Shown piece by piece: positions 1 through 64,000 of a DNA stretch of 64,000 bases (position 1 is the first letter of the stretch; each line of letters begins with the position of its first letter). A program made the translations under genes and the position numbers. Below the pieces are notes generated by a model that did no database searches, was not told where the DNA came from, and saw only the letters and a program-made list of their open reading frames with translations. This DNA comes from Micromonospora tarensis (lineage in GTDB: Bacteria > Actinomycetota > Actinomycetes > Mycobacteriales > Micromonosporaceae), in assembly GCF_016803395.1 (NCBI RefSeq), contig NZ_JAEVHL010000004.1, positions 1 to 64,000 of the forward strand. Direction: 5' to 3'.

Positions 1-486
1 GCCTGGACCCGGGCCGCCGGCGGGTCGACGGTCACCGCCGACACCGAGCTGGGGTACGCGGCCGCGCGCCGGGCGGTCCGGGTGGACGGCCTGCTCACCG
101 GCCTGGAGCAGCCACTGGTGGTGCAGCTGCACACCGAGTCGACGATGGCCGAGGGGCGGGTGCCGTGGGGCCTCGGCCCACACCTGGACGGGGTGCCGGA
201 GATCCGGGTAATCGCCACCGAGACCGATCCGGCAACGCTGCGCGGGTTGGCCGGCGACCGTCCCGTCGTACTGGTCGGGCGGCATCTGCACCGGCTGCCC
301 GGCGGTCCGGAGCTGATCGCCGGCCTGGCGGCCCAGCACCCGGTGACCGTGGTGGAGATGGGTTGGCCGGCACAGTGGCGACCAACGGGCGTACGCGCCT
401 TCGTCACCACCTACGGCGCCAGCCACGCCAACGGCCGCGCGGCGGCCGAGGTGCTGGGCCTGGCGAAGGCGAACCGGGCACTCTGA
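1..486 (+). CDS. C-terminal part of a glycoside hydrolase family 3-like protein (5' end outside window)
   Basis: The reading frame is open from base 1, so the start lies outside the window and only about 161 C-terminal residues are visible. The piece has the alternating strand and helix pattern of a GH3 C-terminal domain, including VTVVEMGWP and a final segment TTYGASHANGRAAAEVLGL, which resembles the ends of actinobacterial beta-N-acetylhexosaminidases of the NagZ type. The catalytic N-terminal barrel is not present, so substrate cannot be inferred. The gene ends 235 bases before the convergent GNAT gene, with a strong hairpin between them. Confidence 0.6.
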   Translation, partial: AWTRAAGGSTVTADTELGYAAARRAVRVDGLLTGLEQPLVVQLHTESTMAEGRVPWGLGPHLDGVPEIRVIATETDPATLRGLAGDRPVVLVGRHLHRLPGGPELIAGLAAQHPVTVVEMGWPAQWRPTGVRAFVTTYGASHANGRAAAEVLGLAKANRAL

Positions 487-665
487 GTCACCGCGCCTCG
501 TCACCTGCCCGACGTACTTCGATCGAGGTCAAGTCCACTTTTCGACACTCCGAACCGACAGCTCACACCTTGCCCCAGGGCGGTTCGATACGTAGCGTGA
601 TCGCCACGTAGCCGCTCGACCACCCGCGTGGTCGGGCCACCGGAACCGGGGCCTGGGGGGAGGTT

Positions 666-701
666 GCGGACCGTGGATCCGGCCCGGGGTCCACGGTCCG
701 C
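666..701. terminator. Perfect 12-bp hairpin between convergent genes
   Basis: Bases 666-677 and 690-701 are perfect reverse complements (arm GCGGACCGTGGA) around a 12-base loop. It lies between the ends of the GH3-like gene (plus) and the GNAT gene (minus), so it fits a bidirectional terminator. There is no clear T tract, which is usual for GC-rich actinobacteria. Confidence 0.7.
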
Positions 702-720
702 GCCCGCGCGGTGTCCCCGC

Positions 721-1383
721 TCAGCGTGGATAGACGCCGTACGCACGCCAGCCCCGGTCCGGGAAGCCGGCCGCTTCGGCCACCCGGGCCGAGGCGTGAT
801 TGTCCCGCTCGTGCAGGTAGGTGGGCACCGCTCCGTCGTCGAGCACCCGCCGCGCCGCCTGCGCCACCAGTCGACGGGCGAGGCCGCGCCCGCGGGCCGC
901 CGGCACGGTGCCGACGGCCAACTCCTGGCCGTACGCGTCGTGCCGCTTGATCCCGGCACCGGCGAGGTAGGCGCCGTCCGGGTCACGAACGACCAGCACC
1001 GGCCGGTCGAAGAGGCGCAGCCAGGGCGGCAGCCCGGGAGCCGTCGGCTTGGTCCACTCCCCCACGTCGGGCAGCGGCGCGGGGGCCAGAGTCCACCGGA
1101 AGAGGCCGTCGTGCACGCACCACTCGGGCAGGCCGACGGCTTCCGGTAGCCCGGCGAGCAGCCGGGCCGGCGTACGCCGGGCCAGCGAGCGGATCGCCGC
1201 CACCCGTTCCGGCGCCACCGACAGGACGGCGCTCTGCCCGGTGTCCACGGCCAGCGCGGGACGCAGTCGACCGTCCCAGGCCGGTAGGGCCCGCCGGTGC
1301 GAGGCGACCACGTGCAGCCCCGGCCCGGCCGGCCACTGGCCGAGCCAGGTGGCCAGGTGCAGGTGGAGTCGCCGGTCGAGCAT
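721..1383 (-). CDS. GNAT-family N-acetyltransferase
   Basis: The product is about 220 aa. The C-terminal half carries the GNAT acetyl-CoA-binding signature: strand VLVVRDPDGAYLAGAGI, then ELAVGTVPAARGRGLARRLV with the RGRGLA pyrophosphate loop, then ERDNHASARVAEAAGF, the usual last helix. The N-terminal about 100 residues are not typical of a minimal GNAT and may bind the substrate, which is unknown. A GGAGG lies five bases before the ATG at 1383; a GTG at 1389 is an alternative start that would overlap this ribosome binding site. The gene stands alone. Confidence 0.8.
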   Translation of the reverse strand: MLDRRLHLHLATWLGQWPAGPGLHVVASHRRALPAWDGRLRPALAVDTGQSAVLSVAPERVAAIRSLARRTPARLLAGLPEAVGLPEWCVHDGLFRWTLAPAPLPDVGEWTKPTAPGLPPWLRLFDRPVLVVRDPDGAYLAGAGIKRHDAYGQELAVGTVPAARGRGLARRLVAQAARRVLDDGAVPTYLHERDNHASARVAEAAGFPDRGWRAYGVYPR

Positions 1384-1871
1384 GCGCACCTCCCCCGTCT
1401 GCCGGCCCGTCGTGGATCACCGTACGCCGGGCGGCCCGGTCGGGCGGACGATCCGTCCGAGCCGGAGGTACCCGAACCGGGGACACGAATCGACCGTCAT
1501 ATGTATTTCCATACCTGGACACCTTTGTTTGGGACGGTAGGGCATGCCCATTCAGCCGAACGACCACCACCGGCAGGACCCCGAGCGACTCTGGCGGGTG
1601 GCGGAGCTCATCGGAGGCGTTCCCGCCCAGCCCCGCTACCGAACTCCTCGGGCGATCGGCGCCGGCACGCTGTCCTGGGCGGGACTGAACGACTCACCCG
1701 TCGGCAACTCCAGCAGGCACCGCCTGAACACCCACTGACCGACCAGCAGGGCAGCCCCCGCGGGCCCTGCGCCAGACGACACACCGGGGAGGTCCAGCGG
1801 CGGCTTTCGCACACCTGTCGGGTAATTTCTTGTGGTCCGGCATCCGGCCTACGACAGGAGAAGCTCCGCGC
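1384..1871. other. 488-bp stretch with no convincing gene
   Basis: The region separates the GNAT gene (minus) from the 172-aa plus-strand gene and should hold both promoters. A 64-codon ORF at 1544-1738 exists, but it has no convincing ribosome binding site and its product (rich in R, P, G and H) looks like translated non-coding DNA. An AT-richer patch at 1497-1530 is the likeliest promoter zone. No repeat or RNA gene was recognised. Confidence 0.5.
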
Positions 1872-2390
1872 ATGGGCAAGAAGACGATCCACGTCTCCGA
1901 CTTCACCGGCACGGTTCTGCGGCAGGACGACGAGGTGGTCCGTGTCGTCGTGCTGGAGCACCCGGACCTGGTCGCCGGGCCCGTGCGGTTGGACGCCACC
2001 CCCGGCGAGGTGGAGAACATCGACGACGCCGCACTGGACGTGGCGGTGGTGGAGATCCACGACCGGCACGGCAACGGTGAGCCCCGCCGGGTGGTGCTGA
2101 CCGCCAGCGAGTTCGACGCGATGGCCACCGACGTGCCGATGGCGCAGCTGCTGAAGACGGCCGAGCGGGTCCGCCCACCCAAGGCCCGCAAGAGCGCCGA
2201 GAAGATCGACTACGGCACGCTGGAGCATGCCGGGAAGCCGCACCGGGGCCGGGTCACCGAGGAGGAGGCCCGACTGGTGCGCGAGCAGCTCGACGAGGTC
2301 AACAAGCGTCTCGCCGACGCGGGCGTACGCCAGATCGATCCGACGGATCCGGAGCACGCCCTGCGCTACGGCTTCCCCGAGGTGTCCTGA
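1872..2390 (+). CDS. Conserved-looking hypothetical protein, 172 aa
   Basis: The protein starts MGKKTIHVSDFTG, and an AGGAGAAG lies about ten bases before the ATG. Residues 1-85 alternate hydrophobic and acidic positions as in a small beta-rich domain. Residues 95-172 are charged and predicted helical (KARKSAEKIDYGTLEHAG, then VREQLDEVNKRLADAG). The start faintly recalls the dimerisation part of Lsr2-like proteins, but the Lsr2 DNA-binding AT-hook (RGR) is not evident, so no function is assigned. It converges on the Clp-N gene with only 9 bases between stop codons. Confidence 0.75.
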   Translation: MGKKTIHVSDFTGTVLRQDDEVVRVVVLEHPDLVAGPVRLDATPGEVENIDDAALDVAVVEIHDRHGNGEPRRVVLTASEFDAMATDVPMAQLLKTAERVRPPKARKSAEKIDYGTLEHAGKPHRGRVTEEEARLVREQLDEVNKRLADAGVRQIDPTDPEHALRYGFPEVS

Positions 2391-2399
2391 CCCGGGCTC

Positions 2400-3125
2400 C
2401 TACTTCTGCGCGATGGCGGCGAGGACGGCGACGAGGTCGGCCTCGACCGCCGCCTTCTCCAGGCCGAGACTGGTGAGCACGCCGGCCCCGTCCTCCTGCT
2501 CCAGCAGGGCCAGCAGGATGTGCTCGGTGCCGATGTAGTTGTGCCCGAGGCGCAGCGCCTCCCGGAAGGTCAGCTCCAGCGCCTTCTTGCCGCGCGCGTC
2601 GTACGGGATGAGTTCCGGGACCTGGTCGGCCGGCGGCGGAAGGACGGCAGCGACCGCCTCCCGCACCGCTTCGGGGGTGACGCCCCGACCGGTCAGCACC
2701 CGGGCGGCCAGCGCCTCCGGCTCGGCCAGCAGGCCCAGCACCAGGTGCTCGGGGCCGATCTCGGGGCTTCCGCTGGCCCGGGCCTCCTCCTGCGAGGCCA
2801 CCACCACGTTGCGGGCCCGGTGGGTGAACCGGGCGAAGCCCGCGTTCGGGTCGAGCGCGGCGGCGTCGGTCGCCTTCGGCACGAAGCGCTTCTGGGCGGC
2901 CTGCTTGCTGACCCCCATGCTGCGGCCGATGTCGGTCCAGGAGGCACCCGAGCGCCGCGCCTGGTCGACGAAGTGCCCGATCAGGTGATCGGCGATCTCG
3001 CCGAGGTGGTCGGCGGCGATGACCGCGTCGCTGAGTTGGTCGAGCGCGTCGGTGTGCGCCTGTTTGATGGCCTGGATCAGGTCGTCGAGCTTGATCGTGT
3101 TGCTCATCTGGGTAGGGTCCGTCAT
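2400..3125 (-). CDS. HTH and Clp N-terminal repeat protein, probable autoregulator
   Basis: The product is 241 aa. Residues about 50-80 (WTDIGRSMGVSKQAAQKRF) form a helix-turn-helix. Residues about 95-240 hold the two alpha-helical repeats of ClpA/ClpC N domains (IGPEHLVLGLLAEPEALAAR, later GTEHILLALLEQEDG). The AAA+ ATPase modules are absent, so this is not a chaperone. Such stand-alone Clp-N proteins with an HTH occur in actinobacteria; their role is poorly known. The ATG at 3125 sits exactly where transcription from the promoter at 3132-3160 would begin, so the mRNA is probably leaderless. Two operator-like inverted repeats overlap this promoter, suggesting self-repression. Confidence 0.8.
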   Translation of the reverse strand: MTDPTQMSNTIKLDDLIQAIKQAHTDALDQLSDAVIAADHLGEIADHLIGHFVDQARRSGASWTDIGRSMGVSKQAAQKRFVPKATDAAALDPNAGFARFTHRARNVVVASQEEARASGSPEIGPEHLVLGLLAEPEALAARVLTGRGVTPEAVREAVAAVLPPPADQVPELIPYDARGKKALELTFREALRLGHNYIGTEHILLALLEQEDGAGVLTSLGLEKAAVEADLVAVLAAIAQK

Positions 3126-3126
3126 G

Positions 3127-3174
3127 CGTCAACCATAGGTTGACGAACGCTTTGCGTCAACCGCCAGTTGACGC
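3127..3174 (-). promoter_or_regulatory. Promoter with two GTCAAC-N5-GTTGAC operators
   Basis: On the minus strand a -35 TTGACG (3155-3160) and a -10 TATGGT (3132-3137) are separated by exactly 17 bases. Seven bases below the -10 lies the A of the ATG at 3125, so the transcript is expected to be leaderless. Two inverted repeats with the same form, GTCAAC-N5-GTTGAC, cover 3128-3144 and 3156-3172. Their centres are 28 bp apart, close to three helical turns; one covers the -10 and the other the -35. The HTH protein encoded downstream is the natural candidate ligand. Confidence 0.75.
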
Positions 3175-3185
3175 CATCTACGGGG

Positions 3186-4190
3186 TCACCCGACGAACTC
3201 CGGCAGTCGCGCGGCGACGGCCGCCGGCGACGGCATCCGGGCGATCTCCTCGGCGATGGCCCGGGCCGCGTCACGCTGCGCGCCGTGCCGCGGTAGCAGC
3301 CGGCGGGCCTGCTCGGCGACAGCGTCCGCGTCCACCTCACCGGGAAGGAGCCGCCGGGCGACACCGGCGGCACTGAGCACGTCGGCATTGGCGAACTGGT
3401 CGGCACCCTGCGGCACCAGCAACTGCGGCACGCCGGCCGCGAGCGCGCCGAGCGTCGTGCCACTGCCGCCGTGGTGCACCACCACGTCGGCGAGCGGCAG
3501 CAAGGCCGCCTGCGGCACCCACTGGTGCACGGTGACGTGGTCGGGCAGCTCACCAAGCTGCTCCGGGGGCACACGACCCGCCGCGACCACCACCTGCGCG
3601 CCCAGCGTCGCCAGACCGGCGATGGCCGTGCGGAGCAGTTCCGGCGTGCCGAACGCGGTGCCGAAGGTCAGATAGATCAACGGTCGGGACGCCCGGTGGC
3701 CGACGCCCTCGGGTAGCGAAGCCGGCGTCGAGAAGGCGACCGGCCGCAGCTCGATCCGACGCTCGGTGGCGAGGAAGGTGTCGTCCTGAAGGGAGGGTGG
3801 CCAGATATCCAGGTGCGGCCGGCCGCCGACCTCGGCGTTCCGGGTGGGCAGTTCGAGGCCGATGCCATCGGGGAACAGTCGGCCGAACCCGTGCCACAGG
3901 CCCGGAACACCGGCCCGATGGGCGGCGACGGCGGCCCCCGGCAAACCCCACTCGTGCACCACCAGGTCGGGCCGGAGCCGGGCCAGCTCCGGTTCGAGGT
4001 CCTCGGCGTACACCTCGTAGAAGGCGTCGCCCGGGCGGAACGGCCGCAGGCCGTTCGCGGCGAGCGGCGGGTGCACCGCCGGACCGGCGGCGAAGTGGAC
4101 CTCGTGGCCGGCCTCGCGGGCGGCGATCGCCAACGGAATCAGCGGGTAGGTGTGACCGACGGAGGCCAGACTGGCGAACAGCACACGCAT
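3186..4190 (-). CDS. Macrolide-type (GT1/MGT) glycosyltransferase
   Basis: The product is about 334 aa and starts MRVLFASLASVGHTYPLIPL, the usual N-terminal Rossmann half of UDP/dTDP-sugar-dependent transferases. The C-terminal half shows LIYLTFGTAFG, then VTVHQWVPQAALLPLADVVV, and the donor-binding HHGGSGTTLGALAAGVPQLLVPQGADQ. This matches the MGT/erythromycin-type family, which is shorter than plant UGTs. The acceptor is unknown. The ATG at 4190 is chosen because the homologous N-terminus begins there; the frame stays open further upstream. No sugar biosynthesis genes are nearby, so a link to the cluster at 16.5 kb is not supported. Confidence 0.85.
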   Translation of the reverse strand: MRVLFASLASVGHTYPLIPLAIAAREAGHEVHFAAGPAVHPPLAANGLRPFRPGDAFYEVYAEDLEPELARLRPDLVVHEWGLPGAAVAAHRAGVPGLWHGFGRLFPDGIGLELPTRNAEVGGRPHLDIWPPSLQDDTFLATERRIELRPVAFSTPASLPEGVGHRASRPLIYLTFGTAFGTPELLRTAIAGLATLGAQVVVAAGRVPPEQLGELPDHVTVHQWVPQAALLPLADVVVHHGGSGTTLGALAAGVPQLLVPQGADQFANADVLSAAGVARRLLPGEVDADAVAEQARRLLPRHGAQRDAARAIAEEIARMPSPAAVAARLPEFVG

Positions 4191-4289
4191 GACGCCGGAC
4201 CATACTCGTCGCACCGGGCACCCGGTTCGGCTCGCCGACCCGGATACGGTGGGCTCCGGTCGAACACCGGCGCGGTGAAAGGGGTGGTC

Positions 4290-5129
4290 ATGCGGCTGCA
4301 CGTGGGGTGCGCGATGTGGAGCCATCGGTCGTGGCCGGGGCACGCGCTGCCGTCCGCGGAGCGGCTGCGGCACTACGCGGGTTGGTGCGACGCCGTGGAG
4401 GGCAACACGACGTTCTACGCGATCCCGGCCCGGGACACCGTCGCGTCGTGGGCCGCGCAGACGGATCCCGACTTCCGGTTCGTCCCCAAGCTGCCCAAGG
4501 TCATTACGCACGAACGCCGGCTCACCGACGTCGGCGAGCCGCTGCGTGCCTTCCTGCACGCGATCGAGCCGCTCGGCCCGCGGGCCCACGCCCTCTGGAT
4601 CCAGCTGCCGAGCTCGTTCGCCCCCGCCGACGTGCCGGCCCTGAGCCGCTTCCTGACACGGTTACCGCAGACCCACCGGTACGCGGTGGAGGTGCGCCAT
4701 CCCGCGTTCTTCACGGACGCCCACGCGGTCCGGCTGCTCGGCTCGGCACTCGCCGCCGCCACTACCGAATGGATCCCCTTCGACACGACCACCTTCTTCG
4801 CGAACCCGCCGACCAGCGACGCGGAGCGGGACGCCTGGACCAAGAAACCCCGGGTTCCGCTCCGGTCGCTCGCGCTGACCGACCGGCCGATCGTCCGCTA
4901 CCTCGGCCGGGACGACCCGGCCCGCACGGTCGAGGGGTGGCAGCGCTGGGTCGACGTGACCGTCACCTGGCTACGCGAGGGGCGCTCACCGACGATGTTC
5001 GTGCACACCCCGGACAACGCCGACGCGCCGGCGCTCGCCCGCCGCTTCCACGACGAGGTACGGGCGCGGCTGCCCGAGCTGGAGCCGCTGCCCGAGCCGA
5101 TCCCGATCGAGCCGCTGACGCTCTTCTGA
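4290..5129 (+). CDS. DUF72 family protein (YecE-like)
   Basis: The product is 279 aa and starts MRLHVGCAMWSHRSWPG. It carries the hallmarks of DUF72: an early G-x-x-x-W, then EGNTTFYAIPARDTVASWA, FRFVPKLPKVITHERRL, and YAVEVRHPAFF in the middle. The fold is a TIM barrel and the biochemical function of the family is not established. Start chosen at the ATG preceded by AAAGGGGTGG. One TTA leucine codon is present (in TRLPQ). It is divergent from the glycosyltransferase, with about 100 bases between starts. Confidence 0.85.
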   Translation: MRLHVGCAMWSHRSWPGHALPSAERLRHYAGWCDAVEGNTTFYAIPARDTVASWAAQTDPDFRFVPKLPKVITHERRLTDVGEPLRAFLHAIEPLGPRAHALWIQLPSSFAPADVPALSRFLTRLPQTHRYAVEVRHPAFFTDAHAVRLLGSALAAATTEWIPFDTTTFFANPPTSDAERDAWTKKPRVPLRSLALTDRPIVRYLGRDDPARTVEGWQRWVDVTVTWLREGRSPTMFVHTPDNADAPALARRFHDEVRARLPELEPLPEPIPIEPLTLF

Positions 5130-5229
5130 CCCACCACGGTCAGCGCTGCCGCTCCAGCAGGTCGTCGAGGTGGCCGGCCGTGCTTGTCACCGGCGGCGAC
5201 TACCAGGGAGGTGACGGGATACACGCGAG

Positions 5230-5263
5230 ACCCGGGCCGGCCGGCGTCGGCCCCGGCCCGGGT
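5230..5263. terminator. 11-bp hairpin between convergent genes
   Basis: ACCCGGGCCGG (5230-5240) pairs perfectly with CCGGCCCGGGT (5253-5263) over a 12-base loop. It lies between the DUF72 gene (ending 5129) and the secreted small protein on the other strand (ending 5272), and immediately follows the latter gene, so it probably terminates both. Confidence 0.7.
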
Positions 5264-5271
5264 TCACCGGC

Positions 5272-5598
5272 TCAGCTGGCGAGGAAGGTCCGCCACTGCC
5301 CGGCGGGGTAGGTGAGGAGGGTGCCGGCACCCGTCGCCTGACCGGTGCAGTCCGCGGTGTAGTAGAAGACGACGTCCTGGAAGCCACTCCAGCCGACGTG
5401 GCTGTCGGCGGTCTGGGGCAGCGGCGTGCACTCGCCGGTCGGGGCCGGGAAGTGCGCGACCACCGTGCGGAAGCTGCCACTGTAGAAGGTCAGACCGGAT
5501 TCCTGTGCCGAGGCGGGAGAGGCCAGGACCCCGAGCCCGGCGGTCAGGATCGCGGACATGGTCAGCACTGCGCTGGCTCGGGCTGCTCTTGCTCGCAT
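5272..5598 (-). CDS. Small secreted protein, unknown function
   Basis: The product is 108 aa. It opens with a classical Sec signal peptide: RARAARAS, a hydrophobic core VLTMSAILTAGLGVLA, and a cleavage site near SPASA-QE. The mature part of about 75 residues contains two cysteines (GECTPL and TADCTGQ) that could form one disulphide, with many aromatic residues (FQDVVFYYTADC). No family recognised. It is monocistronic with a hairpin just downstream. Confidence 0.75.
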   Translation of the reverse strand: MRARAARASAVLTMSAILTAGLGVLASPASAQESGLTFYSGSFRTVVAHFPAPTGECTPLPQTADSHVGWSGFQDVVFYYTADCTGQATGAGTLLTYPAGQWRTFLAS

Positions 5599-5696
5599 GC
5601 AGGGACTCCAATGCGTCGATGGACCTTCCGACCATCGTCGCCGCCCTTTGTTGACATCGCAAGCATTTGGTTGGGATGTTCACCGTGCCGGCGGGC

Positions 5697-5969
5697 TCAG
5701 TCCCAGTCAGCCGGGTCGGCGGTCTGCCGTACCAGGTCCGCCGCCCGGTCGGCGTCCAGTCCGCTGGCGACGAGCAGGTCGTAAGCGGTCATCCGGAACT
5801 CACCGACGGCGATCATGCCCGAATAGCCCAGCCGGTGGGTGTGCGGGCGCATCAGGTCCGGCACCGCGTCCCCCTCCGCCCTTGCGACCAGTTCGACGGC
5901 GGCCAGGATCTGCTGGCGCGCCTCGCGTGGTTCCGCCCCCGCGCGGATCGCGCATCTCAGCGTCTGCAC
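5697..5969 (-). CDS. Hypothetical protein, 90 aa
   Basis: A short mostly helical protein (MQTLRCAIRAGAEPREARQQIL, then YDLLVASGLDADRAADLVRQTADPADWD). Its start overlaps the end of the FUSC-type gene by 13 bases, so the two are probably translationally coupled. The end (DADRAADLV) looks like a UBA-like three-helix motif, but this is not strong enough to assign. Function unknown. Confidence 0.6.
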   Translation of the reverse strand: MQTLRCAIRAGAEPREARQQILAAVELVARAEGDAVPDLMRPHTHRLGYSGMIAVGEFRMTAYDLLVASGLDADRAADLVRQTADPADWD

Positions 5970-6907
5970 GCTGGTAGCAGCAGGTCGATCCCCTCGGGGA
6001 TCTCGTCCGGTATCGGCTCGTCGAGCCGAAGTGCCCTGGTGAGCCGCCGCGCGATGGACCGGCAGCCGCGCAGGCTGCGCTCCATGTGTCGGACAGCCTG
6101 GGTGTAGAAGGCCAGCGATGGGCGTTCACGCCGGCGCTGTGGCGCCAGTCGTACCACTTCCTGGGCAGCGCTGAGCCCCTCTTCGAGCGCGGCCAGCCGG
6201 GGGCCGAGTTCCCGCAGCGCGGACAGGGCCCGCTCGGCCGCGCCGAGGTCGCGGTGACGCAGGGCCGCGGCCAGGTCGTGGATGGCGGCGACAGCCGGGT
6301 CGAGGACGGGTTCGGCCAGCCGCCGTATGGTCCGTTGCGGGTGGATCGGCACCACCAGCAGACCGACCGCCAGCCCGACCAACCCGCCGACCGCGGCGTC
6401 GACGAAACGGGGCACCGACAGGTCACGCACGGGCGGTTCCAGGGTGGCGATGAGCACCGCGGTGCCGCCGGCCTGGGTGAGCAGCGAACCACCACCCTTG
6501 AGCAGTACCGCGACGATGATCGCCAACACGACGACCACGCCGGTCTGCCACGCCCCGATGCCGAACAGCGGCATGAGGGTGTCACCGACCGCAAGCCCGA
6601 GGACGACCCCGACCAGCAGCTCGACGGTGCGCCGCAGGCGTGAGCCCATCGAGGCAGCCACGATGCCGACCGCCGTGGTGGGCGCGAGGACCGGAGTGGG
6701 GTTGTCGAGGAACTGGAACCCACAAACCAGGCGAGCGCCGCCGCGATGCCCGCCTGCACGGCGAGCATCCCGTAGAGGCGTATTCGCCACACCCGGGAGC
6801 GCAGCGCGTACGACAACCGCCCGCGCAGGCCGGCCCATTCGGTCGGCCCGCGACGATCCGTGCGGGGCCGAGGCGTCGTCGACCGCCGTCTCGTGCTCGC
6901 CGGGCAT
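5957..6907 (-). CDS. FUSC/aromatic acid exporter-type membrane protein, apparently frameshifted near its N-terminus
   Basis: The frame encodes three to four membrane segments (VELLVGVVLGLAVGDTLMPLFG, TGVVVVLAIIVAVLL, AVGGLVGLAVGLLVV) followed by a long helical cytoplasmic tail, as in the FUSC/ArAE half-transporter family. The first membrane helix is missing from this frame. It appears instead in the -1 neighbour frame as RIRLYGMLAVQAGIAAALAW, ending exactly where GFQFLDNPTPVLAPTTAVG resumes. One missing base near 6717-6724 would restore it. Upstream of about 6830 the better start is unclear: ATG at 6907 in this frame, or TTG at 6816 in the other. Transported compound unknown. Confidence 0.7.
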   Translation of the reverse strand: MPGEHETAVDDASAPHGSSRADRMGRPARAVVVRAALPGVANTPLRDARRAGGHRGGARLVCGFQFLDNPTPVLAPTTAVGIVAASMGSRLRRTVELLVGVVLGLAVGDTLMPLFGIGAWQTGVVVVLAIIVAVLLKGGGSLLTQAGGTAVLIATLEPPVRDLSVPRFVDAAVGGLVGLAVGLLVVPIHPQRTIRRLAEPVLDPAVAAIHDLAAALRHRDLGAAERALSALRELGPRLAALEEGLSAAQEVVRLAPQRRRERPSLAFYTQAVRHMERSLRGCRSIARRLTRALRLDEPIPDEIPEGIDLLLPACRR

Positions 6908-7017
6908 CGCGCCGTCTACCCGGTCGGGGCGAACCTATCCGGGTGCGCGTCTGGCCCCTGAACAGCGCCGTGAACTCCGGTTCGGTACCGGTTGGCACCG
7001 AACCGTGTCGGTGTGGC

Positions 7018-7314
7018 TCAGTGCGCCGGGTTCGGCGTGTGCGGCAGCCGCCCGAGTTGGTGCCAGTCCGTCTCGGCGACCTCGACGTCGTAGTGCGCCG
7101 CGGCGGCGAGGATGTTCTGGAAGGCCAGGTCACGCTCCTCATCGGTGACGCCCTGCACCTGGTCGAAGCGGGCGATGGCATTACGGACGTGGCCCGCGTC
7201 GGTCATCGGCTCCTTGCGCTTGTCGGGGAACGCGAAGACGCTCTCCGGCAGCTCACGCTTGTCCTTGCCCGACAGGCCGCCGTGCTTCTCGTGGGGCTTC
7301 CAGGTCGACTTCAT
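7018..7314 (-). CDS. Small conserved-type hypothetical protein, 98 aa
   Basis: A charged protein beginning MKSTWKPHEKHGGLSGKDK, with KRELPESVFAFPDKRKEPMTDAGHVRNAIARFDQ-type sequence in the middle and an ERDLAFQNILAAAAHYDV helix. Sequences with this SVFAFPxxRKEP pattern are common as small stand-alone proteins in actinobacteria and phages; I recall a DUF (DUF6582-like) but cannot confirm it. Function unknown. It stands alone upstream of the CBM13 protein gene. Confidence 0.65.
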   Translation of the reverse strand: MKSTWKPHEKHGGLSGKDKRELPESVFAFPDKRKEPMTDAGHVRNAIARFDQVQGVTDEERDLAFQNILAAAAHYDVEVAETDWHQLGRLPHTPNPAH

Positions 7315-7371
7315 CGCCCACCATTACCCACCTTCCGTGCGTAGCAACGCCGCACCTGCGCTCGGACGCAG

Positions 7372-7403
7372 CCGGGGCCAGGTTCGTGTCGGCCTGGCCC
7401 CGG
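7372..7403. terminator. 11-bp hairpin downstream of the beta-helix/CBM13 gene
   Basis: CCGGGGCCAGG (7372-7382) pairs with CCTGGCCCCGG (7393-7403) across a 10-base loop. It follows the stop codon of the minus-strand gene at 7415 by about 12 bases, the usual place for an intrinsic terminator. Confidence 0.7.
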
Positions 7404-7414
7404 GGTCCGCTCGG

Positions 7415-10117
7415 TCAGCTACGCAGCGTCCACTGCTGGTTCGTGCCTCCGTTGCAGGCCCAGAGGATGACCTTCGTGCCGTTGGCGGTGGCGGCGCCGT
7501 TGGCGTCGAGGCAGAGCCCGGACTGGGCGTTCGTCACGGTGCCGTTGGCGTTGACGTTCCACTGCTGGTTGGTCCCGCCGTGGCAGTCCCAGATGATCAC
7601 GGCGGTGCCGTTGGCCGTGCCGCCCCCGGAGGCGTCCAGGCACTTGTTGCCGTACACCATCAGCTGCTTGCCGCTGGTCTGGGTGAACCGCTGGTTGGTG
7701 GCACCGGAGCAGTCGTAGAGCTGGACCTGGGTGCCGTTGGTGGTGGTGGAGTTGGGCACGTCCACGCAGCGGCCGGACTGACCACCCACGAGCTGCCCGC
7801 TCCCGGTGCCGCTGCCACCGCCCTGCTGCTGCCGGACGATCGAGGCCGACTCCGCCGACCGGTTGCCCTGGGCGTCGACCACGAACAGCCGGTACTCCCC
7901 CTGGTTGGTCGGCACGGCGATGGACGTGGCGGTGCCGCCCGCCCTGGTCATCGTCGGTCCGGCGGCGAAGGTGGTGGTGCCGGAGGGCGCCAGCCACACC
8001 GACTTGGAGGCGTCGCCGGTGCTCCGGATCGGAATCGACGCCGTCGCGCTGGTGACGAAGGTGCTGGCCGGCAGGACGTAGTTCGGCGCGGAGAAGTTGC
8101 TCGCCGGGATGATGTCCCGGTACGCGTCCTCCAGGCCGGAGTTAGCCGCGATGCCGTACGCCGTCGCCGGCCAGACGTAGTCGGAGGAGACGAGGATGTC
8201 GGCGACGGTGCTGTTCGGCAGGTTCTTGTTCGACACCTTGTTGATCGGGCCGTAGATCTGCGTGATGCTCAGATCGTGCTTCCGACCGAAGTCGTCGGAA
8301 TTGATCATCCAGGTGACGTTCTTGTCGATGCTCAGGACGTTGTCCCGGAAGGTGATGAACGCCGATCCCTCGTCCGGGTGCAGCCCGTACTTGTGACCCG
8401 AGGGAACGCCCTGGAGGTAGTTGTTGGTGATCGTCGTCCCGGGCTGGCTGCCGAGCGTGTAGATCGGCGCCGTGTCGCTCAGGCGCTGCACCGTGTCGAT
8501 GATGTGGTTGTAGCTGATGGTGTTGTTGCGCGCCGTGGTGGTCGGTCGGTTCGGCGTGATCGAGCCCGACGATCCGTCGAAGTTCCACCAGCCCCAGCCG
8601 AGGGTGATGCCCGACCAGGGGGCCTTCTCGATCCGGTTGCGCTGGATGGTGAGCGTGTCGACGAAGTACGCCGAGATGGGGCTGTGCCCGTTGAACAGGA
8701 CGGCGCTGTCGTAGAGGTAGTTGTTCTTGATGTCGATGTTCTTCGGCAACCCCTCGACCTGGGGGCTGTACTTCTCGTTGTTGCTCGAGGTGCCGTCGCC
8801 GATGAAGACGTGCTGGGGATGACCGATGTTGATGGCGGACCCGGCCACGTCGTTGGCGTGGTTGCCGATCAACTGCGAGCCCTGCACGTCGTTGACCATG
8901 CTGACGCCGTCCGCGCCGGTGTGGTGGATCCGGTTGCGCTGCAGGAGGATCCCGTCGGCGTTCTGCACCTGGACGATGGCGGGGGTGACGTCCACGTTGC
9001 GGTAGTAGTAGACGTGGAAGTTGCCCTTGGCGTACACCTGGGCGCCGAGGTTGCCCTGCTGGGCCTGCTTGAAGGACGAGCCGGCGACGTTGAACAGGTT
9101 CCAGTCGGAGTGCCGCACGGTCAGGCCGGAGAAGGTGATGTTGCGCGCGTGGTTGCTCGTCGAGCTGCCGGCGACCCGCAGCACTGTGGTGACGTTGTTC
9201 GGCGCGTAGACCGTCGCCGTCGACATGTTCTCCGAGCTGGCCTTGTAGTAGTAGACCGTCTGGCTGCCCTTGTCGAAGTAGAACTCGCCGGGGGCGTCCA
9301 GGAACTCGTAGGCGTTCATCACCTTGTGCGTGCCGCCCGACTGCGCGTTGCCGTTGAACGCGCCCTGGGCGATGGCCCCGCCCGGCTGCTGGAGCAGGGC
9401 GACCCGACTCGCGCCGTCGGAACTCGTGGTCACCTGCCGCACACCGACGATGGCAGTGGTCCAGGTCGTACCCGTCTCGATCTCGATGTCGTCCTGGTTG
9501 CGGGCGATGGACGGGAAGTCGCTCAGGCTGTAGCGGGAGCCGTCACACTGCGACCCCGACTCCCAGGCCCAGGAGGCCTGACCGGCGTTGATGGTGTACG
9601 TCCCGTAGCAGCCGCCCGAGCTGATCGTCTTCGACGCCATGTACGCGCGCTTGTCGTTGACGTAGAGCGCCCGCAGCTTGTTGGAGCGGTTCAGCGGCGC
9701 CTTCCAGATGTTCCCGCTGTGCTGGGTCCACCCGGTCACCTGGACCCCGCCCTCGAGGACCGGCGTCTCACCGGTGTAGGCGGCGTAGCTGATCCGGAAC
9801 CCGTTGTTGCCGGAGTCGGCGGCACCGAACTCGACGGTGCTGGTGACCGGATAACTGCCGCCGCGCAGGTAGACGTTGATGTCGCCGGTCATGTTCGTGT
9901 TGACCGTGCGGACGACGTCCCGCGCGCGTTGGATCGTCCGGAATGGAGACGTCAGCGTGCCGGGGTTGGCGTCGTTGCCGTCGGGGGCCACGTAGTAGGT
10001 CGCCTGGACCGCGGCCGAGGCCGGCAGTTGATCGGTCAGCACGGCCGGCAGCGTGGCGGCGACGAGAGCCGCCGCCGCCAGCAGCGACGTTCGAGCGGTG
10101 GACACGATTGACCTCAC
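7415..10117 (-). CDS. Secreted right-handed beta-helix protein with C-terminal CBM13 (ricin-type) domain
   Basis: The product is 900 aa. Residues 1-35 are a Sec signal peptide (TSLLAAAALVAATLPAVL, cleavage near ASA-AV). ATYYVAPDGNDANPGTLTSP starts the catalytic-like region, a right-handed parallel beta-helix (about 40-690), with many short N-rich turns such as ITNNYL and DGILLQRNRIHHTGADGVS. This layout fits GH141-like or polysaccharide-lyase-like proteins; the exact activity is not decidable. A linker of about 90 residues leads to CBM13 at about 775-900, with three repeats ending in QRF, QQW and QQW. The GTG at 10117 has an AGAGGAA ribosome binding site. It is probably exported to degrade plant polysaccharide. 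Confidence 0.8.
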   Translation of the reverse strand: MRSIVSTARTSLLAAAALVAATLPAVLTDQLPASAAVQATYYVAPDGNDANPGTLTSPFRTIQRARDVVRTVNTNMTGDINVYLRGGSYPVTSTVEFGAADSGNNGFRISYAAYTGETPVLEGGVQVTGWTQHSGNIWKAPLNRSNKLRALYVNDKRAYMASKTISSGGCYGTYTINAGQASWAWESGSQCDGSRYSLSDFPSIARNQDDIEIETGTTWTTAIVGVRQVTTSSDGASRVALLQQPGGAIAQGAFNGNAQSGGTHKVMNAYEFLDAPGEFYFDKGSQTVYYYKASSENMSTATVYAPNNVTTVLRVAGSSTSNHARNITFSGLTVRHSDWNLFNVAGSSFKQAQQGNLGAQVYAKGNFHVYYYRNVDVTPAIVQVQNADGILLQRNRIHHTGADGVSMVNDVQGSQLIGNHANDVAGSAINIGHPQHVFIGDGTSSNNEKYSPQVEGLPKNIDIKNNYLYDSAVLFNGHSPISAYFVDTLTIQRNRIEKAPWSGITLGWGWWNFDGSSGSITPNRPTTTARNNTISYNHIIDTVQRLSDTAPIYTLGSQPGTTITNNYLQGVPSGHKYGLHPDEGSAFITFRDNVLSIDKNVTWMINSDDFGRKHDLSITQIYGPINKVSNKNLPNSTVADILVSSDYVWPATAYGIAANSGLEDAYRDIIPASNFSAPNYVLPASTFVTSATASIPIRSTGDASKSVWLAPSGTTTFAAGPTMTRAGGTATSIAVPTNQGEYRLFVVDAQGNRSAESASIVRQQQGGGSGTGSGQLVGGQSGRCVDVPNSTTTNGTQVQLYDCSGATNQRFTQTSGKQLMVYGNKCLDASGGGTANGTAVIIWDCHGGTNQQWNVNANGTVTNAQSGLCLDANGAATANGTKVILWACNGGTNQQWTLRS

Positions 10118-10502
10118 GTACTGTTCCTCTCATTTTGCCGTCGGCAGGGGACCCCGTGCGTATCGAACGATGAGTACGGAAACAGCGACACCATCAGGGC
10201 CGGCGGGGCTTTCGACGCCCAACCGCACTCTCTTGTTAATCGCCTCGAAATCTTCCCGAAGCGTAGGTCACACGTGTGATGAATGCAACCGGCAATCGGC
10301 GGACGTCTATGCGCTAATGCTGACGAAGCCGGCAGAAAGCCCAGACCTGACGGGCCTCGAAACACGGTCGTCGGATGAATCCCCGTCGAGGCGGGGCAGC
10401 ACATCCGGTCGCCGGAGCCGGCACGCGACCGGTGGGCGCACCGCACTGCGGCACGCGCGTGGACCCCGGCGGGGCGCGACGACCGCCCCGGCCCGGGCTC
10501 CG
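10118..10502. other. 385-bp intergenic region with a palindrome and a weak hairpin
   Basis: This separates two minus-strand genes. Bases 10268-10279 form a perfect palindrome, TCACACGTGTGA, about 150 bases above the start of the beta-helix gene and could be a regulator site. Bases 10470-10476 and 10484-10490 (CGGGGCG/CGCCCCG, 7-base loop) form a hairpin just downstream of the GH3 gene and may terminate it. No gene was recognised. Confidence 0.5.
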
Positions 10503-13487
10503 TCAGCGGATGGCGAAGGTCGTCAGCCGCAGCGGGGAGTCGAACACCAGGTACACGTCGTGCGTGCCGGCCACCCGGGCCAACTCGGCGCTGGTGCTGA
10601 CGTACCGGTAGTCGTCTCCGGTGCTGGGCACCGGGATCGTGCCCAGCAGTCGCCCGGTGGGCGATCCCAGTCGGATCTGGATGGCGCCGGCGCCCGCTCC
10701 GGCCTTGGCGACCGTCGCGGTGACGGTGCGCGCTCCGGCACGCAGGGCGGAACCGTCGAAGGAGATCCACTGACCGGCCTCGGTGGCGCCGACGGCAGTG
10801 CCACGCGCCTTCGACTCGTCGACCAGCCGGGCACCCGCGTACCTGTCGAAGTTCTCCGCCCGGGTGGGTCGGGACAAATCCCGGGCCGGGATCGTCTCGC
10901 CCCGTACCCGGACCGCCGCCCGGGCCCTGACGTCCCCGACGGACGAGCCGGCCAGCAGGTCGTAGGTGGACGACTCGACCACCCAGCGACTGCGGGTGAC
11001 GTCCCAGTGCGCCAGGTCGGCGGCGGGCAGCCGGAGCGTCACGGTCCGGGTCTGCCCGGGTGCGAGTTCCACCCGCTGGAACGCCTTGAGCTGGCGCAAC
11101 GGTGTAGTGTCCCGCGAGGTGCGCTGGTGGGTGTAGAGCTGGACCACCTCGGAGCCGGCCCGGCCGCCGACGTTCGTCACGTCGACGCTGGCCGTGATGG
11201 TGCCGTCGGCGCCCACCGACCCGCCGCCGGTACGCAGCTGGCCGTACCGGAAGCGGGTGTACGACAGCCCGTGGCCGAACGGGTAGAGCGGCTTCGCTTT
11301 GCTGTACAGGTAGGTCTGCTCCGACGAGATGATGTCGTATTCCAGCAGGTCGGGCGGCAGCTGCGCGTCCGATCGGTACCAGGTCTGGGTCAGCCGGCCG
11401 GACGGGTTGCGGTCGCCGAACAGGACGTCGGCGACCGCGTGCCCGGTCTCCGCGCCGGCGTGGGTGGTCCAGACGATGGCCGGTACGTGCTCCTGCGCCC
11501 AGGCGGTGGTGACCGGGTAGCTGGTCTGGAGCACCAGCACGGTCCGCGGGTTGGCGGTGGTCACGGCCTTGACCAGCGCCTCCTGGCCGGCGCTCAACGC
11601 CGTCGAGGTTCGGTCGTGCGCCTCGCGGCCGTTGATGAACGGGTTGCTGCCGACGACGAGCACCGCGGTGTCGGCAGCCTTCGCCGCCGCGACCGCCCGG
11701 TTGATTCCGTTGCTGATGACCTCACGGCTGAACCGGGTGGCGGCGTCCGGGGTCGCCGCGCCGAGGGTGAGCGCGCCGTCGTCGCCGACCGTGACGTACG
11801 TGTTGACGCCGAACCAGCTCTCCTTGGTCTCGTAGCCGGCGTACCGCAGCACCACTGTCCCGTCGGCCTGCGGCTCCAGCTTGAACTGCTGCTGCACGTA
11901 CCAGCCGTTCGGCTGCTCGTCGCGGGTGACGAACGGACCCCAGTTGTAGCCGAGGTAGCGGCCGTTGGCGGCGTTGCGCAACGTCACCACGCCCTGTCCC
12001 CAGTCGACCTCGTCGAACTGGGCGACGAGCGCCGGGGTGGCGCCGGTCCCGAGCACCCGGTCGGCGTCGGTGGTGCCGGTGGCCGAGACGTACCGGCCGG
12101 TCGCCGCGACCTTCAGCGCGATCCGGTCCGCCCCGTCGAGCCCACTGACGCTGGCGCTGTCACCCAACCGTTCGCGGATGCCGTCGAGCGCCGTCACCTG
12201 GTACGGCAGGTCGCCGCCGTACCAGTCGGAGTAGAGCGTGTCGGCCAGCGGGCCGAGCACGGCCACCTTGCGGGTGCGGGCCGGGTCCAGCGGAAGCGCC
12301 TGCCGGGAGTTCTTCAGCAGCACCATCGCCTCGCCGGCGGCCTGGCGGGCGAGCCGCTGGTGTTCCGGGCTGTTGATGACGTCCGGGGTGATGCCGCCGT
12401 ACCGGCCGCCGCCCGGGTCGAACTCCCCGAGCCGGAACCGGATGGTCAGGATGTCCCGGATCCGGGCGTCGATGTCCCGCTCGGTGAGCAGGCCGGTGGC
12501 GAGGGCCTGCTTGATGGCGGTGACTGTCGGCTGGGCGTTGGTGTCGTCGGTGATGAAGCTGCTGAGTCCGGCCTTGATGATCGCCGCGTTCGCCTCGGCC
12601 TGGGTGCTGTAGTACTTCTGCGAGTTGACGAGGTTGTTCGGCGCCCAGGCGTCGGTGACGTTCATCAGGGTCTGGTCGGTCCAGCCGCGCACCACGGTGG
12701 CCAGGTCCGGGTCGACCGTCGCGGGACGTCCGTTGACCAGGTTGTAGGCGGCCATCATCCCGGTCGCCGCATCGGCGGCGATGGCCGGCTTGAAGGCGGC
12801 GCGATCGTACTCGTTGAGCACCCGCGGCGGCACGTTCGACGAGGTGACGTCCCGCCGGACCTCGTTGTTGTAGGCCAGGTAGTGCTTGAGGGTGGGGGCG
12901 CTCTTCAAGTGGTTCGGGTCGCCACCGGTCATCCCCGCGCCGTACGCGGTGGAGATCGCGGCGGTCAGCAGCGGATCCTCCGAGTAGCCCTCCTCGTTGC
13001 GGCCCCACCGGGGGTCGCGCAGCAGATTGACCACCGGCGCCCAGAGATTGAGACCCCACACCCGGGGGTTCTGCGCGTGGTACCCGCGCGCCTCGTCCCC
13101 GACGGCGGACCCCACCCGCTGGATCAGGTCGGGGTTCCAGGTGCTCGCCATGCCCACCGGCTGCGGGAAGGCGGTGCCGCGCGCCTTGACCACCGCGCCG
13201 TTGTTGTCGATGTCGGTCGACCAGGCCACCCCGTGCAGCGCCTCGGTGCCGGTCTTGAACAGCCCGATGCCCAGCCGGGGAACGGCTGGCTGGTACTGGT
13301 GCAGCCAGGAGATCTTCTCGTCCAGTGTGAGCCGCCCGAGCAGGTCGTCGACCCGCGTGTGCACCGGCAGGTGTGGGTCTCGGAACGGGTAGGTGGGATC
13401 GGCGAGCGCGGTGCCGGGAACGGCCGGCAGGGCCAGCAGGGCGAGCGCGAGCGCGGTGATGCCGCGCCGAAGGCGCCAGTTCCGCAT
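10503..13487 (-). CDS. Secreted GH3 beta-glycosidase with inserted beta-trefoil-like domain and CBM6-like tail
   Basis: The product is about 994 aa. Signal peptide at 1-35 (ALALALLALPAVPGTALA). The GH3 N-terminal barrel (about 40-330) includes the NLLRDPRWGRNEEGYSEDP motif and LKHYLAYNNE, with the expected nucleophile Asp in NVTDAWA. The second GH3 domain contains GEAMVLLKN and AVLGPLADTLYSDWYGG, and is interrupted at about 465-600 by a segment with VAATGRYVSATG and NAANGRYLGYNWG, typical of fascin-like or RICIN-like beta-trefoils. The FnIII-like domain is at about 715-850, and the last about 130 residues (ARLVDESKARGTAVG, GQWISFDGSAL) resemble CBM6. ATG 13487 is preferred over 13502 because GAGGAG precedes it. 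A palindromic operator lies upstream. Confidence 0.85.
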   Translation of the reverse strand: MRNWRLRRGITALALALLALPAVPGTALADPTYPFRDPHLPVHTRVDDLLGRLTLDEKISWLHQYQPAVPRLGIGLFKTGTEALHGVAWSTDIDNNGAVVKARGTAFPQPVGMASTWNPDLIQRVGSAVGDEARGYHAQNPRVWGLNLWAPVVNLLRDPRWGRNEEGYSEDPLLTAAISTAYGAGMTGGDPNHLKSAPTLKHYLAYNNEVRRDVTSSNVPPRVLNEYDRAAFKPAIAADAATGMMAAYNLVNGRPATVDPDLATVVRGWTDQTLMNVTDAWAPNNLVNSQKYYSTQAEANAAIIKAGLSSFITDDTNAQPTVTAIKQALATGLLTERDIDARIRDILTIRFRLGEFDPGGGRYGGITPDVINSPEHQRLARQAAGEAMVLLKNSRQALPLDPARTRKVAVLGPLADTLYSDWYGGDLPYQVTALDGIRERLGDSASVSGLDGADRIALKVAATGRYVSATGTTDADRVLGTGATPALVAQFDEVDWGQGVVTLRNAANGRYLGYNWGPFVTRDEQPNGWYVQQQFKLEPQADGTVVLRYAGYETKESWFGVNTYVTVGDDGALTLGAATPDAATRFSREVISNGINRAVAAAKAADTAVLVVGSNPFINGREAHDRTSTALSAGQEALVKAVTTANPRTVLVLQTSYPVTTAWAQEHVPAIVWTTHAGAETGHAVADVLFGDRNPSGRLTQTWYRSDAQLPPDLLEYDIISSEQTYLYSKAKPLYPFGHGLSYTRFRYGQLRTGGGSVGADGTITASVDVTNVGGRAGSEVVQLYTHQRTSRDTTPLRQLKAFQRVELAPGQTRTVTLRLPAADLAHWDVTRSRWVVESSTYDLLAGSSVGDVRARAAVRVRGETIPARDLSRPTRAENFDRYAGARLVDESKARGTAVGATEAGQWISFDGSALRAGARTVTATVAKAGAGAGAIQIRLGSPTGRLLGTIPVPSTGDDYRYVSTSAELARVAGTHDVYLVFDSPLRLTTFAIR

Positions 13488-15116
<1,629 letters not shown>

Positions 15117-15142
15117 CCGACGCGACCTCGACGACCAGCCAT

Positions 15143-15167
15143 GCCGCCGAACCTCGTGTTCGGCGGC
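15143..15167. terminator. 10-bp hairpin with 5-base loop after the SGNH gene
   Basis: GCCGCCGAAC (15143-15152) pairs with GTTCGGCGGC (15158-15167) over the loop CTCGT. It begins 26 bases after the SGNH stop codon and is the tightest hairpin of this kind I noticed in the window, so an intrinsic terminator is likely. Confidence 0.75.
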
Positions 15168-15298
15168 GCGGCTGCCTCGCCGCGTACACCCGGTAGGGCC
15201 TGCCCCACCGCCGACCCTCCCGCTCACCGGCTGTCACCGCACCGATCCGCTTCATAGGGTCGCAGGAAAGTGACGGAACACGCTGCGGGGGTGGTCGC

Positions 15299-16504
15299 GT
15301 GACCTTTTCCATCGAGAATTCGCCAGTCGAGAATCGAGCGTCGTCCGGGGCGCCATCCCGGATCGTCGACGTCGACGCGCTGCGTGCCGTGGCGCTGCTG
15401 CTCATCCTGATTGTCAACATCGCCTTCTTCGCCTCCGGCTACTCCTTCCATCTGGTTGCGGATCCCGCGCACGACTCGTGGGGCGACCAGGCGATCCGGT
15501 GGATGGTCGAGCTGCTCCTCGCAATGAAGGCGTACCTGCTCTTCTCCTTCCTGTTCGGCTACAGCTTCACGCTCCAGCTCGATTCCGCCGCGCGGCGCGG
15601 CGTCGACATCGCCCCACGGTTCCGGCGACGGCTGGCCGGGCTCTTCGTGCTCGGCATCCTGCACGCGGTGCTGCTGTTCCAGGGCGACATCCTGACCACC
15701 TACGCACTGCTCGGCCTGGTACTGCTCGCCATGCGAAGAGTCCGCGCCAGCACCGCGGTACGCGCCGCCGTAGTGCTGACCGGCGCGATCGGCTTCGTTC
15801 TCGCGCTCGCCGCCACGGGCGGGACCCACTTGGTCAGCGATCCGGCGACAGCACTCGCGGCGGGGCAGCGGTCGACCGAGGCCCTACAGGGCGGGATCGG
15901 CTCGGTGATCACCGAGCACGTCCGTCAGCTGCCGGCGATGTTCGGCGCGCTCCTCGTGCAGGGGCCGCTCGCCCTCTCGGCCTTCCTCTTCGGGTACGCC
16001 GCCGGACGGCGCCGGCTACTCACCGACGTCACCGGGAACCGGCAGCTCCTGCGCCGGGTCCAGCAGCTGGGCTATCCGATCGGCCTGGCCGGTGCGGTGA
16101 TCTTCGCAGCGGGCGGGGGCACCGCCAACCTGACCGGGCTGACGGCGGGCGTGCTCACCGCGCCGCTGCTGGCGGCCGCGTACGCCGCCACCCTGCTCCA
16201 GTTCTTCCAGACCGACCGGGGGCGGCGGGTCGTCGCCGTACTCGCGCCGGCCGGACGAATGTCCCTGTCGAACTACCTGGGTCAATCGCTGCTCTGCGTG
16301 CTGATCTTCACCGGCGTCGGGCTGGGCCTCGCCGGTGCCGTCGCGCCCCCGGCGGTCGTCCTCATCGCGGTCGCCATCTACTGTGCGCAGCTCGCCGCCA
16401 GCGCGGTGTGGATGGCCCGGTTCCGGTACGGGCCGGTGGAGTGGCTGTTGCGGGCCTGGACCGAGCGGCACTGGCCACGGCTGCGGGCCACGGACCCGGC
16501 CTGA
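15299..16504 (+). CDS. DUF418 family integral membrane protein
   Basis: The product is 401 aa with GTG start. About nine to ten hydrophobic helices are visible (VALLLILIVNIAFFAS, LLFSFLFGYSFTL, LAGLFVLGILHAVLLF, MFGALLVQGPLALSAFLFGYA). The patterns FLFGYSF, LGILHAVLLFQGDILTTYALLGLVLL and, near the end, GRMSLSNYLGQSLLCVLIFTG followed by FRYGPVEWLLRAWT are diagnostic for DUF418. Function unknown; members are often proposed to be transporters or acyltransferase-like. It converges on the PhyH gene with 38 bases between stops and may not belong to the biosynthetic cluster. Confidence 0.85.
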   Translation: MTFSIENSPVENRASSGAPSRIVDVDALRAVALLLILIVNIAFFASGYSFHLVADPAHDSWGDQAIRWMVELLLAMKAYLLFSFLFGYSFTLQLDSAARRGVDIAPRFRRRLAGLFVLGILHAVLLFQGDILTTYALLGLVLLAMRRVRASTAVRAAVVLTGAIGFVLALAATGGTHLVSDPATALAAGQRSTEALQGGIGSVITEHVRQLPAMFGALLVQGPLALSAFLFGYAAGRRRLLTDVTGNRQLLRRVQQLGYPIGLAGAVIFAAGGGTANLTGLTAGVLTAPLLAAAYAATLLQFFQTDRGRRVVAVLAPAGRMSLSNYLGQSLLCVLIFTGVGLGLAGAVAPPAVVLIAVAIYCAQLAASAVWMARFRYGPVEWLLRAWTERHWPRLRATDPA

Positions 16505-16542
16505 CGGCACCGTGGCCAGCACCAACCATCCGCGACGCCCGG

Positions 16543-17346
16543 CTACAGGTCGTCGCTCCCGATCCGGACGACCGGCGTGGTGTCGCGGTTGACCAGGAAC
16601 TCCGGCCGGGTCGGGTTGGCCGGGGCGTTGCTCACCCGGTTGTACGTCACCAGCATGATCGCCCTGCGCTGCTCGGACGTGTTGTTCGACGACGAGTGGA
16701 CGATGTTCGGGTGGAACGCCGTGACCGCCCCGGCCGGACCGGTCAGCGGCACGACCCCGTAGGCATCGACGAGCGATTCGACCAACTCGTCCGGGACGGT
16801 GTACTCCAGTGCGGCGGCCACGTGCTTGCGCCAGTCGTGGCTCGCCTGCCGTTCGCTGGACGCGGGACCGATCATTCCGAGCTCGTGGCTGCCGGGGATG
16901 ACCCGTAGCGGCCCGTTCGCCTCGGTCACGTCGTCGAGGAAGACCGCGATGTTCACCGCGTCCGGAGCGGCCATGCCATCCTCCCGGTGCCAGAACACGA
17001 AGTCCTGGTGCCACGGCCATGCCGCTCCCTCGCGCGGCTGCTTCATGTTGACCTTGAACTGGTAGACGTACGCCGGCCCGCCGAGCAGCGCCTCCGCCAG
17101 ATCGACGAGCATCGGCAGGCGTACGACCCGATCGCAGACCTGGTCGAAACGGTGACAGCCGTGCACCGCACGGATGACCGAGGTTCCGGACTCGTAGACG
17201 ATCTCCGGACGCTCCTGCTCGCTGATGGCCGCGATCGCCTGGCGTAACTTCGCCACGTTCTCGTCCGTCAACCGTTGCTCAGGCGCGCAGTACCCGTTCT
17301 TGCCGTACGAGGACACCAGGTCCGGCCATTCGTGATTCACTCGCAT
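16543..17346 (-). CDS. PhyH-family Fe(II)/2-oxoglutarate-dependent dioxygenase
   Basis: The product is about 267 aa. The iron ligands are visible: His and Asp in WPWHQDFVFWH, and the distal His in FHPNIVHSSSNN. The 2-oxoglutarate-binding Arg is probably in EQRRAIMLVTYN. The family includes ectoine hydroxylase and free amino acid hydroxylases that serve NRPS pathways, and this length and motif set fit that group. It is the last gene of the block A operon, 25 bases below the ABC gene. The ATG at 17346 has an AAGGACG ribosome binding site; the longer frame to 17418 would overlap the ABC gene. Inference: hydroxylates an amino acid precursor or the peptide. Confidence 0.82.
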   Translation of the reverse strand: MRVNHEWPDLVSSYGKNGYCAPEQRLTDENVAKLRQAIAAISEQERPEIVYESGTSVIRAVHGCHRFDQVCDRVVRLPMLVDLAEALLGGPAYVYQFKVNMKQPREGAAWPWHQDFVFWHREDGMAAPDAVNIAVFLDDVTEANGPLRVIPGSHELGMIGPASSERQASHDWRKHVAAALEYTVPDELVESLVDAYGVVPLTGPAGAVTAFHPNIVHSSSNNTSEQRRAIMLVTYNRVSNAPANPTRPEFLVNRDTTPVVRIGSDDL

Positions 17347-17371
17347 GCGATTTCGTCCTTCCGATCCGACG

Positions 17372-19149
17372 TCAGACGTAGCCGCGGGCATGTGCTTCGT
17401 AGAGTTCGGCGTACTCACCGTCCAGCGCCATGAGCTCGCGGTGGCTGCCCTGCTCGATGACAGTGCCGCCGGAGAGCACGACGATGTGGTCCGCCATGCT
17501 CACCGTCGAGAACCGGTGCGAGACCAGCAGGACGATCCCGCCCCGCACCTGTCGAGCGACCCGCGCGGCGCCCACGAACTGCTCGTACAGGTCGTTCTCC
17601 GCCTGTGGATCCAGCGCGGCGGTCGGCTCGTCCAGCACCGCCAGCAGCGGCGTCCGCCTCATCAGGGCACGACCGAGCGCCAGCTTCTGCCACTGCCCGT
17701 GGGAGAGCTGGGTGCCGTTGAACAACGTGCCGAGCTGCGTCTCCAGCCCATCGGGCAACTGTTCCACCAGGGCCGTCGCACCCGCCTCCGCCACCGCCGT
17801 CTGCACCGCCGTCCGGTCCGACACGCGACGCAGGTCGCCGACCCCAACGGTCTCCCGCACCCGGGTCTCGAGCTTGGCGTAGTCCTGGAAGGCCCCGGTG
17901 AGCTCGCTGCTCCAGGCGACCGGGTCGATGTCCGCAAGCGGTGTGTCGTCGACCAGGATCGCGCCCCGGCTCGGCCGGTACATGCCCATCAGGAGTTTGA
18001 CGAGGGTGGTCTTGCCGGCGCCGTTCATGCCGACGAGCGCCACGACCGAACCGGCCTTCAGGTCCAGGTCGATGTCGGCGAGCAGTTCGGTACCGGCGCC
18101 CGGATAGCGGAACGAGACACCGCGCAGGCGCAGGCCGTTCGTGAGCTGGGCGGGCGGCGCGGCACCGCCGGACCGGCGTTGCCGTTCGGCGTGGTCCGCC
18201 AGCCACAGGTACTGCTCCAGCGCGTGGTTGGCTTCGGCGACCTGACCGACGCCGGAGACCGTCGCGGTCAGTTGGACCCGCAGGTAGCTGGCGAGGCTGG
18301 CGACCAGGATGAGCCCACCGACGGTTCCCCTGCCCTGGCCGAGCAGGTGGACGACCAGGGCCAGCGCCCCGACGTGCCCGGCTCCGAAACACACCCACCC
18401 GGCGGCGTGCGCCGCCGCGGCCCGGACCCGGGCCGCGACGAGTACCCGGGTGGTCGCCTCCCAACTCGCGTCGGCCGCCCGGCTCACCACGGGTACGGCC
18501 CCGGAGATCCGCAGCTCCTTAGCGGGACCGGCGGTGGTGCACAGCTCGTGCAGGTTCTTCTCCTTGCGCACTGTCGCGGCGGTGCGGTCCTTGGCCTGGG
18601 AGATGCGGCGGGTCGCGTAGCGGGACAACAGCAGCGGCGGCGCGGCGAGCACGGCGAGCAGCGTCAGCGCCGGATGCACGAGATACAGCAGCAGCACGCT
18701 GAGTGCCAGGCTCACGAACGAGGTGAACGTGCCGAGCGCCGTCCAGCAGACCCCGGCCAACGACTCGGTGTTCCGCTCCAGTTGGCTGATCCGGTCCACG
18801 TCCTGCGGCCGTTCCAGATGGCTCACCGTCGGTATCGAGGCGACCGTGGTGAGGATCTCCTGACTGATCACGATGTCGACCCGCTCGGTCAGGTCGACCT
18901 GGAGGTTGTGCTGGACCCGCTGCGCGGTGGCGACGACGGCGTAGGCCAGCGCACCGAGGCACGCGGCCAGCGCGATGGTGGGCAGCAGCCCCACCCGCGC
19001 GCTGTCGACCAGCCAGCGAAGGCTCGCCCCGGTGGTCGCGATGGAGGCGGCGTTCACCCCGGCCAGGGCGAGAATGAGGAACACCACGCGCCGGTCGCGC
19101 GCACGGCGATCCGCATCAGGTGACGGAGCACCCGGATCTTGGCCGTCAT
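17372..19149 (-). CDS. ABC transporter half-molecule (permease plus ATPase), frameshifted near the start
   Basis: From about 19087 onward the frame encodes a six-helix membrane domain followed by an ATPase: Walker A GMNGAGKTT, signature LSHGQWQKLALGRAL (a variant of LSGGQ), Walker B LLAVLDEPTAALD, and switch His in LLVSHRF. No ATG or GTG precedes 19087 in that frame. The other frame has ATG at 19149 overlapping the stop of the previous ABC gene (ATGA), coding MTAKIRVLRHLMRIAVRA, an ideal N-terminal helix. One base missing in the GC repeat at about 19091-19105 would join them. It probably pairs with the neighbouring half-transporter to export the product. Confidence 0.82.
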
Positions 19150-20963
19150 GACGTCACCGGGTCCCGAGGCGACCGGAACCTGCGCGCCTGCAACTCGTAG
19201 AGCTGCGCGTACCGGCCCGAACCGGCGACCAGCTCATCGTGGGTGCCCTGCTCGACGATGCGCCCGGCCTCCAGGAAGACGATGCGATCGGCCCGGCGCA
19301 CCGTCGAGAGTCGGTGCGAGATGAGGATGATCGTCGCGTCGGTGACCGCGCCGATGACCCGGCCGTAGAAGTCGGCCTCCGCGCGTACGTCGAGATGGGC
19401 GGTCGGCTCGTCGAGGACGAGCACGCGCCGGCCGTGCCGCACCGCGTAGAGCGCCCGGCCGATGGCGATGGTCTGCCACTCGCCGCCCGACAGGTCGATG
19501 CCTCCGGTGTAGTCCCGAGCCAGCAGCGAGTCGAGCCCTGCGGGGAGCCGGGCCAGGAGAGCACCGCCTCCGGCGAGTTCCAGGGCCGCTCGGATCGCCT
19601 CGTCGTCCGGCGGCACCTCCGGCGCGCCGAGAACGATGTTCTCGCGTACGGTGCCCGGATACCGGACGAAGTCCTGGAAGACCGCTGTGATGTGACGGCG
19701 CCAGTGGTCCGGGTCGACTTCGGCCAGGTCGACGCCGTCGGCGGTGATGCGGCCCGCCGTGGGTTTGTACAGACCCGCGAGCACCTTGACCAGAGTGGTC
19801 TTACCCGCGCCGTTACGGCCGACCACCGCCAGCACCTCGCCGGAGCCGACGTTCAGGTCCAGTCGGTCGAGCACCGGACGGGTGGCACCCGGATAGCGGT
19901 GCGACAGCCCCTGGAACCGAAGGCTCGCCGGGGTCGCCGACACCGGCAGCTCGCGCCGACCGCGGTCGGCCTCGCTGACCGCCAGCCGGGCGTACGCGCG
20001 TAACGCCCCCTTGCCGTGCTCGATGTCGAAGGCCTCCCAGCCCATGTTGCCGATGGCGAACACCCCCCAGGCGGCCACGACCACCGTGATCAGGTCGGCG
20101 ACCGTCATCGAGCCGGACTGGACGGCGGCGGCCGGCACGTAGAACGCGGCGAACCCGCTCACCGCCGCGAGCAGGAACGTCCAGCCCTGGGCGCGGAGGA
20201 TCCGGCGGCGCTCGCGCCACAGCTCGGTGATCCAGCCCAGCGCCTGGTCCTGTCGTCGGTCGGCCAGCCACCGCGCCAGCCCGAAGAGCCGGACCTCCTT
20301 CGAGGTATCCAACCCGGTCAGCGTGCTCGACCAGTAGTCCATCCGGAGCCGGTCGTCGGTCCAGACGTCCCACAGGACGTTGAGGTGGATCCACTGCCGC
20401 CTGATGATCGACCGCATCACCAGGATCATCGCCAGCACCCCGACCGCCAGCAGCGGCGAGTACCCGGCGATCACGGCGGCCGAGGCCAACGCGCTGAACA
20501 TCCGGCTGAGGACCGTGAGCTGACCGGTCGCCGCCGTACCGGGGGTGCGTTCGCGCCAGCCGCCGAGTTCGGAGGCGCGCCCGACGGCCACCACGTACTC
20601 GTTGTCCTCCAGGTAGCGGATGCCGGGCGTGGCCGCGACCCGGGCCCGGATCCGGGCCCGGAAGCGACCGTCGACGCGACGCGACGCGAGCAGTTCCAGT
20701 GGCTCGCGCAGCGCCTCCCCCACCTGACTCAGCAGGATGAGGACGGCGATCACGCACAGCGGGGCCAGCAGCCCGGCCAGCGACCAGCCGACATCGGCCT
20801 CCCGGACCAGCCAACCGGTCGCCAACGCGACACCCGGCGGTGCCACCGCGACGACCAGGTGCGTCGCCAGCAGACCGGTCATCGCGACGCCGCCCACGGG
20901 CTTGAGCAGGCGGAGGAGGGCGACCCGGTCGCGCCAGAGTTCCTTCAGCCAGCCCAGCCTCAT
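19146..20963 (-). CDS. ABC transporter half-molecule (permease plus ATPase)
   Basis: The product is about 605 aa starting MRLGWLKELWRDRVALLRLLKP. The membrane domain (about 1-330) is followed by an ATPase with Walker A GRNGAGKTT, a signature LSGGEWQTIAIGRAL, Walker B VLVLDEPTAHLD and H-loop LISHRLS. The start at 20963 overlaps the stop of the C-domain gene (ATGA), which decides it over the longer frame to 21053. With the next gene it likely makes a heterodimeric exporter; both lie inside the NRPS operon, which suggests export of, or resistance to, the peptide. Confidence 0.88.
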   Translation of the reverse strand: MRLGWLKELWRDRVALLRLLKPVGGVAMTGLLATHLVVAVAPPGVALATGWLVREADVGWSLAGLLAPLCVIAVLILLSQVGEALREPLELLASRRVDGRFRARIRARVAATPGIRYLEDNEYVVAVGRASELGGWRERTPGTAATGQLTVLSRMFSALASAAVIAGYSPLLAVGVLAMILVMRSIIRRQWIHLNVLWDVWTDDRLRMDYWSSTLTGLDTSKEVRLFGLARWLADRRQDQALGWITELWRERRRILRAQGWTFLLAAVSGFAAFYVPAAAVQSGSMTVADLITVVVAAWGVFAIGNMGWEAFDIEHGKGALRAYARLAVSEADRGRRELPVSATPASLRFQGLSHRYPGATRPVLDRLDLNVGSGEVLAVVGRNGAGKTTLVKVLAGLYKPTAGRITADGVDLAEVDPDHWRRHITAVFQDFVRYPGTVRENIVLGAPEVPPDDEAIRAALELAGGGALLARLPAGLDSLLARDYTGGIDLSGGEWQTIAIGRALYAVRHGRRVLVLDEPTAHLDVRAEADFYGRVIGAVTDATIILISHRLSTVRRADRIVFLEAGRIVEQGTHDELVAGSGRYAQLYELQARRFRSPRDPVTS

Positions 20964-22348
20964 CCGCGTACCGCCCGAGCGCAGCGTCGCGTCATCTGCT
21001 CGGTGTCGCACTCGGTCGAGGTGGCGATCGTCCAGAGTTCGTGATCGAACCACCGCACCAGGTGATCGAGGCGCTCCGCCGACAGCAGGGACGGATCGAC
21101 CCGAACCGTGATCGACAATCCGTCACCGCCCTGGACCTTCAGGTCGAGTCGCGGCCCCACCTGTCGACTCGGGTGGACCCGTTCCACCACGGCCTGGCGT
21201 TCGTCCGGCGGTGGGCCGGTTCCGGCGTCCTGGCGCACGTCGAATGCCTGCCAGTTGAAGAAGCAGTCGAAGTCCAACTCGACTCCACGGGCCCGGAAGA
21301 CCTGCTCGCGGACGCTGTCGAGGTCGTACATCCCGTGCCAGTAGGCGCGGAGGCTCATTTTGCTTACCGTCTCCGTCAGGCGTGCGAAGTCACCGCCGAC
21401 CGGTGCACCGACCACGGGCACCGGGGCGTACTGGTTCATCGAACTCACGATCCCCTGCCAGCGCGGCAGACTCCGATTGCCGGCCTGCAGGGTCAGCGCC
21501 AGGTCGGGTAGGCCCAGCATCTCCCGGGCGGCGATGGCGTACAGGGACAGGAGCACGTTGTGCGGTGAGGCCCCCAGTCGGTGGGCGGCCACGCCGAGGG
21601 CGTACCGCGCGCGGGCCGAGCGCAGCACGACACCGAGCCGACCCACGCTCCCGGCCTCCGTCGACCAGGGAAAGACGTCGGCGGGCAGGTCCCGCAGCAA
21701 CCCGTCCCAGTATCTCGTCGTGGCGTCGCGCCTGCGTCGCCACTCATCCGAGCGCTGGAAGTCGGCCAACTGCTGCGGCTGGGGCGGCGCGGCGGCGAGC
21801 AGTTCCTCGTCTCTGTCGCTTCCGGAGCCGAGCAGCGCCCGGAGTTCCGCGGCGACCCGCCGCAGCCCCCAGCCGTCGGAGACGATGTGGTCGACGATGA
21901 GGCCGAGGACTACCGGCCGTCCCCCGTCGGTGATCACGACCGCGCGCCAGCAGGCCCCCGCGTCCCAGTCGAAGGGCCGCCGACAGGTGTCCCGGATCGC
22001 CGTCGTGGCCTCCTCCGCCCCGCCGCCGGGCAGTTCGACATGGACCAGTTCCGGATGCCAGGTCGGCGAGACGACCTGACCCGGCCCGCGCGGACCGTCG
22101 AGAAAGCGGCTGCGCAGCGACTCGTGCCGCTGGGCCACCACGGTCAGCGCCGCGACGATGTCGTCGTCGGTGCGGGCGGCCGGGATCGGCACCAGGCTCA
22201 CCAGGTAGGTCTCCGCCCAGCGGTCGAGCGGGAGGGTCTGCATCACCCGGTAGACGGACAACTGTCCGAAGGACAACGGAGCCACTGTCCGTCCCGCCGA
22301 CAGTGGCGGCGTGGCCGCCAGCGTGATTCCGGTGGGAGGCCGCGTCAC
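20960..22348 (-). CDS. Free-standing NRPS condensation domain
   Basis: The product is 462 aa, the length of one C domain, with no A or PCP. The catalytic motif reads DHIVSDG: the usual HHxxxDG with the first His replaced by Asp and the catalytic second His kept, so activity is plausible. The N-terminal C1 motif appears as PLSFGQLSVYRVMQTLP, and RHESLRSRF is the C2 region. The GTG start overlaps the stop of the MbtH-A-PCP gene (GTGA) and its stop overlaps the ABC start, so expression is coupled. It may condense the residue on that PCP with an acyl or peptidyl partner made in trans. Confidence 0.85.
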   Translation of the reverse strand: MTRPPTGITLAATPPLSAGRTVAPLSFGQLSVYRVMQTLPLDRWAETYLVSLVPIPAARTDDDIVAALTVVAQRHESLRSRFLDGPRGPGQVVSPTWHPELVHVELPGGGAEEATTAIRDTCRRPFDWDAGACWRAVVITDGGRPVVLGLIVDHIVSDGWGLRRVAAELRALLGSGSDRDEELLAAAPPQPQQLADFQRSDEWRRRRDATTRYWDGLLRDLPADVFPWSTEAGSVGRLGVVLRSARARYALGVAAHRLGASPHNVLLSLYAIAAREMLGLPDLALTLQAGNRSLPRWQGIVSSMNQYAPVPVVGAPVGGDFARLTETVSKMSLRAYWHGMYDLDSVREQVFRARGVELDFDCFFNWQAFDVRQDAGTGPPPDERQAVVERVHPSRQVGPRLDLKVQGGDGLSITVRVDPSLLSAERLDHLVRWFDHELWTIATSTECDTEQMTRRCARAVRG

Positions 22349-24396
22349 GGCGCCGCTGCCCCGGCCGCCGCGGGTGAGTTGACCAGCTGGGCGTACGCCC
22401 GAACGGTCGCGGCCTCCCCGGACGGCGGCGGGACCTGTCGGCCCAGCTGCTGTCCCAACCGGGCGGCCACCTCCACCGCTGTCTGCGAGTCCCCGCCGAG
22501 GTCGTAGAAGCTGTCCGTGAGCCCGATGTCGTCTATCTTCAGGACCTCACAGAACGCGTCGGCCACCGCGCGGTCGGCTCTGCTCCACCGGCCGCTGGCC
22601 GCGGCATCCGTCGCCTCACCGACCGGCGGCGGCTCCGGGAGGGACCGCGTGTCGACCTTCCCGTTGGCGTTCACCGGAAACTCGGCCATGACCATCATCC
22701 GAGCCGGAATCCACTGCGGCGGGAACTTCCGCCGCAGCGCGTCCCGCACGGCCACGGGCTCGACGCGTGCCCCCTCCTCGGGCAGCAGGTACGCGTCCAG
22801 CCTCGCCCTGCCGTCGGCGAGCCTGGGCAGCACCAGCGCCTCCTTGACCCCGACAATGGTGCGCAACGCCTCCTCCAGTGCCGCCGGCTCCACCCGATGC
22901 CCGCGAATCTTGACCTGACGGTCGGCCCGGCCGAGCAACGTCACCACGCCTTCGGCGTCGATCCTGGCGAGGTCACCTGTCCGCAGCAGGCGGGCACCGT
23001 CGGCACGCCACGGGTGGGGCACCCAGCGCTCGGCGGTCAGGTCGGGCTGGCCACGGTAGCCACGGGCGATGGACGGACCGCCGACCAGCAGTTCCCCAAC
23101 CTCCCCCACCGGCACCGGCACGAAGTCGCGGTCCACAATGTAGGCGTCGAGATTGTCGACCGGCCGGCCGATCGGCACGTTGCGGCCGACCTCCTCGGTG
23201 CCGGTCAGCCAGTGGCAGAAGCAGCCGTGCGTCTCGGTCAGGCCGTAGTGGTTGACCACCACGCGCTGCGGGTCGGCACCCATCCACTGTTTGATCTCCC
23301 GGCTGAAGGTGAGCGGTTCACTGCCGACCATCAGCTGGCGTGCCAGGCCGCCCGCCGGGACACCCCGAGCCATCAGCATCCGGATGTGGGTGGGGGTCAG
23401 CTTCAGCAGCCCGCCCGAGGTCTGCCGGGCGACGTCGGCCAGGGTGTCGGTCGACGCGCCGTCGGGGACGACGACGATCGGCCAGCCCGACACCAGTGGC
23501 GTGAAGATCGTCGTCAGCGAGCCGAGGAAGAACAGGGAGGCACTGAGGAACGTCACCTCGTCCGGGCGGTGAGCGAATGCCTCCCGGCACCAGAGGGCGT
23601 AGTTGACGAGCTGCCGGTGGGTGCCCTCGACGCCCTTCGGCGCGCCCGTCGTGCCCGAGGTGTAGAAGATGTACGCCAGGTCCCGGCCGGTGGCCGGCTG
23701 CGGGGTGGCCTCCGCAGCCGCGGCGCGGGAGGCGATCGTCGACGGCGTCAGAACAACGTCGGCGACCGGGGAGAGCTGCCCGAGGAGCCGGTCGGCCGTG
23801 ATGACGATCGGCGCGCCGCAGTCCTTGATGATGGCCTCGATCTGGTCCGCAGCCGCGTCGGCGGAGATCGGCACGTATGCGCCACCGGCGTCGAGCACGG
23901 CCAGGATCGCCAGTAACGCGTCCGCGCCCCGGGGCAACACCACCGCGACCGGAGCCTCCCGGGCACAGCCCGCCTCCACCAGCACCCGGGCCCACCGCTC
24001 GCTGGTATCCAGCACCTCGGCCCGGGTCAGGACGCGGGCACCGTCGATCACCGCGGCTGCGTCCGGCGCGAGCGCCCGGGACCGGATCAGCGCAGTGATC
24101 GACAGGTCCGCGACCGGCCGGTCGGGCCCGCTCGCGTGGGACGCGCCCGCGTCGAGTGCTACCGCCGGACGGTCGGGCCGTCCGTCGCGCGGTAGCCGGG
24201 GGCCGGCCACCCGACCGCCGGCCCCCTCCCGCCACGTTGTCCTGATCGCGTCCAGGCACTCGCGTCGCGAGCCGGCGAAGCCCACCGGATCCCATCCGCC
24301 TGGACGTTGCCGCTCCCGGGGCCAGAGGGACAACTGTCCCTCGGAATTGCCGACGACCTCGAAGAGCGTCTCGTCATAGCCATCCCAGAGTGCCAT
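22345..24396 (-). CDS. MbtH-A-PCP fusion NRPS protein with atypical A-domain pocket
   Basis: The product is 683 aa. Residues 1-60 are an MbtH-like domain (EGQLSLWPRERQRPGGWDPVGF, CLDAIRTTW), normally a separate small partner of A domains. The A domain (about 95-590) has YTSGTTGAPKG, YGLTETHG, RTGDLARI, KIRGHRVEP and the A10 lysine in NANGKVD. The PCP (about 605-680) has FYDLGGDSQTAVEV. By eye the pocket positions read F,L,L,K,M,G,H,G,C,K: the Asp that normally holds the alpha-amino group is replaced by Phe (FFLGSL where FDxSxx is expected). Substrate therefore unclear, possibly not a standard alpha-amino acid. The stop overlaps the C-domain start. Confidence 0.85.
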   Translation of the reverse strand: MALWDGYDETLFEVVGNSEGQLSLWPRERQRPGGWDPVGFAGSRRECLDAIRTTWREGAGGRVAGPRLPRDGRPDRPAVALDAGASHASGPDRPVADLSITALIRSRALAPDAAAVIDGARVLTRAEVLDTSERWARVLVEAGCAREAPVAVVLPRGADALLAILAVLDAGGAYVPISADAAADQIEAIIKDCGAPIVITADRLLGQLSPVADVVLTPSTIASRAAAAEATPQPATGRDLAYIFYTSGTTGAPKGVEGTHRQLVNYALWCREAFAHRPDEVTFLSASLFFLGSLTTIFTPLVSGWPIVVVPDGASTDTLADVARQTSGGLLKLTPTHIRMLMARGVPAGGLARQLMVGSEPLTFSREIKQWMGADPQRVVVNHYGLTETHGCFCHWLTGTEEVGRNVPIGRPVDNLDAYIVDRDFVPVPVGEVGELLVGGPSIARGYRGQPDLTAERWVPHPWRADGARLLRTGDLARIDAEGVVTLLGRADRQVKIRGHRVEPAALEEALRTIVGVKEALVLPRLADGRARLDAYLLPEEGARVEPVAVRDALRRKFPPQWIPARMMVMAEFPVNANGKVDTRSLPEPPPVGEATDAAASGRWSRADRAVADAFCEVLKIDDIGLTDSFYDLGGDSQTAVEVAARLGQQLGRQVPPPSGEAATVRAYAQLVNSPAAAGAAAP

Positions 24397-24452
24397 CTCA
24401 CTCGCTTCTGCAGTGGGCCACGAGCATCACGTCACCAGCCGGGGGTGGACGC

Positions 24453-25211
24453 TCAGCTTGGCCGCAGCTTGCTGTGGATCTCGGTCCAGTTCTCGGCGAG
24501 CAGGTCGAGGTAACTGGTGAATCCTCGCTCGATGTGCTCGATGTCCTCGACGGACGCGCACGCCTTGGCCGCGGTCGACAGCGAGTGGATCTTGTGCTCC
24601 TTCTCGGTCGCGCCGATGTGCAGGTAGAAGAACTCGCAGTCCTCGTGGAACTCCTCCAGCTCGAAGTGCTGCCGGTAGTTCCGGAAGCCCTCGTACAGGT
24701 AGACGAGCTGCGGGTAGGCGTGCCATTCCTGAGCCAGCAGGGCACCGCACACCTCCTGCGGGTACGGGCTGGCGAAGAGCTTCTCCCCCTCCGAGATGAG
24801 ACGGGCGGTCGACGGCAGCAGCGGGGCGTCCACGTTGTGCAGGTCGACTTCCTGCCCGCGCATGCGGCCCAGCAACTTCTGCAGGAAGTCACGCAGCAGC
24901 ACGGAGTGGACCTTGGACGAGTTGCCGTTGCCCATCTCGTCGTAGAGGTTCTCGACGGTCTCGGCACGAGCCCTGACGTCGGTCATGTTGAGGAACGCGA
25001 GCGCGATGCGGATCGGCGTCCGCCGGACCCGCTCGTAGAAGTTCCTGGCCACCAACTCGACCTCGTCCGCGGAGAGCTGCTCGGCCATCCAGAGCTGGTA
25101 GAACGGATTCTTCAGCGCCGGGTGCTCCGCGGAGCCACGCGCCAGCGCGAGCAGCCGGCCGTGTGCGTCGTCGTAGCTGAGCTTGGTGGCGGGCTCCAGT
25201 ACTGCGGTCAC
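24453..25211 (-). CDS. Heme-oxygenase-like diiron oxidase/oxygenase (HDO) candidate
   Basis: The product is about 252 aa, all helical, of the TENA/PqqC/heme-oxygenase-like fold. Candidate metal ligands follow the HDO spacing: Glu in NFYERVRRTPIR, then ENLYDEMGNGNSSKVH (Glu or Asp and His), and a late set in EFHEDCEFFYLHIGATEKEHKIH. Known HDOs perform N-oxygenation, desaturation, decarboxylation or C-C cleavage on amino or fatty acids, several in biosynthetic clusters. GTG 25211 is chosen because AGGAG precedes it; the longer frame to 25367 has no ribosome binding site. It lies 56 bases above the MbtH-A-PCP gene, so it may act on the free amino acid or the PCP-bound residue. Confidence 0.75.
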   Translation of the reverse strand: MTAVLEPATKLSYDDAHGRLLALARGSAEHPALKNPFYQLWMAEQLSADEVELVARNFYERVRRTPIRIALAFLNMTDVRARAETVENLYDEMGNGNSSKVHSVLLRDFLQKLLGRMRGQEVDLHNVDAPLLPSTARLISEGEKLFASPYPQEVCGALLAQEWHAYPQLVYLYEGFRNYRQHFELEEFHEDCEFFYLHIGATEKEHKIHSLSTAAKACASVEDIEHIERGFTSYLDLLAENWTEIHSKLRPS

Positions 25212-25370
25212 TTCATCTCCTGCCGTGGGTGGGACGGGTTGGGAACGGGGTACGTTGGGCCGGAATCGGCCATCGACGGCGCCCGCCTCTTCGCGGACGC
25301 AGGCCGAACCCGGCTCGTCAGCCTGAATCTGTCGCGTGCGCATCTCCGCGCACAACGGGCGAACCACTCG

Positions 25371-26660
25371 CTACGCCGGCACGGCGGTGCGGGTGAGCGT
25401 CGGGTCGTCGAGCCGCACGACGGCGCCGAGCCGGTAGGTCTCCTCCACCACCGTGCGGATCCATTCGCCGTACCGGATGGTGTGGCGAAGCTCCTCCACC
25501 GTGAAGATGTCGCTCTCGTCCTGGCTCATCCGCACCACGCGGAAGTCCCCGACCATGGGCGTGAGCGCCTGTTCCTCCTGGCCGGCGCGGTAGCGCAGGG
25601 CGAAGGAGGCACGACCACCGCTGTGGCAGCCGATGCTCTGGTGGCCCCGGTAGTGGGCGTCCTCGTTGAGGAAGAGCATGTGCCCGCCGTGCTTCTCGAC
25701 GAACCTGCCCTGCATGCAGCCGGGACCGTACAGTCCGCGAATCGCGCCGCGCTTGAGCTTCAGCATGCGAGCCCTGATCGTCCGTTGCATCTGGTCCACG
25801 GATTCGTGACCAAGCCGCTCGGCGTAGTTACCGAGATCGACGCCGTCACGCACCTGCGTCTCGGTGAAGAACGCCGCACTCGTGGTCATCTCCGCCGGTT
25901 TGTCGAGCATGTCGCCGACCGGGCAGGTCAGCGTCACGTGATCGGCACGCAGGACCGGATCCAGCAGCGCCGCGTACATGATCGCCCGCACCACGACGGC
26001 GCTGTCGCCGTCGGCGGCGACCGCGGCGCGGGTGGTGGCGACGAGCCGCTCGGACGCGCCGAGTCCGTCGCCGGGACTGTCGAAGAGGGAGTCGAGTACG
26101 TCCGACACGGGGGCGGCCAGTTCGCTGACGTCGAGGTCGTCGCGCCGGATGAGCCCCTCCGTGCGGTACCACGCGCGCCCGTCGATGACGGAGTACGGGA
26201 CGTGCGAGCGCTCGACCAGTGGCCGCATCTCGGCCAGGCGTCGGGCCAGGTCGAGCAGGCCGTCGGGCGGCACCTCCGTCGGTTCGAGGACACCCGCGTA
26301 GAGGGCGTGCCGCTCCAGCAGCGTCGACCGGACCGCGGCCGAACTCGCGTGTTCCCGCAGCTCGTCGAGCCCCACCGAGGACATGTCCAGCGCGAACAGG
26401 GCGAGTATCAGATCGGCCTCGTCGTCGTCCCACTCTTCCGGCGGCCGCTGGCGGCACGACTCGTACACCGCGCGCAGTTCCGCCCTGACCCGGTACTCGC
26501 CCTTGAACAGCAGCCAGTGGTGCCGGCTGTACACGATCGGGCGCAGGCACGCGTCGAAGACGCCGTCCACGCAGTTGGAGTCGGGTGCCGAGGCGACGAA
26601 CCGGCGCATCGTGCTCGCGTCGTTCACCTCTGAGACACGGCCGGCCTTGTACGAAGTCAT
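25371..26660 (-). CDS. Unrecognised 429-aa protein heading the NRPS operon
   Basis: I do not recognise the family. The protein starts MTSYKAGRVSEVN after a GGGGGA. No signal peptide or membrane helix is visible. The N-terminal 230 residues are mostly helical and acidic (EEWDDDEADLILALFALD). The C-terminal part has unusual His- and Gly-rich segments, VEKHGGHMLFLNEDAHYRGHQ then SIGCHSGGRASFALRYR, which could bind a metal, followed by an acidic helix DESDIFTVEELRHT. It is the first gene of the block A operon, next to the HDO gene, 159 bases apart. It could be an enzyme or a partner of the diiron protein. A product of this size in such a place is worth structural prediction. Confidence 0.7.
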   Translation of the reverse strand: MTSYKAGRVSEVNDASTMRRFVASAPDSNCVDGVFDACLRPIVYSRHHWLLFKGEYRVRAELRAVYESCRQRPPEEWDDDEADLILALFALDMSSVGLDELREHASSAAVRSTLLERHALYAGVLEPTEVPPDGLLDLARRLAEMRPLVERSHVPYSVIDGRAWYRTEGLIRRDDLDVSELAAPVSDVLDSLFDSPGDGLGASERLVATTRAAVAADGDSAVVVRAIMYAALLDPVLRADHVTLTCPVGDMLDKPAEMTTSAAFFTETQVRDGVDLGNYAERLGHESVDQMQRTIRARMLKLKRGAIRGLYGPGCMQGRFVEKHGGHMLFLNEDAHYRGHQSIGCHSGGRASFALRYRAGQEEQALTPMVGDFRVVRMSQDESDIFTVEELRHTIRYGEWIRTVVEETYRLGAVVRLDDPTLTRTAVPA

Positions 26661-27340
26661 TGTTTCCCCCGTGTAGGCCAAACAGAAAGCTACGTATGGT
26701 CCTTGGTTTTGTGAACAGGACCATTTCTGATCAAGAAGTCGATCGCGGCGCCACCACGCGCACCCAGATCCGATCTTCATCATTGAAGAACGGCTAATGT
26801 GTGAGCTGCGTGGGGTCGAGTGCCGAGCGCGGGTTATCACACCCCGTTTCCGCACCGCCGCTCGGACGGCTGAGCTAGGCCTGATGATATGAGCGACACC
26901 GGGCATGCGCAAGGGCGTCGATGCCTTCAGGCCGCTGTCCCAGGTGGTGGAAAGGCCCGCTGGCCACGCCTTTCACAGCCCTCCACTGTTACCACAGGTC
27001 AGCTTTCTCACCGCATTACACGACACGCAGTGAGCGCTTTCGTCGACAAAGGACATCGACCACAACCTCTTGGCGAGTGTGTGGATACCGTATAGGCTCG
27101 TCGGCGGCCGACCGCAGTCACGCGCGGCGGTGGTCGGCGGTCGACCAACGGGGGTAAAGCATCTGATGACGTCGGCGTGACCGGCGACTATGCGATCACG
27201 CGTGCCGGCGATCCTTGTCGTCGTGACGAAGACGGGCGCCAGCGCCCGGGTGACGCGACCGACGGTGCTCGGGCAATCCTCCAGCGGCGACCCTCAGGCC
27301 CTTCTGCGCGCCGCCCATCTGACGTGAAGGACGCCCAGCC
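26661..27340. other. 680-bp divergent control region between two NRPS operons
   Basis: The region contains no convincing gene; the ORFs in it have no ribosome binding site and noise-like products. It is AT-richer than its surroundings. Structures seen: inverted repeat ATGGTCCT-N13-AGGACCAT (26696-26724), inverted repeat TCTTCA-N4-TGAAGA (26774-26789), and a possible -10 TATAGG at 27091-27096 for the plus-strand operon, with TTGGCG 15 bases above it (short spacing). GAAGGA precedes the carrier protein start at 27341. The promoters of both operons must lie here. Confidence 0.6.
26696..26724. promoter_or_regulatory. Inverted repeat ATGGTCCT-N13-AGGACCAT
   Basis: Two perfect 8-bp arms (26696-26703 and 26717-26724) are separated by 13 AT-rich bases. 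The inner arm ends 36 bases above the start of the 429-aa gene, where the minus-strand promoter should be. This spacing suits binding of a dimeric regulator on one face of the helix. Assignment as an operator is inference. Confidence 0.5.
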
Positions 27341-27601
27341 ATGTCATCCACGCTCGCCGATTTCGATGCCGCGATCGCCACGTACGCCATCGGGTCCTTC
27401 GACGACACCACCCTGCTGCCGGAGGCCGGGATCGACTCGCTGTCCCTGCTGCGTCTCGCCGTGCGGTTCGCCGGGACGGAGGACGCGGAGATCGACGCCG
27501 CGCGACTCGTGGAGATCCGCTCGGTCGGTGACCTGAAGGCGTGGCTGCACCAGCTCGCCTCGACACCGTCGAGCGGTGGCGCGCCGAGCGACGGGAGGTA
27601 G
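27341..27601 (+). CDS. Discrete carrier protein (PCP/ACP)
   Basis: The product is 86 aa. The phosphopantetheine site is the Ser in EAGIDSLSLLRL, in the usual place of a carrier protein. The rest is an acidic four-helix pattern. GAAGGA lies about ten bases before the ATG. It is the first gene of the plus-strand NRPS operon, followed after 4 bases by the C-A-PCP gene. It may carry a starter unit or serve one of the PCP-less A domains (the free A domain or the Cy-A protein). Confidence 0.85.
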   Translation: MSSTLADFDAAIATYAIGSFDDTTLLPEAGIDSLSLLRLAVRFAGTEDAEIDAARLVEIRSVGDLKAWLHQLASTPSSGGAPSDGR

Positions 27602-27605
27602 CGGC

Positions 27606-30600
27606 ATGCCACACCCGTCGCAACCGCCCGCGCTGCCGATCACCGAGTCGCAGAAGGGCCTCCTGGTCATCGACAGCTGGCTGCCGCGCCGCGAGATCTA
27701 CAACCAGATCATCCAGCTCGACGTGGCACCCGCGCTCCCGTTCGAGCACATCCGGAACGCGCTCGCCGAGGTGGTCGCCGTACAGCCGGCGTTGCGTCAG
27801 ATCTTCCAGCTGCGGCCGGAGCTGGGTGCGCGTCTCGCGGACCCGCCATCGCCGGCGGACCTGCCAATCGAGCGGGTCGTGGTGGAGACGGCGGAGTACG
27901 AGCGCGCGACCGGCGCGCTCGTGGAGCGTCTCGCCAGGCAGCCCATCGAGCTGACGGTGGGGCCCGCGTACCGGTTCGGCCACCTCAGCACCCGCGACGG
28001 CACCGGCGCGCGGATCCTGCTCTGCCTGCACCACGTCGTCTGTGACGGCCTGTCACTCGGTCCGCTGGTCCGCGATCTCGAGGCGGCGCTCGCCGGCGAC
28101 CGCCCCCGTACGGCACCTGAGGCGCTGCGGACGGAGCGGGAGCAGGCGCTGCTGCGGGAACTCACCGCGCAGCAACGCGCCAGTGCTCCGGACCGGGTGC
28201 TCCCGCTGGTGAAGACGTGGGCGGAGCGCCTGCGTGCGGTGCCGCCGCTGGTGCTGTCACCGCGCCCACACCGGCCGACCGAGCCCGGCTACCGGGGCGA
28301 GCGGATCGCGTGGACCCTCGACGACCGGGAGACCACCGCCTTCGAGGAAACCTGCCGCGCCCTCGCGGTCAGCCCGTTCGTCCTGCTCACCGGGGTCTTC
28401 GGTGCGGTAGTCGCCCGACACGGTGGGGTGCCGACGGTGTTGATCGGCAGCCCGTTCAGCGCCCGGCGCACGGTGGGTGCGTTCGATCTCTGCGGCTACT
28501 TCGTCAACACCCTGCCCATCACCGTGGACGTGACGTGGCAGAGCACCGTGGCGGAGTTCCTCGGCACCTCGGTGCGCGCGGCTGTCGATTTCTGCCGATC
28601 CTCGGCACACGTGACGTTCAACCAGGTCGTGGCGGAGGTCCAGCCGGACCGGCCCGGCAGCCGGAACCCGCTGTTCGGCTGCATGCTGGCGATGCAGGAC
28701 ACCCATGAGCAGGCCACCGGCGGCGCGGTGACGGCGGTACGGGAGCCCGCCAACGGGTGGGCGAAGTTCGACCTGTGGCTCGGCGCCACCCGGGTCGACG
28801 GCCGCACCTGGCTGCTGGAGCTGGAGTACGACACGGCCCTGCTCGCGCCGACGGTGGCCGAGGGCATCCTGCACTCACTGCGCACCGCGCTGAACCGGGC
28901 GGCGGAGGACCGGACCCGACCGCTCGCCGACCTCTTCGTGGACTTCCCACCGCCGGCCGCGCCGCCACCGGCGCACGTCCGCCCGGCGGAGCACCGCACG
29001 CTCCAGGAGTGGGTGATGGCCACGGCACGCCGGCAGCCCGGCGCGGTGGCCCTGGCGGAGGAGGGCAAGCAACTCACCTACCAGGAGCTGGTCGCGGCCG
29101 CCGGACGCGTCGCGGCCGGCCTGCGTCGCTCGGGAGTCACCGCCGGCGACGTGGTGGCTGTCGCCACCGACGGGTTGTGCGACACCATCGTCGCCGTCCT
29201 GGGAATTCTCCGCTGCGGCGCCGCCTTCGTCTCGCTGGATCCGGCCCTACCGGAGGAACGACTCGCGACGATGGCGCGGATCGCCCGCTGCCGGATCGTG
29301 GTCGGCAAGGGGATCGACGTGCCGGGGGTTCGCACGGTGGACCCGACGGAGTTCGTCGCCGACGGGCCACAGACGATCCCGACGGACGCCGAGGCCCATC
29401 CGGCCTACGTCATGTTCACGTCCGGCTCCACCGGCGTGCCCAAGGGCGTGCTGATGGGCCAGCGGCCACTGATCAACCTGGCGACGTGGCAGCTCGACGC
29501 GCTGCGGCAGGACGAGAACACCCGCTTCTTCCAGTACGCCCCGATGAGCTTCGACGTCTGCTACCAGGAGATCCTGCCGACCCTGGCGTCGGGCGGCACC
29601 GTCGTCTCGCGGGAACCGGCCGACCGCCGCGACTTCCCCGCACTGGTCAGGCGGGTCGCCGACACCCGGGTGACCCACCTCTTCCTGCCGGCGGCGGGGC
29701 TCCGTCCGTTCGCGCTCTCCGCCCTCGGCCTGCGGGCGTCGCTACCGCACCTGCGCTACGTCTGCGTCTCCGGGCAGCAGCTCGTGCTCGACGACGACAT
29801 CCGACGGTTCTTCACCGGGTTGACCGACTGCGCGCTGGTCAATCTCTACGGGCCGACCGAGACCAACGCGGTCACCGTTCATCACCTGACGGGCGACGCA
29901 CGGCGCTGGCCCAGCCATGTGCCCATCGGGCGGCCGATGCCCGGCGTCGTCGCCTACGTGGTCGACCAGACCGGGCATCTCGCACCGCCCGGCGTGCCCG
30001 GCGAGCTGTATCTCGGCGGCGACTGCCTCGCCGAGGGCTACCTCAACGACCCCGAGCGGACCGCCGCGGCCTTCCTCCCCGACCGGTTCGCCGGCACGGC
30101 GGACGCCCGGATGTACCGCACCGGCGACCTGGTGGCGCGCGACGAGGACGGCGTCCTCGTCTACCTCGGGCGGCGCGACACGCAGGTCAAGGTGCGCGGC
30201 CACCGGGTGGAGCTGGGCGAGATCGAGACGGTGGCCAACGGCGTCGCGGACGTGCGGGAGGCGGTCGCCGTCGCCCGGCCCGCCGGCAGTGACGTGGAAC
30301 TTGTCCTGTTCGTGCACCCGGAGGACGGCCGGCGGGTCGACCACGCGGCGGTGCGGGCCCAGCTCGCCGCCGCGCTTCCCGGGTACATGATGCCGGCCTG
30401 GATCTTCGACCTGAGCTACGTGCCGACGTCGGGCACGGGCAAGACCGACCGGGCGGCGCTGGCCGCCCGCGCCGACGGGCTCGTCGCCCAGGCGACCGCC
30501 GACCGACCCGACCGCGTGCCGACGTACGCCGACGAGACGCAACGGGAACTGGCCGCGCTCTGGGCGGACATCCTCGAGGTCGACACGATTCCCGCCGACG

Positions 30601-30767
30601 TGTCGCTGCTGGACTGCGGCGCTCACTCGCTCAACGCGTTCGTGGCGTTCGCCGAGATACAGCATCGCTTCGGTGTGACAGTCGACGTCGCCACGTTCTT
30701 CCGTAACCCGACCGTGGCCGCGCTCGCCGACCTCGTCCGCGCCCGGGGCGCGACGGCGAGGACGTGA
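27606..30767 (+). CDS. NRPS module C-A-PCP
   Basis: The product is 1053 aa. C domain (about 10-440) with intact LHHVVCDGLS. A domain (about 465-955) with MFTSGSTGVPKGV, YGPTETNAV, YRTGDLVARDEDG, KVRGHRVELGE and A10 GTGKTDR. PCP (about 975-1050) with SLLDCGAHSLNAFV. Pocket residues read by eye are D,V,Q,F,C,S,L,A,V,K: the alpha-amino-binding Asp is present, so an amino acid is expected, but I cannot name it (the beginning DVQF recalls some proline or glutamine-type codes). The ATG at 27606 follows GGGAGG. There is no epimerase domain. Confidence 0.9.
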   Translation: MPHPSQPPALPITESQKGLLVIDSWLPRREIYNQIIQLDVAPALPFEHIRNALAEVVAVQPALRQIFQLRPELGARLADPPSPADLPIERVVVETAEYERATGALVERLARQPIELTVGPAYRFGHLSTRDGTGARILLCLHHVVCDGLSLGPLVRDLEAALAGDRPRTAPEALRTEREQALLRELTAQQRASAPDRVLPLVKTWAERLRAVPPLVLSPRPHRPTEPGYRGERIAWTLDDRETTAFEETCRALAVSPFVLLTGVFGAVVARHGGVPTVLIGSPFSARRTVGAFDLCGYFVNTLPITVDVTWQSTVAEFLGTSVRAAVDFCRSSAHVTFNQVVAEVQPDRPGSRNPLFGCMLAMQDTHEQATGGAVTAVREPANGWAKFDLWLGATRVDGRTWLLELEYDTALLAPTVAEGILHSLRTALNRAAEDRTRPLADLFVDFPPPAAPPPAHVRPAEHRTLQEWVMATARRQPGAVALAEEGKQLTYQELVAAAGRVAAGLRRSGVTAGDVVAVATDGLCDTIVAVLGILRCGAAFVSLDPALPEERLATMARIARCRIVVGKGIDVPGVRTVDPTEFVADGPQTIPTDAEAHPAYVMFTSGSTGVPKGVLMGQRPLINLATWQLDALRQDENTRFFQYAPMSFDVCYQEILPTLASGGTVVSREPADRRDFPALVRRVADTRVTHLFLPAAGLRPFALSALGLRASLPHLRYVCVSGQQLVLDDDIRRFFTGLTDCALVNLYGPTETNAVTVHHLTGDARRWPSHVPIGRPMPGVVAYVVDQTGHLAPPGVPGELYLGGDCLAEGYLNDPERTAAAFLPDRFAGTADARMYRTGDLVARDEDGVLVYLGRRDTQVKVRGHRVELGEIETVANGVADVREAVAVARPAGSDVELVLFVHPEDGRRVDHAAVRAQLAAALPGYMMPAWIFDLSYVPTSGTGKTDRAALAARADGLVAQATADRPDRVPTYADETQRELAALWADILEVDTIPADVSLLDCGAHSLNAFVAFAEIQHRFGVTVDVATFFRNPTVAALADLVRARGATART

Positions 30768-30826
30768 CCCGCTGATCCTGGCGCGACCCCGCCTCGGCCT
30801 CTCCCCGCTGTCGAAGGGATCCGGTA

Positions 30827-32386
30827 ATGACGACGCGTACGCTCTACGGTTGGTTCGCCGCCTCGGTCGCCGCGAACCCCGACCAGGTGGCGCTGGAGGT
30901 CGGAGATCTCGCGTTGACGTACGCCCGGCTCGACGCGGTGGCCGCCGACGTGGCCCACCGGATGTGTCGGGCGGCGGACGGCGTGCCGGCGAGGGTGGGG
31001 CTGCTGACCTCGCGCGGCGCCGTCGGCTACGTCGCCTACCTCGCCGCCCTGCGGCTCGGCGCGGTGGTGGTGCCGCTCAACCCGAACGCGCCGGCCGTGC
31101 GCAATCTCGACATCACCCGCGAGGCCGGCGTCACCCTGACCGTCCTCGACGAGACATCGGGGGCGGGCGCGGCGGACTTCCGCAAGGGTGCCGACCGGGC
31201 GCTGCTGGACCTGTCCGGGTACGACCTCCGCGAGGCGGGGAGCCGGCCGGAGGCCGCCGGCACCCCGGCCGTCTCCGTCGGCGACGACGACGGCATCGCG
31301 TACATCATCTTCACCAGCGGCACGACCGGGCGGCCCAAGGGCGTTCCGATCGTCAACCGGAGCATCCACGCCTACCTGTCGCACGTCATTGACAGGTACG
31401 CGCTCGGCCCCGGCTGCCGGGTGAGCCAGATGTTCGAGATGTCCTTCGACGCCTCGCTCCTGGAGATATTCGGTAGCTGGGGCTCGGGTGCCACGTTGTG
31501 CGTGCCGACCGCCGCGGAGGTCTTCACACCCGTCCGGTACGTCAACGCGCGGCGGCTCACGCACTGGATGTCGGTGCCCTCCGTCATCTCCTTCGCCAAG
31601 CAGCTCAGAGGGCTGGCGCCGGGAAGCATGCCGACAGTGCGCCGGGCGGTGTTCGGCGGCGAGACGCTCACCGTCGAGCAGGCCGAGGCGTTCTCCGCCG
31701 CCGCGCCGAACGCCACAGTGCACAACACCTACGGCCCGACGGAGATCACGGTCTTCGTCACCGACTACCAACTGCCCGCGGATCGCACGGCCTGGCCGGA
31801 GACGTCGAACCGTTCGGTGCCGATCGGCGCGTTGTTCCCGGGCATGGACTGGGTGCTCGTCGACGACCGGCAACGGGTGTCGGAGCGCGACGGCGAACTC
31901 TGCGTCCGCGGTGTGCAGCGCTTCGGCGGCTACCTCGATCCGGAGCAGAGCCGAGAGCGGTTCGTCTCCGTCGACGGGGGTGTGGCCAGCACCTACGACG
32001 GGACCAGGGCGCTCGTCGCGGAGGACTACTACCGCACCGGCGACCGGTGCCGGTTCGACGGCGGCGAACTGGTCCACCTGGGCCGAATCGACAACCAGGT
32101 CAAGATCCGTGGTCACCGGATCGAGCTGGGCGAGATCGAGGCCGTGCTGCGTCGGCACCCCGGCGTGGTGGCGATGGTCGTCGTCGCGGTCACCGCGTCC
32201 GACGGCGAGGTCGAGCTGCACGCCGTCCACACCGGCGACGAGGTGTTCGCCGAACAGTTCGCCGACCTTCTCGCCACGCTGCCCGCCTACATGCATCCCC
32301 GACGGTTCCACCATCGCGACTCGGTCCCGGTGACAGCCGTCGGGAAGGTGGACCGGAAACGCCTGACGGCGGAGCTCGCGCGCTGA
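30827..32386 (+). CDS. Free-standing adenylation domain
   Basis: The product is 519 aa, one complete A domain with no carrier: FTSGTTGRPKGVP, SFDASLLEIFG, NTYGPTEITVF, YYRTGDRCRFDGG, KIRGHRIELGE, A10 lysine in AVGKVDRK. Pocket residues by eye: D,A,L,M(or W),V,G,T,V,F,K, so an alpha-amino acid substrate is expected, identity open. GAAGGGATCC precedes the ATG. The next gene (C-PCP-TE) has a carrier but no A domain, so this protein most likely loads that carrier in trans, completing a split module. Confidence 0.87.
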   Translation: MTTRTLYGWFAASVAANPDQVALEVGDLALTYARLDAVAADVAHRMCRAADGVPARVGLLTSRGAVGYVAYLAALRLGAVVVPLNPNAPAVRNLDITREAGVTLTVLDETSGAGAADFRKGADRALLDLSGYDLREAGSRPEAAGTPAVSVGDDDGIAYIIFTSGTTGRPKGVPIVNRSIHAYLSHVIDRYALGPGCRVSQMFEMSFDASLLEIFGSWGSGATLCVPTAAEVFTPVRYVNARRLTHWMSVPSVISFAKQLRGLAPGSMPTVRRAVFGGETLTVEQAEAFSAAAPNATVHNTYGPTEITVFVTDYQLPADRTAWPETSNRSVPIGALFPGMDWVLVDDRQRVSERDGELCVRGVQRFGGYLDPEQSRERFVSVDGGVASTYDGTRALVAEDYYRTGDRCRFDGGELVHLGRIDNQVKIRGHRIELGEIEAVLRRHPGVVAMVVVAVTASDGEVELHAVHTGDEVFAEQFADLLATLPAYMHPRRFHHRDSVPVTAVGKVDRKRLTAELAR

Positions 32387-32435
32387 TCGGGTGCTGATCC
32401 GCGCGGAATCCCCGTCCGACCGGAAGAAGGAGCAG

Positions 32436-34787
32436 ATGAGCGCTCAGCCCACCACGACCAGTCCCACAGTGCTCCAGGACGCTCTCTGGTGGATCGGGCA
32501 GCGCGCGCGGGACCGGGCCGTCTACAACATCACCTGGCGCCTGGCGGCGTACGAGCCGATCGACGTCGCCGCCCTGAAGGCGGCGTACCAGCAGCTCACC
32601 GACCGGCACGACGCACTGCGGATGTCGCTGCGCCGTCGGGACGACGCGCTGGAGCTGGTGATTCCGGCACGGGTCGAGGCGTCCGTGCAGGTGATCGAGT
32701 TCGACGACCCCGGCGAGACACCGCCCGACGTGCTGTTTCAGGCCGTCGCCGAGGAGGTGCACGGCCGGGAGATCCCGCTCGATCGCGCGCCGCTGGTGCG
32801 CCTGGTCGTGGTCCGGGTGGCCGACCGGTACGAGCTGCTGGTCGTCGGGCATCACGCGGCCGTCGACGGCTGGGCGCTCAACCTGCTCCTGGACGATCTG
32901 TCGCAGGCGTACGGGGCACGCGCGCGGGGCAGCCGCCACGAGTTCGGCACGGCGGCGCCAGGCTTCGCCGAGTACGCGCGGGAACAGACGTGCGGCCACC
33001 CGGAGGATCGCTGGCGCACGAGCCTCGACCACTGGCGCAAGGTGCTGGACGGCGCGTCGGCGGTCACCGTACGCCCCGACCGCGACCAGCACGCCGGCGT
33101 GGGTTCGGAGGGCACGACGCTGCGGTACGACTTCAGTCCGCAGGCCACCCACGGGATCTCGACACTGGCCCGGCAGGCCGGCACCACACCGTTCTCGGTC
33201 ATGCTGGCCGCGCTTCAGATCGTGCTGGCGCGCGGCGGTGCCGGACCGGACGTGACGGTGGGCGTGGTCGTCGCCAACCGGATGAGCCGACGCGACCAGG
33301 CACTGGTGGGATATCTGGCCAACACCTGCGTGGCGCGCTCGTTCGTCACCGCCGAGGACACCGTCGCCGACGCCGTCTGCCGGGCCCGGGACAACCTGTG
33401 GGAGATGATGGGGCACCAGGCCGTGCCCTATCCCACCGTCTTCGCCGCTCTCCCCGCCGCCCTCCAGACCGAACTCGGCGGCACACCCCCGATCCTGCTG
33501 AACTATCTGGGGCCGGTGAGTGATCTGCGCCTGGGCACTGCGGAACTGTCCATCCGGCCCAATCCCGGCCGGACCGCCCGCACCGACCTCGCTCTGACGT
33601 ACTGGGACGACCGGGGCGGCCTGGTCGCCGAGGTGGAGTACGCCACCGCGCGGTACGACGAGCGGACGATGCTGGCCCTGCTGCGTGACCTCGACGTGGT
33701 GCTCGCCGAGGACCCGGGAACCGCTCTGCACTCGATCCGGGTGTCGACCCGGTCCAGCCGACGCCGCCCGAGCCCGGTGGCCGAGCCGTCGGCGCGCACG
33801 GACCTGTCCGAGTCGGCCGCCATCGGCCTGGTCTCCGATGCCTGGGCCGAACTGCTCGGCTATCCCCCGAACGATCTCGACGAGGACTTCTTCGCGAGCG
33901 GCGGGCATTCGCTCAACGCCGTCCAGTTCGTCGCGGCACTCGCGGAGCGGGCGGACGTGCGCCTCGACCTGGCCGCCTGGGTGGCGACCCCCACCGCCGG
34001 CCAGATGGTCCACCAGCTACTGGGCGCCGAGCCGCCGACATCGGCGCCGAGCACGCTGGTGTCCCTGGTGGAGGGCGGTGACCGGCACCTGCACCTGATC
34101 GGCGGCGCCGGTGGCACCCCGAACGACTTCCGGGAGATCATTGCCGCACTTCCGGCCGGCTGGCGGGTCACCTGGTCGCAGGAGCGCGAACCGCTGGACT
34201 CCGTGCCCGCCATGGCGCGGCGGTACCGAACCGACCTGGACGCCGCCGGGGCCCGCCCGGACGTCATCTGCGGATGGTCGGTCGGTGGGTTGATCGGCTA
34301 CGAGATGCTCGTCCAGTACGGCGACGCGGCTCCGGCCCTGGTGCTGATCGACTCTCCGGCGCCGATCGGTTACCCCACCGGCGCCGACGCCACCCGGTGT
34401 GAGCTGCACGATTTCGTGACGTTGGTCTGTTCGTCGCTCGGGGTCGCCGGCGCGATGCCCCGCGTGTCTGGCGACGAGGTTCCGCTGACCCTGCTCGCCC
34501 TCGCCGCCCGGCTGCGCGCCAAGGGGCAGGCCGTCTCCGCCGACGTCCTGTTCGACAGGTGGGCGGCGTACCGGCGGCAGTCGACTGCGGGAGCGGCGTA
34601 CACCAGCGCCGCCACCGTGACCGTGCCGGCGGTGCTCGTCGACGCCGAACTCACCACCGCCGACACCCGGGCGTGGGCCGCCCGGCTGCGACCCGCGCCA
34701 CGGACCGTCCGGGTGGACGGCGACCACTTCGGCGTGCTTCGTGGGGTACCCGCCAGCCAGGTCGCCGACGCGATCGCGGCGCTGTAG
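32436..34787 (+). CDS. NRPS termination protein C-PCP-TE without A domain
   Basis: The product is 783 aa. C domain (about 10-430) with VGHHAAVDGW. PCP (about 455-530) with FFASGGHSLNAVQF. Thioesterase (about 545-783) with IGGAGGTPNDF and catalytic Ser in CGWSVGGLIGYE; the Asp is probably in LVDAELTTADT and the His in GDHFGVL. The lack of an A domain is matched by the free A domain immediately upstream. AAGAAGGAG lies 5 bases before the ATG. It should end peptide assembly by hydrolysis or cyclisation. It converges on the Cy-A gene with 24 bases between stops. Confidence 0.9.
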   Translation: MSAQPTTTSPTVLQDALWWIGQRARDRAVYNITWRLAAYEPIDVAALKAAYQQLTDRHDALRMSLRRRDDALELVIPARVEASVQVIEFDDPGETPPDVLFQAVAEEVHGREIPLDRAPLVRLVVVRVADRYELLVVGHHAAVDGWALNLLLDDLSQAYGARARGSRHEFGTAAPGFAEYAREQTCGHPEDRWRTSLDHWRKVLDGASAVTVRPDRDQHAGVGSEGTTLRYDFSPQATHGISTLARQAGTTPFSVMLAALQIVLARGGAGPDVTVGVVVANRMSRRDQALVGYLANTCVARSFVTAEDTVADAVCRARDNLWEMMGHQAVPYPTVFAALPAALQTELGGTPPILLNYLGPVSDLRLGTAELSIRPNPGRTARTDLALTYWDDRGGLVAEVEYATARYDERTMLALLRDLDVVLAEDPGTALHSIRVSTRSSRRRPSPVAEPSARTDLSESAAIGLVSDAWAELLGYPPNDLDEDFFASGGHSLNAVQFVAALAERADVRLDLAAWVATPTAGQMVHQLLGAEPPTSAPSTLVSLVEGGDRHLHLIGGAGGTPNDFREIIAALPAGWRVTWSQEREPLDSVPAMARRYRTDLDAAGARPDVICGWSVGGLIGYEMLVQYGDAAPALVLIDSPAPIGYPTGADATRCELHDFVTLVCSSLGVAGAMPRVSGDEVPLTLLALAARLRAKGQAVSADVLFDRWAAYRRQSTAGAAYTSAATVTVPAVLVDAELTTADTRAWAARLRPAPRTVRVDGDHFGVLRGVPASQVADAIAAL

Positions 34788-34811
34788 GCAGCGCCGGGGG
34801 TCACCCACTGG

Positions 34812-37571
34812 TCAGCGTCGGCGCGGGTCGGGCGCTGGCAACGCCCGCCGATCGACCTTGCCGTTCGACGTCAACGGAAGCGCGTCCAGGAACACGACCT
34901 GCGCGGGGACCATGTGTCGCGGCAGCTTGCCGGCCAGGTGCTCGCGGACGTCCCGCTCGGTCAGGTCGGCCTCGGTCACCACGTACGCCACCAGGCGTTT
35001 ACCGCTCTGCGCGGCGCCCTGGGCGACGACGACGGCGGCACCCACCCCGTCGTGGGCGAGCAACGCCGCCTCGATCTCGCCGAGTTCGATCCGATGCCCA
35101 TGGATCTTGACCTGGTAGTCGCTGCGACCGAGGAACTCAAGCGTCCCGTCCGGCAGGTATCGGGCCAGGTCACCCAGGCGGTACAGGCGCTCGCCGGTGC
35201 CCGGGTGCGAGATGAACGCCGCCCGGGTCGTCTGCTCGTCCCGCCAGTACCCCATCGCCACGCCGACTCCGCCGACGTGGAGGTCACCGGCCACCCAGTC
35301 CGGACGCCGCCGCAGCCCAGCATCCAACACCTCGAACCACTGGTTCGACAGGGGCCTGCCGTACGGGATGCTGGGTTGCGAAGGGTCGACCTCCCGGATG
35401 ACGTGGTGGATCGACCAGATCGACGCCTCTGTCGCGCCGCCGAGGCTGACCAGTTCGATCCCCGGCCCCGCCAGCGCGCGGATGCGGTCCGGCAGGGTGA
35501 CCGGAATCCAGTCGCCGCTCAGCATCGCCAGTCGCAACGACGGCGGGAGCTGCGCTCGGCTGGCCACCGCGTATCCGACGAGCATCTCCATCAGCGCGGG
35601 CACCGTGTTCCAGAGCGTGACGTCGTGGCGCTGGAGCAGCTCCGCCCAGTGCCACGGTGCCCGGCTGGTGCCGGGGTCGGGCATCACCAGGGCGCCACCG
35701 GCGGCGAGCGGACCGAAGATGTCGTAGACCGACAGATCGAAGCTCAGCGGCGTCAGGGCCAGCACCCGATCGGTGGGACCGACCTGGAACCGCTCGTTGA
35801 TGTCCAGCACGGTGTTCACCGCACCGCGGTGGTCGATCATCACTCCCTTGGGCTGCCCGGTCGAGCCCGACGTGTAGATCACGTACGCCAGATCGGTGAT
35901 CTGTTGCGCCCGCCGGGACACCGACGCGACCTCGCCGACCAGCATCGCTGCGTCGACAGTGACCACCTGGACGGCCGGGGGCCAGGGCAGGCTGCCGGCG
36001 AGCCCGGCGTCGGTGACGGCGATCGCCGTGTCGGCGTGTCGCAGCAGGTGGTGGAGACGCTCCTGCGGCAGATCCGGATCCACCGGCACGTAGGCGGCAC
36101 CGGACTCGAGGATGCCCAGCGCCGCGACGATCTGCTCCCACCCCTTGTCCAGGACGATGGCCACCAGCTCGTTCGGCCGGACACCCAGGTCGCGCAACCG
36201 GTCCGCCAGAACCGTCGCGGCCGTGGCCAGCTCGCGGTAGCTCACAGTGCGGTCGCTTGTGATCACCGCCGGTCGGTCGGGCCCGACCCGCGCCTGTTCC
36301 CAGAACATCTGGTGCAGCAGTTGCCCGTCGACCGGCTTCGCGGTGTCGTTGACCCGACGTCGGACCGCCTCCTGCCGCGCGGGCAGGCGGACCTCGACGC
36401 CGACCTCCGCAACATCGATCGCGTCTGCCCCGTCGACCGCGACCGCCCCGGCGAGTTGGGTGAGCACGTCGACGAAGCTCGCCATCATGTCCTCGGCGAG
36501 ATCCGGCACGAGTACCGCGTCGACGGTGTCCCAGGTTATCGCCAGCTCTCCGTCCTCGTCCGCGATGTCACAGCCGAGTAGCAGCCCGGGGGCGACCCGG
36601 CACTCGTAGCCGACCACACCGCCGCCCAAAGTCCAGCCGGACAGGCCGGAGCGGGTCACCCCGTCCCCCACCCGACAACTGAACTGCACACCCAGGGTGT
36701 CGGGCGGGTCACCGTCGGCCACCTCATCACCCGCGTGCCCCCGGGCGGCGTCGCCGCGCAGCCGACGGTTCAGCTCCCCCAGCCGGGCCCCGAACGACGT
36801 GGTCGGATCGGCGTCGAGCAGCAGCGCCGCGGCACGCCGGCCGTCGCCCGGCCCGGCCCCCTCGATCAGGTTCACCGCGAAGCTCGGCGGCGTGCACCAC
36901 AGACCCAGCACCTCTGCGAACACCTGGGCGAACAGCGCCCGGGGCGACACGCCCAGCCGCGACGCCTGAGCCAGCAGCGCGTCCGACAGCCCGCCGGCAA
37001 TCCGGTGCCGGCGCCGTACGGCCACCGGGCGCGCCGGGAACGGGGGTCGGGCGAGGGGCAGTTGGGGGCCGGAGCCAACTGGGTCCGGCCCTGGCCGGTG
37101 CGGCCGGCGCGGCTCCGGCACGCCGGGCGGCGTGATCCCGCCCGGTGCCCCGTCACATGTCCCGGTCAGGTACAGACGTCGCAGCTCCTGACCGAGGCGC
37201 TCGGTGCGGTCGGCGTCGATCGTCCGGTCGTCGACGACGATGTGGATCCGGGCGAGCCGGCCCGCCATCATCGTGACCCGCGCCTCGATCGCGGCACCCG
37301 GCCCCGGGTACGTCTGCTCGCCGAGCAGCTCCTCGCGGACCTGGGCCAGCCGCCGATCCCGCTCGACCTCGGTCTCCTGCCGAACGTCGAGCACGACCGG
37401 GCCGGGCTCGGTGGTGTCCGTGGCCGGCCCCGCCGAACCGGCGGCGGCGGACACGACAGCAGGCGACAGGGCGTGCCGGCTCGCCAACCGCCGCCACGCC
37501 ACCGCGAAGGCGTCGACGTCGAGGTCCCGGATGTCCACTTCGAAGTAGGTGCGGGCGACAGCGGCGGACAT
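34812..37571 (-). CDS. Degenerate Cy-like domain fused to a cysteine-type A domain, no PCP
   Basis: The product is 919 aa. Residues 400-910 are an A domain with YTSGSTGQPKGV, SFDLSVYDIFG, WNTVPALM, LAMLSGDWIPV and LGGATEASIWS, giving by eye D,L,Y,N,M,S,L,I,W,K, which is one residue away from the known cysteine code. Residues 8-385 resemble a heterocyclization domain, but the first about 25 residues (the PLTDxQxAYW region) are absent, the Cy5-like SQTPQ is replaced by CRVAPG, and a low-complexity Pro/Arg segment lies at about 150-190. VDDRTIDAD keeps a D-x4-D. The domain is probably not a full Cy catalyst. There is no carrier, so cysteine must be loaded in trans. Confidence 0.82.
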   Translation of the reverse strand: MSAAVARTYFEVDIRDLDVDAFAVAWRRLASRHALSPAVVSAAAGSAGPATDTTEPGPVVLDVRQETEVERDRRLAQVREELLGEQTYPGPGAAIEARVTMMAGRLARIHIVVDDRTIDADRTERLGQELRRLYLTGTCDGAPGGITPPGVPEPRRPHRPGPDPVGSGPQLPLARPPFPARPVAVRRRHRIAGGLSDALLAQASRLGVSPRALFAQVFAEVLGLWCTPPSFAVNLIEGAGPGDGRRAAALLLDADPTTSFGARLGELNRRLRGDAARGHAGDEVADGDPPDTLGVQFSCRVGDGVTRSGLSGWTLGGGVVGYECRVAPGLLLGCDIADEDGELAITWDTVDAVLVPDLAEDMMASFVDVLTQLAGAVAVDGADAIDVAEVGVEVRLPARQEAVRRRVNDTAKPVDGQLLHQMFWEQARVGPDRPAVITSDRTVSYRELATAATVLADRLRDLGVRPNELVAIVLDKGWEQIVAALGILESGAAYVPVDPDLPQERLHHLLRHADTAIAVTDAGLAGSLPWPPAVQVVTVDAAMLVGEVASVSRRAQQITDLAYVIYTSGSTGQPKGVMIDHRGAVNTVLDINERFQVGPTDRVLALTPLSFDLSVYDIFGPLAAGGALVMPDPGTSRAPWHWAELLQRHDVTLWNTVPALMEMLVGYAVASRAQLPPSLRLAMLSGDWIPVTLPDRIRALAGPGIELVSLGGATEASIWSIHHVIREVDPSQPSIPYGRPLSNQWFEVLDAGLRRRPDWVAGDLHVGGVGVAMGYWRDEQTTRAAFISHPGTGERLYRLGDLARYLPDGTLEFLGRSDYQVKIHGHRIELGEIEAALLAHDGVGAAVVVAQGAAQSGKRLVAYVVTEADLTERDVREHLAGKLPRHMVPAQVVFLDALPLTSNGKVDRRALPAPDPRRR

Positions 37572-37577
37572 GGCGGT

Positions 37578-38144
37578 TCAGCTGCCGAAGCGGTCGCGGA
37601 GGTCCGGCCAGACGTAGCGCAGCTTGGCCGGCGTGCCGGCGAGCCGCTCCGGATCACCGCCGGGCGGATCGACCATGGCGCGCTCGACCGAGCGACCGCC
37701 CTGCGCCGTGTAGAAGGCCTGTGCCGCGACGTTCTGCTCCAGCACCCACAGGTACATCGAGACGCCTGCGCCGTGCTCCAGCACGGCCCGGGCGGCACTG
37801 GCGATCAGACTGGCCCCGATCCCGCGCCGCTGGTGGTCGCGCACCACGTGCAGGTTGTCGACGAGAGCGCCCCACTGCTCGTCGTCATCGAAGACCACGT
37901 GCACGAAACCGGCGGTCTCGGCGCCGACGTACGCCATGATCGTGGCGCTGCCACCGCCACCGGCGGCCAGCCGCCGTGCCCACACCGCGCGTCGGTCGGA
38001 CTCCACGTCGCCGTCGAGAAAGGCGTCCGAGTACGCGCCCCGGTAGAAGCGGCGCCAGCTCGCGGCGTGAATCATCGCCACCTGCTCGGCATCGCTTGCC
38101 GAGGCCAGCCGATACGACACCGCGGACGGACCTATCACCACCAC
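37578..38144 (-). CDS. GNAT-family acetyltransferase
   Basis: The product is 188 aa with a full single GNAT domain: VSYRLASASDAEQVAMIHA, TAGFVHVVFDDDEQWGALVDNLHVV, the acetyl-CoA loop DHQRRGIGASLIASAA, and the closing helix NVAAQAFYTAQGG. It is followed after 6 bases by the Cy-A gene, so the two form an operon. Possible roles are acetylation of the cysteine amine or thiol or self-protection; the substrate is unknown. Confidence 0.83.
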   Translation of the reverse strand: MVVIGPSAVSYRLASASDAEQVAMIHAASWRRFYRGAYSDAFLDGDVESDRRAVWARRLAAGGGGSATIMAYVGAETAGFVHVVFDDDEQWGALVDNLHVVRDHQRRGIGASLIASAARAVLEHGAGVSMYLWVLEQNVAAQAFYTAQGGRSVERAMVDPPGGDPERLAGTPAKLRYVWPDLRDRFGS

Positions 38145-38390
38145 ATTAGCCTCCGAACATGATCGATGCCAGAAAGGACTCTAGCCGATCTGGCAACGCC
38201 CGAACAAAGACCTGCGGGCATTCGGACGGATCCACCACAGATATCGACGTATGTACAACCGTGAACGCCAACGGGTACAGTGGCTCCGCAACGAAAGCTC
38301 GATCCACGGGGGAGCGATGCTGCGTCAGTCATGCCCGATGCCCTCGCCAGGTTGCGGCCCAGGTCGACAGGCAGGCCCCGGGGCCACCTG
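38145..38390. other. 246-bp divergent region between the GNAT and GcvT-like genes
   Basis: AT-richer than its flanks around 38200-38290 and expected to hold divergent promoters for the GNAT/Cy-A pair and for block C. I saw no clear inverted repeat. The plus-strand frame is open from 38280, so a start upstream of 38391 is possible. Confidence 0.4.
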
Positions 38391-39473
38391 ATGGAACTTC
38401 GCCGCTCACCACTACACGAAGATCATTTTCGGCAGGGCTGCCGGATGACGGAAACCGACGGCTGGATCATGCCGCTCGAGTTCTCCGGCGTATTCAGGGA
38501 GTACCAGGCTCACCGCCGGAGTTCCGTTATCTGGGACGCGTCGAATCTCGGTTCGATAAGAGTCAGCGGACCCGGCGCTCTCGACCTCCTACAGACCGCG
38601 TTCACAAATGATTTGCGACGCTGTGAGGTGGGGCGGAGTCAGTACACTTTCCTGCTTTCCGAGGTCGACGCGGGAATCATCGACGACCTCATGATCTGGC
38701 GCGTCGACACCGAGCTGTTCTACCTCACCCCGAACAGGCCCGAGCCGGTCCTGCGGGCTCTCCGGCAGCTTCGGAAGCACGACCGTCATCCGCCGTGCGA
38801 CATCGAGGACGTCTCCTCCGACCGGGTGCTCCTGGCCTTGCAGGGGGCGCAGGCGAGGGAACGGATGGCGGAGCTGGCCCCGCCCGCCGCGACGATGCCG
38901 GCGCTGCGCGTACGAAGAATGACGCTGGCCGGCGGCGACGCCCTCGTGGCGACGACCCGGTTCGGCGGCCAGGTCGGCTTCGAGCTTCACCTGACGCCGC
39001 CAGTTGCCCGGACCGTCTACCGCACGCTCGTCGCCCGCGGAGTCGCGCCGGCCGGCCTGGGCATGCGGGAGACACACCGGCTCGAGTCCGGCATCCCCCG
39101 CTACGGCTTCGAGTTGAGCACGGCGGTCACCCCGTTGGAGACGGGCAGTTCCCAGGCGGTCAGCTTCGGCACCGACTTTCTCGGTCGGAGCGCGCTGCTC
39201 GCCCGGCGGGAGCGGGGCGCCCAGCGGCTGCTGCGCACGATCGTCATGCGCACCCGCCAGGTGCCCACCGCCGGCAGTGACGTGCTGGCCGGGGACGAGC
39301 GGATCGGGCAGGTCACCAGCGGCAACTTCTCGCCCCGCCTGCACCGCGGCATCGGGTTCGCCTTCGTCCGTCCCGAGGAGCCACCCGGCAGCGAGGTGAC
39401 CGTCCGCACCCAGCGAGGTGGCGTGGCCGCCGAGATCGTCGCCACGCCGATCGAGTTCGAGGCGGCACGATGA
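38391..39473 (+). CDS. GcvT-like (aminomethyltransferase/folate-binding) protein
   Basis: The product is about 360 aa. It begins MELRRSPLHEDHFRQGCRM and WIMPLEFSGVFREYQAHR, closely matching the start of glycine cleavage T proteins (LxxTPLxxxH, GWxMPVQYSG, EHxAVR). Further motifs: GPGALDLLQTAFTNDLRR, LQGAQARERMAEL, GFELHL, GMRETHRLESGIPRYGFEL. No other glycine cleavage gene is near, so this is likely a pathway-specific folate-dependent enzyme (demethylation or one-carbon transfer). The start is chosen by family alignment. Its stop overlaps the P450 start (ATGA), and the two are probably functionally linked. Confidence 0.82.
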   Translation: MELRRSPLHEDHFRQGCRMTETDGWIMPLEFSGVFREYQAHRRSSVIWDASNLGSIRVSGPGALDLLQTAFTNDLRRCEVGRSQYTFLLSEVDAGIIDDLMIWRVDTELFYLTPNRPEPVLRALRQLRKHDRHPPCDIEDVSSDRVLLALQGAQARERMAELAPPAATMPALRVRRMTLAGGDALVATTRFGGQVGFELHLTPPVARTVYRTLVARGVAPAGLGMRETHRLESGIPRYGFELSTAVTPLETGSSQAVSFGTDFLGRSALLARRERGAQRLLRTIVMRTRQVPTAGSDVLAGDERIGQVTSGNFSPRLHRGIGFAFVRPEEPPGSEVTVRTQRGGVAAEIVATPIEFEAAR

Positions 39474-40735
39474 CTGCCACCGCCGAGGCCAGTCCGGTCA
39501 CCCCCATCGACATCTTCGATCCGATGTCGCCGGCCACCCTGAAAGATCCCTATCCCGCCTACGCCCGCCTGCGTGACCGCTGTCCGGTCGGGCTCCTGGA
39601 GCCGCTCGACATGTGGGTGGTCGGCCGTCACCCTGACGTGCGGAGCATCCTCTCGGCGCCGGATTCGTTCTCCGCCGCACTCGCGTTCGGCAAGGACTCC
39701 TCCCTCAGCGATCCGCGGGACCCCACCCCGCGCCGCCTGAACCTCAGATTCGCCGGCGACTCCGGCGGCGTCGTCTCGTCCAGCGACGGAAGCGAACACG
39801 TCCGGCTCCGCCGCATGGTGGCCAGAAACCTCGCCAAGCCACAGCTCGACGCGCTCGATGCGACGGTCGGCGACCAGGTACGGCGGGTGGTCGCGCAGCT
39901 CGCCGGCCGTGGCCCCCGGTTCGACGTGGTGAATGATCTCGCCAAACCGGTGGCGGTGAAAGCGATCGGCCGGGTCATGGGCCTGAGTGACGAGGTCGCC
40001 GACACGCTGGCCGCCTGGGTCGACCTCACGTTCCGGTCCCTCGACCCGGGCGACGAGCTGTCCACGGCAGCCGCCGAGAAACCGCTGATGCGGAGCAACC
40101 TGGCCTCCTTTCGGGCGGTGACGTCGTTTCTCGGGCGGGCGGCCGCCGACCCGTCGATCAGGTCCAACTCGCTGGTCGAGACCTGGCGGCAGGCCGACAC
40201 GCCGAAGGCGCGCGAGGAGGTCATCCTCGCCGTCCTGCAACTGTTCCAGGCCGGCTACGAGACGATCGTCTCCGCCCTTGGCTACTTCGTCGACAGGTTC
40301 CTGGTCGACCAGTCCTCGTCACTGCTGCACCGGACGGCGTCGGATCGTCTCGCCGACGTCATCGACGAGGGAATGCGGTTGGCGTCGCCGGTACGGGCCA
40401 CCTTCCGCGTCGCGGTGGGTGACCAGATCGTCGACCGGACCCGCATTCCCGACGGCGCGATGGTGATGGTGCTGATCGCCTCGGCGAACCGAGATGACCG
40501 GGTCTACAGCGATCCGGACGAGGCCCGCCTGGGCCGGCCAACGACGAGCCTGGCCTTCGGCGCGGGTCCGCATCGGTGCCTGGGCCGGGCACTGGCCCAC
40601 CTGGAACTGCGCCACGTGCTGACCACCCTGCTCGCCTCGACCAAGAGCCTCTCGGCTGACGGCGCCGCCCAGACCAGCGCGAACATCCTGAAGGCCAGCT
40701 ACGAACACCTACCGGTACGGGCCGAATGGCGCTAG
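39470..40735 (+). CDS. Cytochrome P450
   Basis: The product is 421 aa. The heme-binding loop is FGAGPHRCLGRALAHLE with the Cys ligand. The ExxR motif is in the K helix (DEGMRLASPVR). The I helix reads LFQAGYETIVSAL: the usual AGxxT is kept with Glu in place of the more common acidic Asp. SDGSEHVRLRRMV is the C-helix HxxxR. Electron donor is probably the ferredoxin at 47437. Translationally coupled to the GcvT-like gene. The substrate is unknown; oxidation of a carrier-bound or free building block is plausible. Confidence 0.92.
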   Translation: MTATAEASPVTPIDIFDPMSPATLKDPYPAYARLRDRCPVGLLEPLDMWVVGRHPDVRSILSAPDSFSAALAFGKDSSLSDPRDPTPRRLNLRFAGDSGGVVSSSDGSEHVRLRRMVARNLAKPQLDALDATVGDQVRRVVAQLAGRGPRFDVVNDLAKPVAVKAIGRVMGLSDEVADTLAAWVDLTFRSLDPGDELSTAAAEKPLMRSNLASFRAVTSFLGRAAADPSIRSNSLVETWRQADTPKAREEVILAVLQLFQAGYETIVSALGYFVDRFLVDQSSSLLHRTASDRLADVIDEGMRLASPVRATFRVAVGDQIVDRTRIPDGAMVMVLIASANRDDRVYSDPDEARLGRPTTSLAFGAGPHRCLGRALAHLELRHVLTTLLASTKSLSADGAAQTSANILKASYEHLPVRAEWR

Positions 40736-40829
40736 CTGAGCACCGCCCCGACGTCGTGGCACAGCCAGCACAGCGTCCGGCCCGCGCCGGCGCGATCGTC
40801 ATCACACGAGCGACGAGGGAGTGGATCGG

Positions 40830-41680
40830 ATGCGCGTAGCGTTCATCGGTGCAGGGCTCATGGGCGCACCCATGGTGGAGCGAGTCATCGAAGCGGGCCA
40901 CCAGGTGGTGGTCGCGTCCCGCGATCCGGGCGCCGGCCGGAGTCCTGGTCCGTGGTGGCGGACCCCGGGGCCGCAGCCGCCGACGCGGACGTGGTGTGCT
41001 CGATCCTGCCGGACTCCGCCGAGGTCCGCTCGGTCGTCGCGGCCGTGCTGGAGTCGGCCCGACCGGGCACGGTGCTCCTGGAGATGACCACGCACTCTCC
41101 GGACGTCGCCCGCGAGTTGGCGAAGGAGGCCGAGACGCGCGGCATTGCCTATCTCGACTGCCCGGCCGGCGGCGGGGTGCTGGCCGTACGCACGGGCACC
41201 CTCGCCATCTGGGTCGGCGGGTCGGCGGAGGCCCTGGAACGGGCGCGTCCCGTGCTGCACGAGATCGGAGATCCGGCGAAGCTGCGTCACTGCGGGCCGG
41301 TCGGCGCGGGGCTGGTGGTGAAGCTCGTCAACAACTACCTCGTCGCGGTCAACGCCATCGCCTCCGGCGAGGCGCTCGCGATGGTGCGCGAGGCGGGCGT
41401 GGACGTGCGGCTCGCGATAGAGGCGATCACGTCCGGCGGAGGCGGCGCCAACGCCCAGTTGGCGAACCTCTACCCCAACCGGGTTCTCGCCGGCGACTTC
41501 GCCGCCGGATTCAAGCTGGGCTACATGGTCAAGGATCTGCGCCACGCGTCCGACCTCGCCGGGCTCACCGGCGTGCCGACGCCCGTCGGCCAGGCGGCCG
41601 CGAAACGGATGGACGAGGCCCGGGCCGCGTACGGCGACGCCGTCGACTTCGGCTCGGTGGCGCGACTGTACGGCTGGTAG
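40830..41680 (+). CDS. 3-hydroxyisobutyrate dehydrogenase-family oxidoreductase, interrupted by an apparent frameshift
   Basis: The frame from ATG 40830 (GAGGGA upstream) codes MRVAFIGAGLMGAPMVERVIEAGHQVVVASRDPGAG, the NAD(P)-binding GxGxMG start, then leaves frame. The neighbouring frame continues ESWSVVADPGAAAADADVVCSILPDSAEV through LLEMTTHSP, DCPAGGGVLAVRTGTLAIWVGG (substrate-binding motif), and VKLVNNYLVAVNAIASGEAL with the catalytic Lys in VVKLVNN. Joined length is about 283 aa, normal for the family. One base is missing at about 40930-40942. Likely oxidises or reduces a beta-hydroxy acid or imine in building-block synthesis. Confidence 0.85.
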
Positions 41681-41750
41681 GGCGGTCCACCGGGCAGCGG
41701 CGGCACCCGGCGCCGCCGCTGAATTCGTCGACTGGGAGCAGAGGAGCCAC

Positions 41751-42188
41751 ATGGCCTGGGAAGTGCGGGAAGCGCGGGACGAACACGACGTCCGGCGGTG
41801 CTGGCCGGTGTTCCGGGAGTTGCGCGAGAACATCACCGTCGAGGACGACTTCGTCGATCGGTGGAAACGCCAGCGCGACGAGGGATACCGGATCGTCTTC
41901 ATCGAGCGTGCGGGCGAGGTGCAGGCCGTGGGGGGATTCCGCATCCTCCACTCGATGGCGTGGGGACGGTTCCTCTACCTGGACGATCTCGCCGCGCTCA
42001 CCGACCAGCACGGCGCGGGGCTCGGCACCGCCATCCTCCGGTTCGTGCAGGACGAGGCCCGTCGCGAGGGCTGCGCGGCGGTCCACCTCGACACGGGCTA
42101 CCAGCGGCACCGGGCGCACAAGGCGTACCTGCGCAACGGCTTCATCCTCAACACGCACCACCTCGTCTGGGAAGTCGACGGCGCATGA
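41751..42188 (+). CDS. GNAT-family acetyltransferase, short
   Basis: The product is 145 aa, a single GNAT domain: WEVREARDEHDVRRCWPVF, the strand pair IVFIERAGEVQAVGGFRI, the acetyl-CoA loop DQHGAGLGTAILRFVQDEA, and GYQRHRAHKAYLRNGF. AGAGGAG precedes the ATG. The stop overlaps the AMP-ligase start (ATGA), so the two are coupled. The substrate is not evident. Confidence 0.83.
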   Translation: MAWEVREARDEHDVRRCWPVFRELRENITVEDDFVDRWKRQRDEGYRIVFIERAGEVQAVGGFRILHSMAWGRFLYLDDLAALTDQHGAGLGTAILRFVQDEARREGCAAVHLDTGYQRHRAHKAYLRNGFILNTHHLVWEVDGA

Positions 42189-43693
42189 GAGCCCTACTGG
42201 AGCGGCACGCGGATCTTGCCCGCCGCAGGCCCGGTGAGCCAGCCATCAACTATCAGCGCGAGCCCCACATCGGTGTCACACTGACCTGGGGCGACCTGTG
42301 GAGCCGCGCCGAAGAGATCCGGACCGCCCTGGTCCGCGGCGGGGCCCGGGGCGACCGGGTGTCCGCCCTGGTCCTGGCGGATCACCCGGACCTCATTCCC
42401 ACGCTCCTCGCCCTGTGGCAGCTGAACAGCCCACCGGTGCTGCTGGACGTCAGGTGGGGCGCCCGGCTGACCGGTTCGGTGCTGGCGCACAGCACGCCGG
42501 AGTTCGTGGTGGAGATCGAGCCGGCCCTGACCGTGACGCCCACCTCCCCGCCGGGATCGACCGAGCCGCCCCCCGCCGACGCGGCCTTCATCGGCTACAC
42601 GTCGGGCAGCACGGGCGATCCGAAGGCCATCGTCTTCACCCACGAGCGACTCCACGCGGGCACCCTGGGCAACGCCTCGGCGTCGACCCGGCTGCGCGGT
42701 GAGCCGCCCGCCCGGATCGCCCGTTCCATGCGGATGTCCGGCTCCGGGGTGATCAATCTGCACCACACCTGGGCCGCCGTCCTCGGCGCGTGCGTGGTGG
42801 TGCTGCCCGAGCTGACCGTGTCGACCGCCCGGGACTACTGGTCCCGGCTGGAGTCCCACGGCATCGACCAGATGTTCCTCGTCCCCCAGCTGATCGAGGT
42901 CGTGAACCGGTTCGCCGCCGACCGGGACACCTCCGTTCCGGGTCCGCTCTGCTTCACCGGGAGCGCACCGCTGTCGCCGCGCACCCAGGACCGGTTCCAA
43001 CGCCGCTTCGGGGTGCCCCTCTTCAACGCGTACGGGTTGTCCGAGACGATGTCCGCCGCCTTCTTCGGCCAGCTCGGACCGGACGGCCTGGCGACCAACA
43101 GCATCGGCGTACCGGAACGGGCGACGGCGCGGCTGCGCGGCGCCGACGGCCAGGTCGTGACCGGCCCGGGCACCGGCGAGATCGAGCTGACCGGGGACCA
43201 GATCTTCCAGGGCTACTACCGGAATCCGAGCGCGACGGCCGAAACGCTGGTGCAGGGGTGGCTGCGGACCGGCGACATCGCCCACCGCGACGCCGACGGG
43301 TTCTACCACCTGGTCGGACGGAGCAAGGACGCCGTGATGAAGGGCAGCTACGCGATCTACCTGAACGAGGTGGAGGAGGCCATCTGCGCCCACCCGGACG
43401 TCCTGGAGGCCGCTGCGGTCGGGGTACGGCTCGCGGACAGCACGGAGGACATCGGATGTCTCGTACGACTCAGCGACGCCGGCACGGCCACCGCCAGCGA
43501 GCTGACGGCCTGGCTACGGGAGGAGCTCGGTGTGCAACGCGCGCCGTGTCGACTCGTCCTGACCTCCGAACCGCTACCCCGAGGTGGCCAGGACAAGCTG
43601 GACCGCCCGGCGGTCATCGCGCGCTGGGACGCACTGCCCAATGTGCCACGCAGCCTGCGCGGCTCCTGGGCCGGTGCCGGCAGCCGGAGCTGA
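42185..43693 (+). CDS. Acyl-AMP ligase (ANL superfamily)
   Basis: The product is 502 aa. AMP-binding motifs: IGYTSGSTGDPKAIVFTHE, NAYGLSETMSAAF, GEIELTGDQIFQGYYRN, LRTGDIAHRDADGFYHLVGRSKDAVMKGSYAIYLNEVEEAI, and a final catalytic Lys in RGGQDKLDRP. It is shorter than FadD proteins, lacks carrier and condensation domains, and has no Asp typical of amino acid pockets, so it probably activates a carboxylic acid to load CoA or the ACP at 47142. With that ACP and the reductase at 47711 it would make up a split carboxylate reductase. Confidence 0.85.
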   Translation: MRALLERHADLARRRPGEPAINYQREPHIGVTLTWGDLWSRAEEIRTALVRGGARGDRVSALVLADHPDLIPTLLALWQLNSPPVLLDVRWGARLTGSVLAHSTPEFVVEIEPALTVTPTSPPGSTEPPPADAAFIGYTSGSTGDPKAIVFTHERLHAGTLGNASASTRLRGEPPARIARSMRMSGSGVINLHHTWAAVLGACVVVLPELTVSTARDYWSRLESHGIDQMFLVPQLIEVVNRFAADRDTSVPGPLCFTGSAPLSPRTQDRFQRRFGVPLFNAYGLSETMSAAFFGQLGPDGLATNSIGVPERATARLRGADGQVVTGPGTGEIELTGDQIFQGYYRNPSATAETLVQGWLRTGDIAHRDADGFYHLVGRSKDAVMKGSYAIYLNEVEEAICAHPDVLEAAAVGVRLADSTEDIGCLVRLSDAGTATASELTAWLREELGVQRAPCRLVLTSEPLPRGGQDKLDRPAVIARWDALPNVPRSLRGSWAGAGSRS

Positions 43694-43733
43694 CCACGTT
43701 CGCACCCGAGCCACGCCGCCCTGATGGAGAGCG

Positions 43734-44546
43734 ATGATACTTCGCGTCACACATCTGACGATGGAGGCCGAGCTGAGCCGCGGTCTCGCGCTCGCCGCCG
43801 AGCTGGGCTTCCAGCTCGACTTCGTCGACGAGGTGGCTCTGCCGGCGGCCTTCGAGGGCATCGAAGGGCACGCCCACCGGCTGCCGCTGGCCGTGCTCGC
43901 CGCCGCCGACGGGTTACGGCTGGAGGTCGTGCGGCACCGCCGCGACACCGGTCGGCCGAGTGCCTACCGAGCCGTCTTCCAGGCTCCGCCGCCCGCCGAC
44001 GCCACAGTGCTGGCGGGCAGCTCGGCCGCCGCCGACGTGCTCCGGCTCGCGGGGCTGCTGCGGACGCCCACGTGCGTGTCCCTGCCGGCGGCCGGCGGCG
44101 GCGAGGCGTGGTTCGACGCGTCGCGGTCCGCCGGTGCGGGACTCGGCGGCCTACTCTGCCCCGTCGGCGACGTACCCGCCGAGGTCGACTTCTGGTCGGC
44201 GTTCGCGAAGGCCACCTGGCGTGGGGTACGAGCCGACGCGGCGTGGGGGTCGATTCCCTCGCCCCGTCCACAGCCCCGATGCGAGCTGGTGTTGACCCGC
44301 GGGGCTGACGACACATCGCCGTACTCGATGAACGACCTCGGCTTTCCCTCGATCGGCGTCTACAGCACGGCGATCGAGAGCGACTGCGAGCGTGCCCTCG
44401 CCGCCGGCGCGAAGCTCCGGGCGGCCCCCATCGTCACGGAGATCAATGGCAGACGGTTGCGGATGGCGTTGATCGAGTCGCCGGGGGGCGCCCCGATCGA
44501 ACTGCTCTGCGTGCACCGGGACGCCGTGAAGGAGAAGCTCGGATGA
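43734..44546 (+). CDS. VOC/glyoxalase-fold protein
   Basis: The product is 270 aa. N-terminal ILRVTHLTMEAELSRGLALAAELGFQLDFVDE and C-terminal IGVYSTAIESDCERALAAGAKLRAAP plus GRRLRMALIESPGGAPIELL are two halves of the beta-alpha-beta-beta-beta vicinal oxygen chelate fold. Metal ligands are not complete by eye. It contains a TTA codon at 43914-43916, rare in such DNA. The stop overlaps the aldolase start (ATGA). Possible isomerase, epimerase or lyase acting with the aldolase. Confidence 0.7.
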   Translation: MILRVTHLTMEAELSRGLALAAELGFQLDFVDEVALPAAFEGIEGHAHRLPLAVLAAADGLRLEVVRHRRDTGRPSAYRAVFQAPPPADATVLAGSSAAADVLRLAGLLRTPTCVSLPAAGGGEAWFDASRSAGAGLGGLLCPVGDVPAEVDFWSAFAKATWRGVRADAAWGSIPSPRPQPRCELVLTRGADDTSPYSMNDLGFPSIGVYSTAIESDCERALAAGAKLRAAPIVTEINGRRLRMALIESPGGAPIELLCVHRDAVKEKLG

Positions 44547-45331
44547 CCGACACCGCTGACAACTCCCCGCTGCTGAGGTTCGGCAACCGCCTGCGGTCCA
44601 AGATGGCCGCCGGCCCGACCTACGGGCTCTTCCTGGTCAGCGGAAACGCCACGCTGGCGGAGGCGGCGGCGTACACCGGCGCCGACTGGGCCATCATCGA
44701 CATGGAGGCGGCGGCGATGACCAAGGTCGACGCGCTGCACCAGGCGCAGGCGTTGACCGGCACGGAGGCGGCCGCCCTGATCCGGGTGCCGAGCCTCGAC
44801 CGGCACCAGATCGAGTACGCACTCGACCTCGGCGTGGCGGGCGTGATGGTGCCGAAGGTCGAGCAGGCCGGCGATGCGGAGCTTGCGGCGCAGTCCTGCC
44901 GATATCCGCCCGACGGCCACCGGGGCGTCAACCCGATTCGGGCGAGCGCCTACTACCAGGGTTCCCAGCAGTACTTTCGATCCGCCAACCGCGAGGTGCT
45001 CTGCATCGTGCAGATCGAGAGCCGGGAGGCGCTCCGCAACGTCGACAAGATCGCCCAGACCGTCGGCGTCGACATGCTGTTCATTGGCGCCGGCGATCTC
45101 GCGATGGATCTCGGCCAACCGGGCGATCCCACCGGGCCGGCCTTCGATTCGGCACGCCAGGCCGTCCTGGCGGCCTGCGAGGCCGCGGGCAAGACCGCTG
45201 GCATCTTCGCGCAGAGCCCGAAGCTGGCCCGGACGTACGCCAAGGAGGGCTTCCGGTTCATCTGCGTCGGCAACGAGGTCGGCTTCTTCGTGCAGTCCGC
45301 GGCGTCGACCGTGAACATGCTGCGCAGGTAG
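44543..45331 (+). CDS. HpcH/HpaI-family class II aldolase
   Basis: The product is 262 aa. Characteristic strings: GLFLVSGNATLAEAAAYTGADWAIIDMEAA, ALIRVPSLDRHQIEYALDLGVAGVMVPKVE, CRYPPDGHRGVNP, the metal ligands in VQIESREAL (Glu) and FIGAGDLAMDLG (Asp). The family cleaves or forms bonds between pyruvate-type donors and aldehydes. Members in biosynthetic clusters may make unusual hydroxy acids. The position between the VOC and cupin genes suggests supply of a small keto or hydroxy acid precursor. Confidence 0.88.
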   Translation: MTDTADNSPLLRFGNRLRSKMAAGPTYGLFLVSGNATLAEAAAYTGADWAIIDMEAAAMTKVDALHQAQALTGTEAAALIRVPSLDRHQIEYALDLGVAGVMVPKVEQAGDAELAAQSCRYPPDGHRGVNPIRASAYYQGSQQYFRSANREVLCIVQIESREALRNVDKIAQTVGVDMLFIGAGDLAMDLGQPGDPTGPAFDSARQAVLAACEAAGKTAGIFAQSPKLARTYAKEGFRFICVGNEVGFFVQSAASTVNMLRR

Positions 45332-45361
45332 GGCGGCGGCGAACCAACGCGCAAGGAGGGT

Positions 45362-46135
45362 GTGGTGAGTCAGGTCCAGATGGTCGATCGCGAGCAGGCG
45401 AAGTCGAGGCGGGTCATCTCCGAAGGAAAGATCAGGAAGGTCGTCGACTACTTCGGCGGCGCCGCTGCGGCCGGCGGTGCCCAGGCATACCTGGTGGAGC
45501 AGAAGAACTACGTCACTCGCGCCCACTTCCACCCCACCGACCAGTTCCAGATCCTGCTCGGCGCCGAGGGATCGCTGTTCGGCCGGCGGCCGGTCAGCGC
45601 GCTGGAAGTGCACTATGCCGACGCCTACACCGTCTATGGGCCACTGGTCGGCGGAGATCCGCCGCTGCGCTACTTCACGCTGCGGGCGACGCCGACCGAC
45701 GTCACCGAGTACATGCCCGAGGCGCGGGAGCGGCGGCGGGAACGCGGCGGTCGAAGCCTGTCCCGTCGGCTCGAGCCGACCGCCCGCGTGGCGCTGGGGC
45801 AGGCGGTGTACTCGCCGCTGCTCGACGACGACGGCCACCTCGGCATCGCCGAGATCAACGCGGGTGCCGACGCGACGGTGTCAGTTCCCGCCAGCGGTCC
45901 GGTAGGGCAGTTCGTCTTCGTCGTCGAGGGCACCCTCCGGTGGCGGGACGGCTCGTACGGGCCGGAGTCGGTCGGGTGGCAGCCGGCCGGCGAGCCCGGG
46001 TTCACCGGGACAGCGGGGCCGGCGGGCGCCAGGTTGCTGACGCTGAGGTTCCGGGACCGCGCCGGTGCCGAGACACCAGACGACGGCCGGGACGGTCCTT
46101 CGGCCGGGCTCGCGGAAGGACGAGCGGATGACTAA
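45362..46135 (+). CDS. Bicupin-like protein
   Basis: The product is 257 aa with two cupin-like parts: NYVTRAHFHPTDQFQILLGAEGSLFG (first, with HxHxxxxQ-like ligands) and GPVGQFVFVVEGTLRWRDGSY (second, more degenerate). AAGGAGGG lies just before the tandem GTG starts (45362 or 45365). Its stop overlaps the esterase start by 8 bases. Cupins of this type bind a metal and act as isomerases, dioxygenases or decarboxylases; the choice is open. Confidence 0.75.
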   Translation: MVSQVQMVDREQAKSRRVISEGKIRKVVDYFGGAAAAGGAQAYLVEQKNYVTRAHFHPTDQFQILLGAEGSLFGRRPVSALEVHYADAYTVYGPLVGGDPPLRYFTLRATPTDVTEYMPEARERRRERGGRSLSRRLEPTARVALGQAVYSPLLDDDGHLGIAEINAGADATVSVPASGPVGQFVFVVEGTLRWRDGSYGPESVGWQPAGEPGFTGTAGPAGARLLTLRFRDRAGAETPDDGRDGPSAGLAEGRADD

Positions 46136-47087
46136 CGCCACGCTCACCGAGGGCCTTCACCCTGACCTCCGCCGAGCCGCGCGGCTCTACCGCCTGGTGG
46201 ACCACGCGGATCCGCTGTCGGTACGCCGAGAGTCAGCCCGCCGGATCCGGGTGGCCAGGGCAGCGGGCCTGTGGGCCGGCGAGGACGCCGAGGTGAACGT
46301 CCGGGACCTGCGCATACCGGGCGGCCCCGGGTACGACGTGGGCGTACGGATCTATCTGCCGACGGCCGGGCAGGCACCGCATCCGGTGGTGATGTTCATG
46401 CACGGCGGCGCCTTCATCTCCGGTGATCTCGACTTCGAGCATCCCCGCTGCCTGGAGATGTGCCGCGAGGCGCGGGTGGCGGTGGTGTCCGTCGACTACC
46501 GGCTCGCGCCCGAGCACCCCTATCCCGCGGCCCTGGACGACTGCCTGCTGGTCTACGAGTGGCTGTGCCGAGGGGAGGCGTCGGGGATCGATCCGGCCAG
46601 GATCGCCGTGGCCGGGTCCAGCGCCGGGGGTGCCCTCGCCGCCGCGCTCTGCCTTCGGGCCCGCGACGCGGGGCTGCCCCCGCCGAGGCTGCAACTGCTC
46701 CTGTATCCGGTCCTGGACGATCGGCTACGGACGCCCTCGATGCTCGCCTGCACCGACACTCCCGCCTGGAACCTCGCGAACTGCCGGCACATGTGGCACC
46801 ACTATCTCGGGCCGGTCGGGCAACGACGCCAGGTCTCCGCCGAGGCCGCTCCGGCCCGGGCCACCGACCTTGCCGGGCTCCCCCCGGCGTACGTCATGGC
46901 CGTCGAGTACGACCCGCTGCGCGACGAGGGCGTCGAGTACGCCCAACGGCTCACCGCCGCCGGCGTCCCGACCGAGCTGCACCAGTTCCCCGGCACCTTC
47001 CACGGCTTCGACACCCTGGCGGCCGCGCCCGTGTCGCTACGGGCCCGCCGCGAGCACAACGAGGTCCTGCGGGATGCCCTGAGATGA
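46128..47087 (+). CDS. Alpha/beta hydrolase of the hormone-sensitive lipase family
   Basis: The product is 319 aa. Diagnostic HGGAFISGDLDFEH oxyanion motif, VDYRLAPEHPYPAALDD, nucleophile Ser in AVAGSSAGGALAA, acid in AVEYDPLRDEG, and His in GTFHGFD. Acts as an esterase or lactonase. The start overlaps the cupin gene. No signal peptide, so cytoplasmic. It may hydrolyse an intermediate ester or protecting group. Confidence 0.9.
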   Translation: MTNATLTEGLHPDLRRAARLYRLVDHADPLSVRRESARRIRVARAAGLWAGEDAEVNVRDLRIPGGPGYDVGVRIYLPTAGQAPHPVVMFMHGGAFISGDLDFEHPRCLEMCREARVAVVSVDYRLAPEHPYPAALDDCLLVYEWLCRGEASGIDPARIAVAGSSAGGALAAALCLRARDAGLPPPRLQLLLYPVLDDRLRTPSMLACTDTPAWNLANCRHMWHHYLGPVGQRRQVSAEAAPARATDLAGLPPAYVMAVEYDPLRDEGVEYAQRLTAAGVPTELHQFPGTFHGFDTLAAAPVSLRARREHNEVLRDALR

Positions 47088-47141
47088 GACCCCAGCTCGT
47101 ATGTCGTCGAGACGTCGGCGACCCGACCCGAAGGAAGAGAC

Positions 47142-47405
47142 GTGTCCTCCGAAGCTGAGTTCATAACGGCCGCGCTCCAGTTCCTCGACGAGATCGGCGC
47201 GGACACCTCCGAGGTGGAGGCCGACACCCACCTGTTCGACAGCAACGTGCTCGACTCGCTCGGGACGCTCGCCTTCCTCGACTTCCTCGAGCAGCAGCGC
47301 GGCAGCGACATCGACCTGGACCAACTCGACATGGATGAGATCGCCACGCTCCGCCGGGCGTACCGGTTCACCGGCGGCTACGAGCCGTCCGGCGTCGCAC
47401 AGTAG
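47142..47405 (+). CDS. Discrete acyl carrier protein
   Basis: The product is 87 aa. The attachment Ser lies in DSNVLDSLGTLAFLDFLE, and the protein is strongly acidic as expected. GTG start preceded by GAAGGAAGAG. The neighbours are the esterase upstream and ferredoxin downstream. It is the likely carrier for the acid activated by the ligase at 42185 and a possible substrate of the thioester reductase at 47711; oxidation by the P450 while bound is also possible. Confidence 0.88.
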   Translation: MSSEAEFITAALQFLDEIGADTSEVEADTHLFDSNVLDSLGTLAFLDFLEQQRGSDIDLDQLDMDEIATLRRAYRFTGGYEPSGVAQ

Positions 47406-47436
47406 TTGACCGCACGATTTCCAGAGGAGACAGCCA

Positions 47437-47670
47437 ATGCGGATGTGGATCGACCAGTCGAAGTGCCAGAACAGCGGCCTGTGCGAGGAGGAGGCTCCCG
47501 AACTGTTCGCGGTGGGCGGCGACTTCCTCGCCTACGTGCGCGAGGGTGACGAGGTCCTCGACCAGCCCGGCGGCGAGGCGAGCCAGGCCGAGGTGCCCGA
47601 TCACCTGGTGGGCCTCGCCGAGGACTGCGCGCGCGCCTGCCCGGCCAGCTGCATCCACCTGGTCGGCTAG
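47437..47670 (+). CDS. Small ferredoxin, probable 3Fe-4S type
   Basis: The product is 77 aa. Cysteines: DQSKCQNSGLCEEEAPELF, then ACARACPASCIHL-type cluster near the end. The pattern and size match P450-associated ferredoxins of actinomycetes. AGAGGAG precedes the ATG. It most likely passes electrons to the P450 at 39470, the only P450 in the window. No dedicated reductase gene is seen. Confidence 0.88.
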   Translation: MRMWIDQSKCQNSGLCEEEAPELFAVGGDFLAYVREGDEVLDQPGGEASQAEVPDHLVGLAEDCARACPASCIHLVG

Positions 47671-47710
47671 CCGTGGGTCGCCGGTGGCCGATCGCCGCTG
47701 GCGGGCGCCG

Positions 47711-48778
47711 GTGAGCCCCGCCCCGCCACTGTCGCTGGTCACGGGAGCAACCGGGTTCCTCGGCTCGGCGATCGTGGCGCGGCTGCTCCGCCAGGGCCAC
47801 TCGATCCGCTGCGTCGTCCGGGGGGAGACGGACGGCGACCGGGTCGGCCGGCTACGGGCCGCCCTGGGCGACCAGGTCGACGAGTGGTCCCGGATCGAGG
47901 TGGTCCCGGGCGACCTGTCGAGGAGCCGCTTGGGGCTGTCGGAGGCGGACTTCCGGTCTCTGGGTCGGGGTGTCAGCCACGTCGTCCACTGCGGTGCCCG
48001 GGTGAACATGACGCTGCCCTACGAGCCGCTGTACGACACGAACGTCCGGGCCACCGAGGATCTGCTCGACCTCGCGGCGGCGCTCCCGGCCTCGTTCGGC
48101 TACGTGGGCAGCCTCGCCGCGGTGGCCCGGGGCGTCGCGACCGAACCGTTCGAGCTGCTCGCCCCGGTGTCCGGCGGGTACGCGCAGAGCAAGTGGTCGG
48201 CGGACCGGCTGGTCAGCGTCGCCCACCAGGAGGGTCGGCTGGGCGCGGTCATCTTCCGGCCCGGCCGGGTCACCGCGGATTCCCGCACCGCCCGAGGCAA
48301 CCCGGACGACCTGCTGGAGATGCTGGTCCGTAGTTGTGTGCGGCTGACGGCGGCGCCCATCCTGCGGACCCGGGTACGACTCAGTCCGGTCGACTGGGTC
48401 AGCGAACTCATCGTGGCGCTGTCCGGGGCGCCGGTGAGCCATGGGCGCGCGTACCACCTGATCTCGGCCGAGACACTGCCCTGGACCGGCGTGGTGGCGG
48501 CCCTGCGCCGCGCCGGTCACCCCCTGACCGAACTGCCCTACCCGCAGTGGCGGGCGCTGGCCATCGCGCACAGCGGCGAGGATCCCGACGTGGCGAGGCT
48601 GGCCAGTGCGCTACCGCCGACCGAACTCACGCTCGACGACCGGAGCCTGCCCGGCCCGATCAACGCGCGGCGGACGCTGGGCGGGCGGTTTCCGGGGCTG
48701 CCGCCCGCGGAAAGCCTGCTCGACGGGACGATAGCGGCCTGGCAGGCCACCGGCAGGCTCCCCACGCCGCTGCCGTGA
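47711..48778 (+). CDS. Free-standing thioester reductase (TR/R domain, SDR family)
   Basis: The product is about 355 aa. NAD(P)-binding LVTGATGFLGSAIVARLL, VVPGDLSRSRLGLS, VVHCGARVNMTLPYEPLYDTNVRATEDLL, SGGYAQSKWSADRLV with the catalytic Tyr-x3-Lys, and FRPGRVTADSRTARGNPDDLLEM together match the reductase domains that end NRPS and carboxylate reductases, here as a separate protein. It should reduce a carrier-bound thioester to an aldehyde or alcohol. GTG 47711 is one start; an in-frame GTG at 47684 is also possible. It ends block C and converges on the integrase-like gene. Confidence 0.87.
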   Translation: MSPAPPLSLVTGATGFLGSAIVARLLRQGHSIRCVVRGETDGDRVGRLRAALGDQVDEWSRIEVVPGDLSRSRLGLSEADFRSLGRGVSHVVHCGARVNMTLPYEPLYDTNVRATEDLLDLAAALPASFGYVGSLAAVARGVATEPFELLAPVSGGYAQSKWSADRLVSVAHQEGRLGAVIFRPGRVTADSRTARGNPDDLLEMLVRSCVRLTAAPILRTRVRLSPVDWVSELIVALSGAPVSHGRAYHLISAETLPWTGVVAALRRAGHPLTELPYPQWRALAIAHSGEDPDVARLASALPPTELTLDDRSLPGPINARRTLGGRFPGLPPAESLLDGTIAAWQATGRLPTPLP

Positions 48779-48802
48779 GGACCAGCAACGCCGGCACGGT
48801 GC

Positions 48803-49303
48803 TCAGGCTCTCGGCCGCCGCTGGATGCGGGAGAGGCCGCGTTGCAGTCGCCAGGTGAAGGCGCGGATGTCAACTCCCGCGGCAACGAGGTCGGTCACCG
48901 AGTAGTGCGGCAGCTCGTCGAGCCGGTGGATCCAGCCGAGGCTCGCGCAGGTACGGGCGTACCGGTCGGTGACCGCCGCCGGCTCGGTGGCCGTACCGCC
49001 GTCCGGGAAGGGCGAGAAGACGTACGCCTCAGGATGCCGGTCGATGCCGAGGATGGCGGCTTGTGCGGCGCAGTGGGCCAGGTAGGCGCGCAGCAGCGGG
49101 ACGGTGCGTGGGTCGAGCGCGACCGGGTGCCGCCGGATCGTGAGCGTACCGGCGTCAAGGTCGACATGGGTCCAGCGCAGGTCGCACAGCTGCGCGGGGC
49201 CGGCTCCGGTGGTGAGGGCGAGCCAGACGAACAGTCCCCAGCCGGGGTCGTTCGACGCCTCCGTGACGATGGCCGCGGCCTGCTGGTGGGTGGGGGACGG
49301 CAT
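48803..49303 (-). CDS. Degenerate tyrosine recombinase-like protein
   Basis: The product is about 166 aa from ATG 49303. It resembles an integrase C-terminal domain: WLALTTGAGPAQLCDLRWTHVDLDAGTLTI and SVTDLVAAGVDIRAFTWRLQRG. The catalytic Arg of the TGLRxxEL motif is replaced (TGAGPAQL), HxLRH is not preserved, and no catalytic Tyr is seen. It is probably not a working recombinase; it could be a fossil or a repurposed DNA-binding protein. No att site or other mobile gene was found near it. The longer frame (to 49417) lacks a supporting ribosome binding site. Confidence 0.6.
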   Translation of the reverse strand: MPSPTHQQAAAIVTEASNDPGWGLFVWLALTTGAGPAQLCDLRWTHVDLDAGTLTIRRHPVALDPRTVPLLRAYLAHCAAQAAILGIDRHPEAYVFSPFPDGGTATEPAAVTDRYARTCASLGWIHRLDELPHYSVTDLVAAGVDIRAFTWRLQRGLSRIQRRPRA

Positions 49304-49462
49304 AGAGGCAATGTAGGCAGTGTGCGGCCCCGTTGAGGACACACCGCCGTGCGCACCTTGGCGCGCTACATCGTCCACACCGAGAGGGCTTGGCCGAACC
49401 GCAGGCGTTCGCGACATTTGTTCTCACTGCGGTTTCCGGATCAGACGAACGGGGCGAGCGTC

Positions 49463-50350
49463 ATGGCATTGCGGAACGAGCCGGGGGCCGTGGCGCCGGC
49501 CACTGACGTCATCGTGCTCCCCGGGGCCAGGTCGGCCCAGGGGATAGCCAGCGGAGCCGGTGACACCTTCTACTGCGGTGATCTGTTCCTCGGCCACATC
49601 TACCGGGGAGATCTTCGGCGCCGTACCGCCGAGTTGTTCATCGAGGTCCCGGCCGGGCGGCTGTCGATGGGGATGTGGGCCGATCTTCGGCACGGGTTGC
49701 TGTTCGTCGGCGGCGCTCTGGGGTGGGCGTACGTCTACGACCTGGATACCGGTGCGACGGTTGCCACCTACCAGCTCGGTACCGTGGGCGATCTGGCCAC
49801 CACGGTCGTCAACAAGGTCTTCGTCGCCGAGCGGGGTGCCTATTTCAGCGACTCCTCCAGCGCCGTCATCTATTTCGTGCCGATCGGCCCGGCCGGCGAG
49901 CTCGGACCGGCCAGCACGATCCCGGTGACCGGACCGGCGGCGGAGATCACTGGCGAGTTCAACCTGAACGGGATCATCGCGGCCGAGGCCGGAGAGCCGT
50001 TGATCATGTCGCACACGTCGAACGGCCGGCTCTACACCGTCGACCCGGCGACCGGTGCCAGCCGGCTGATCGAAGGCGTCGATGTGCCCGTGGCTGATGG
50101 CCTGGTGCTGGAGGGCAACCACCTGTGGGTGGTGCAGAACCGGATCCACCAGGTGTCCCGGGTGCGGCTGAGCCCCGACCTGTCCAGTGGGGTGGTCGAG
50201 GCGGTCATCACCCACGACGCCTTCCAGTTCCCGGCGACCGCCGCCCTCTTCGACGACTGCCTGGCGGTGCTCAACGCGAAGTCGGACACGGCGGAGACCG
50301 GAGACCCGCCGACGGCCGACGAGTACGAGGTCGTCATCGTCGAACGCTGA
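49463..50350 (+). CDS. SMP-30/gluconolactonase-like beta-propeller protein
   Basis: The product is about 295 aa. It consists of repeated four-stranded blades: DTFYCGDLFLGHIYRGDLRR, WADLRHGLLFVGGALGWAYVYDLDTGATV, EITGEFNLNGIIAAEAGEPLIMSHTSNGRLYTVDPATGASRLI, VLEGNHLWVVQNRIHQVSRV. The calcium-ligand Asn in FNLNGI and the Glu start suggest the SMP-30 fold. No signal peptide. It may be a lactonase or a non-enzymatic binding protein. It stands alone between the two blocks and its link to them is uncertain. Confidence 0.75.
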   Translation: MALRNEPGAVAPATDVIVLPGARSAQGIASGAGDTFYCGDLFLGHIYRGDLRRRTAELFIEVPAGRLSMGMWADLRHGLLFVGGALGWAYVYDLDTGATVATYQLGTVGDLATTVVNKVFVAERGAYFSDSSSAVIYFVPIGPAGELGPASTIPVTGPAAEITGEFNLNGIIAAEAGEPLIMSHTSNGRLYTVDPATGASRLIEGVDVPVADGLVLEGNHLWVVQNRIHQVSRVRLSPDLSSGVVEAVITHDAFQFPATAALFDDCLAVLNAKSDTAETGDPPTADEYEVVIVER

Positions 50351-50360
50351 GCGGTGCGGC

Positions 50361-50591
50361 TCAGCCGTGGTCGCGTCGCCGTTCGATCAGTCGGTCGATG
50401 TCGCGGACGGTGCCGGCGTCCTGGAGTTCGTCCTCGCTGATCTCCAGCCCGAACCGGTCGAGGAGGATCACGGACAGCTCCACGAGCGTGATCGAGTCGA
50501 AACCCGCGTCCTCGAGGCTGAGCTCGGGGTGCACGGCGGCCTCCTCCAGCCCCAGATCGTCGAGCAGGATGCTTCTAAGCTCCTCGTTCAC
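50361..50591 (-). CDS. Discrete acyl carrier protein paired with the FAAL
   Basis: The product is 76 aa, acidic, with the phosphopantetheine Ser in EDAGFDSITLVEL. Its ATG at 50591 lies inside the end of the FAAL gene (17-base overlap), so it is translationally coupled to it. In ramoplanin and enduracidin type clusters the FAAL loads a fatty acid onto a free ACP that is then acted on by acyl-CoA dehydrogenases; the same four genes are adjacent here. Confidence 0.9.
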   Translation of the reverse strand: MNEELRSILLDDLGLEEAAVHPELSLEDAGFDSITLVELSVILLDRFGLEISEDELQDAGTVRDIDRLIERRRDHG

Positions 50592-52286
50592 GGCGGCGTC
50601 CTTCCACGAGATCGGATTCGTCGTCGACGACGATCAGTGCGCCGCTGTGGTACCGGTCCCGACAGGTGCGGCGCTGGAGTTTTCCGCTCGTCGTCTTGGG
50701 CATGGTGCCGCGGCGCAGGAAGACGACGTCGTGCACGTGGATGTCGTGCTGTGCCGCGACGACGCGGCGCACCGCGGCGCGCAGTCCGCGGAGGTCAGTG
50801 GCCGCCTCCGGCCGGATCTCGGCGACGACGACGACCCGCTCCCGCTCGTCGACGTTGACACCGAACGCGACGACGTTGCCGGTCCGGACGGCGGGCACCT
50901 GTTCCTCGACTGTCAACTCAATGTCGCTCGGGTGGTGGTTACGGCCGTCGATGATGATGAGGTCCTTGAGCCGGCCGGCGACGAACAGGCAATTCCCGTG
51001 GAAGAAGCCGAGATCGCCGGTACGCAGCCAGCCGTCCTCGCCGTCGAGGGCGGCACCGAAGACCTCCGGCCGGTCGTCCGACCAGTAGCCGGCACAGACG
51101 TTGGCGCCGCGTACCCAGATCTCGCCGACGTCCTCCGGCCCCGCGGGCAGTCCGGTCGCCAGATCCACGATCCGTACCTCCTGGTCGACGGGGAGCCCGC
51201 AGCCCACCATGGCGACCCCGCGCGGGTCGCGTCCCCGATCCGCCGGACCCGCCCGGCGTGGAGGTCGGCACGGTCGAACGAGCGGACCGGGGGCTCCTGG
51301 TCGAGAGGAACGGTGGTCACCACGAACGTCGCCTCCGCGAGGCCGTAGACAGGGGTGTGGGCGGCGGGTCGGAATCCGTACGGTGCGAAGGCTTCGGTGA
51401 AGCGGGCCAGCGAGCGGGCCCGCACGGGCTCGGCGCCGTTGCCGGCGTAGACCAGCGGGGACAGGTCCAGTCCGGCGCGCTGCGCCGCGGGGACCCGGTC
51501 GACGCACATGTCGAAGCCGAAGTTGGGGCAGAGCATGTGGGTGGCGCGCCGGTCGCTGAGCAGCCGCAGCCAGCGCAGCGGCTCCCGGACGAAGGCCAGC
51601 GGGCTCATGTGCAGCACCGGAACCCCGGTCGCCAGCGGCAGGATCACCCCGAACACCAGGCCCAGGTCGTGGAAGAGCGGGCTCCAGCTCACGATCGTGG
51701 AGTGCTCGTCGAAGCGGAGACTGGTGCGGCTCTGACCCACCACCGCGGCCATGTTCCGGTGGGTGACCCGGACGCCCGCGGGGTGCCGTGTGGAGCCGGA
51801 GGTGTACTGGAGATACGCGGTCTCCGCCGGCTCGCACGGGGCCGGGGTCCACTGGATCGACGGGTCGGGCTCGATGTCGTCGGGGTGGATGATCCGTACC
51901 GTGGTCTCGTGGAACGACCGCGGTGCGAGCGCCACCGCGCACCCGCAGTCGTCCATGGCCAGCGCTATCCGGTCGTTGTGGCGATAGGGGCCGGGCGCGG
52001 ACAGCGGTACCGCGATCACCCCGGCGTAGAGGCAGGCGACGAAGCCGACGACGAAGTCCACGCCGGTCGGGCAGAGGATCGCGGCCCGGTCACCGGGCCG
52101 GGCGACCTGCCGCAGGCGCTCGCCGACGGCGCGGACCCGCGCGTCCAACTCCCCGTAGGTCAGGTTCCGGGCTCGTCCCCACGGCTCGGTCGAGTAGTCG
52201 ACGAACGTCATCGCCACCTGCTCGGGATGCGACTCGGCGCGCTGCCGGACGGCCGTGGTCCAGGCGGTCTCCGACCGGACCCTCAC
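50575..52286 (-). CDS. Fatty acyl-AMP ligase (FAAL), interrupted by an apparent frameshift
   Basis: The N-terminal frame (GTG 52286) has LQYTSGSTRHPAGVRVTHRN, the FAAL form of the ATP loop, WSPLFHDLGLVFGV and PVYGLAEATFVV, ending near 51230 at RRIGDATRAG. The other frame continues DPRGVAMVGCGLPVDQEV, WVRGANVCAGYW, WLRTGDLGFFHGNCLFVAGRLKDLIIIDGRNHHPSDIE and KTTSGKLQRR with the catalytic Lys. Joined length is about 570 aa, normal for FAAL. One base is missing at about 51226-51236. FAALs form acyl-AMP and pass it to an ACP, not to CoA. The start overlaps the ACAD stop (GTGA). Confidence 0.87.
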
Positions 52287-53464
52287 CGCTTGCTCCCTCC
52301 GGCGCCGCGGCGGCGTCCCGTCTCGAACATCTGGCTGGCGATGGTACGCAGCAGGATGTTCGACGTGCCCTCGTAGATCTGGCCGATCACGGCGTCCCGA
52401 TAGAACTTCTCGACCGGGTACGCGGTGCTGAAGCCGTTGCCGCCGAAGGTCTGTACGGCCTGCGACGCCGCCCGGGTGGCCACCTGGGAGGCCAGATACT
52501 TCGCCATGGCGCAGCGCGACAGCAGTTCGGGCGCGTGACCGCCCCGGTCGGCGAGCCGGGCCACGTCGTACACGAGCAGCCGCGCCGCTTCGATCTCGGT
52601 GGCCACCTGGGCGAGCGGAAGCTGCACGCCCTGGAAGGTGGCGATGGGTTGGCCGAACTGTTCGCGCTCCTCGGCGTACGCCACGGCCGCGTCGAGGGCG
52701 CCGGTGGCCAGGCCCACCATCTGCGCGCCGATACCGATCCGGCCGATGTTGAGGGTGTCGATGGCGATGTCGTAGCCGTCGCCCTCCTCCCCCAGCCGGT
52801 GGTCCCGGGGAACGCGTACGCCGTCGAAGTGCAGTTCACAGGTCGAGCTCGCCCTGATCCCCAGCTTCTCCTCGTTCGGTCCGACGACCAGCCCTGGTGT
52901 GTCACTCGGCACCAGGAAGGCCGTTATGCCGTAGACGCCGTGCTCGGGGGCGGCGTTGGCGAAGACGACGAAGAGGCCGGCCTCGCGGGCGTTGGTGGTC
53001 CAGATCTTCCGCCCTTCCAGCACGTAGTCTGTGCCGTCGCGGCGGGCCCGCGACCGCAGCGCGAACGCGTCGCTGCCGGATTCCGGTTCGGTCAGCGCGT
53101 AGCCGCCGACGACGTCACGGGCCAGCCGGGGCAGGTGGCGCTCCTGCTGGGCGGAGCTGCCCCACCTGATGAGGGCGGTGTTGACGAGCACGTTCTGTAC
53201 GTCGACGCAGACCGCCACCGCGGGATCGACCCGGGCGAGCTCGGCGATGGTCAGGGCGCTCATGAAGGTTGAGCCGCCGCCGCCGCCGAAGCGGTCCGGG
53301 ATCTGGATGCCCATCAGGCCCAGTGCGAAGAGTTCGTCGATCAGCTCGCGGGGCATCCGGGCCTCACGGTCCATCCGCTCCACCTGCGGCCGCAGTCGCT
53401 CGTCCGCCCATTTGCGGACGGTGCCGCGCAGTGCTTCCTCTTCGTCCAAGAACAAGGTTTCCAT
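52283..53464 (-). CDS. Acyl-CoA dehydrogenase-family flavoprotein 1
   Basis: The product is about 393 aa from ATG 53464. FAD and substrate motifs: YALTEPESGSDAFALRSRA, GRKIWTTNAREAGLFVVFA, EEKLGIRASSTCELHFDGVRVP, FGGNGFSTAYPVEKFYRDAVIGQIYEGTSNILLRTIA with the catalytic-base Glu in YEGTSN. The start is decided by family alignment; the open frame extends to 54127 but there only mirrors the next gene. In FAAL/ACP/ACAD cassettes these enzymes introduce double bonds into the ACP-bound fatty acid. Confidence 0.9.
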   Translation of the reverse strand: METLFLDEEEALRGTVRKWADERLRPQVERMDREARMPRELIDELFALGLMGIQIPDRFGGGGGSTFMSALTIAELARVDPAVAVCVDVQNVLVNTALIRWGSSAQQERHLPRLARDVVGGYALTEPESGSDAFALRSRARRDGTDYVLEGRKIWTTNAREAGLFVVFANAAPEHGVYGITAFLVPSDTPGLVVGPNEEKLGIRASSTCELHFDGVRVPRDHRLGEEGDGYDIAIDTLNIGRIGIGAQMVGLATGALDAAVAYAEEREQFGQPIATFQGVQLPLAQVATEIEAARLLVYDVARLADRGGHAPELLSRCAMAKYLASQVATRAASQAVQTFGGNGFSTAYPVEKFYRDAVIGQIYEGTSNILLRTIASQMFETGRRRGAGGSKR

Positions 53465-53475
53465 GACAGCGCCCC

Positions 53476-54615
53476 CTATTGGAATGCGGCGAGCCCCAGC
53501 ACGGACCGGGCCACCACCAGCTTGTGTATCTCGGTCGTCCCCTCCGCGATCGTCAGCGCCCGGGCGTCGCGGAAGTAGCGTTCGAGCGGGTAGTCCGGCG
53601 ACAGTCCGTTGGCGCCGTGGATCTGGATCGCCTCCGACGTGACCCGCACCGCCATCTCGGTGGCGTACGCCTTGGCCATCGACGCCTCCCGGTCGGACCG
53701 GTGACCCTGCTGCACCGAGGTCAGCGCGCGGTGGATGAGCAGGCGGGAGGCGTCGATCTCGGCGGACATGTGGAAGATCTTGTCCTGGATGAGCTGGAAC
53801 TCCCCGATCCGTCGGCCGAACTGGCGGCGTCGTCGGGCGTAGGACACCGAGGCCTCCAGCGCAGCGCGGGCGATCCCGAGCGAGACGACGGCAATCCGGC
53901 AACGCGCCCACTGCATCGTCCGGAAGATGAGTTGCAGGTTTCCCGGGGAGCCGGCCGGGCCGATGCAGTTCTCCCGTGGCACGCGGCAGTCCTCGAAGAC
54001 CATCTCCGAGGTCACGAACGCGGTGAGCCCGAGTTTGGGCAGGTCCCTGGTTCGGTAGGGCGACCGGGCGCGTTCGACGATGATCGGCCTGATCTCCTCC
54101 GATCCGTCCGCGCCGGCGACCCGGCACAGCACGATCGCGTAGTCGGAGATGTCGGCGTTGGAGATCCAGCGTTTCTGCCCGTTGATGACGTAGTCGTCGC
54201 CGTCGGGGACCGCCCGGGTCTCCAGCGCCGCGTTGTTCGAGCCGTGGTCGGGCTCGGTGGAAGCCAGGCAGCCGATGCCCTCGCCGCGCAGCAGCGCCGG
54301 CACGGCCCGGTCCCGCAGCTCGGCCGGGCCCGCCGCGGCGATGTACCGGGCGCAGGCGTACGAGATCATCAGGCAGCCCTCGAGCGAGGGGAACACCCGG
54401 GCCAGTTCCTCACTGGCCAGCGCCGCCGCCACCTCGTCCTGGGTGTCCTCCATCGGATAGCCGTGCCCGCGCAGCGTCTTGACGATTTCCGGCAGCCGGT
54501 CCAGTGGCAGCCGGTCGTCGCCGTGGCGGTCGCCGAGCGGCCGGATGTCCTCCTCCAGGCCCGCGCGCAACGAGGCCAGCTGGTCGTCCGACATCGACGC
54601 GTGCCCGTCACCCAT
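53476..54615 (-). CDS. Acyl-CoA dehydrogenase-family flavoprotein 2
   Basis: The product is 379 aa. Motifs: GCLASTEPDHGSNNAALETRA, GQKRWISNADISDYAIVLC, LPKLGLTAFVTSEMVFEDCRVP, IQIHGANGLSPDYPLERYFRDARALTIAEGTTEIHKLVVAR with the base Glu in AEGTTE. Its divergence from the neighbouring ACAD suggests two different desaturation steps rather than duplication. It lies 11 bases above the other ACAD gene in the block D operon, as with the ACAD pairs next to FAALs in lipopeptide clusters. Confidence 0.9.
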   Translation of the reverse strand: MGDGHASMSDDQLASLRAGLEEDIRPLGDRHGDDRLPLDRLPEIVKTLRGHGYPMEDTQDEVAAALASEELARVFPSLEGCLMISYACARYIAAAGPAELRDRAVPALLRGEGIGCLASTEPDHGSNNAALETRAVPDGDDYVINGQKRWISNADISDYAIVLCRVAGADGSEEIRPIIVERARSPYRTRDLPKLGLTAFVTSEMVFEDCRVPRENCIGPAGSPGNLQLIFRTMQWARCRIAVVSLGIARAALEASVSYARRRRQFGRRIGEFQLIQDKIFHMSAEIDASRLLIHRALTSVQQGHRSDREASMAKAYATEMAVRVTSEAIQIHGANGLSPDYPLERYFRDARALTIAEGTTEIHKLVVARSVLGLAAFQ

Positions 54616-54632
54616 GATGGCGACCCCTTCTC

Positions 54633-55433
54633 TCAGAGTGTCCCGTCGTCGTCTCGGAGCGCCCCCTCCAGGCGCTTGAGTTCGGCGGACACGGCTTCGG
54701 CGAACAGGCCCGGCGACGAGTCGAGGAAGAAGTGGCCACCGGGCAGGGTGGTGGCCGAGAACTCAGCCGTCGTCTGCTCGCCCCAGGCCTCCAGCGCGGG
54801 TAACGGCACCGTCCAGTCCTCGCTGCCGCCGAAGGCCGCGATCGGGCAGTCGAGTGGGCTGCCCCGCTCGTGTGCGTAGGTCTCGTCCAGGCCCAGATCC
54901 GCCCGGAGGACGGGGAGCATCACATCGACCAGTTCCTCGTCGTCGAGCAGGTCGTTGTGCCGGCCGGCCAGCCGGTGCAGCCCGTCGACCAGCTCGGCCC
55001 GGGACAGCTCGTGCAGCGGGGTCCGCTCCGACCGCAGGTGCGGAGCCCGGGCCGCGGCGGCGAACAGAGCCGTCGGCCCGGGCCATCCCCGCCGGGCGAA
55101 CTCGCGCCCGGTCTCGAAGCCGATCAACGCGCCCACGCTGTAGCCGAGCAGGACGAACGGTCGGGGAACCCGCTCGGCGATGACGTCGGTGAGCTGGTCG
55201 ACGAGCGGCTCCAGGCGGGTCATCGGTGTCTCCCCGAGCCGGCGGCCATGCCCGGGCAGCTCGATGGCGCACACCTCGACGTCGCCGGGGAGATCCGCCG
55301 CCAGCCGCCGGAAGACCGACGCCCTCCCGCCGGAATAGGGCAGGCAGACCAGTCGCAGGCCGGCATCCGGTTTCGGACGTGGGTACTGGATCCAGCGCTG
55401 GCGATGCGGATTCCGTTCCGGTGTCTCCGGCAT
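54633..55433 (-). CDS. Type II thioesterase
   Basis: The product is 266 aa. VCLPYSGGRASVFRRLA, nucleophile Ser in LLGYSVGALIGFE, AAARAPHLRSERTPLHEL, Asp in GGSEDWTVPLPALEAW, His in PGGHFFLDS. This is the classical editing thioesterase of NRPS/PKS systems, removing stalled acyl groups from carriers. It follows the NRPS gene by 6 bases in the block D operon. Confidence 0.92.
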   Translation of the reverse strand: MPETPERNPHRQRWIQYPRPKPDAGLRLVCLPYSGGRASVFRRLAADLPGDVEVCAIELPGHGRRLGETPMTRLEPLVDQLTDVIAERVPRPFVLLGYSVGALIGFETGREFARRGWPGPTALFAAAARAPHLRSERTPLHELSRAELVDGLHRLAGRHNDLLDDEELVDVMLPVLRADLGLDETYAHERGSPLDCPIAAFGGSEDWTVPLPALEAWGEQTTAEFSATTLPGGHFFLDSSPGLFAEAVSAELKRLEGALRDDDGTL

Positions 55434-55439
55434 GGGACC

Positions 55440-58400
55440 CTATGCCTCGCCGAACTGCTCGACGAAGCGGGCAAGGGCCTCCTCGGGGATCAGCACCCCG
55501 TCGCACTGCGGAGGGCCGCCCACGTAGCCGTTGCTGCGCAGGACCTCCAGGTGGCGCTGGGCCCGCTGCGGGTCGGACGGTCCGGTCACCGGCCCGATGC
55601 CCTCCTGGGCGACGAGTACGTTGGACAACACCGAGCTGGTGATCTGGGTGATGCTGTAGGCGTCCGGCGTGTTGGCGGCGAACCACTCCACGCCCTCCTC
55701 GCCGGCCAGGTCGTACATGAGCGGCGGCCAACCGAAGATCTTCCGCATCGGGGTGGCGCACTCGATCACGTCGCCCTGGCCGAACAGCAGGTCCGCCTTC
55801 TCCTGGATCCGGGCCATCGCCACGTCCCGGTCGTAGCAGGGCGGGATCGAGTCGTCGACCAGCATGGTGCCGGGCCTGAGCTTGCCGATGTCGACGATGT
55901 CGGGGGCGTTGGTGTCCGCGCTGATCACGGTCGCCTCGTAGAACTTGTCCGGCAGCGACGAGGTGCCGCCGATGATCTCGATCTCGCCCTGGTAGCCGAG
56001 CACGTCGCGTACCTCGTCGGCGGCCTTGCGGAGCCGGCTCGGGATCCCGGCCGCGGGGCCGCGGGGGCTGTCCCCCGTCGCGGCGTACGGGTCGCAGAGG
56101 ACGAGCTTGCGGGGGTGCGGCAGGGTGCTCAGCAGCAGGTGCATGGACGCCTTACCCACCGAGCCGACGCCGAGGATGCCCAGCACCTCGTTCTCCATGC
56201 TGCGCCCGGTCATCTGCAGCATCCGCTCCACGTTGAGCACGACGGCAGCGGAGGTGGTGTCGTGGCCGCTGGTGACCGGCGGAAGGTCCTGGCGGCCCTC
56301 GACGGCCTCGGCGACCCCGCGAGCGTAGTTGGTCGCCGTCACCAGCAGTCCGCTCAGCGAGATGTTCTTCGCGCCGAGCCGGGTGCCCATCTCGACCCCA
56401 CTCATGATCGTCTCGACCAGTCGCTCCTGGTTGAGGTACAGCTCGGCGGTGTCGAGGCGCGGGATCATGATCGTGGCGATGCGGCCCAGGTTGGTGTCGA
56501 TGATGCCGCACAGGTGCGGGGCGTCCAGCTCCATCAGCCGGTGCGCGACGTCGCCGGGCTCGATGCCCGCCCGTTCGAACAGGCCCGCCGGCGTGGCCAG
56601 CACGCCGGCGCCGTCCACCTGCGGGATCTTGCCGGTCACGTAGAGCGTCAGCAGGTCGCGCCGCTCGGTGGTGACGCTGCCCTCGATGACCTCGGCGGCC
56701 TTCTCACCCTCGTCGGTCTGCTCGTCCTGGCCCGTGTCGTCGCCCTTGGTGAGCGCGGCCGACAGGTCGGCGATCGTGGGGTGGGCGAACAGGTACCGGA
56801 CCCCGAGCTGCTTGCCGACCGTGCCGGAGATCTTCGACACGAGGTTCACCGCCTGCAGCGAGTCGTCGCTGAGGTCGAAGAAGTTGTCGTGGACGCCCAC
56901 CCGGTCGAGTCCGAGCACGTCGCACCAGTGCTGACTCAGCTGCTCCTCCAGCGGAGTGCGGGGCGCGACGGCCCGCGGGCGGCGTCGAGCTCGGGAATGT
57001 TCGACTCGGCCAGGGCCTTGCGGTCGATCTTGCCGTTCGCGGTGAGCGGCAGGTCGTCGCGCAGGATCACCGTCTTGGGAACCATGTACTCGGGCAGCTT
57101 GTCCCGGATGAAGGTCCGCAGTTCGCCCGTCTCCGGCCGCTTGTCGCCGGCCGTGACCACGTACGCCACCAGGCGCTTGCTGTCGCTGTGGTCGTCCACG
57201 GCCAGCACGACCGCTTCGCGTACCGCCTCGTGCTCGTGGATGACGCTCTCGATCTCGCCGAGTTCGATCCGGTAGCCGCCGATTTTCACTTGGAAGTCCT
57301 CCCTACCGAGAATTTCGATGCTGCCGTCGGGAAGTCGCCGTCCGATGTCCCCGGTGCGGTACAGGCGCTCGCCGGTCCCTGGGTGGGTGATGAAGGCGGC
57401 GTCCGTCGCCTCCTTGTCGTGCCAGTAGCCGTCGGCCACGCCGGTGCCGCCGATGTAGAGGTCGCCCGGGACCCAGATCGGACGTACGTCGAGATCCCGG
57501 TCGAAGACGTGGACCTGCTGGTTGGCCAGCGGCTTGCCGTACGGGATGCTGGTCCAGGCCGGGTCCACGGCACCGATCTCGTACCCGATCGACCAGATCG
57601 AGGCCTCGGTCGCGCCGCCGAGGCTGATCACCTTCACGTCGGGCACCAGCCGGCGCAGCCGGTCCGGCAGGGTGACCGGGATCCAGTCCCCGCTGAGCAG
57701 CGCCAGCCGGAGCGAGCCGGGGATGTCCAGCCCGACGTTCTCGGCGTACTGGACCAGCAGGCTCATGAAGCCGGGGACGGAGTTCCAGACCGTGACGCGT
57801 CCCTGCCGCATCATGTCGAGCCAGTGCGCCGGGTCGCGCAGCCCGGAGTCGTCGGGCAGTACGAGCCGCGCGCCGGCGGCGAGCGTGCCGAACACGTCGT
57901 AGACCGAGAGGTCGAAGCCGAGCGAGGAGAGGCCGAACACGGCGTCGTCCGGGCCGACCTGGAACCGCTGGTTGATATCGGTGATCGTGTTGAGGGCGCT
58001 CCGGTGGGAGATCATCACGCCCTTCGGCACGCCAGTGGAGCCCGAGGTGTAGATGACGTACGCCAGGTCCTCCGGGCGTTGGACGGGTGCGAGGGGCGCT
58101 TCGGAAACCTCCTTCAGCAGCCGGGTGTCCACGGCCAGGCGGCGGATGTCGTCGGGCCAGTCGAGGCGCCGGTCGACGCCCTCCTGGGTGAGCACGATCC
58201 GCACGCCGGCGGCCCTGAGGATGCGGTGCAGCCGCTCGCGTGGCAGCGAGGCGTCCAGTGGCAGGTACGCCGCCCCGGACTTGAGCACCCCGAGCACCGC
58301 GGGTAGCTGCGCCCAGCCCTTGTCCATCACGACGGCTACCAGGGTGTTGGGACGTGCACCCTGGTCGCGTAGCCAGCGGGCGAGGCGGGTGGCGTGCCGG

Positions 58401-60079
58401 TCGAGTTCCCGGTAGGTGATCGTCCTGGCCGTCGACACGAGGGCCGGCTCGTCCGGCCGCTCGGCCGCCTGCGCCTCGAACGGCTCGTGCAGCAGTCCGG
58501 CGGGCACCGGCGTGGCGGTGTCGTTCGCCTCGGCCTGCAACGCCCGGTGCGCCACGGGCACGATGTGCCGTCGGCCGCGCTCCTCCCAGCCGCCCGGTTC
58601 CTCGGCGAGCCGGCGTACGTGCCGCACGAAGGCGTCAAGCATGTCCTCGGCGAGACCGGGTGGGAAGACCGAGTCCAGGACGTCCCAGGTGAACTCGAGT
58701 CCGCCCTGCCGCACGGCGCTGCGTACCTCCAGGTAGACCTGGGGGGTCTGGCTGACGCTGTAACCGAGTTCGCCGAGCCCCGACATGTCGACGCTGCTCA
58801 TCTCGACGCTGTTGAACACGACGTAGGTGTTGCGGCGCGGGGCACCGCCGTACGCCTTCGCCAGTTCGCGCATCACCTGGACCCCGCTGACGTAGCGGCA
58901 GTGCTGGAGGTCCTCGATGAGCTGCGCCTGGAGACGCCGGGCGCGTTCGAGGAAGGTGGCCCCGCCCGACGGGAGGACGCGCAGGTGGTTCGGCAGGGCG
59001 AAGCTGCCGATGATCGAGTTGACGTCGTCATGTACCGGCAGCCGGTCCCAGAACGGCGCGTTGATGCTGAATTCCTCGGTCTTGCTCCACAGCGCGGCAA
59101 CGTCGCAGAACGCGGTCAGCAGCGCGGCGCCGGGCATCAGGCCGGCCTCCTGCACCCGCGCCTTGAACCGGTTCCACGGCTCCGGTTCCAGGATCCGGGC
59201 GGTCAACGCCTTCGACACCGGTGCTCCGGTGCGGGCCACCTGGATGGGCAGCTCGGGCGGTGGGGGAAGCGTCGGCAGTCGCCGTCGCCAGTAGTCGAGG
59301 GCCCGCTCATAGATGGGCGACCCCGTCAACGCCGCCTTGGCCACCACGTAGTCGCGGGTGCTCAGCTCGATCGGCGGAAGTTCCTCGCCCACGTTGAGCT
59401 GTGAGAGTTCCCGCAGGATCTGCATCAGGCTCAGCGAGTCCGAGACCAGCAGGCTGAAGCCGTAGTGCAGTCGCGTGCGGTCGTCGTCCAACAGGGTCGC
59501 CCGGATCCGGAACAGCGGCCACTGGTCCCGGACGAACATCTCGCCCGGCATCTCGCGGCGGAACGTCTCGAGCCGTTCGGTCACCTCGGCGGCCGGTCGG
59601 CCGCGCAGGTCGAGCACCTCTATGTCGTATTCGGGTACCTCCGGCAGGATCTGGTTCTGCCCGTCGGGAAGCACGATGGCGCGCAGCATCGCGTGCCGGC
59701 GGATCAGGTGCCGCCAGGACTCGGTGAAGTGGTCCAGGTCGAGTCCGACGGTGTCGATCTCGATGTAGCCGTTGCCGGCCAGGTTGCCGATCTCGAACGC
59801 GTCGCGTCCACCGGCCCAGATGGCCTGCTGCATGTCGGTGAGCGGAAACGGTTCGTACAGCTTCTCCGGCGCCGGGACGATCTTCGGGATGGCCGTCGGG
59901 CGGTCCGCGGCGCGCTCCCGGACCAGGGTGAGCAGTTCGGCCTTGTTCTCCTTGAGCGCGGCGCGCAGTTCGTCGGTGAGGGCGTTCCTGGGGGCGCGGA
60001 CGCGGAGTTCGTCCCCGTCGGCCCAGAGCATCACGCCTCGCCGGGAGAGATCCGCGGCCAGTTCCTGCACGGTTCCCAT
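55440..60079 (-). CDS. NRPS: TubC docking-Cy-A(Cys)-PCP-reductase, split by an apparent frameshift
   Basis: Frame 1 (60079 to 56936) has a TubC-type docking domain (1-60, RRGVMLWADGDELRVRAP), a Cy domain (about 75-500; FPLTDMQQAIWAGG, SQTPQVYLEV; the Asp motif reads SLLVSDSLS), and an A domain (about 520-1030) with pocket D,L,Y,N,L,S,L,I,W,K, the cysteine code. It runs out in a nonsense tail. The next frame supplies TPLEEQLSQHWCDVLGLDRV and the PCP (FFDLSDDSLQAVNL), then a reductase of about 390 residues (LGILGVGSVGKASMHLLLS) resembling cyanobacterial long-chain acyl-ACP reductase. A base missing in the G run at 56960-56963 joins them into about 1545 aa. Confidence 0.85.
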
Positions 60080-60100
60080 CGCATACTCCTCCAGCTGATG

Positions 60101-63100
60101 TCAGAGAATTTCGAACTCTTCCCAGGCCGCTATGTCTGAGCCCGCGTCGGTCGGTGGCGCGGCACCGGCCGTGGTGCCCGCTTCGGCGTCGGCCAGCATT
60201 CGCTCGGCGAGTTGCCGCACGCTGGCGCCCTCGAGGGCGGCGGTCAGCGGCAGCGTGAGACCAAGCTCCACCTCGACCCGGCTCTTCATCCCGACCGCGA
60301 CCAGGGAATCCAGGCCGACCTCGGTGAGCGGCTGGTCGATGTCGAGCTGCTCGGGTTTCATCTCCAACGCCCGCGCGACCGCACCGTGCAGGTAGGACTC
60401 CAGCAGCTCGCGCCGATGCGCCGGGTCGGCGGCGAACAGCTCGTCGACGGTGAGGGGGCCGCGGGCGGCCTCGACGACGGCTGGTTCCGGTGCGGCGGCG
60501 GCCACCAGCTCGGAGATCAGCGGAGCCGGGGGCGCTGCCGCCGCCCAGCGCTGCCAGTCGACGAGCGCCGCGGCGACCTGCGGCGCGTCGACGCCGAGCA
60601 GCGGGCCCAGCCAGCTGATGCCGCTGGCCGGCGCGATGCCGCTCACCCCGGCGCGCTCGACGAACCGGCCGACGCCATCGGGCGTCACGGAGAGCCCGGT
60701 GTTCTCCCACGCGCCCCAGGCGATGCTCAGCGCCGGGCGGCCCTGCCCGCTCCGCAGCGCGGCGAGTGCGTCCAGGAAGGTGTTGGCCGCCGCATAGTTT
60801 CCCTGCCCCGGCGAGCCGACCAGCCCGGCGAGCGAGGAGAACAGCACGAAGAAGTCCAAGGCCAGGTCGGCCGTTGCGGTGTGCAGGTTCCACGACCCGG
60901 CGACCTTGGGTTCGAGGACGGTCAGCAGGCGCTGCGGATCGAGGGTGCGGAGGGTGGCATCGTCGAGGACACCGGCCGCGTGCACGACCCCCCGGAGCGG
61001 CGGCATCGATGTCGCCGCGTCGGTGAGGACCCGGGTGAGCGCCGACTCGTCGCTGACGTCGGCCCGCGCCACCCGGACCTCGACGCCCGCGTCGCGCAGC
61101 GTCCGCACCACCCGCCCGGCGTCGTCGCCAGGATCCCGGCGGCCGATCAGCAGGAGATGCCGTGCGCCGTGGTCCACCAGCCAGCGCGCCGTGAGCAGGC
61201 CCAGCGCACCGAGCCCGCCGGTGACGAGGTAGGTGCCGTCCGGGCGGACGGCCTCGGCGGGTACGGCCCGTGGCGCCGTCCGGCGGACCAGCCGCGCCAC
61301 GTGCCGGGTGTCGCCCCGGAGCGCGACCTGGGTCTCCGGGTCGTCCGCCCGCACCTCGTCAGCGATCCACCGCGCGACCGCCGGGTCCGGGGCGGGACCG
61401 AGGTCCACCAGGGTCGGCCGCAGCTCGGGGTGTTCGACGGCGGCGACCCGGCCGAGTCCCCAGACCGGCGCGTGGCGCACCGACGTGGCGGGCGCCGATC
61501 CGTCGATGCCGTGCACGCCGGCGGTCAGCAGCCACAGGCGCGCGTCCTCGCCCGCCGGTGCGCCCTCGGTCAGGGCCTGGATCAGGAGCAGCACGGTGAC
61601 GACGCCCCGCTGTTGCGCGGCGCGCAGCGGGTCCGGGTCGTCTCCCGTCGCCTCGTCAAGGCTCCACAGCTGGACCACACCCCGCAGCGCGCCCACCCGC
61701 CCGCGCGCCGCGTCGACCGCCCGGCGGATGTCGTCGCCGTGCCCGGGGCGGACCACGATCTGGTCGGGGTCAGAGTCGTCGAAGCCGGCGCCGGCGGTCA
61801 CCCGCACGGTCCGGTGCCCGTCCTCGCGGAGCCGGGTGGCCAGCGCGGCACCGACGCCGCGGTCGTCGACGAAGATCAGCCAGCCGCCGGTGCGCTGGGA
61901 CCGGCCGGCCGCGGCGCGGTCGCGGGGTTGCCAGCGCACCTGGTAGAGCGCCCGGTCGAGGGCGAGCGGCGCGGGCAGCCAGGCGTCGTTGTCGAGTCGT
62001 CTGATGTGGACGCCCTCGAGTACGGCGACTGTCGTTCCGGCGTCGTCGGTCAGTCGGATGTCTCCGACCACGCTGGCGTCGTGCTGCGTACGGATGCGGG
62101 CGTGGGCCCAGAGGCGGTCCTGATGACCGGTCCCGAGCGGTCGGGCGACCATGCGGTCGACCGCCAGCGGCACGTAGGGGCGCCGGTCGTCGGTCTCGAC
62201 GTCGAGGGCGGCGATCAGGGTGTGCAGGGCGGCGTCGAGGAACACCGGGTGGATGCCGTAGTCGCCCGTCTCGGCCGCCATCTCCGCCGGTGGGACGAGG
62301 GCGGCGAGGGCCTCCCGCTCACCCCGGGTCAGCTGGTCGACCGCCTGGAACGCCGGGCCGTACTCGAGCCCCCGCGCCCGCAGGATCCGGTAGAGGTCGG
62401 CCGGTTCGACCGGGTCCGGGCAGCGGGTGCGGGCGGCGGCCAGGTCCAGCGCCGGCAGGTCGGCCCCGTCCGACGCGCCGGCCGCGGCAGTGCCGGTGAG
62501 GTGCTGGGTCCACTCGGCGTCGTCCGCCGTCCGGGCGTACGCCCGGACGGTGGCGACGCCGTCCTCGGTGGCGGTCATCCGCAGCTGGACCGTGGCCGTG
62601 CCGGTGTCGTCGAGTGCGAGCATGCGGGGGAACTCGACAGCGGTGAGCACTGTGGACGTGGTGCCGAACAGCTGCGCGGCGGCCGCCCGGGTCATCTCGA
62701 GCCAGGCGGCACCGGGTAGCACGGCGACGCCCTGGACCCGGTGGTCGTCGAGGACGGTCTGGCCGGCCACGGTGAGGGTGCTGTCCCAGACGTGGCTGCC
62801 GGCTTCGCCGGCGAGCTGCAGGCGGGCACCGAGCAGCGGGTTGCCGCCGGCCTGACCGGACGGCCTCGGCTGGGTTGCCGTGGCGGGCAGCCAACAACGT
62901 TCACGCTGCCAGGGATAGCTGGGCAGCGGTACCGGCGGGCGGGCTTCGGGATGCAGCGCGGTCCAGGCCGGCTCGTAGCCGACGGCGTACAGGGCGGCGA
63001 GCGAGGTCAGCAGGACCTCCCGCGGTGGTTCGTCGCGACGCAACGACGGCACGAGCCTCAGCTGCCCCACACGGCTCTGCGCGTTCTGCGCGATCGCGGG

Positions 63101-64000
63101 CAGCAGGCCCGGGTGCGGCGACAGCTCGACGAACACGTCGTGGCTGTCGTCGAGGAGTCCGTCGACGGCCGCCGCGAAGAGCACCGGGTTGCGGATGTTC
63201 TCGGCCCAGTACCGGCCGTCGAGGGCGTCGGCGTCGACCGGGTGGCCGGTGACCGTGGAGTACATCGGCAGGTTCGGCGCGGACGGTCGCAGCTCGGTGA
63301 GGTGGCCGGCGAGCTCATCCACCAGGGGTTCCATCTGCGGGCTGTGCGAGGCGAAGTCGACCGACTGCAGGATCCGGACGAAGGTTCCGGCCCGCTGCAA
63401 CCGGGCCGTGACCTCCTCGACGGCGTCGGCGTCCCCGGAGATCACCGTCGAGGTGGGCGCGTTGACCGCCGCCACCGAGACGCGGTCGTCCAGGCCGTTG
63501 AGCTCGGCGCGGACGGCCTCGGCGGGCAGTTCGACGACGGCCATCCGGCCGCGGCCGGCGACCGTGCGGACGACCTGGCCGCGCCGGCAGATGACGCGGA
63601 CGGCGTCGGGCAGGCTGAGTACGCCGGCCAGGTGTGCCGCCGCCACCTCCCCCATGCTGTGGCCGACCACGGCGTCCGGCACGATGCCTCGGGACCTCCA
63701 CAGGTTGGCCAGCGCGACCTGGACGGCGAACAGGGCGGGTTGGCAGAAGTCGGCCTCGTCGAGGCGGCTCGTGTGCTCGTCGGCCCAGAGCTGGTCGAGC
63801 AGCGACCAGCCGGCCTCGGCCCGGATCAGGCGATCGCATTCGGTCAGGGTCGCCAGCAGCGCCGGCTCGTCGCGCAGCGTCGGGTCCAGTGGCCACCAGA
63901 CCGGGCCCTGTCCCGGGCAGACGAAGGCGACCCGGTGGTGACGGCGGCGGGCCGCGTCGCCGGAGACCATGCCAGGGCTGGGATCGCCGGCCAGGAAGGC
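60101..64000 (-). CDS. Type I PKS module, C-terminal part: AT-DH-KR-ACP (KS outside window)
   Basis: The frame is open to base 64000, so the KS lies beyond the edge. AT (about 10-320 from the Met at 63970): FVCPGQGPVWW, GHSMGEVAAAH, and VDFASHS, closer to the YASH of methylmalonyl-type than the HAFH of malonyl-type ATs. DH: HRVQGVAVLPG and DAALH. KR: TYLVTGGLGALG, VLDD (B-type sign), SSLAGLVGSPGQGNYAAAN. ACP: EVGLDSLVAVGM. No ER was seen. The product would be an alkene. The acidic tail SDIAAWEEFEIL fits a docking motif for the TubC domain of the NRPS that starts 21 bases later. Confidence 0.92.
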   Translation of the reverse strand, partial: AFLAGDPSPGMVSGDAARRRHHRVAFVCPGQGPVWWPLDPTLRDEPALLATLTECDRLIRAEAGWSLLDQLWADEHTSRLDEADFCQPALFAVQVALANLWRSRGIVPDAVVGHSMGEVAAAHLAGVLSLPDAVRVICRRGQVVRTVAGRGRMAVVELPAEAVRAELNGLDDRVSVAAVNAPTSTVISGDADAVEEVTARLQRAGTFVRILQSVDFASHSPQMEPLVDELAGHLTELRPSAPNLPMYSTVTGHPVDADALDGRYWAENIRNPVLFAAAVDGLLDDSHDVFVELSPHPGLLPAIAQNAQSRVGQLRLVPSLRRDEPPREVLLTSLAALYAVGYEPAWTALHPEARPPVPLPSYPWQRERCWLPATATQPRPSGQAGGNPLLGARLQLAGEAGSHVWDSTLTVAGQTVLDDHRVQGVAVLPGAAWLEMTRAAAAQLFGTTSTVLTAVEFPRMLALDDTGTATVQLRMTATEDGVATVRAYARTADDAEWTQHLTGTAAAGASDGADLPALDLAAARTRCPDPVEPADLYRILRARGLEYGPAFQAVDQLTRGEREALAALVPPAEMAAETGDYGIHPVFLDAALHTLIAALDVETDDRRPYVPLAVDRMVARPLGTGHQDRLWAHARIRTQHDASVVGDIRLTDDAGTTVAVLEGVHIRRLDNDAWLPAPLALDRALYQVRWQPRDRAAAGRSQRTGGWLIFVDDRGVGAALATRLREDGHRTVRVTAGAGFDDSDPDQIVVRPGHGDDIRRAVDAARGRVGALRGVVQLWSLDEATGDDPDPLRAAQQRGVVTVLLLIQALTEGAPAGEDARLWLLTAGVHGIDGSAPATSVRHAPVWGLGRVAAVEHPELRPTLVDLGPAPDPAVARWIADEVRADDPETQVALRGDTRHVARLVRRTAPRAVPAEAVRPDGTYLVTGGLGALGLLTARWLVDHGARHLLLIGRRDPGDDAGRVVRTLRDAGVEVRVARADVSDESALTRVLTDAATSMPPLRGVVHAAGVLDDATLRTLDPQRLLTVLEPKVAGSWNLHTATADLALDFFVLFSSLAGLVGSPGQGNYAAANTFLDALAALRSGQGRPALSIAWGAWENTGLSVTPDGVGRFVERAGVSGIAPASGISWLGPLLGVDAPQVAAALVDWQRWAAAAPPAPLISELVAAAAPEPAVVEAARGPLTVDELFAADPAHRRELLESYLHGAVARALEMKPEQLDIDQPLTEVGLDSLVAVGMKSRVEVELGLTLPLTAALEGASVRQLAERMLADAEAGTTAGAAPPTDAGSDIAAWEEFEIL

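Follow-up and report, generated by a model that had tools for sequence, protein, structure and literature searches.

Carmabin A, vatiamide E/F and hectoramide B are reported to carry a terminal amide, which the terminal domains of VatR and HcaD are believed to form, according to the excerpted text of PMC10949194. For the carmabin NRPS, the Protein Data Bank holds structures titled "TAD from Carmabin Biosynthetic Pathway", including entries with NAD, with NADH and with a Cys2238-dephosphoCoA disulfide. The active-site cysteine near the NAD is reportedly called invariant in the paper describing the carmabin TAD structure. In acyl-ACP reductases (AARs), the acyl chain is transferred to C294 before hydride attack, as described in the available part of PMC9594044. 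A search of the open-licence literature by phrases for a terminal amidation domain returned no paper, and among the papers listed for AAR-like NRPS or PKS ends, the PtTamH paper alone was judged relevant to the domain studied here.

Here, we analyze a lipo-PKS-NRPS cluster of Micromonospora tarensis that lies at the end of a 64,000-nucleotide stretch of DNA (the window). Judged by sequence, its release domain is of a known kind, belonging to the TAD clade, and the serine in place of the catalytic cysteine is the variant part. A search of an open-licence library for the window's gene combination (matching at least four of six terms) gave one review, which has no bearing on it.

Organization of the cluster

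Pfam and NCBIfam matches, together with orthologues, agree with the domain set originally predicted: FAAL, ACP, two ACADs, PKS, docking-Cy-A-PCP and an AAR-like domain fused to the PCP, all encoded on the minus strand. By ascending coordinate, the discrete acyl carrier protein (ACP; 50361..50591; PF00550 E 2.9e-12; orthologues 61-63% in four lines) is followed by the fatty acyl-AMP ligase (FAAL; ~50599..52286; FAAL NCBIfam matches), acyl-CoA dehydrogenase-like protein 2 (ACAD2; 52289..53452; PF02770/PF02771/PF00441; 88% to L002) and acyl-CoA dehydrogenase-like protein 1 (ACAD1; 53476..54615; PF00441 and others; 84% to L002). Next comes a discrete, type II-like thioesterase (54633..55433; PF00975 E 1e-39), a homologue of which adjoins the NRPS in 7/7 lines. 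An unsaturated starter supplied by FAAL, ACP and ACADs is plausible, as is a single extension by the PKS.

The NRPS occupies two frames in the window assembly. The first (55440-56957) holds the TAD-clade terminal domain of the AAR superfamily (55443..56681), with its Rossmann motif GVGSVG, D197 after beta-2 and Ser350, and the PCP fused to it (56682..56957; PF00550 E 2.1e-9; in-frame segment from 56957). The second (56936-60079) holds an adenylation domain (56972..58492; PF00501 E 3.2e-87, also supported by phmmer and a seven-line alignment), a heterocyclization-type condensation (Cy) domain (58565..59857) and a TubC-type N-terminal docking domain (59918..60079; PF18563 E 4.2e-16). Read by eye, the specificity positions of the adenylation domain are D-L-Y-N-L-S-L-I-W, which we take to be a cysteine signature. 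The PKS module (60101..64000) shows AT-DH-KR-ACP, as had been described, but the gene reaches 65563 of the contig and also encodes a KS; the module appears KS-less only because the window stops at 64000. The cluster itself extends past the window to ~79080 of the contig. On its other side lies a conserved plus-strand ORF (49349..50350) that is SMP-30/lactonase-like by eye, gave zero matches in Pfam and NCBIfam, and has a 68-77% orthologue near three of the four other window-type lines.

Both FAAL and NRPS are broken in the window assembly. The FAAL is recovered by tblastn as two pieces in different frames (52286-51189 and 51228-50599, with the break near 51189-51228), and the NRPS break falls between 56957 and 56978. 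Each gene is one unbroken ORF in L002, L003, L004 and G310, and the splits in this draft of 532 contigs reflect either sequencing error or a real lesion.

Kinship and selection of the terminal domain

The motifs quoted for the terminal domain in the original prediction are present, and its dissimilarity to the SDR-type reductases of NRPSs was borne out: PF07993 (NAD_binding_4) was not found in 55443-56918, where PP-binding was the only match at E 0.01, which rules out an SDR-type R domain. The terminal domain itself had no Pfam or NCBIfam match at that threshold. Its nearest solved relative is the carmabin TAD (phmmer 9e4s/9e4x, E 1.5e-62/1.7e-62). The predicted resemblance to cyanobacterial AAR reflects true but distant kinship, as a 16-row profile of the domain matched AAR at 2e-4 and PigE at 3.9e-11, whereas the carmabin TAD 9e4x scored 1.3e-81. 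In a 38-row tree, the window line, carmabin and Pantoea form one clade (100/98), with the AAR-like sequences and PigE apart (100/100). The location of the domain, C-terminal to the PCP of the terminal NRPS module, is that expected of a TAD.

Purifying selection acts on the terminal domain, with dN/dS of 0.144 (L002/L003), 0.233 (window vs L002) and 0.252 (window vs L003); for the L002/L003 pair, the 435 A-domain codons gave 0.276. The Rossmann and neighboring motifs are likewise conserved. An AlphaFold2 model built from four near-identical rows had a mean pLDDT of 44.9, and fold searches with it were used for entry titles and TAD-chain residue numbers only. Matches to other Rossmann proteins, such as pyrroline-carboxylate reductase, SbnB and mu-crystallin, involved the Rossmann part alone and provide no argument for imine reduction.

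Serine at the catalytic cysteine position

The active-site cysteine column shared by TAD, AAR and PigE is occupied in the window by Ser350 (codon 55632-55634); owing to the poor model, its placement in the active site rests on sequence alignment. Among 38 aligned rows, the column is Ser in 6/6 window-family rows and Cys in 32/32 others. The serine form comprises the window, G777, G778, G779, G310 and G1050, while the sister line G1018 retains Cys. The serine rows make up a single clade (100/100) in the 38-row tree; as this column was left in when the tree was built, the tree is not independent of the serine label. The count covers neither the stand-alone ORFs L029, L033, L037, L038, L039 and L040, nor the megasynthase rows L052 and L055-L058, in which Cys is visible, nor duplicates of included rows, nor the weak match L014/L020, malic-enzyme-like by eye.

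Cys2238 of the carmabin TAD (numbered from two VIA rows) falls in the AAR catalytic-Cys column, which is common to nine stand-alone AAR-like ORFs and PigE; SeAAR, the source of the C294 numbering, is absent from the alignment. The residue opposite the TAD cysteine varies with the alignment, being Ile by phmmer, Thr in alignment A2 and Ser in the larger L-INS-i alignments. The sister sequences MTSCILSSLL (G1018) and ITSSVLSSLL (G1050) support the Ser register, and under every register the window residue is something other than Cys.

Cyclization residues of the Cy domain

By phmmer, the Cy domain is kin to those of EpoB (1.2e-77), BmdB (5.7e-61) and Irp2, which upholds its assignment but not the thiazoline cap that had been predicted from it. 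In 7/7 lines, DxxxxDxxS reads SxxxxDxxS, the first Asp having become Ser, and the cyclodehydration dyad has Asn for Thr and Glu for Asp; the dyad (T1196/D1226 of BmdB) was located by the 30-residue spacing of the pair. GSFA replaces GDFT in the window domain. According to the available text of PMC9547227, dyad mutations severely impaired cyclodehydration. With both dyad residues and the leading Asp of DxxxxDxxS missing, thiazoline formation is doubtful, and the degenerate domain most likely only condenses, without cyclization. Other residues can substitute for the dyad Thr in PchE, as stated in the excerpted PMC8807600, and the Glu-for-Asp change is conservative, so that the window domain might still cyclize. 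We dropped oxidation or reduction of a thiazoline by the terminal domain, for which we had no evidence and which presupposes a doubtful cyclization.

Release of the chain

Our favored explanation, held tentatively and at slightly less than an even chance, is a FAAL-primed PKS-NRPS in which an altered, NAD(H)-binding off-loader of the TAD clade releases a linear lipo-cysteine non-reductively. The starter would be carried on the ACP, desaturated by the ACADs, extended once and joined to cysteine on the PCP, with condensation by the degenerate Cy domain yielding a linear N- or S-acyl-cysteinyl-PCP. Next, the PCP-bound thioester would be acted on by the TAD-clade domain, the sole NRPS domain placed to release the chain (a Pfam search found no TE domain in the NRPS). 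An amide or a similar end would result, either from direct attack or by way of an oxyester; NAD(H) may be retained in a structural role or to serve a redox-neutral step. Release is proposed to be non-reductive because the acyl-accepting AAR cysteine is serine here. The same replacement casts doubt on the aldehyde product first predicted, and with the carmabin TAD as nearest kin, the assignment as an AAR-type aldehyde-releasing reductase is not supported.

Several observations count against the favored explanation. The discrete thioesterase found in 7/7 lines could be the releasing enzyme. The conserved Rossmann motif is also compatible with a cysteine-free reductase that transfers hydride directly, as SDR-type R domains do. 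On casual inspection, no gene that would supply ammonia was recognized. Furthermore, the mechanism of terminal amidation was unstudied as of PMC10949194.

An AAR-like reductive release, near to the original prediction, could operate without the cysteine if NAD(P)H delivered hydride directly to the PCP thioester, whereupon an acyl-cysteinal or a thiazoline aldehyde would leave. Membership in the AAR superfamily, the intact GVGSVG and the terminal position are consistent with this route, as is PtTamH, where an AAR-type domain accepts acyl chains delivered by a carrier protein, within a coupled cascade leading to amines (PMC9594044, in part). Yet the C294 acyl-transfer step described there meets serine in 6/6 window-family rows, and the closest relatives are TADs rather than AARs; we regard reductive release as unlikely.

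The cluster's sulfur genes hint at unusual chemistry. A P450 and a cysteine desulfurase accompany the window PKS-NRPS; this desulfurase, of the SufS type, and a thioredoxin-reductase/methyltransferase (TrxR-MT) fusion lie within ~20 kb from the terminal domain in 5/5 window-type genomes (80-85% and 73-77%, respectively, in the other four). The PCP-bound cysteine may serve mainly as a sulfur donor or cleavable cap: Cy would make an S- or N-acyl-cysteine; SufS, the P450, an FAD monooxygenase and the TrxR/methyltransferase would convert it to a thiocarboxylic, thiolactone, disulfide or S-methyl end; and the TAD-clade domain would clean or release the PCP. Precedents come from thiotetronate clusters, which combine PKS, Cy, A(Cys)-PCP and P450, need a cysteine desulfurase and have a Cys-PCP as proposed sulfur donor (PMC5518548, excerpt), and from photoxenobactin, whose carboxamide, thiocarboxylic and dithioperoxoate ends are ascribed to proposed C-N/C-S cleavage, with Cy proposed to be inefficient (PMC9396620, excerpt). 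Against this, the more distant lines G1050 and G1018 lack a close copy of either sulfur gene, and there the best SufS (45% in both) and TrxR matches (59% in G1050, 56% in G1018) lie outside the line's neighborhood. As G1050 also has the serine form, the serine does not require these genes. Such sulfur transfer appears improbable.

The terminal domain might instead survive as a relic, non-catalytic or regulatory, with the adjoining thioesterase of all seven lines hydrolyzing acyl-cysteine off the PCP. This would suit the lost catalytic cysteine but is quite unlikely given the domain's conserved motifs, its dN/dS of 0.14-0.25 and, in the L002/L003 pair, a stronger constraint than on the A domain. 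A last scenario, in which the Cys-to-Ser switch created a new off-loader for linear lipo-cysteine and, together with the desulfurase, made the product a lipid with a sulfur end (thiocarboxylate, thiolactone or disulfide) instead of an aldehyde, amide or thiazoline, strikes us as very unlikely.

Comparison with known systems

A single orthologue family with a Cys form (G1018) and a Ser form (six members) on the same Cy-A-PCP scaffold offers a natural comparison, which bears on how TADs release their chains and why NAD is bound beside a cysteine. For this line, annotation from domain order, reading Cy as thiazoline and AAR-like as aldehyde, may give the wrong product.

The photoxenobactin/piscibactin (pxb) line likewise has cysteine modules whose Cy domains are proposed to be inefficient, and it too off-loads in an unusual way; it has a TE, and the available part of PMC9396620 mentions no TAD-clade domain. 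Thiotetronate clusters (thiolactomycin, Tu 3010) likewise pair a PKS with Cy, A(Cys)-PCP, P450 and cysteine desulfurase. The window differs in its FAAL/ACP/ACAD starter, TAD-clade end, Cy domain without DxxxxDxxS and TrxR-methyltransferase fusion, and its desulfurase lies inside the cluster rather than at a separate locus, as in thiotetronate producers (PMC5518548, in part). Cyanobacterial AAR (PDB 6jzq/6jzy) and the reductase domains of PtTamH and PigE share the superfamily, the glycine-rich nucleotide site and a carrier-protein substrate, but profile similarity is weak (AAR 2e-4, PigE 3.9e-11) and their catalytic cysteine is missing in the window. The VatR and HcaD terminal domains also follow the PCP of the last module, a likeness of description rather than sequence (PMC10949194, excerpt). 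Closest is the carmabin TAD (PDB 9e4s, 9e4u, 9e4x, 9e50 and 9e56), of the same clade, with ~400 residues and the same type of Rossmann motif; the window family departs from it in replacing Cys2238 by Ser, and the window in that the module preceding the domain is a cysteine one whose Cy is degenerate, within an actinobacterial lipo-PKS context.

Results and Discussion

At E 0.01, neither Pfam nor NCBIfam recognizes the domain fused to the PCP of the NRPS (55443–56681, minus strand); the NCBIfam rows that touch it lie far under cut-off. Searched against the PDB with phmmer, residues 82–491 of the 55440–56918 ORF matched 9e4s (E 1.5e-62) and 9e4x (1.7e-62), a group that Foldseek titles "TAD from Carmabin Biosynthetic Pathway"; this fold match leans mainly on sequence because the query model has a mean pLDDT of only 44.9. 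Ligands listed for the TAD entries are NAD (9e50), NADH (9e4u), and a Cys2238–dephosphocoenzyme A disulfide (9e56). A 16-row profile scored 9e4x at 1.3e-81, PigE at 3.9e-11, and acyl-ACP reductase (AAR) at 2e-4. In a 38-row tree, a single clade (100/98) united the window family with carmabin and a protein from a Pantoea plasmid; nine stand-alone AAR-like proteins and PigE grouped apart (100/100), with long branches flagged there by the tool. The AAR likeness noted in the original prediction is therefore real at the superfamily level, but by sequence the domain is a member of the TAD clade. Asp197, after β2, suggests a preference for NAD over NADP. PMC10949194 describes the VatR and HcaD domains of this kind as "believed" to off-load via terminal amidation, their mechanism not having been studied.

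As described in PMC9594044, AAR transfers the acyl chain to C294, and hydride then frees the aldehyde. VIA rows pair model residues 137 and 111 with residues 2042 and 2016 of the TAD chain, a numbering that identifies Cys2238 as the Cys of NIMGC. When 38 rows were aligned with L-INS-i, all 32 from outside the window family had Cys at this position and all six within it had Ser. The Ser rows are the window, Actinomadura formosensis (L002), A. physcomitrii (L003), Saccharothrix carnea (L004), G310, and the more distant G1050. G1018, the seventh single-module line found, keeps the Cys (MTSCILSSLL). The six Ser lines branch together (100/100) with G1018 as their sister (100/99), and one Cys-to-Ser change would be the simplest history. 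Another Cys (PPC, domain residue 282) occurs in the carmabin TAD as well, but five megasynthase rows have Ala there, making it a less likely common nucleophile. With Ser in all six rows, the replacement argues against an AAR-type thioester relay, and the predicted aldehyde release by that route loses its support. Oxyesters accept hydride less readily, and a reductase that operates without the cysteine appears unlikely.

The condensation domain is plainly of the heterocyclization (Cy) kind (EpoB, E 1.2e-77; BmdB, 5.7e-61). In all seven lines, Ser replaces the first Asp of DxxxxDxxS, and GSFA stands in place of GDFT (GSFT in G1018). The 30-residue spacing of BmdB T1196–D1226 fits one Thr/Asp pair, which also aligns in EpoB and Irp2, and these dyad positions are Asn and Glu in 7/7 lines. 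Cyclodehydration is severely affected by dyad mutations, according to PMC9547227, and other residues replace the dyad Thr in its role in PchE, according to PMC8807600. Because motif and dyad residues are replaced, and given the mutation data, condensation without cyclization seems likelier than formation of the thiazoline cap originally proposed.

The region 50361–64000 belongs to a larger biosynthetic cluster (contig C4, 95,716 bases; draft genome of 532 contigs), transcribed on the minus strand in the order PKS, NRPS, discrete thioesterase, two acyl-CoA dehydrogenase-like proteins, FAAL, and ACP. The PKS (60101–65563, minus strand; KS-AT-DH-KR-ACP) extends beyond the window at its KS; its KS, AT, DH, and KR motifs appear intact, and its AT motif, FASH, resembles that of methylmalonyl-type domains. 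The NRPS occupies two minus-strand frames in this assembly, docking-Cy-A (56936–60079) followed by PCP and terminal domain (down to 55440), and the FAAL is likewise split. The NRPS is a single ORF in L002, L003, L004, and G310; relative to L002, identities are 92% (L003), 84% (L004), and 82% (G310), with the two window pieces at 84% and 81%. At least three frame breaks (window ~51200 and ~56960; contig C4 ~68219) affect genes unbroken in relatives and may reflect sequencing error or decay. A second NRPS piece (34812–37571, minus strand) is 41% identical to the Cy-A part, with the same cysteine code by eye and an apparently eroded condensation domain; a 43% piece lies ~20 kb from the G1018 line.

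Outside the window, the cluster encodes an ACP (65556–65798), KAS III, an AprA MT2-like protein, a thioredoxin-reductase/methyltransferase fusion, an FAD monooxygenase, a SufS-type cysteine desulfurase, an MFS transporter, and a P450. In each of the other four window-type genomes, the fusion (73–77%) and SufS (80–85%) are likewise found no more than about 20 kb from the terminal domain; a further SufS (57%) occurs elsewhere in the window genome. The nearest precedents found for a line that transfers sulfur are the thiotetronate and photoxenobactin pathways. Neither sulfur gene has a close counterpart in G1050 or G1018 (best SufS 45%, best fusion 59%), and we consider sulfur transfer improbable. 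The FAALs of G1050 and G1018 are only 39–45% like that of L002. P450 orthologues occur near G777, G778, and G310 besides the window, with none in the 21 kb of L004 examined. The AprA MT2-like methyltransferase protein (L015:8042–9655; contig C4 ~67149–69697; PF23525, E 1.3e-67) adjoins KAS III, is 80–82% conserved in A. formosensis, and may supply a branched starter. G777 as well as the window genome contains both proteins, KAS III was partly seen in G778, and neither was seen in the 40 kb of G310 examined.

For the terminal domain, NG86 dN/dS is 0.144 between L002 and L003, 0.233 between the window and L002, and 0.252 between the window and L003 (A domain, 435 codons, L002/L003: 0.276). Selection maintains the domain, which does not resemble a relic in decay, making it rather unlikely that the domain is dead and the thioesterase performs the release. 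Its dS between the window and the two Actinomadura is only 0.37, which suggests horizontal spread of the cluster if the window genome itself is not near Actinomadura. We favor a model in which a linear lipo-cysteine would be assembled on the PCP of this line, then off-loaded non-reductively by the TAD-clade domain; from the clade, we infer a probable amide end.

Searches with the domain gave matches in 11/397 genomes from the order to which the window belongs (the window's own genome, G310, eight megasynthases, and one weak unrelated match), 18/396 of a phylum draw (window genome, three megasynthases, and fourteen short stand-alone ORFs), and 14/345 of the order of G778 (G777, G778, G1050, G1018, and ten megasynthases). 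These counts cover Actinomycetota only; other phyla were covered by a contig scan that finds close relatives only (3 loci) and a plasmid collection (3 records). The stand-alone AAR-like ORFs (L026–L040, 362–436 aa; 14/396 phylum-draw genomes) come from small-genome (1.2–2.8 Mb) Actinomycetota and keep the cysteine in the nine aligned. A free-standing TAD-clade protein on a Pantoea stewartii plasmid (L041:13869–15158; 32.5%) also keeps it, flanked by a KS-containing protein with a MupA-type monooxygenase and by two NRPS genes.

The megasynthases (L016:4285–16251, L021:4448–16057, L023–L025, L042, and L047–L058; frames of ~3,500–4,600 aa), from the window's genus, family, and class and from the order of G778, carry a second kind of AAR/TAD-like ending. 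One reads, by Pfam and by eye, FAAL-ACP-KS-AT-KR-ACP-C-A-PCP-C before an AAR-like domain with Cys kept. In this kind of ending the domain follows a C domain rather than a PCP. Compared with the canonical TAD, the window domain has Ser in place of the cysteine and is for that reason not filed as one; it is a real and conserved serine variant of the TAD kind.
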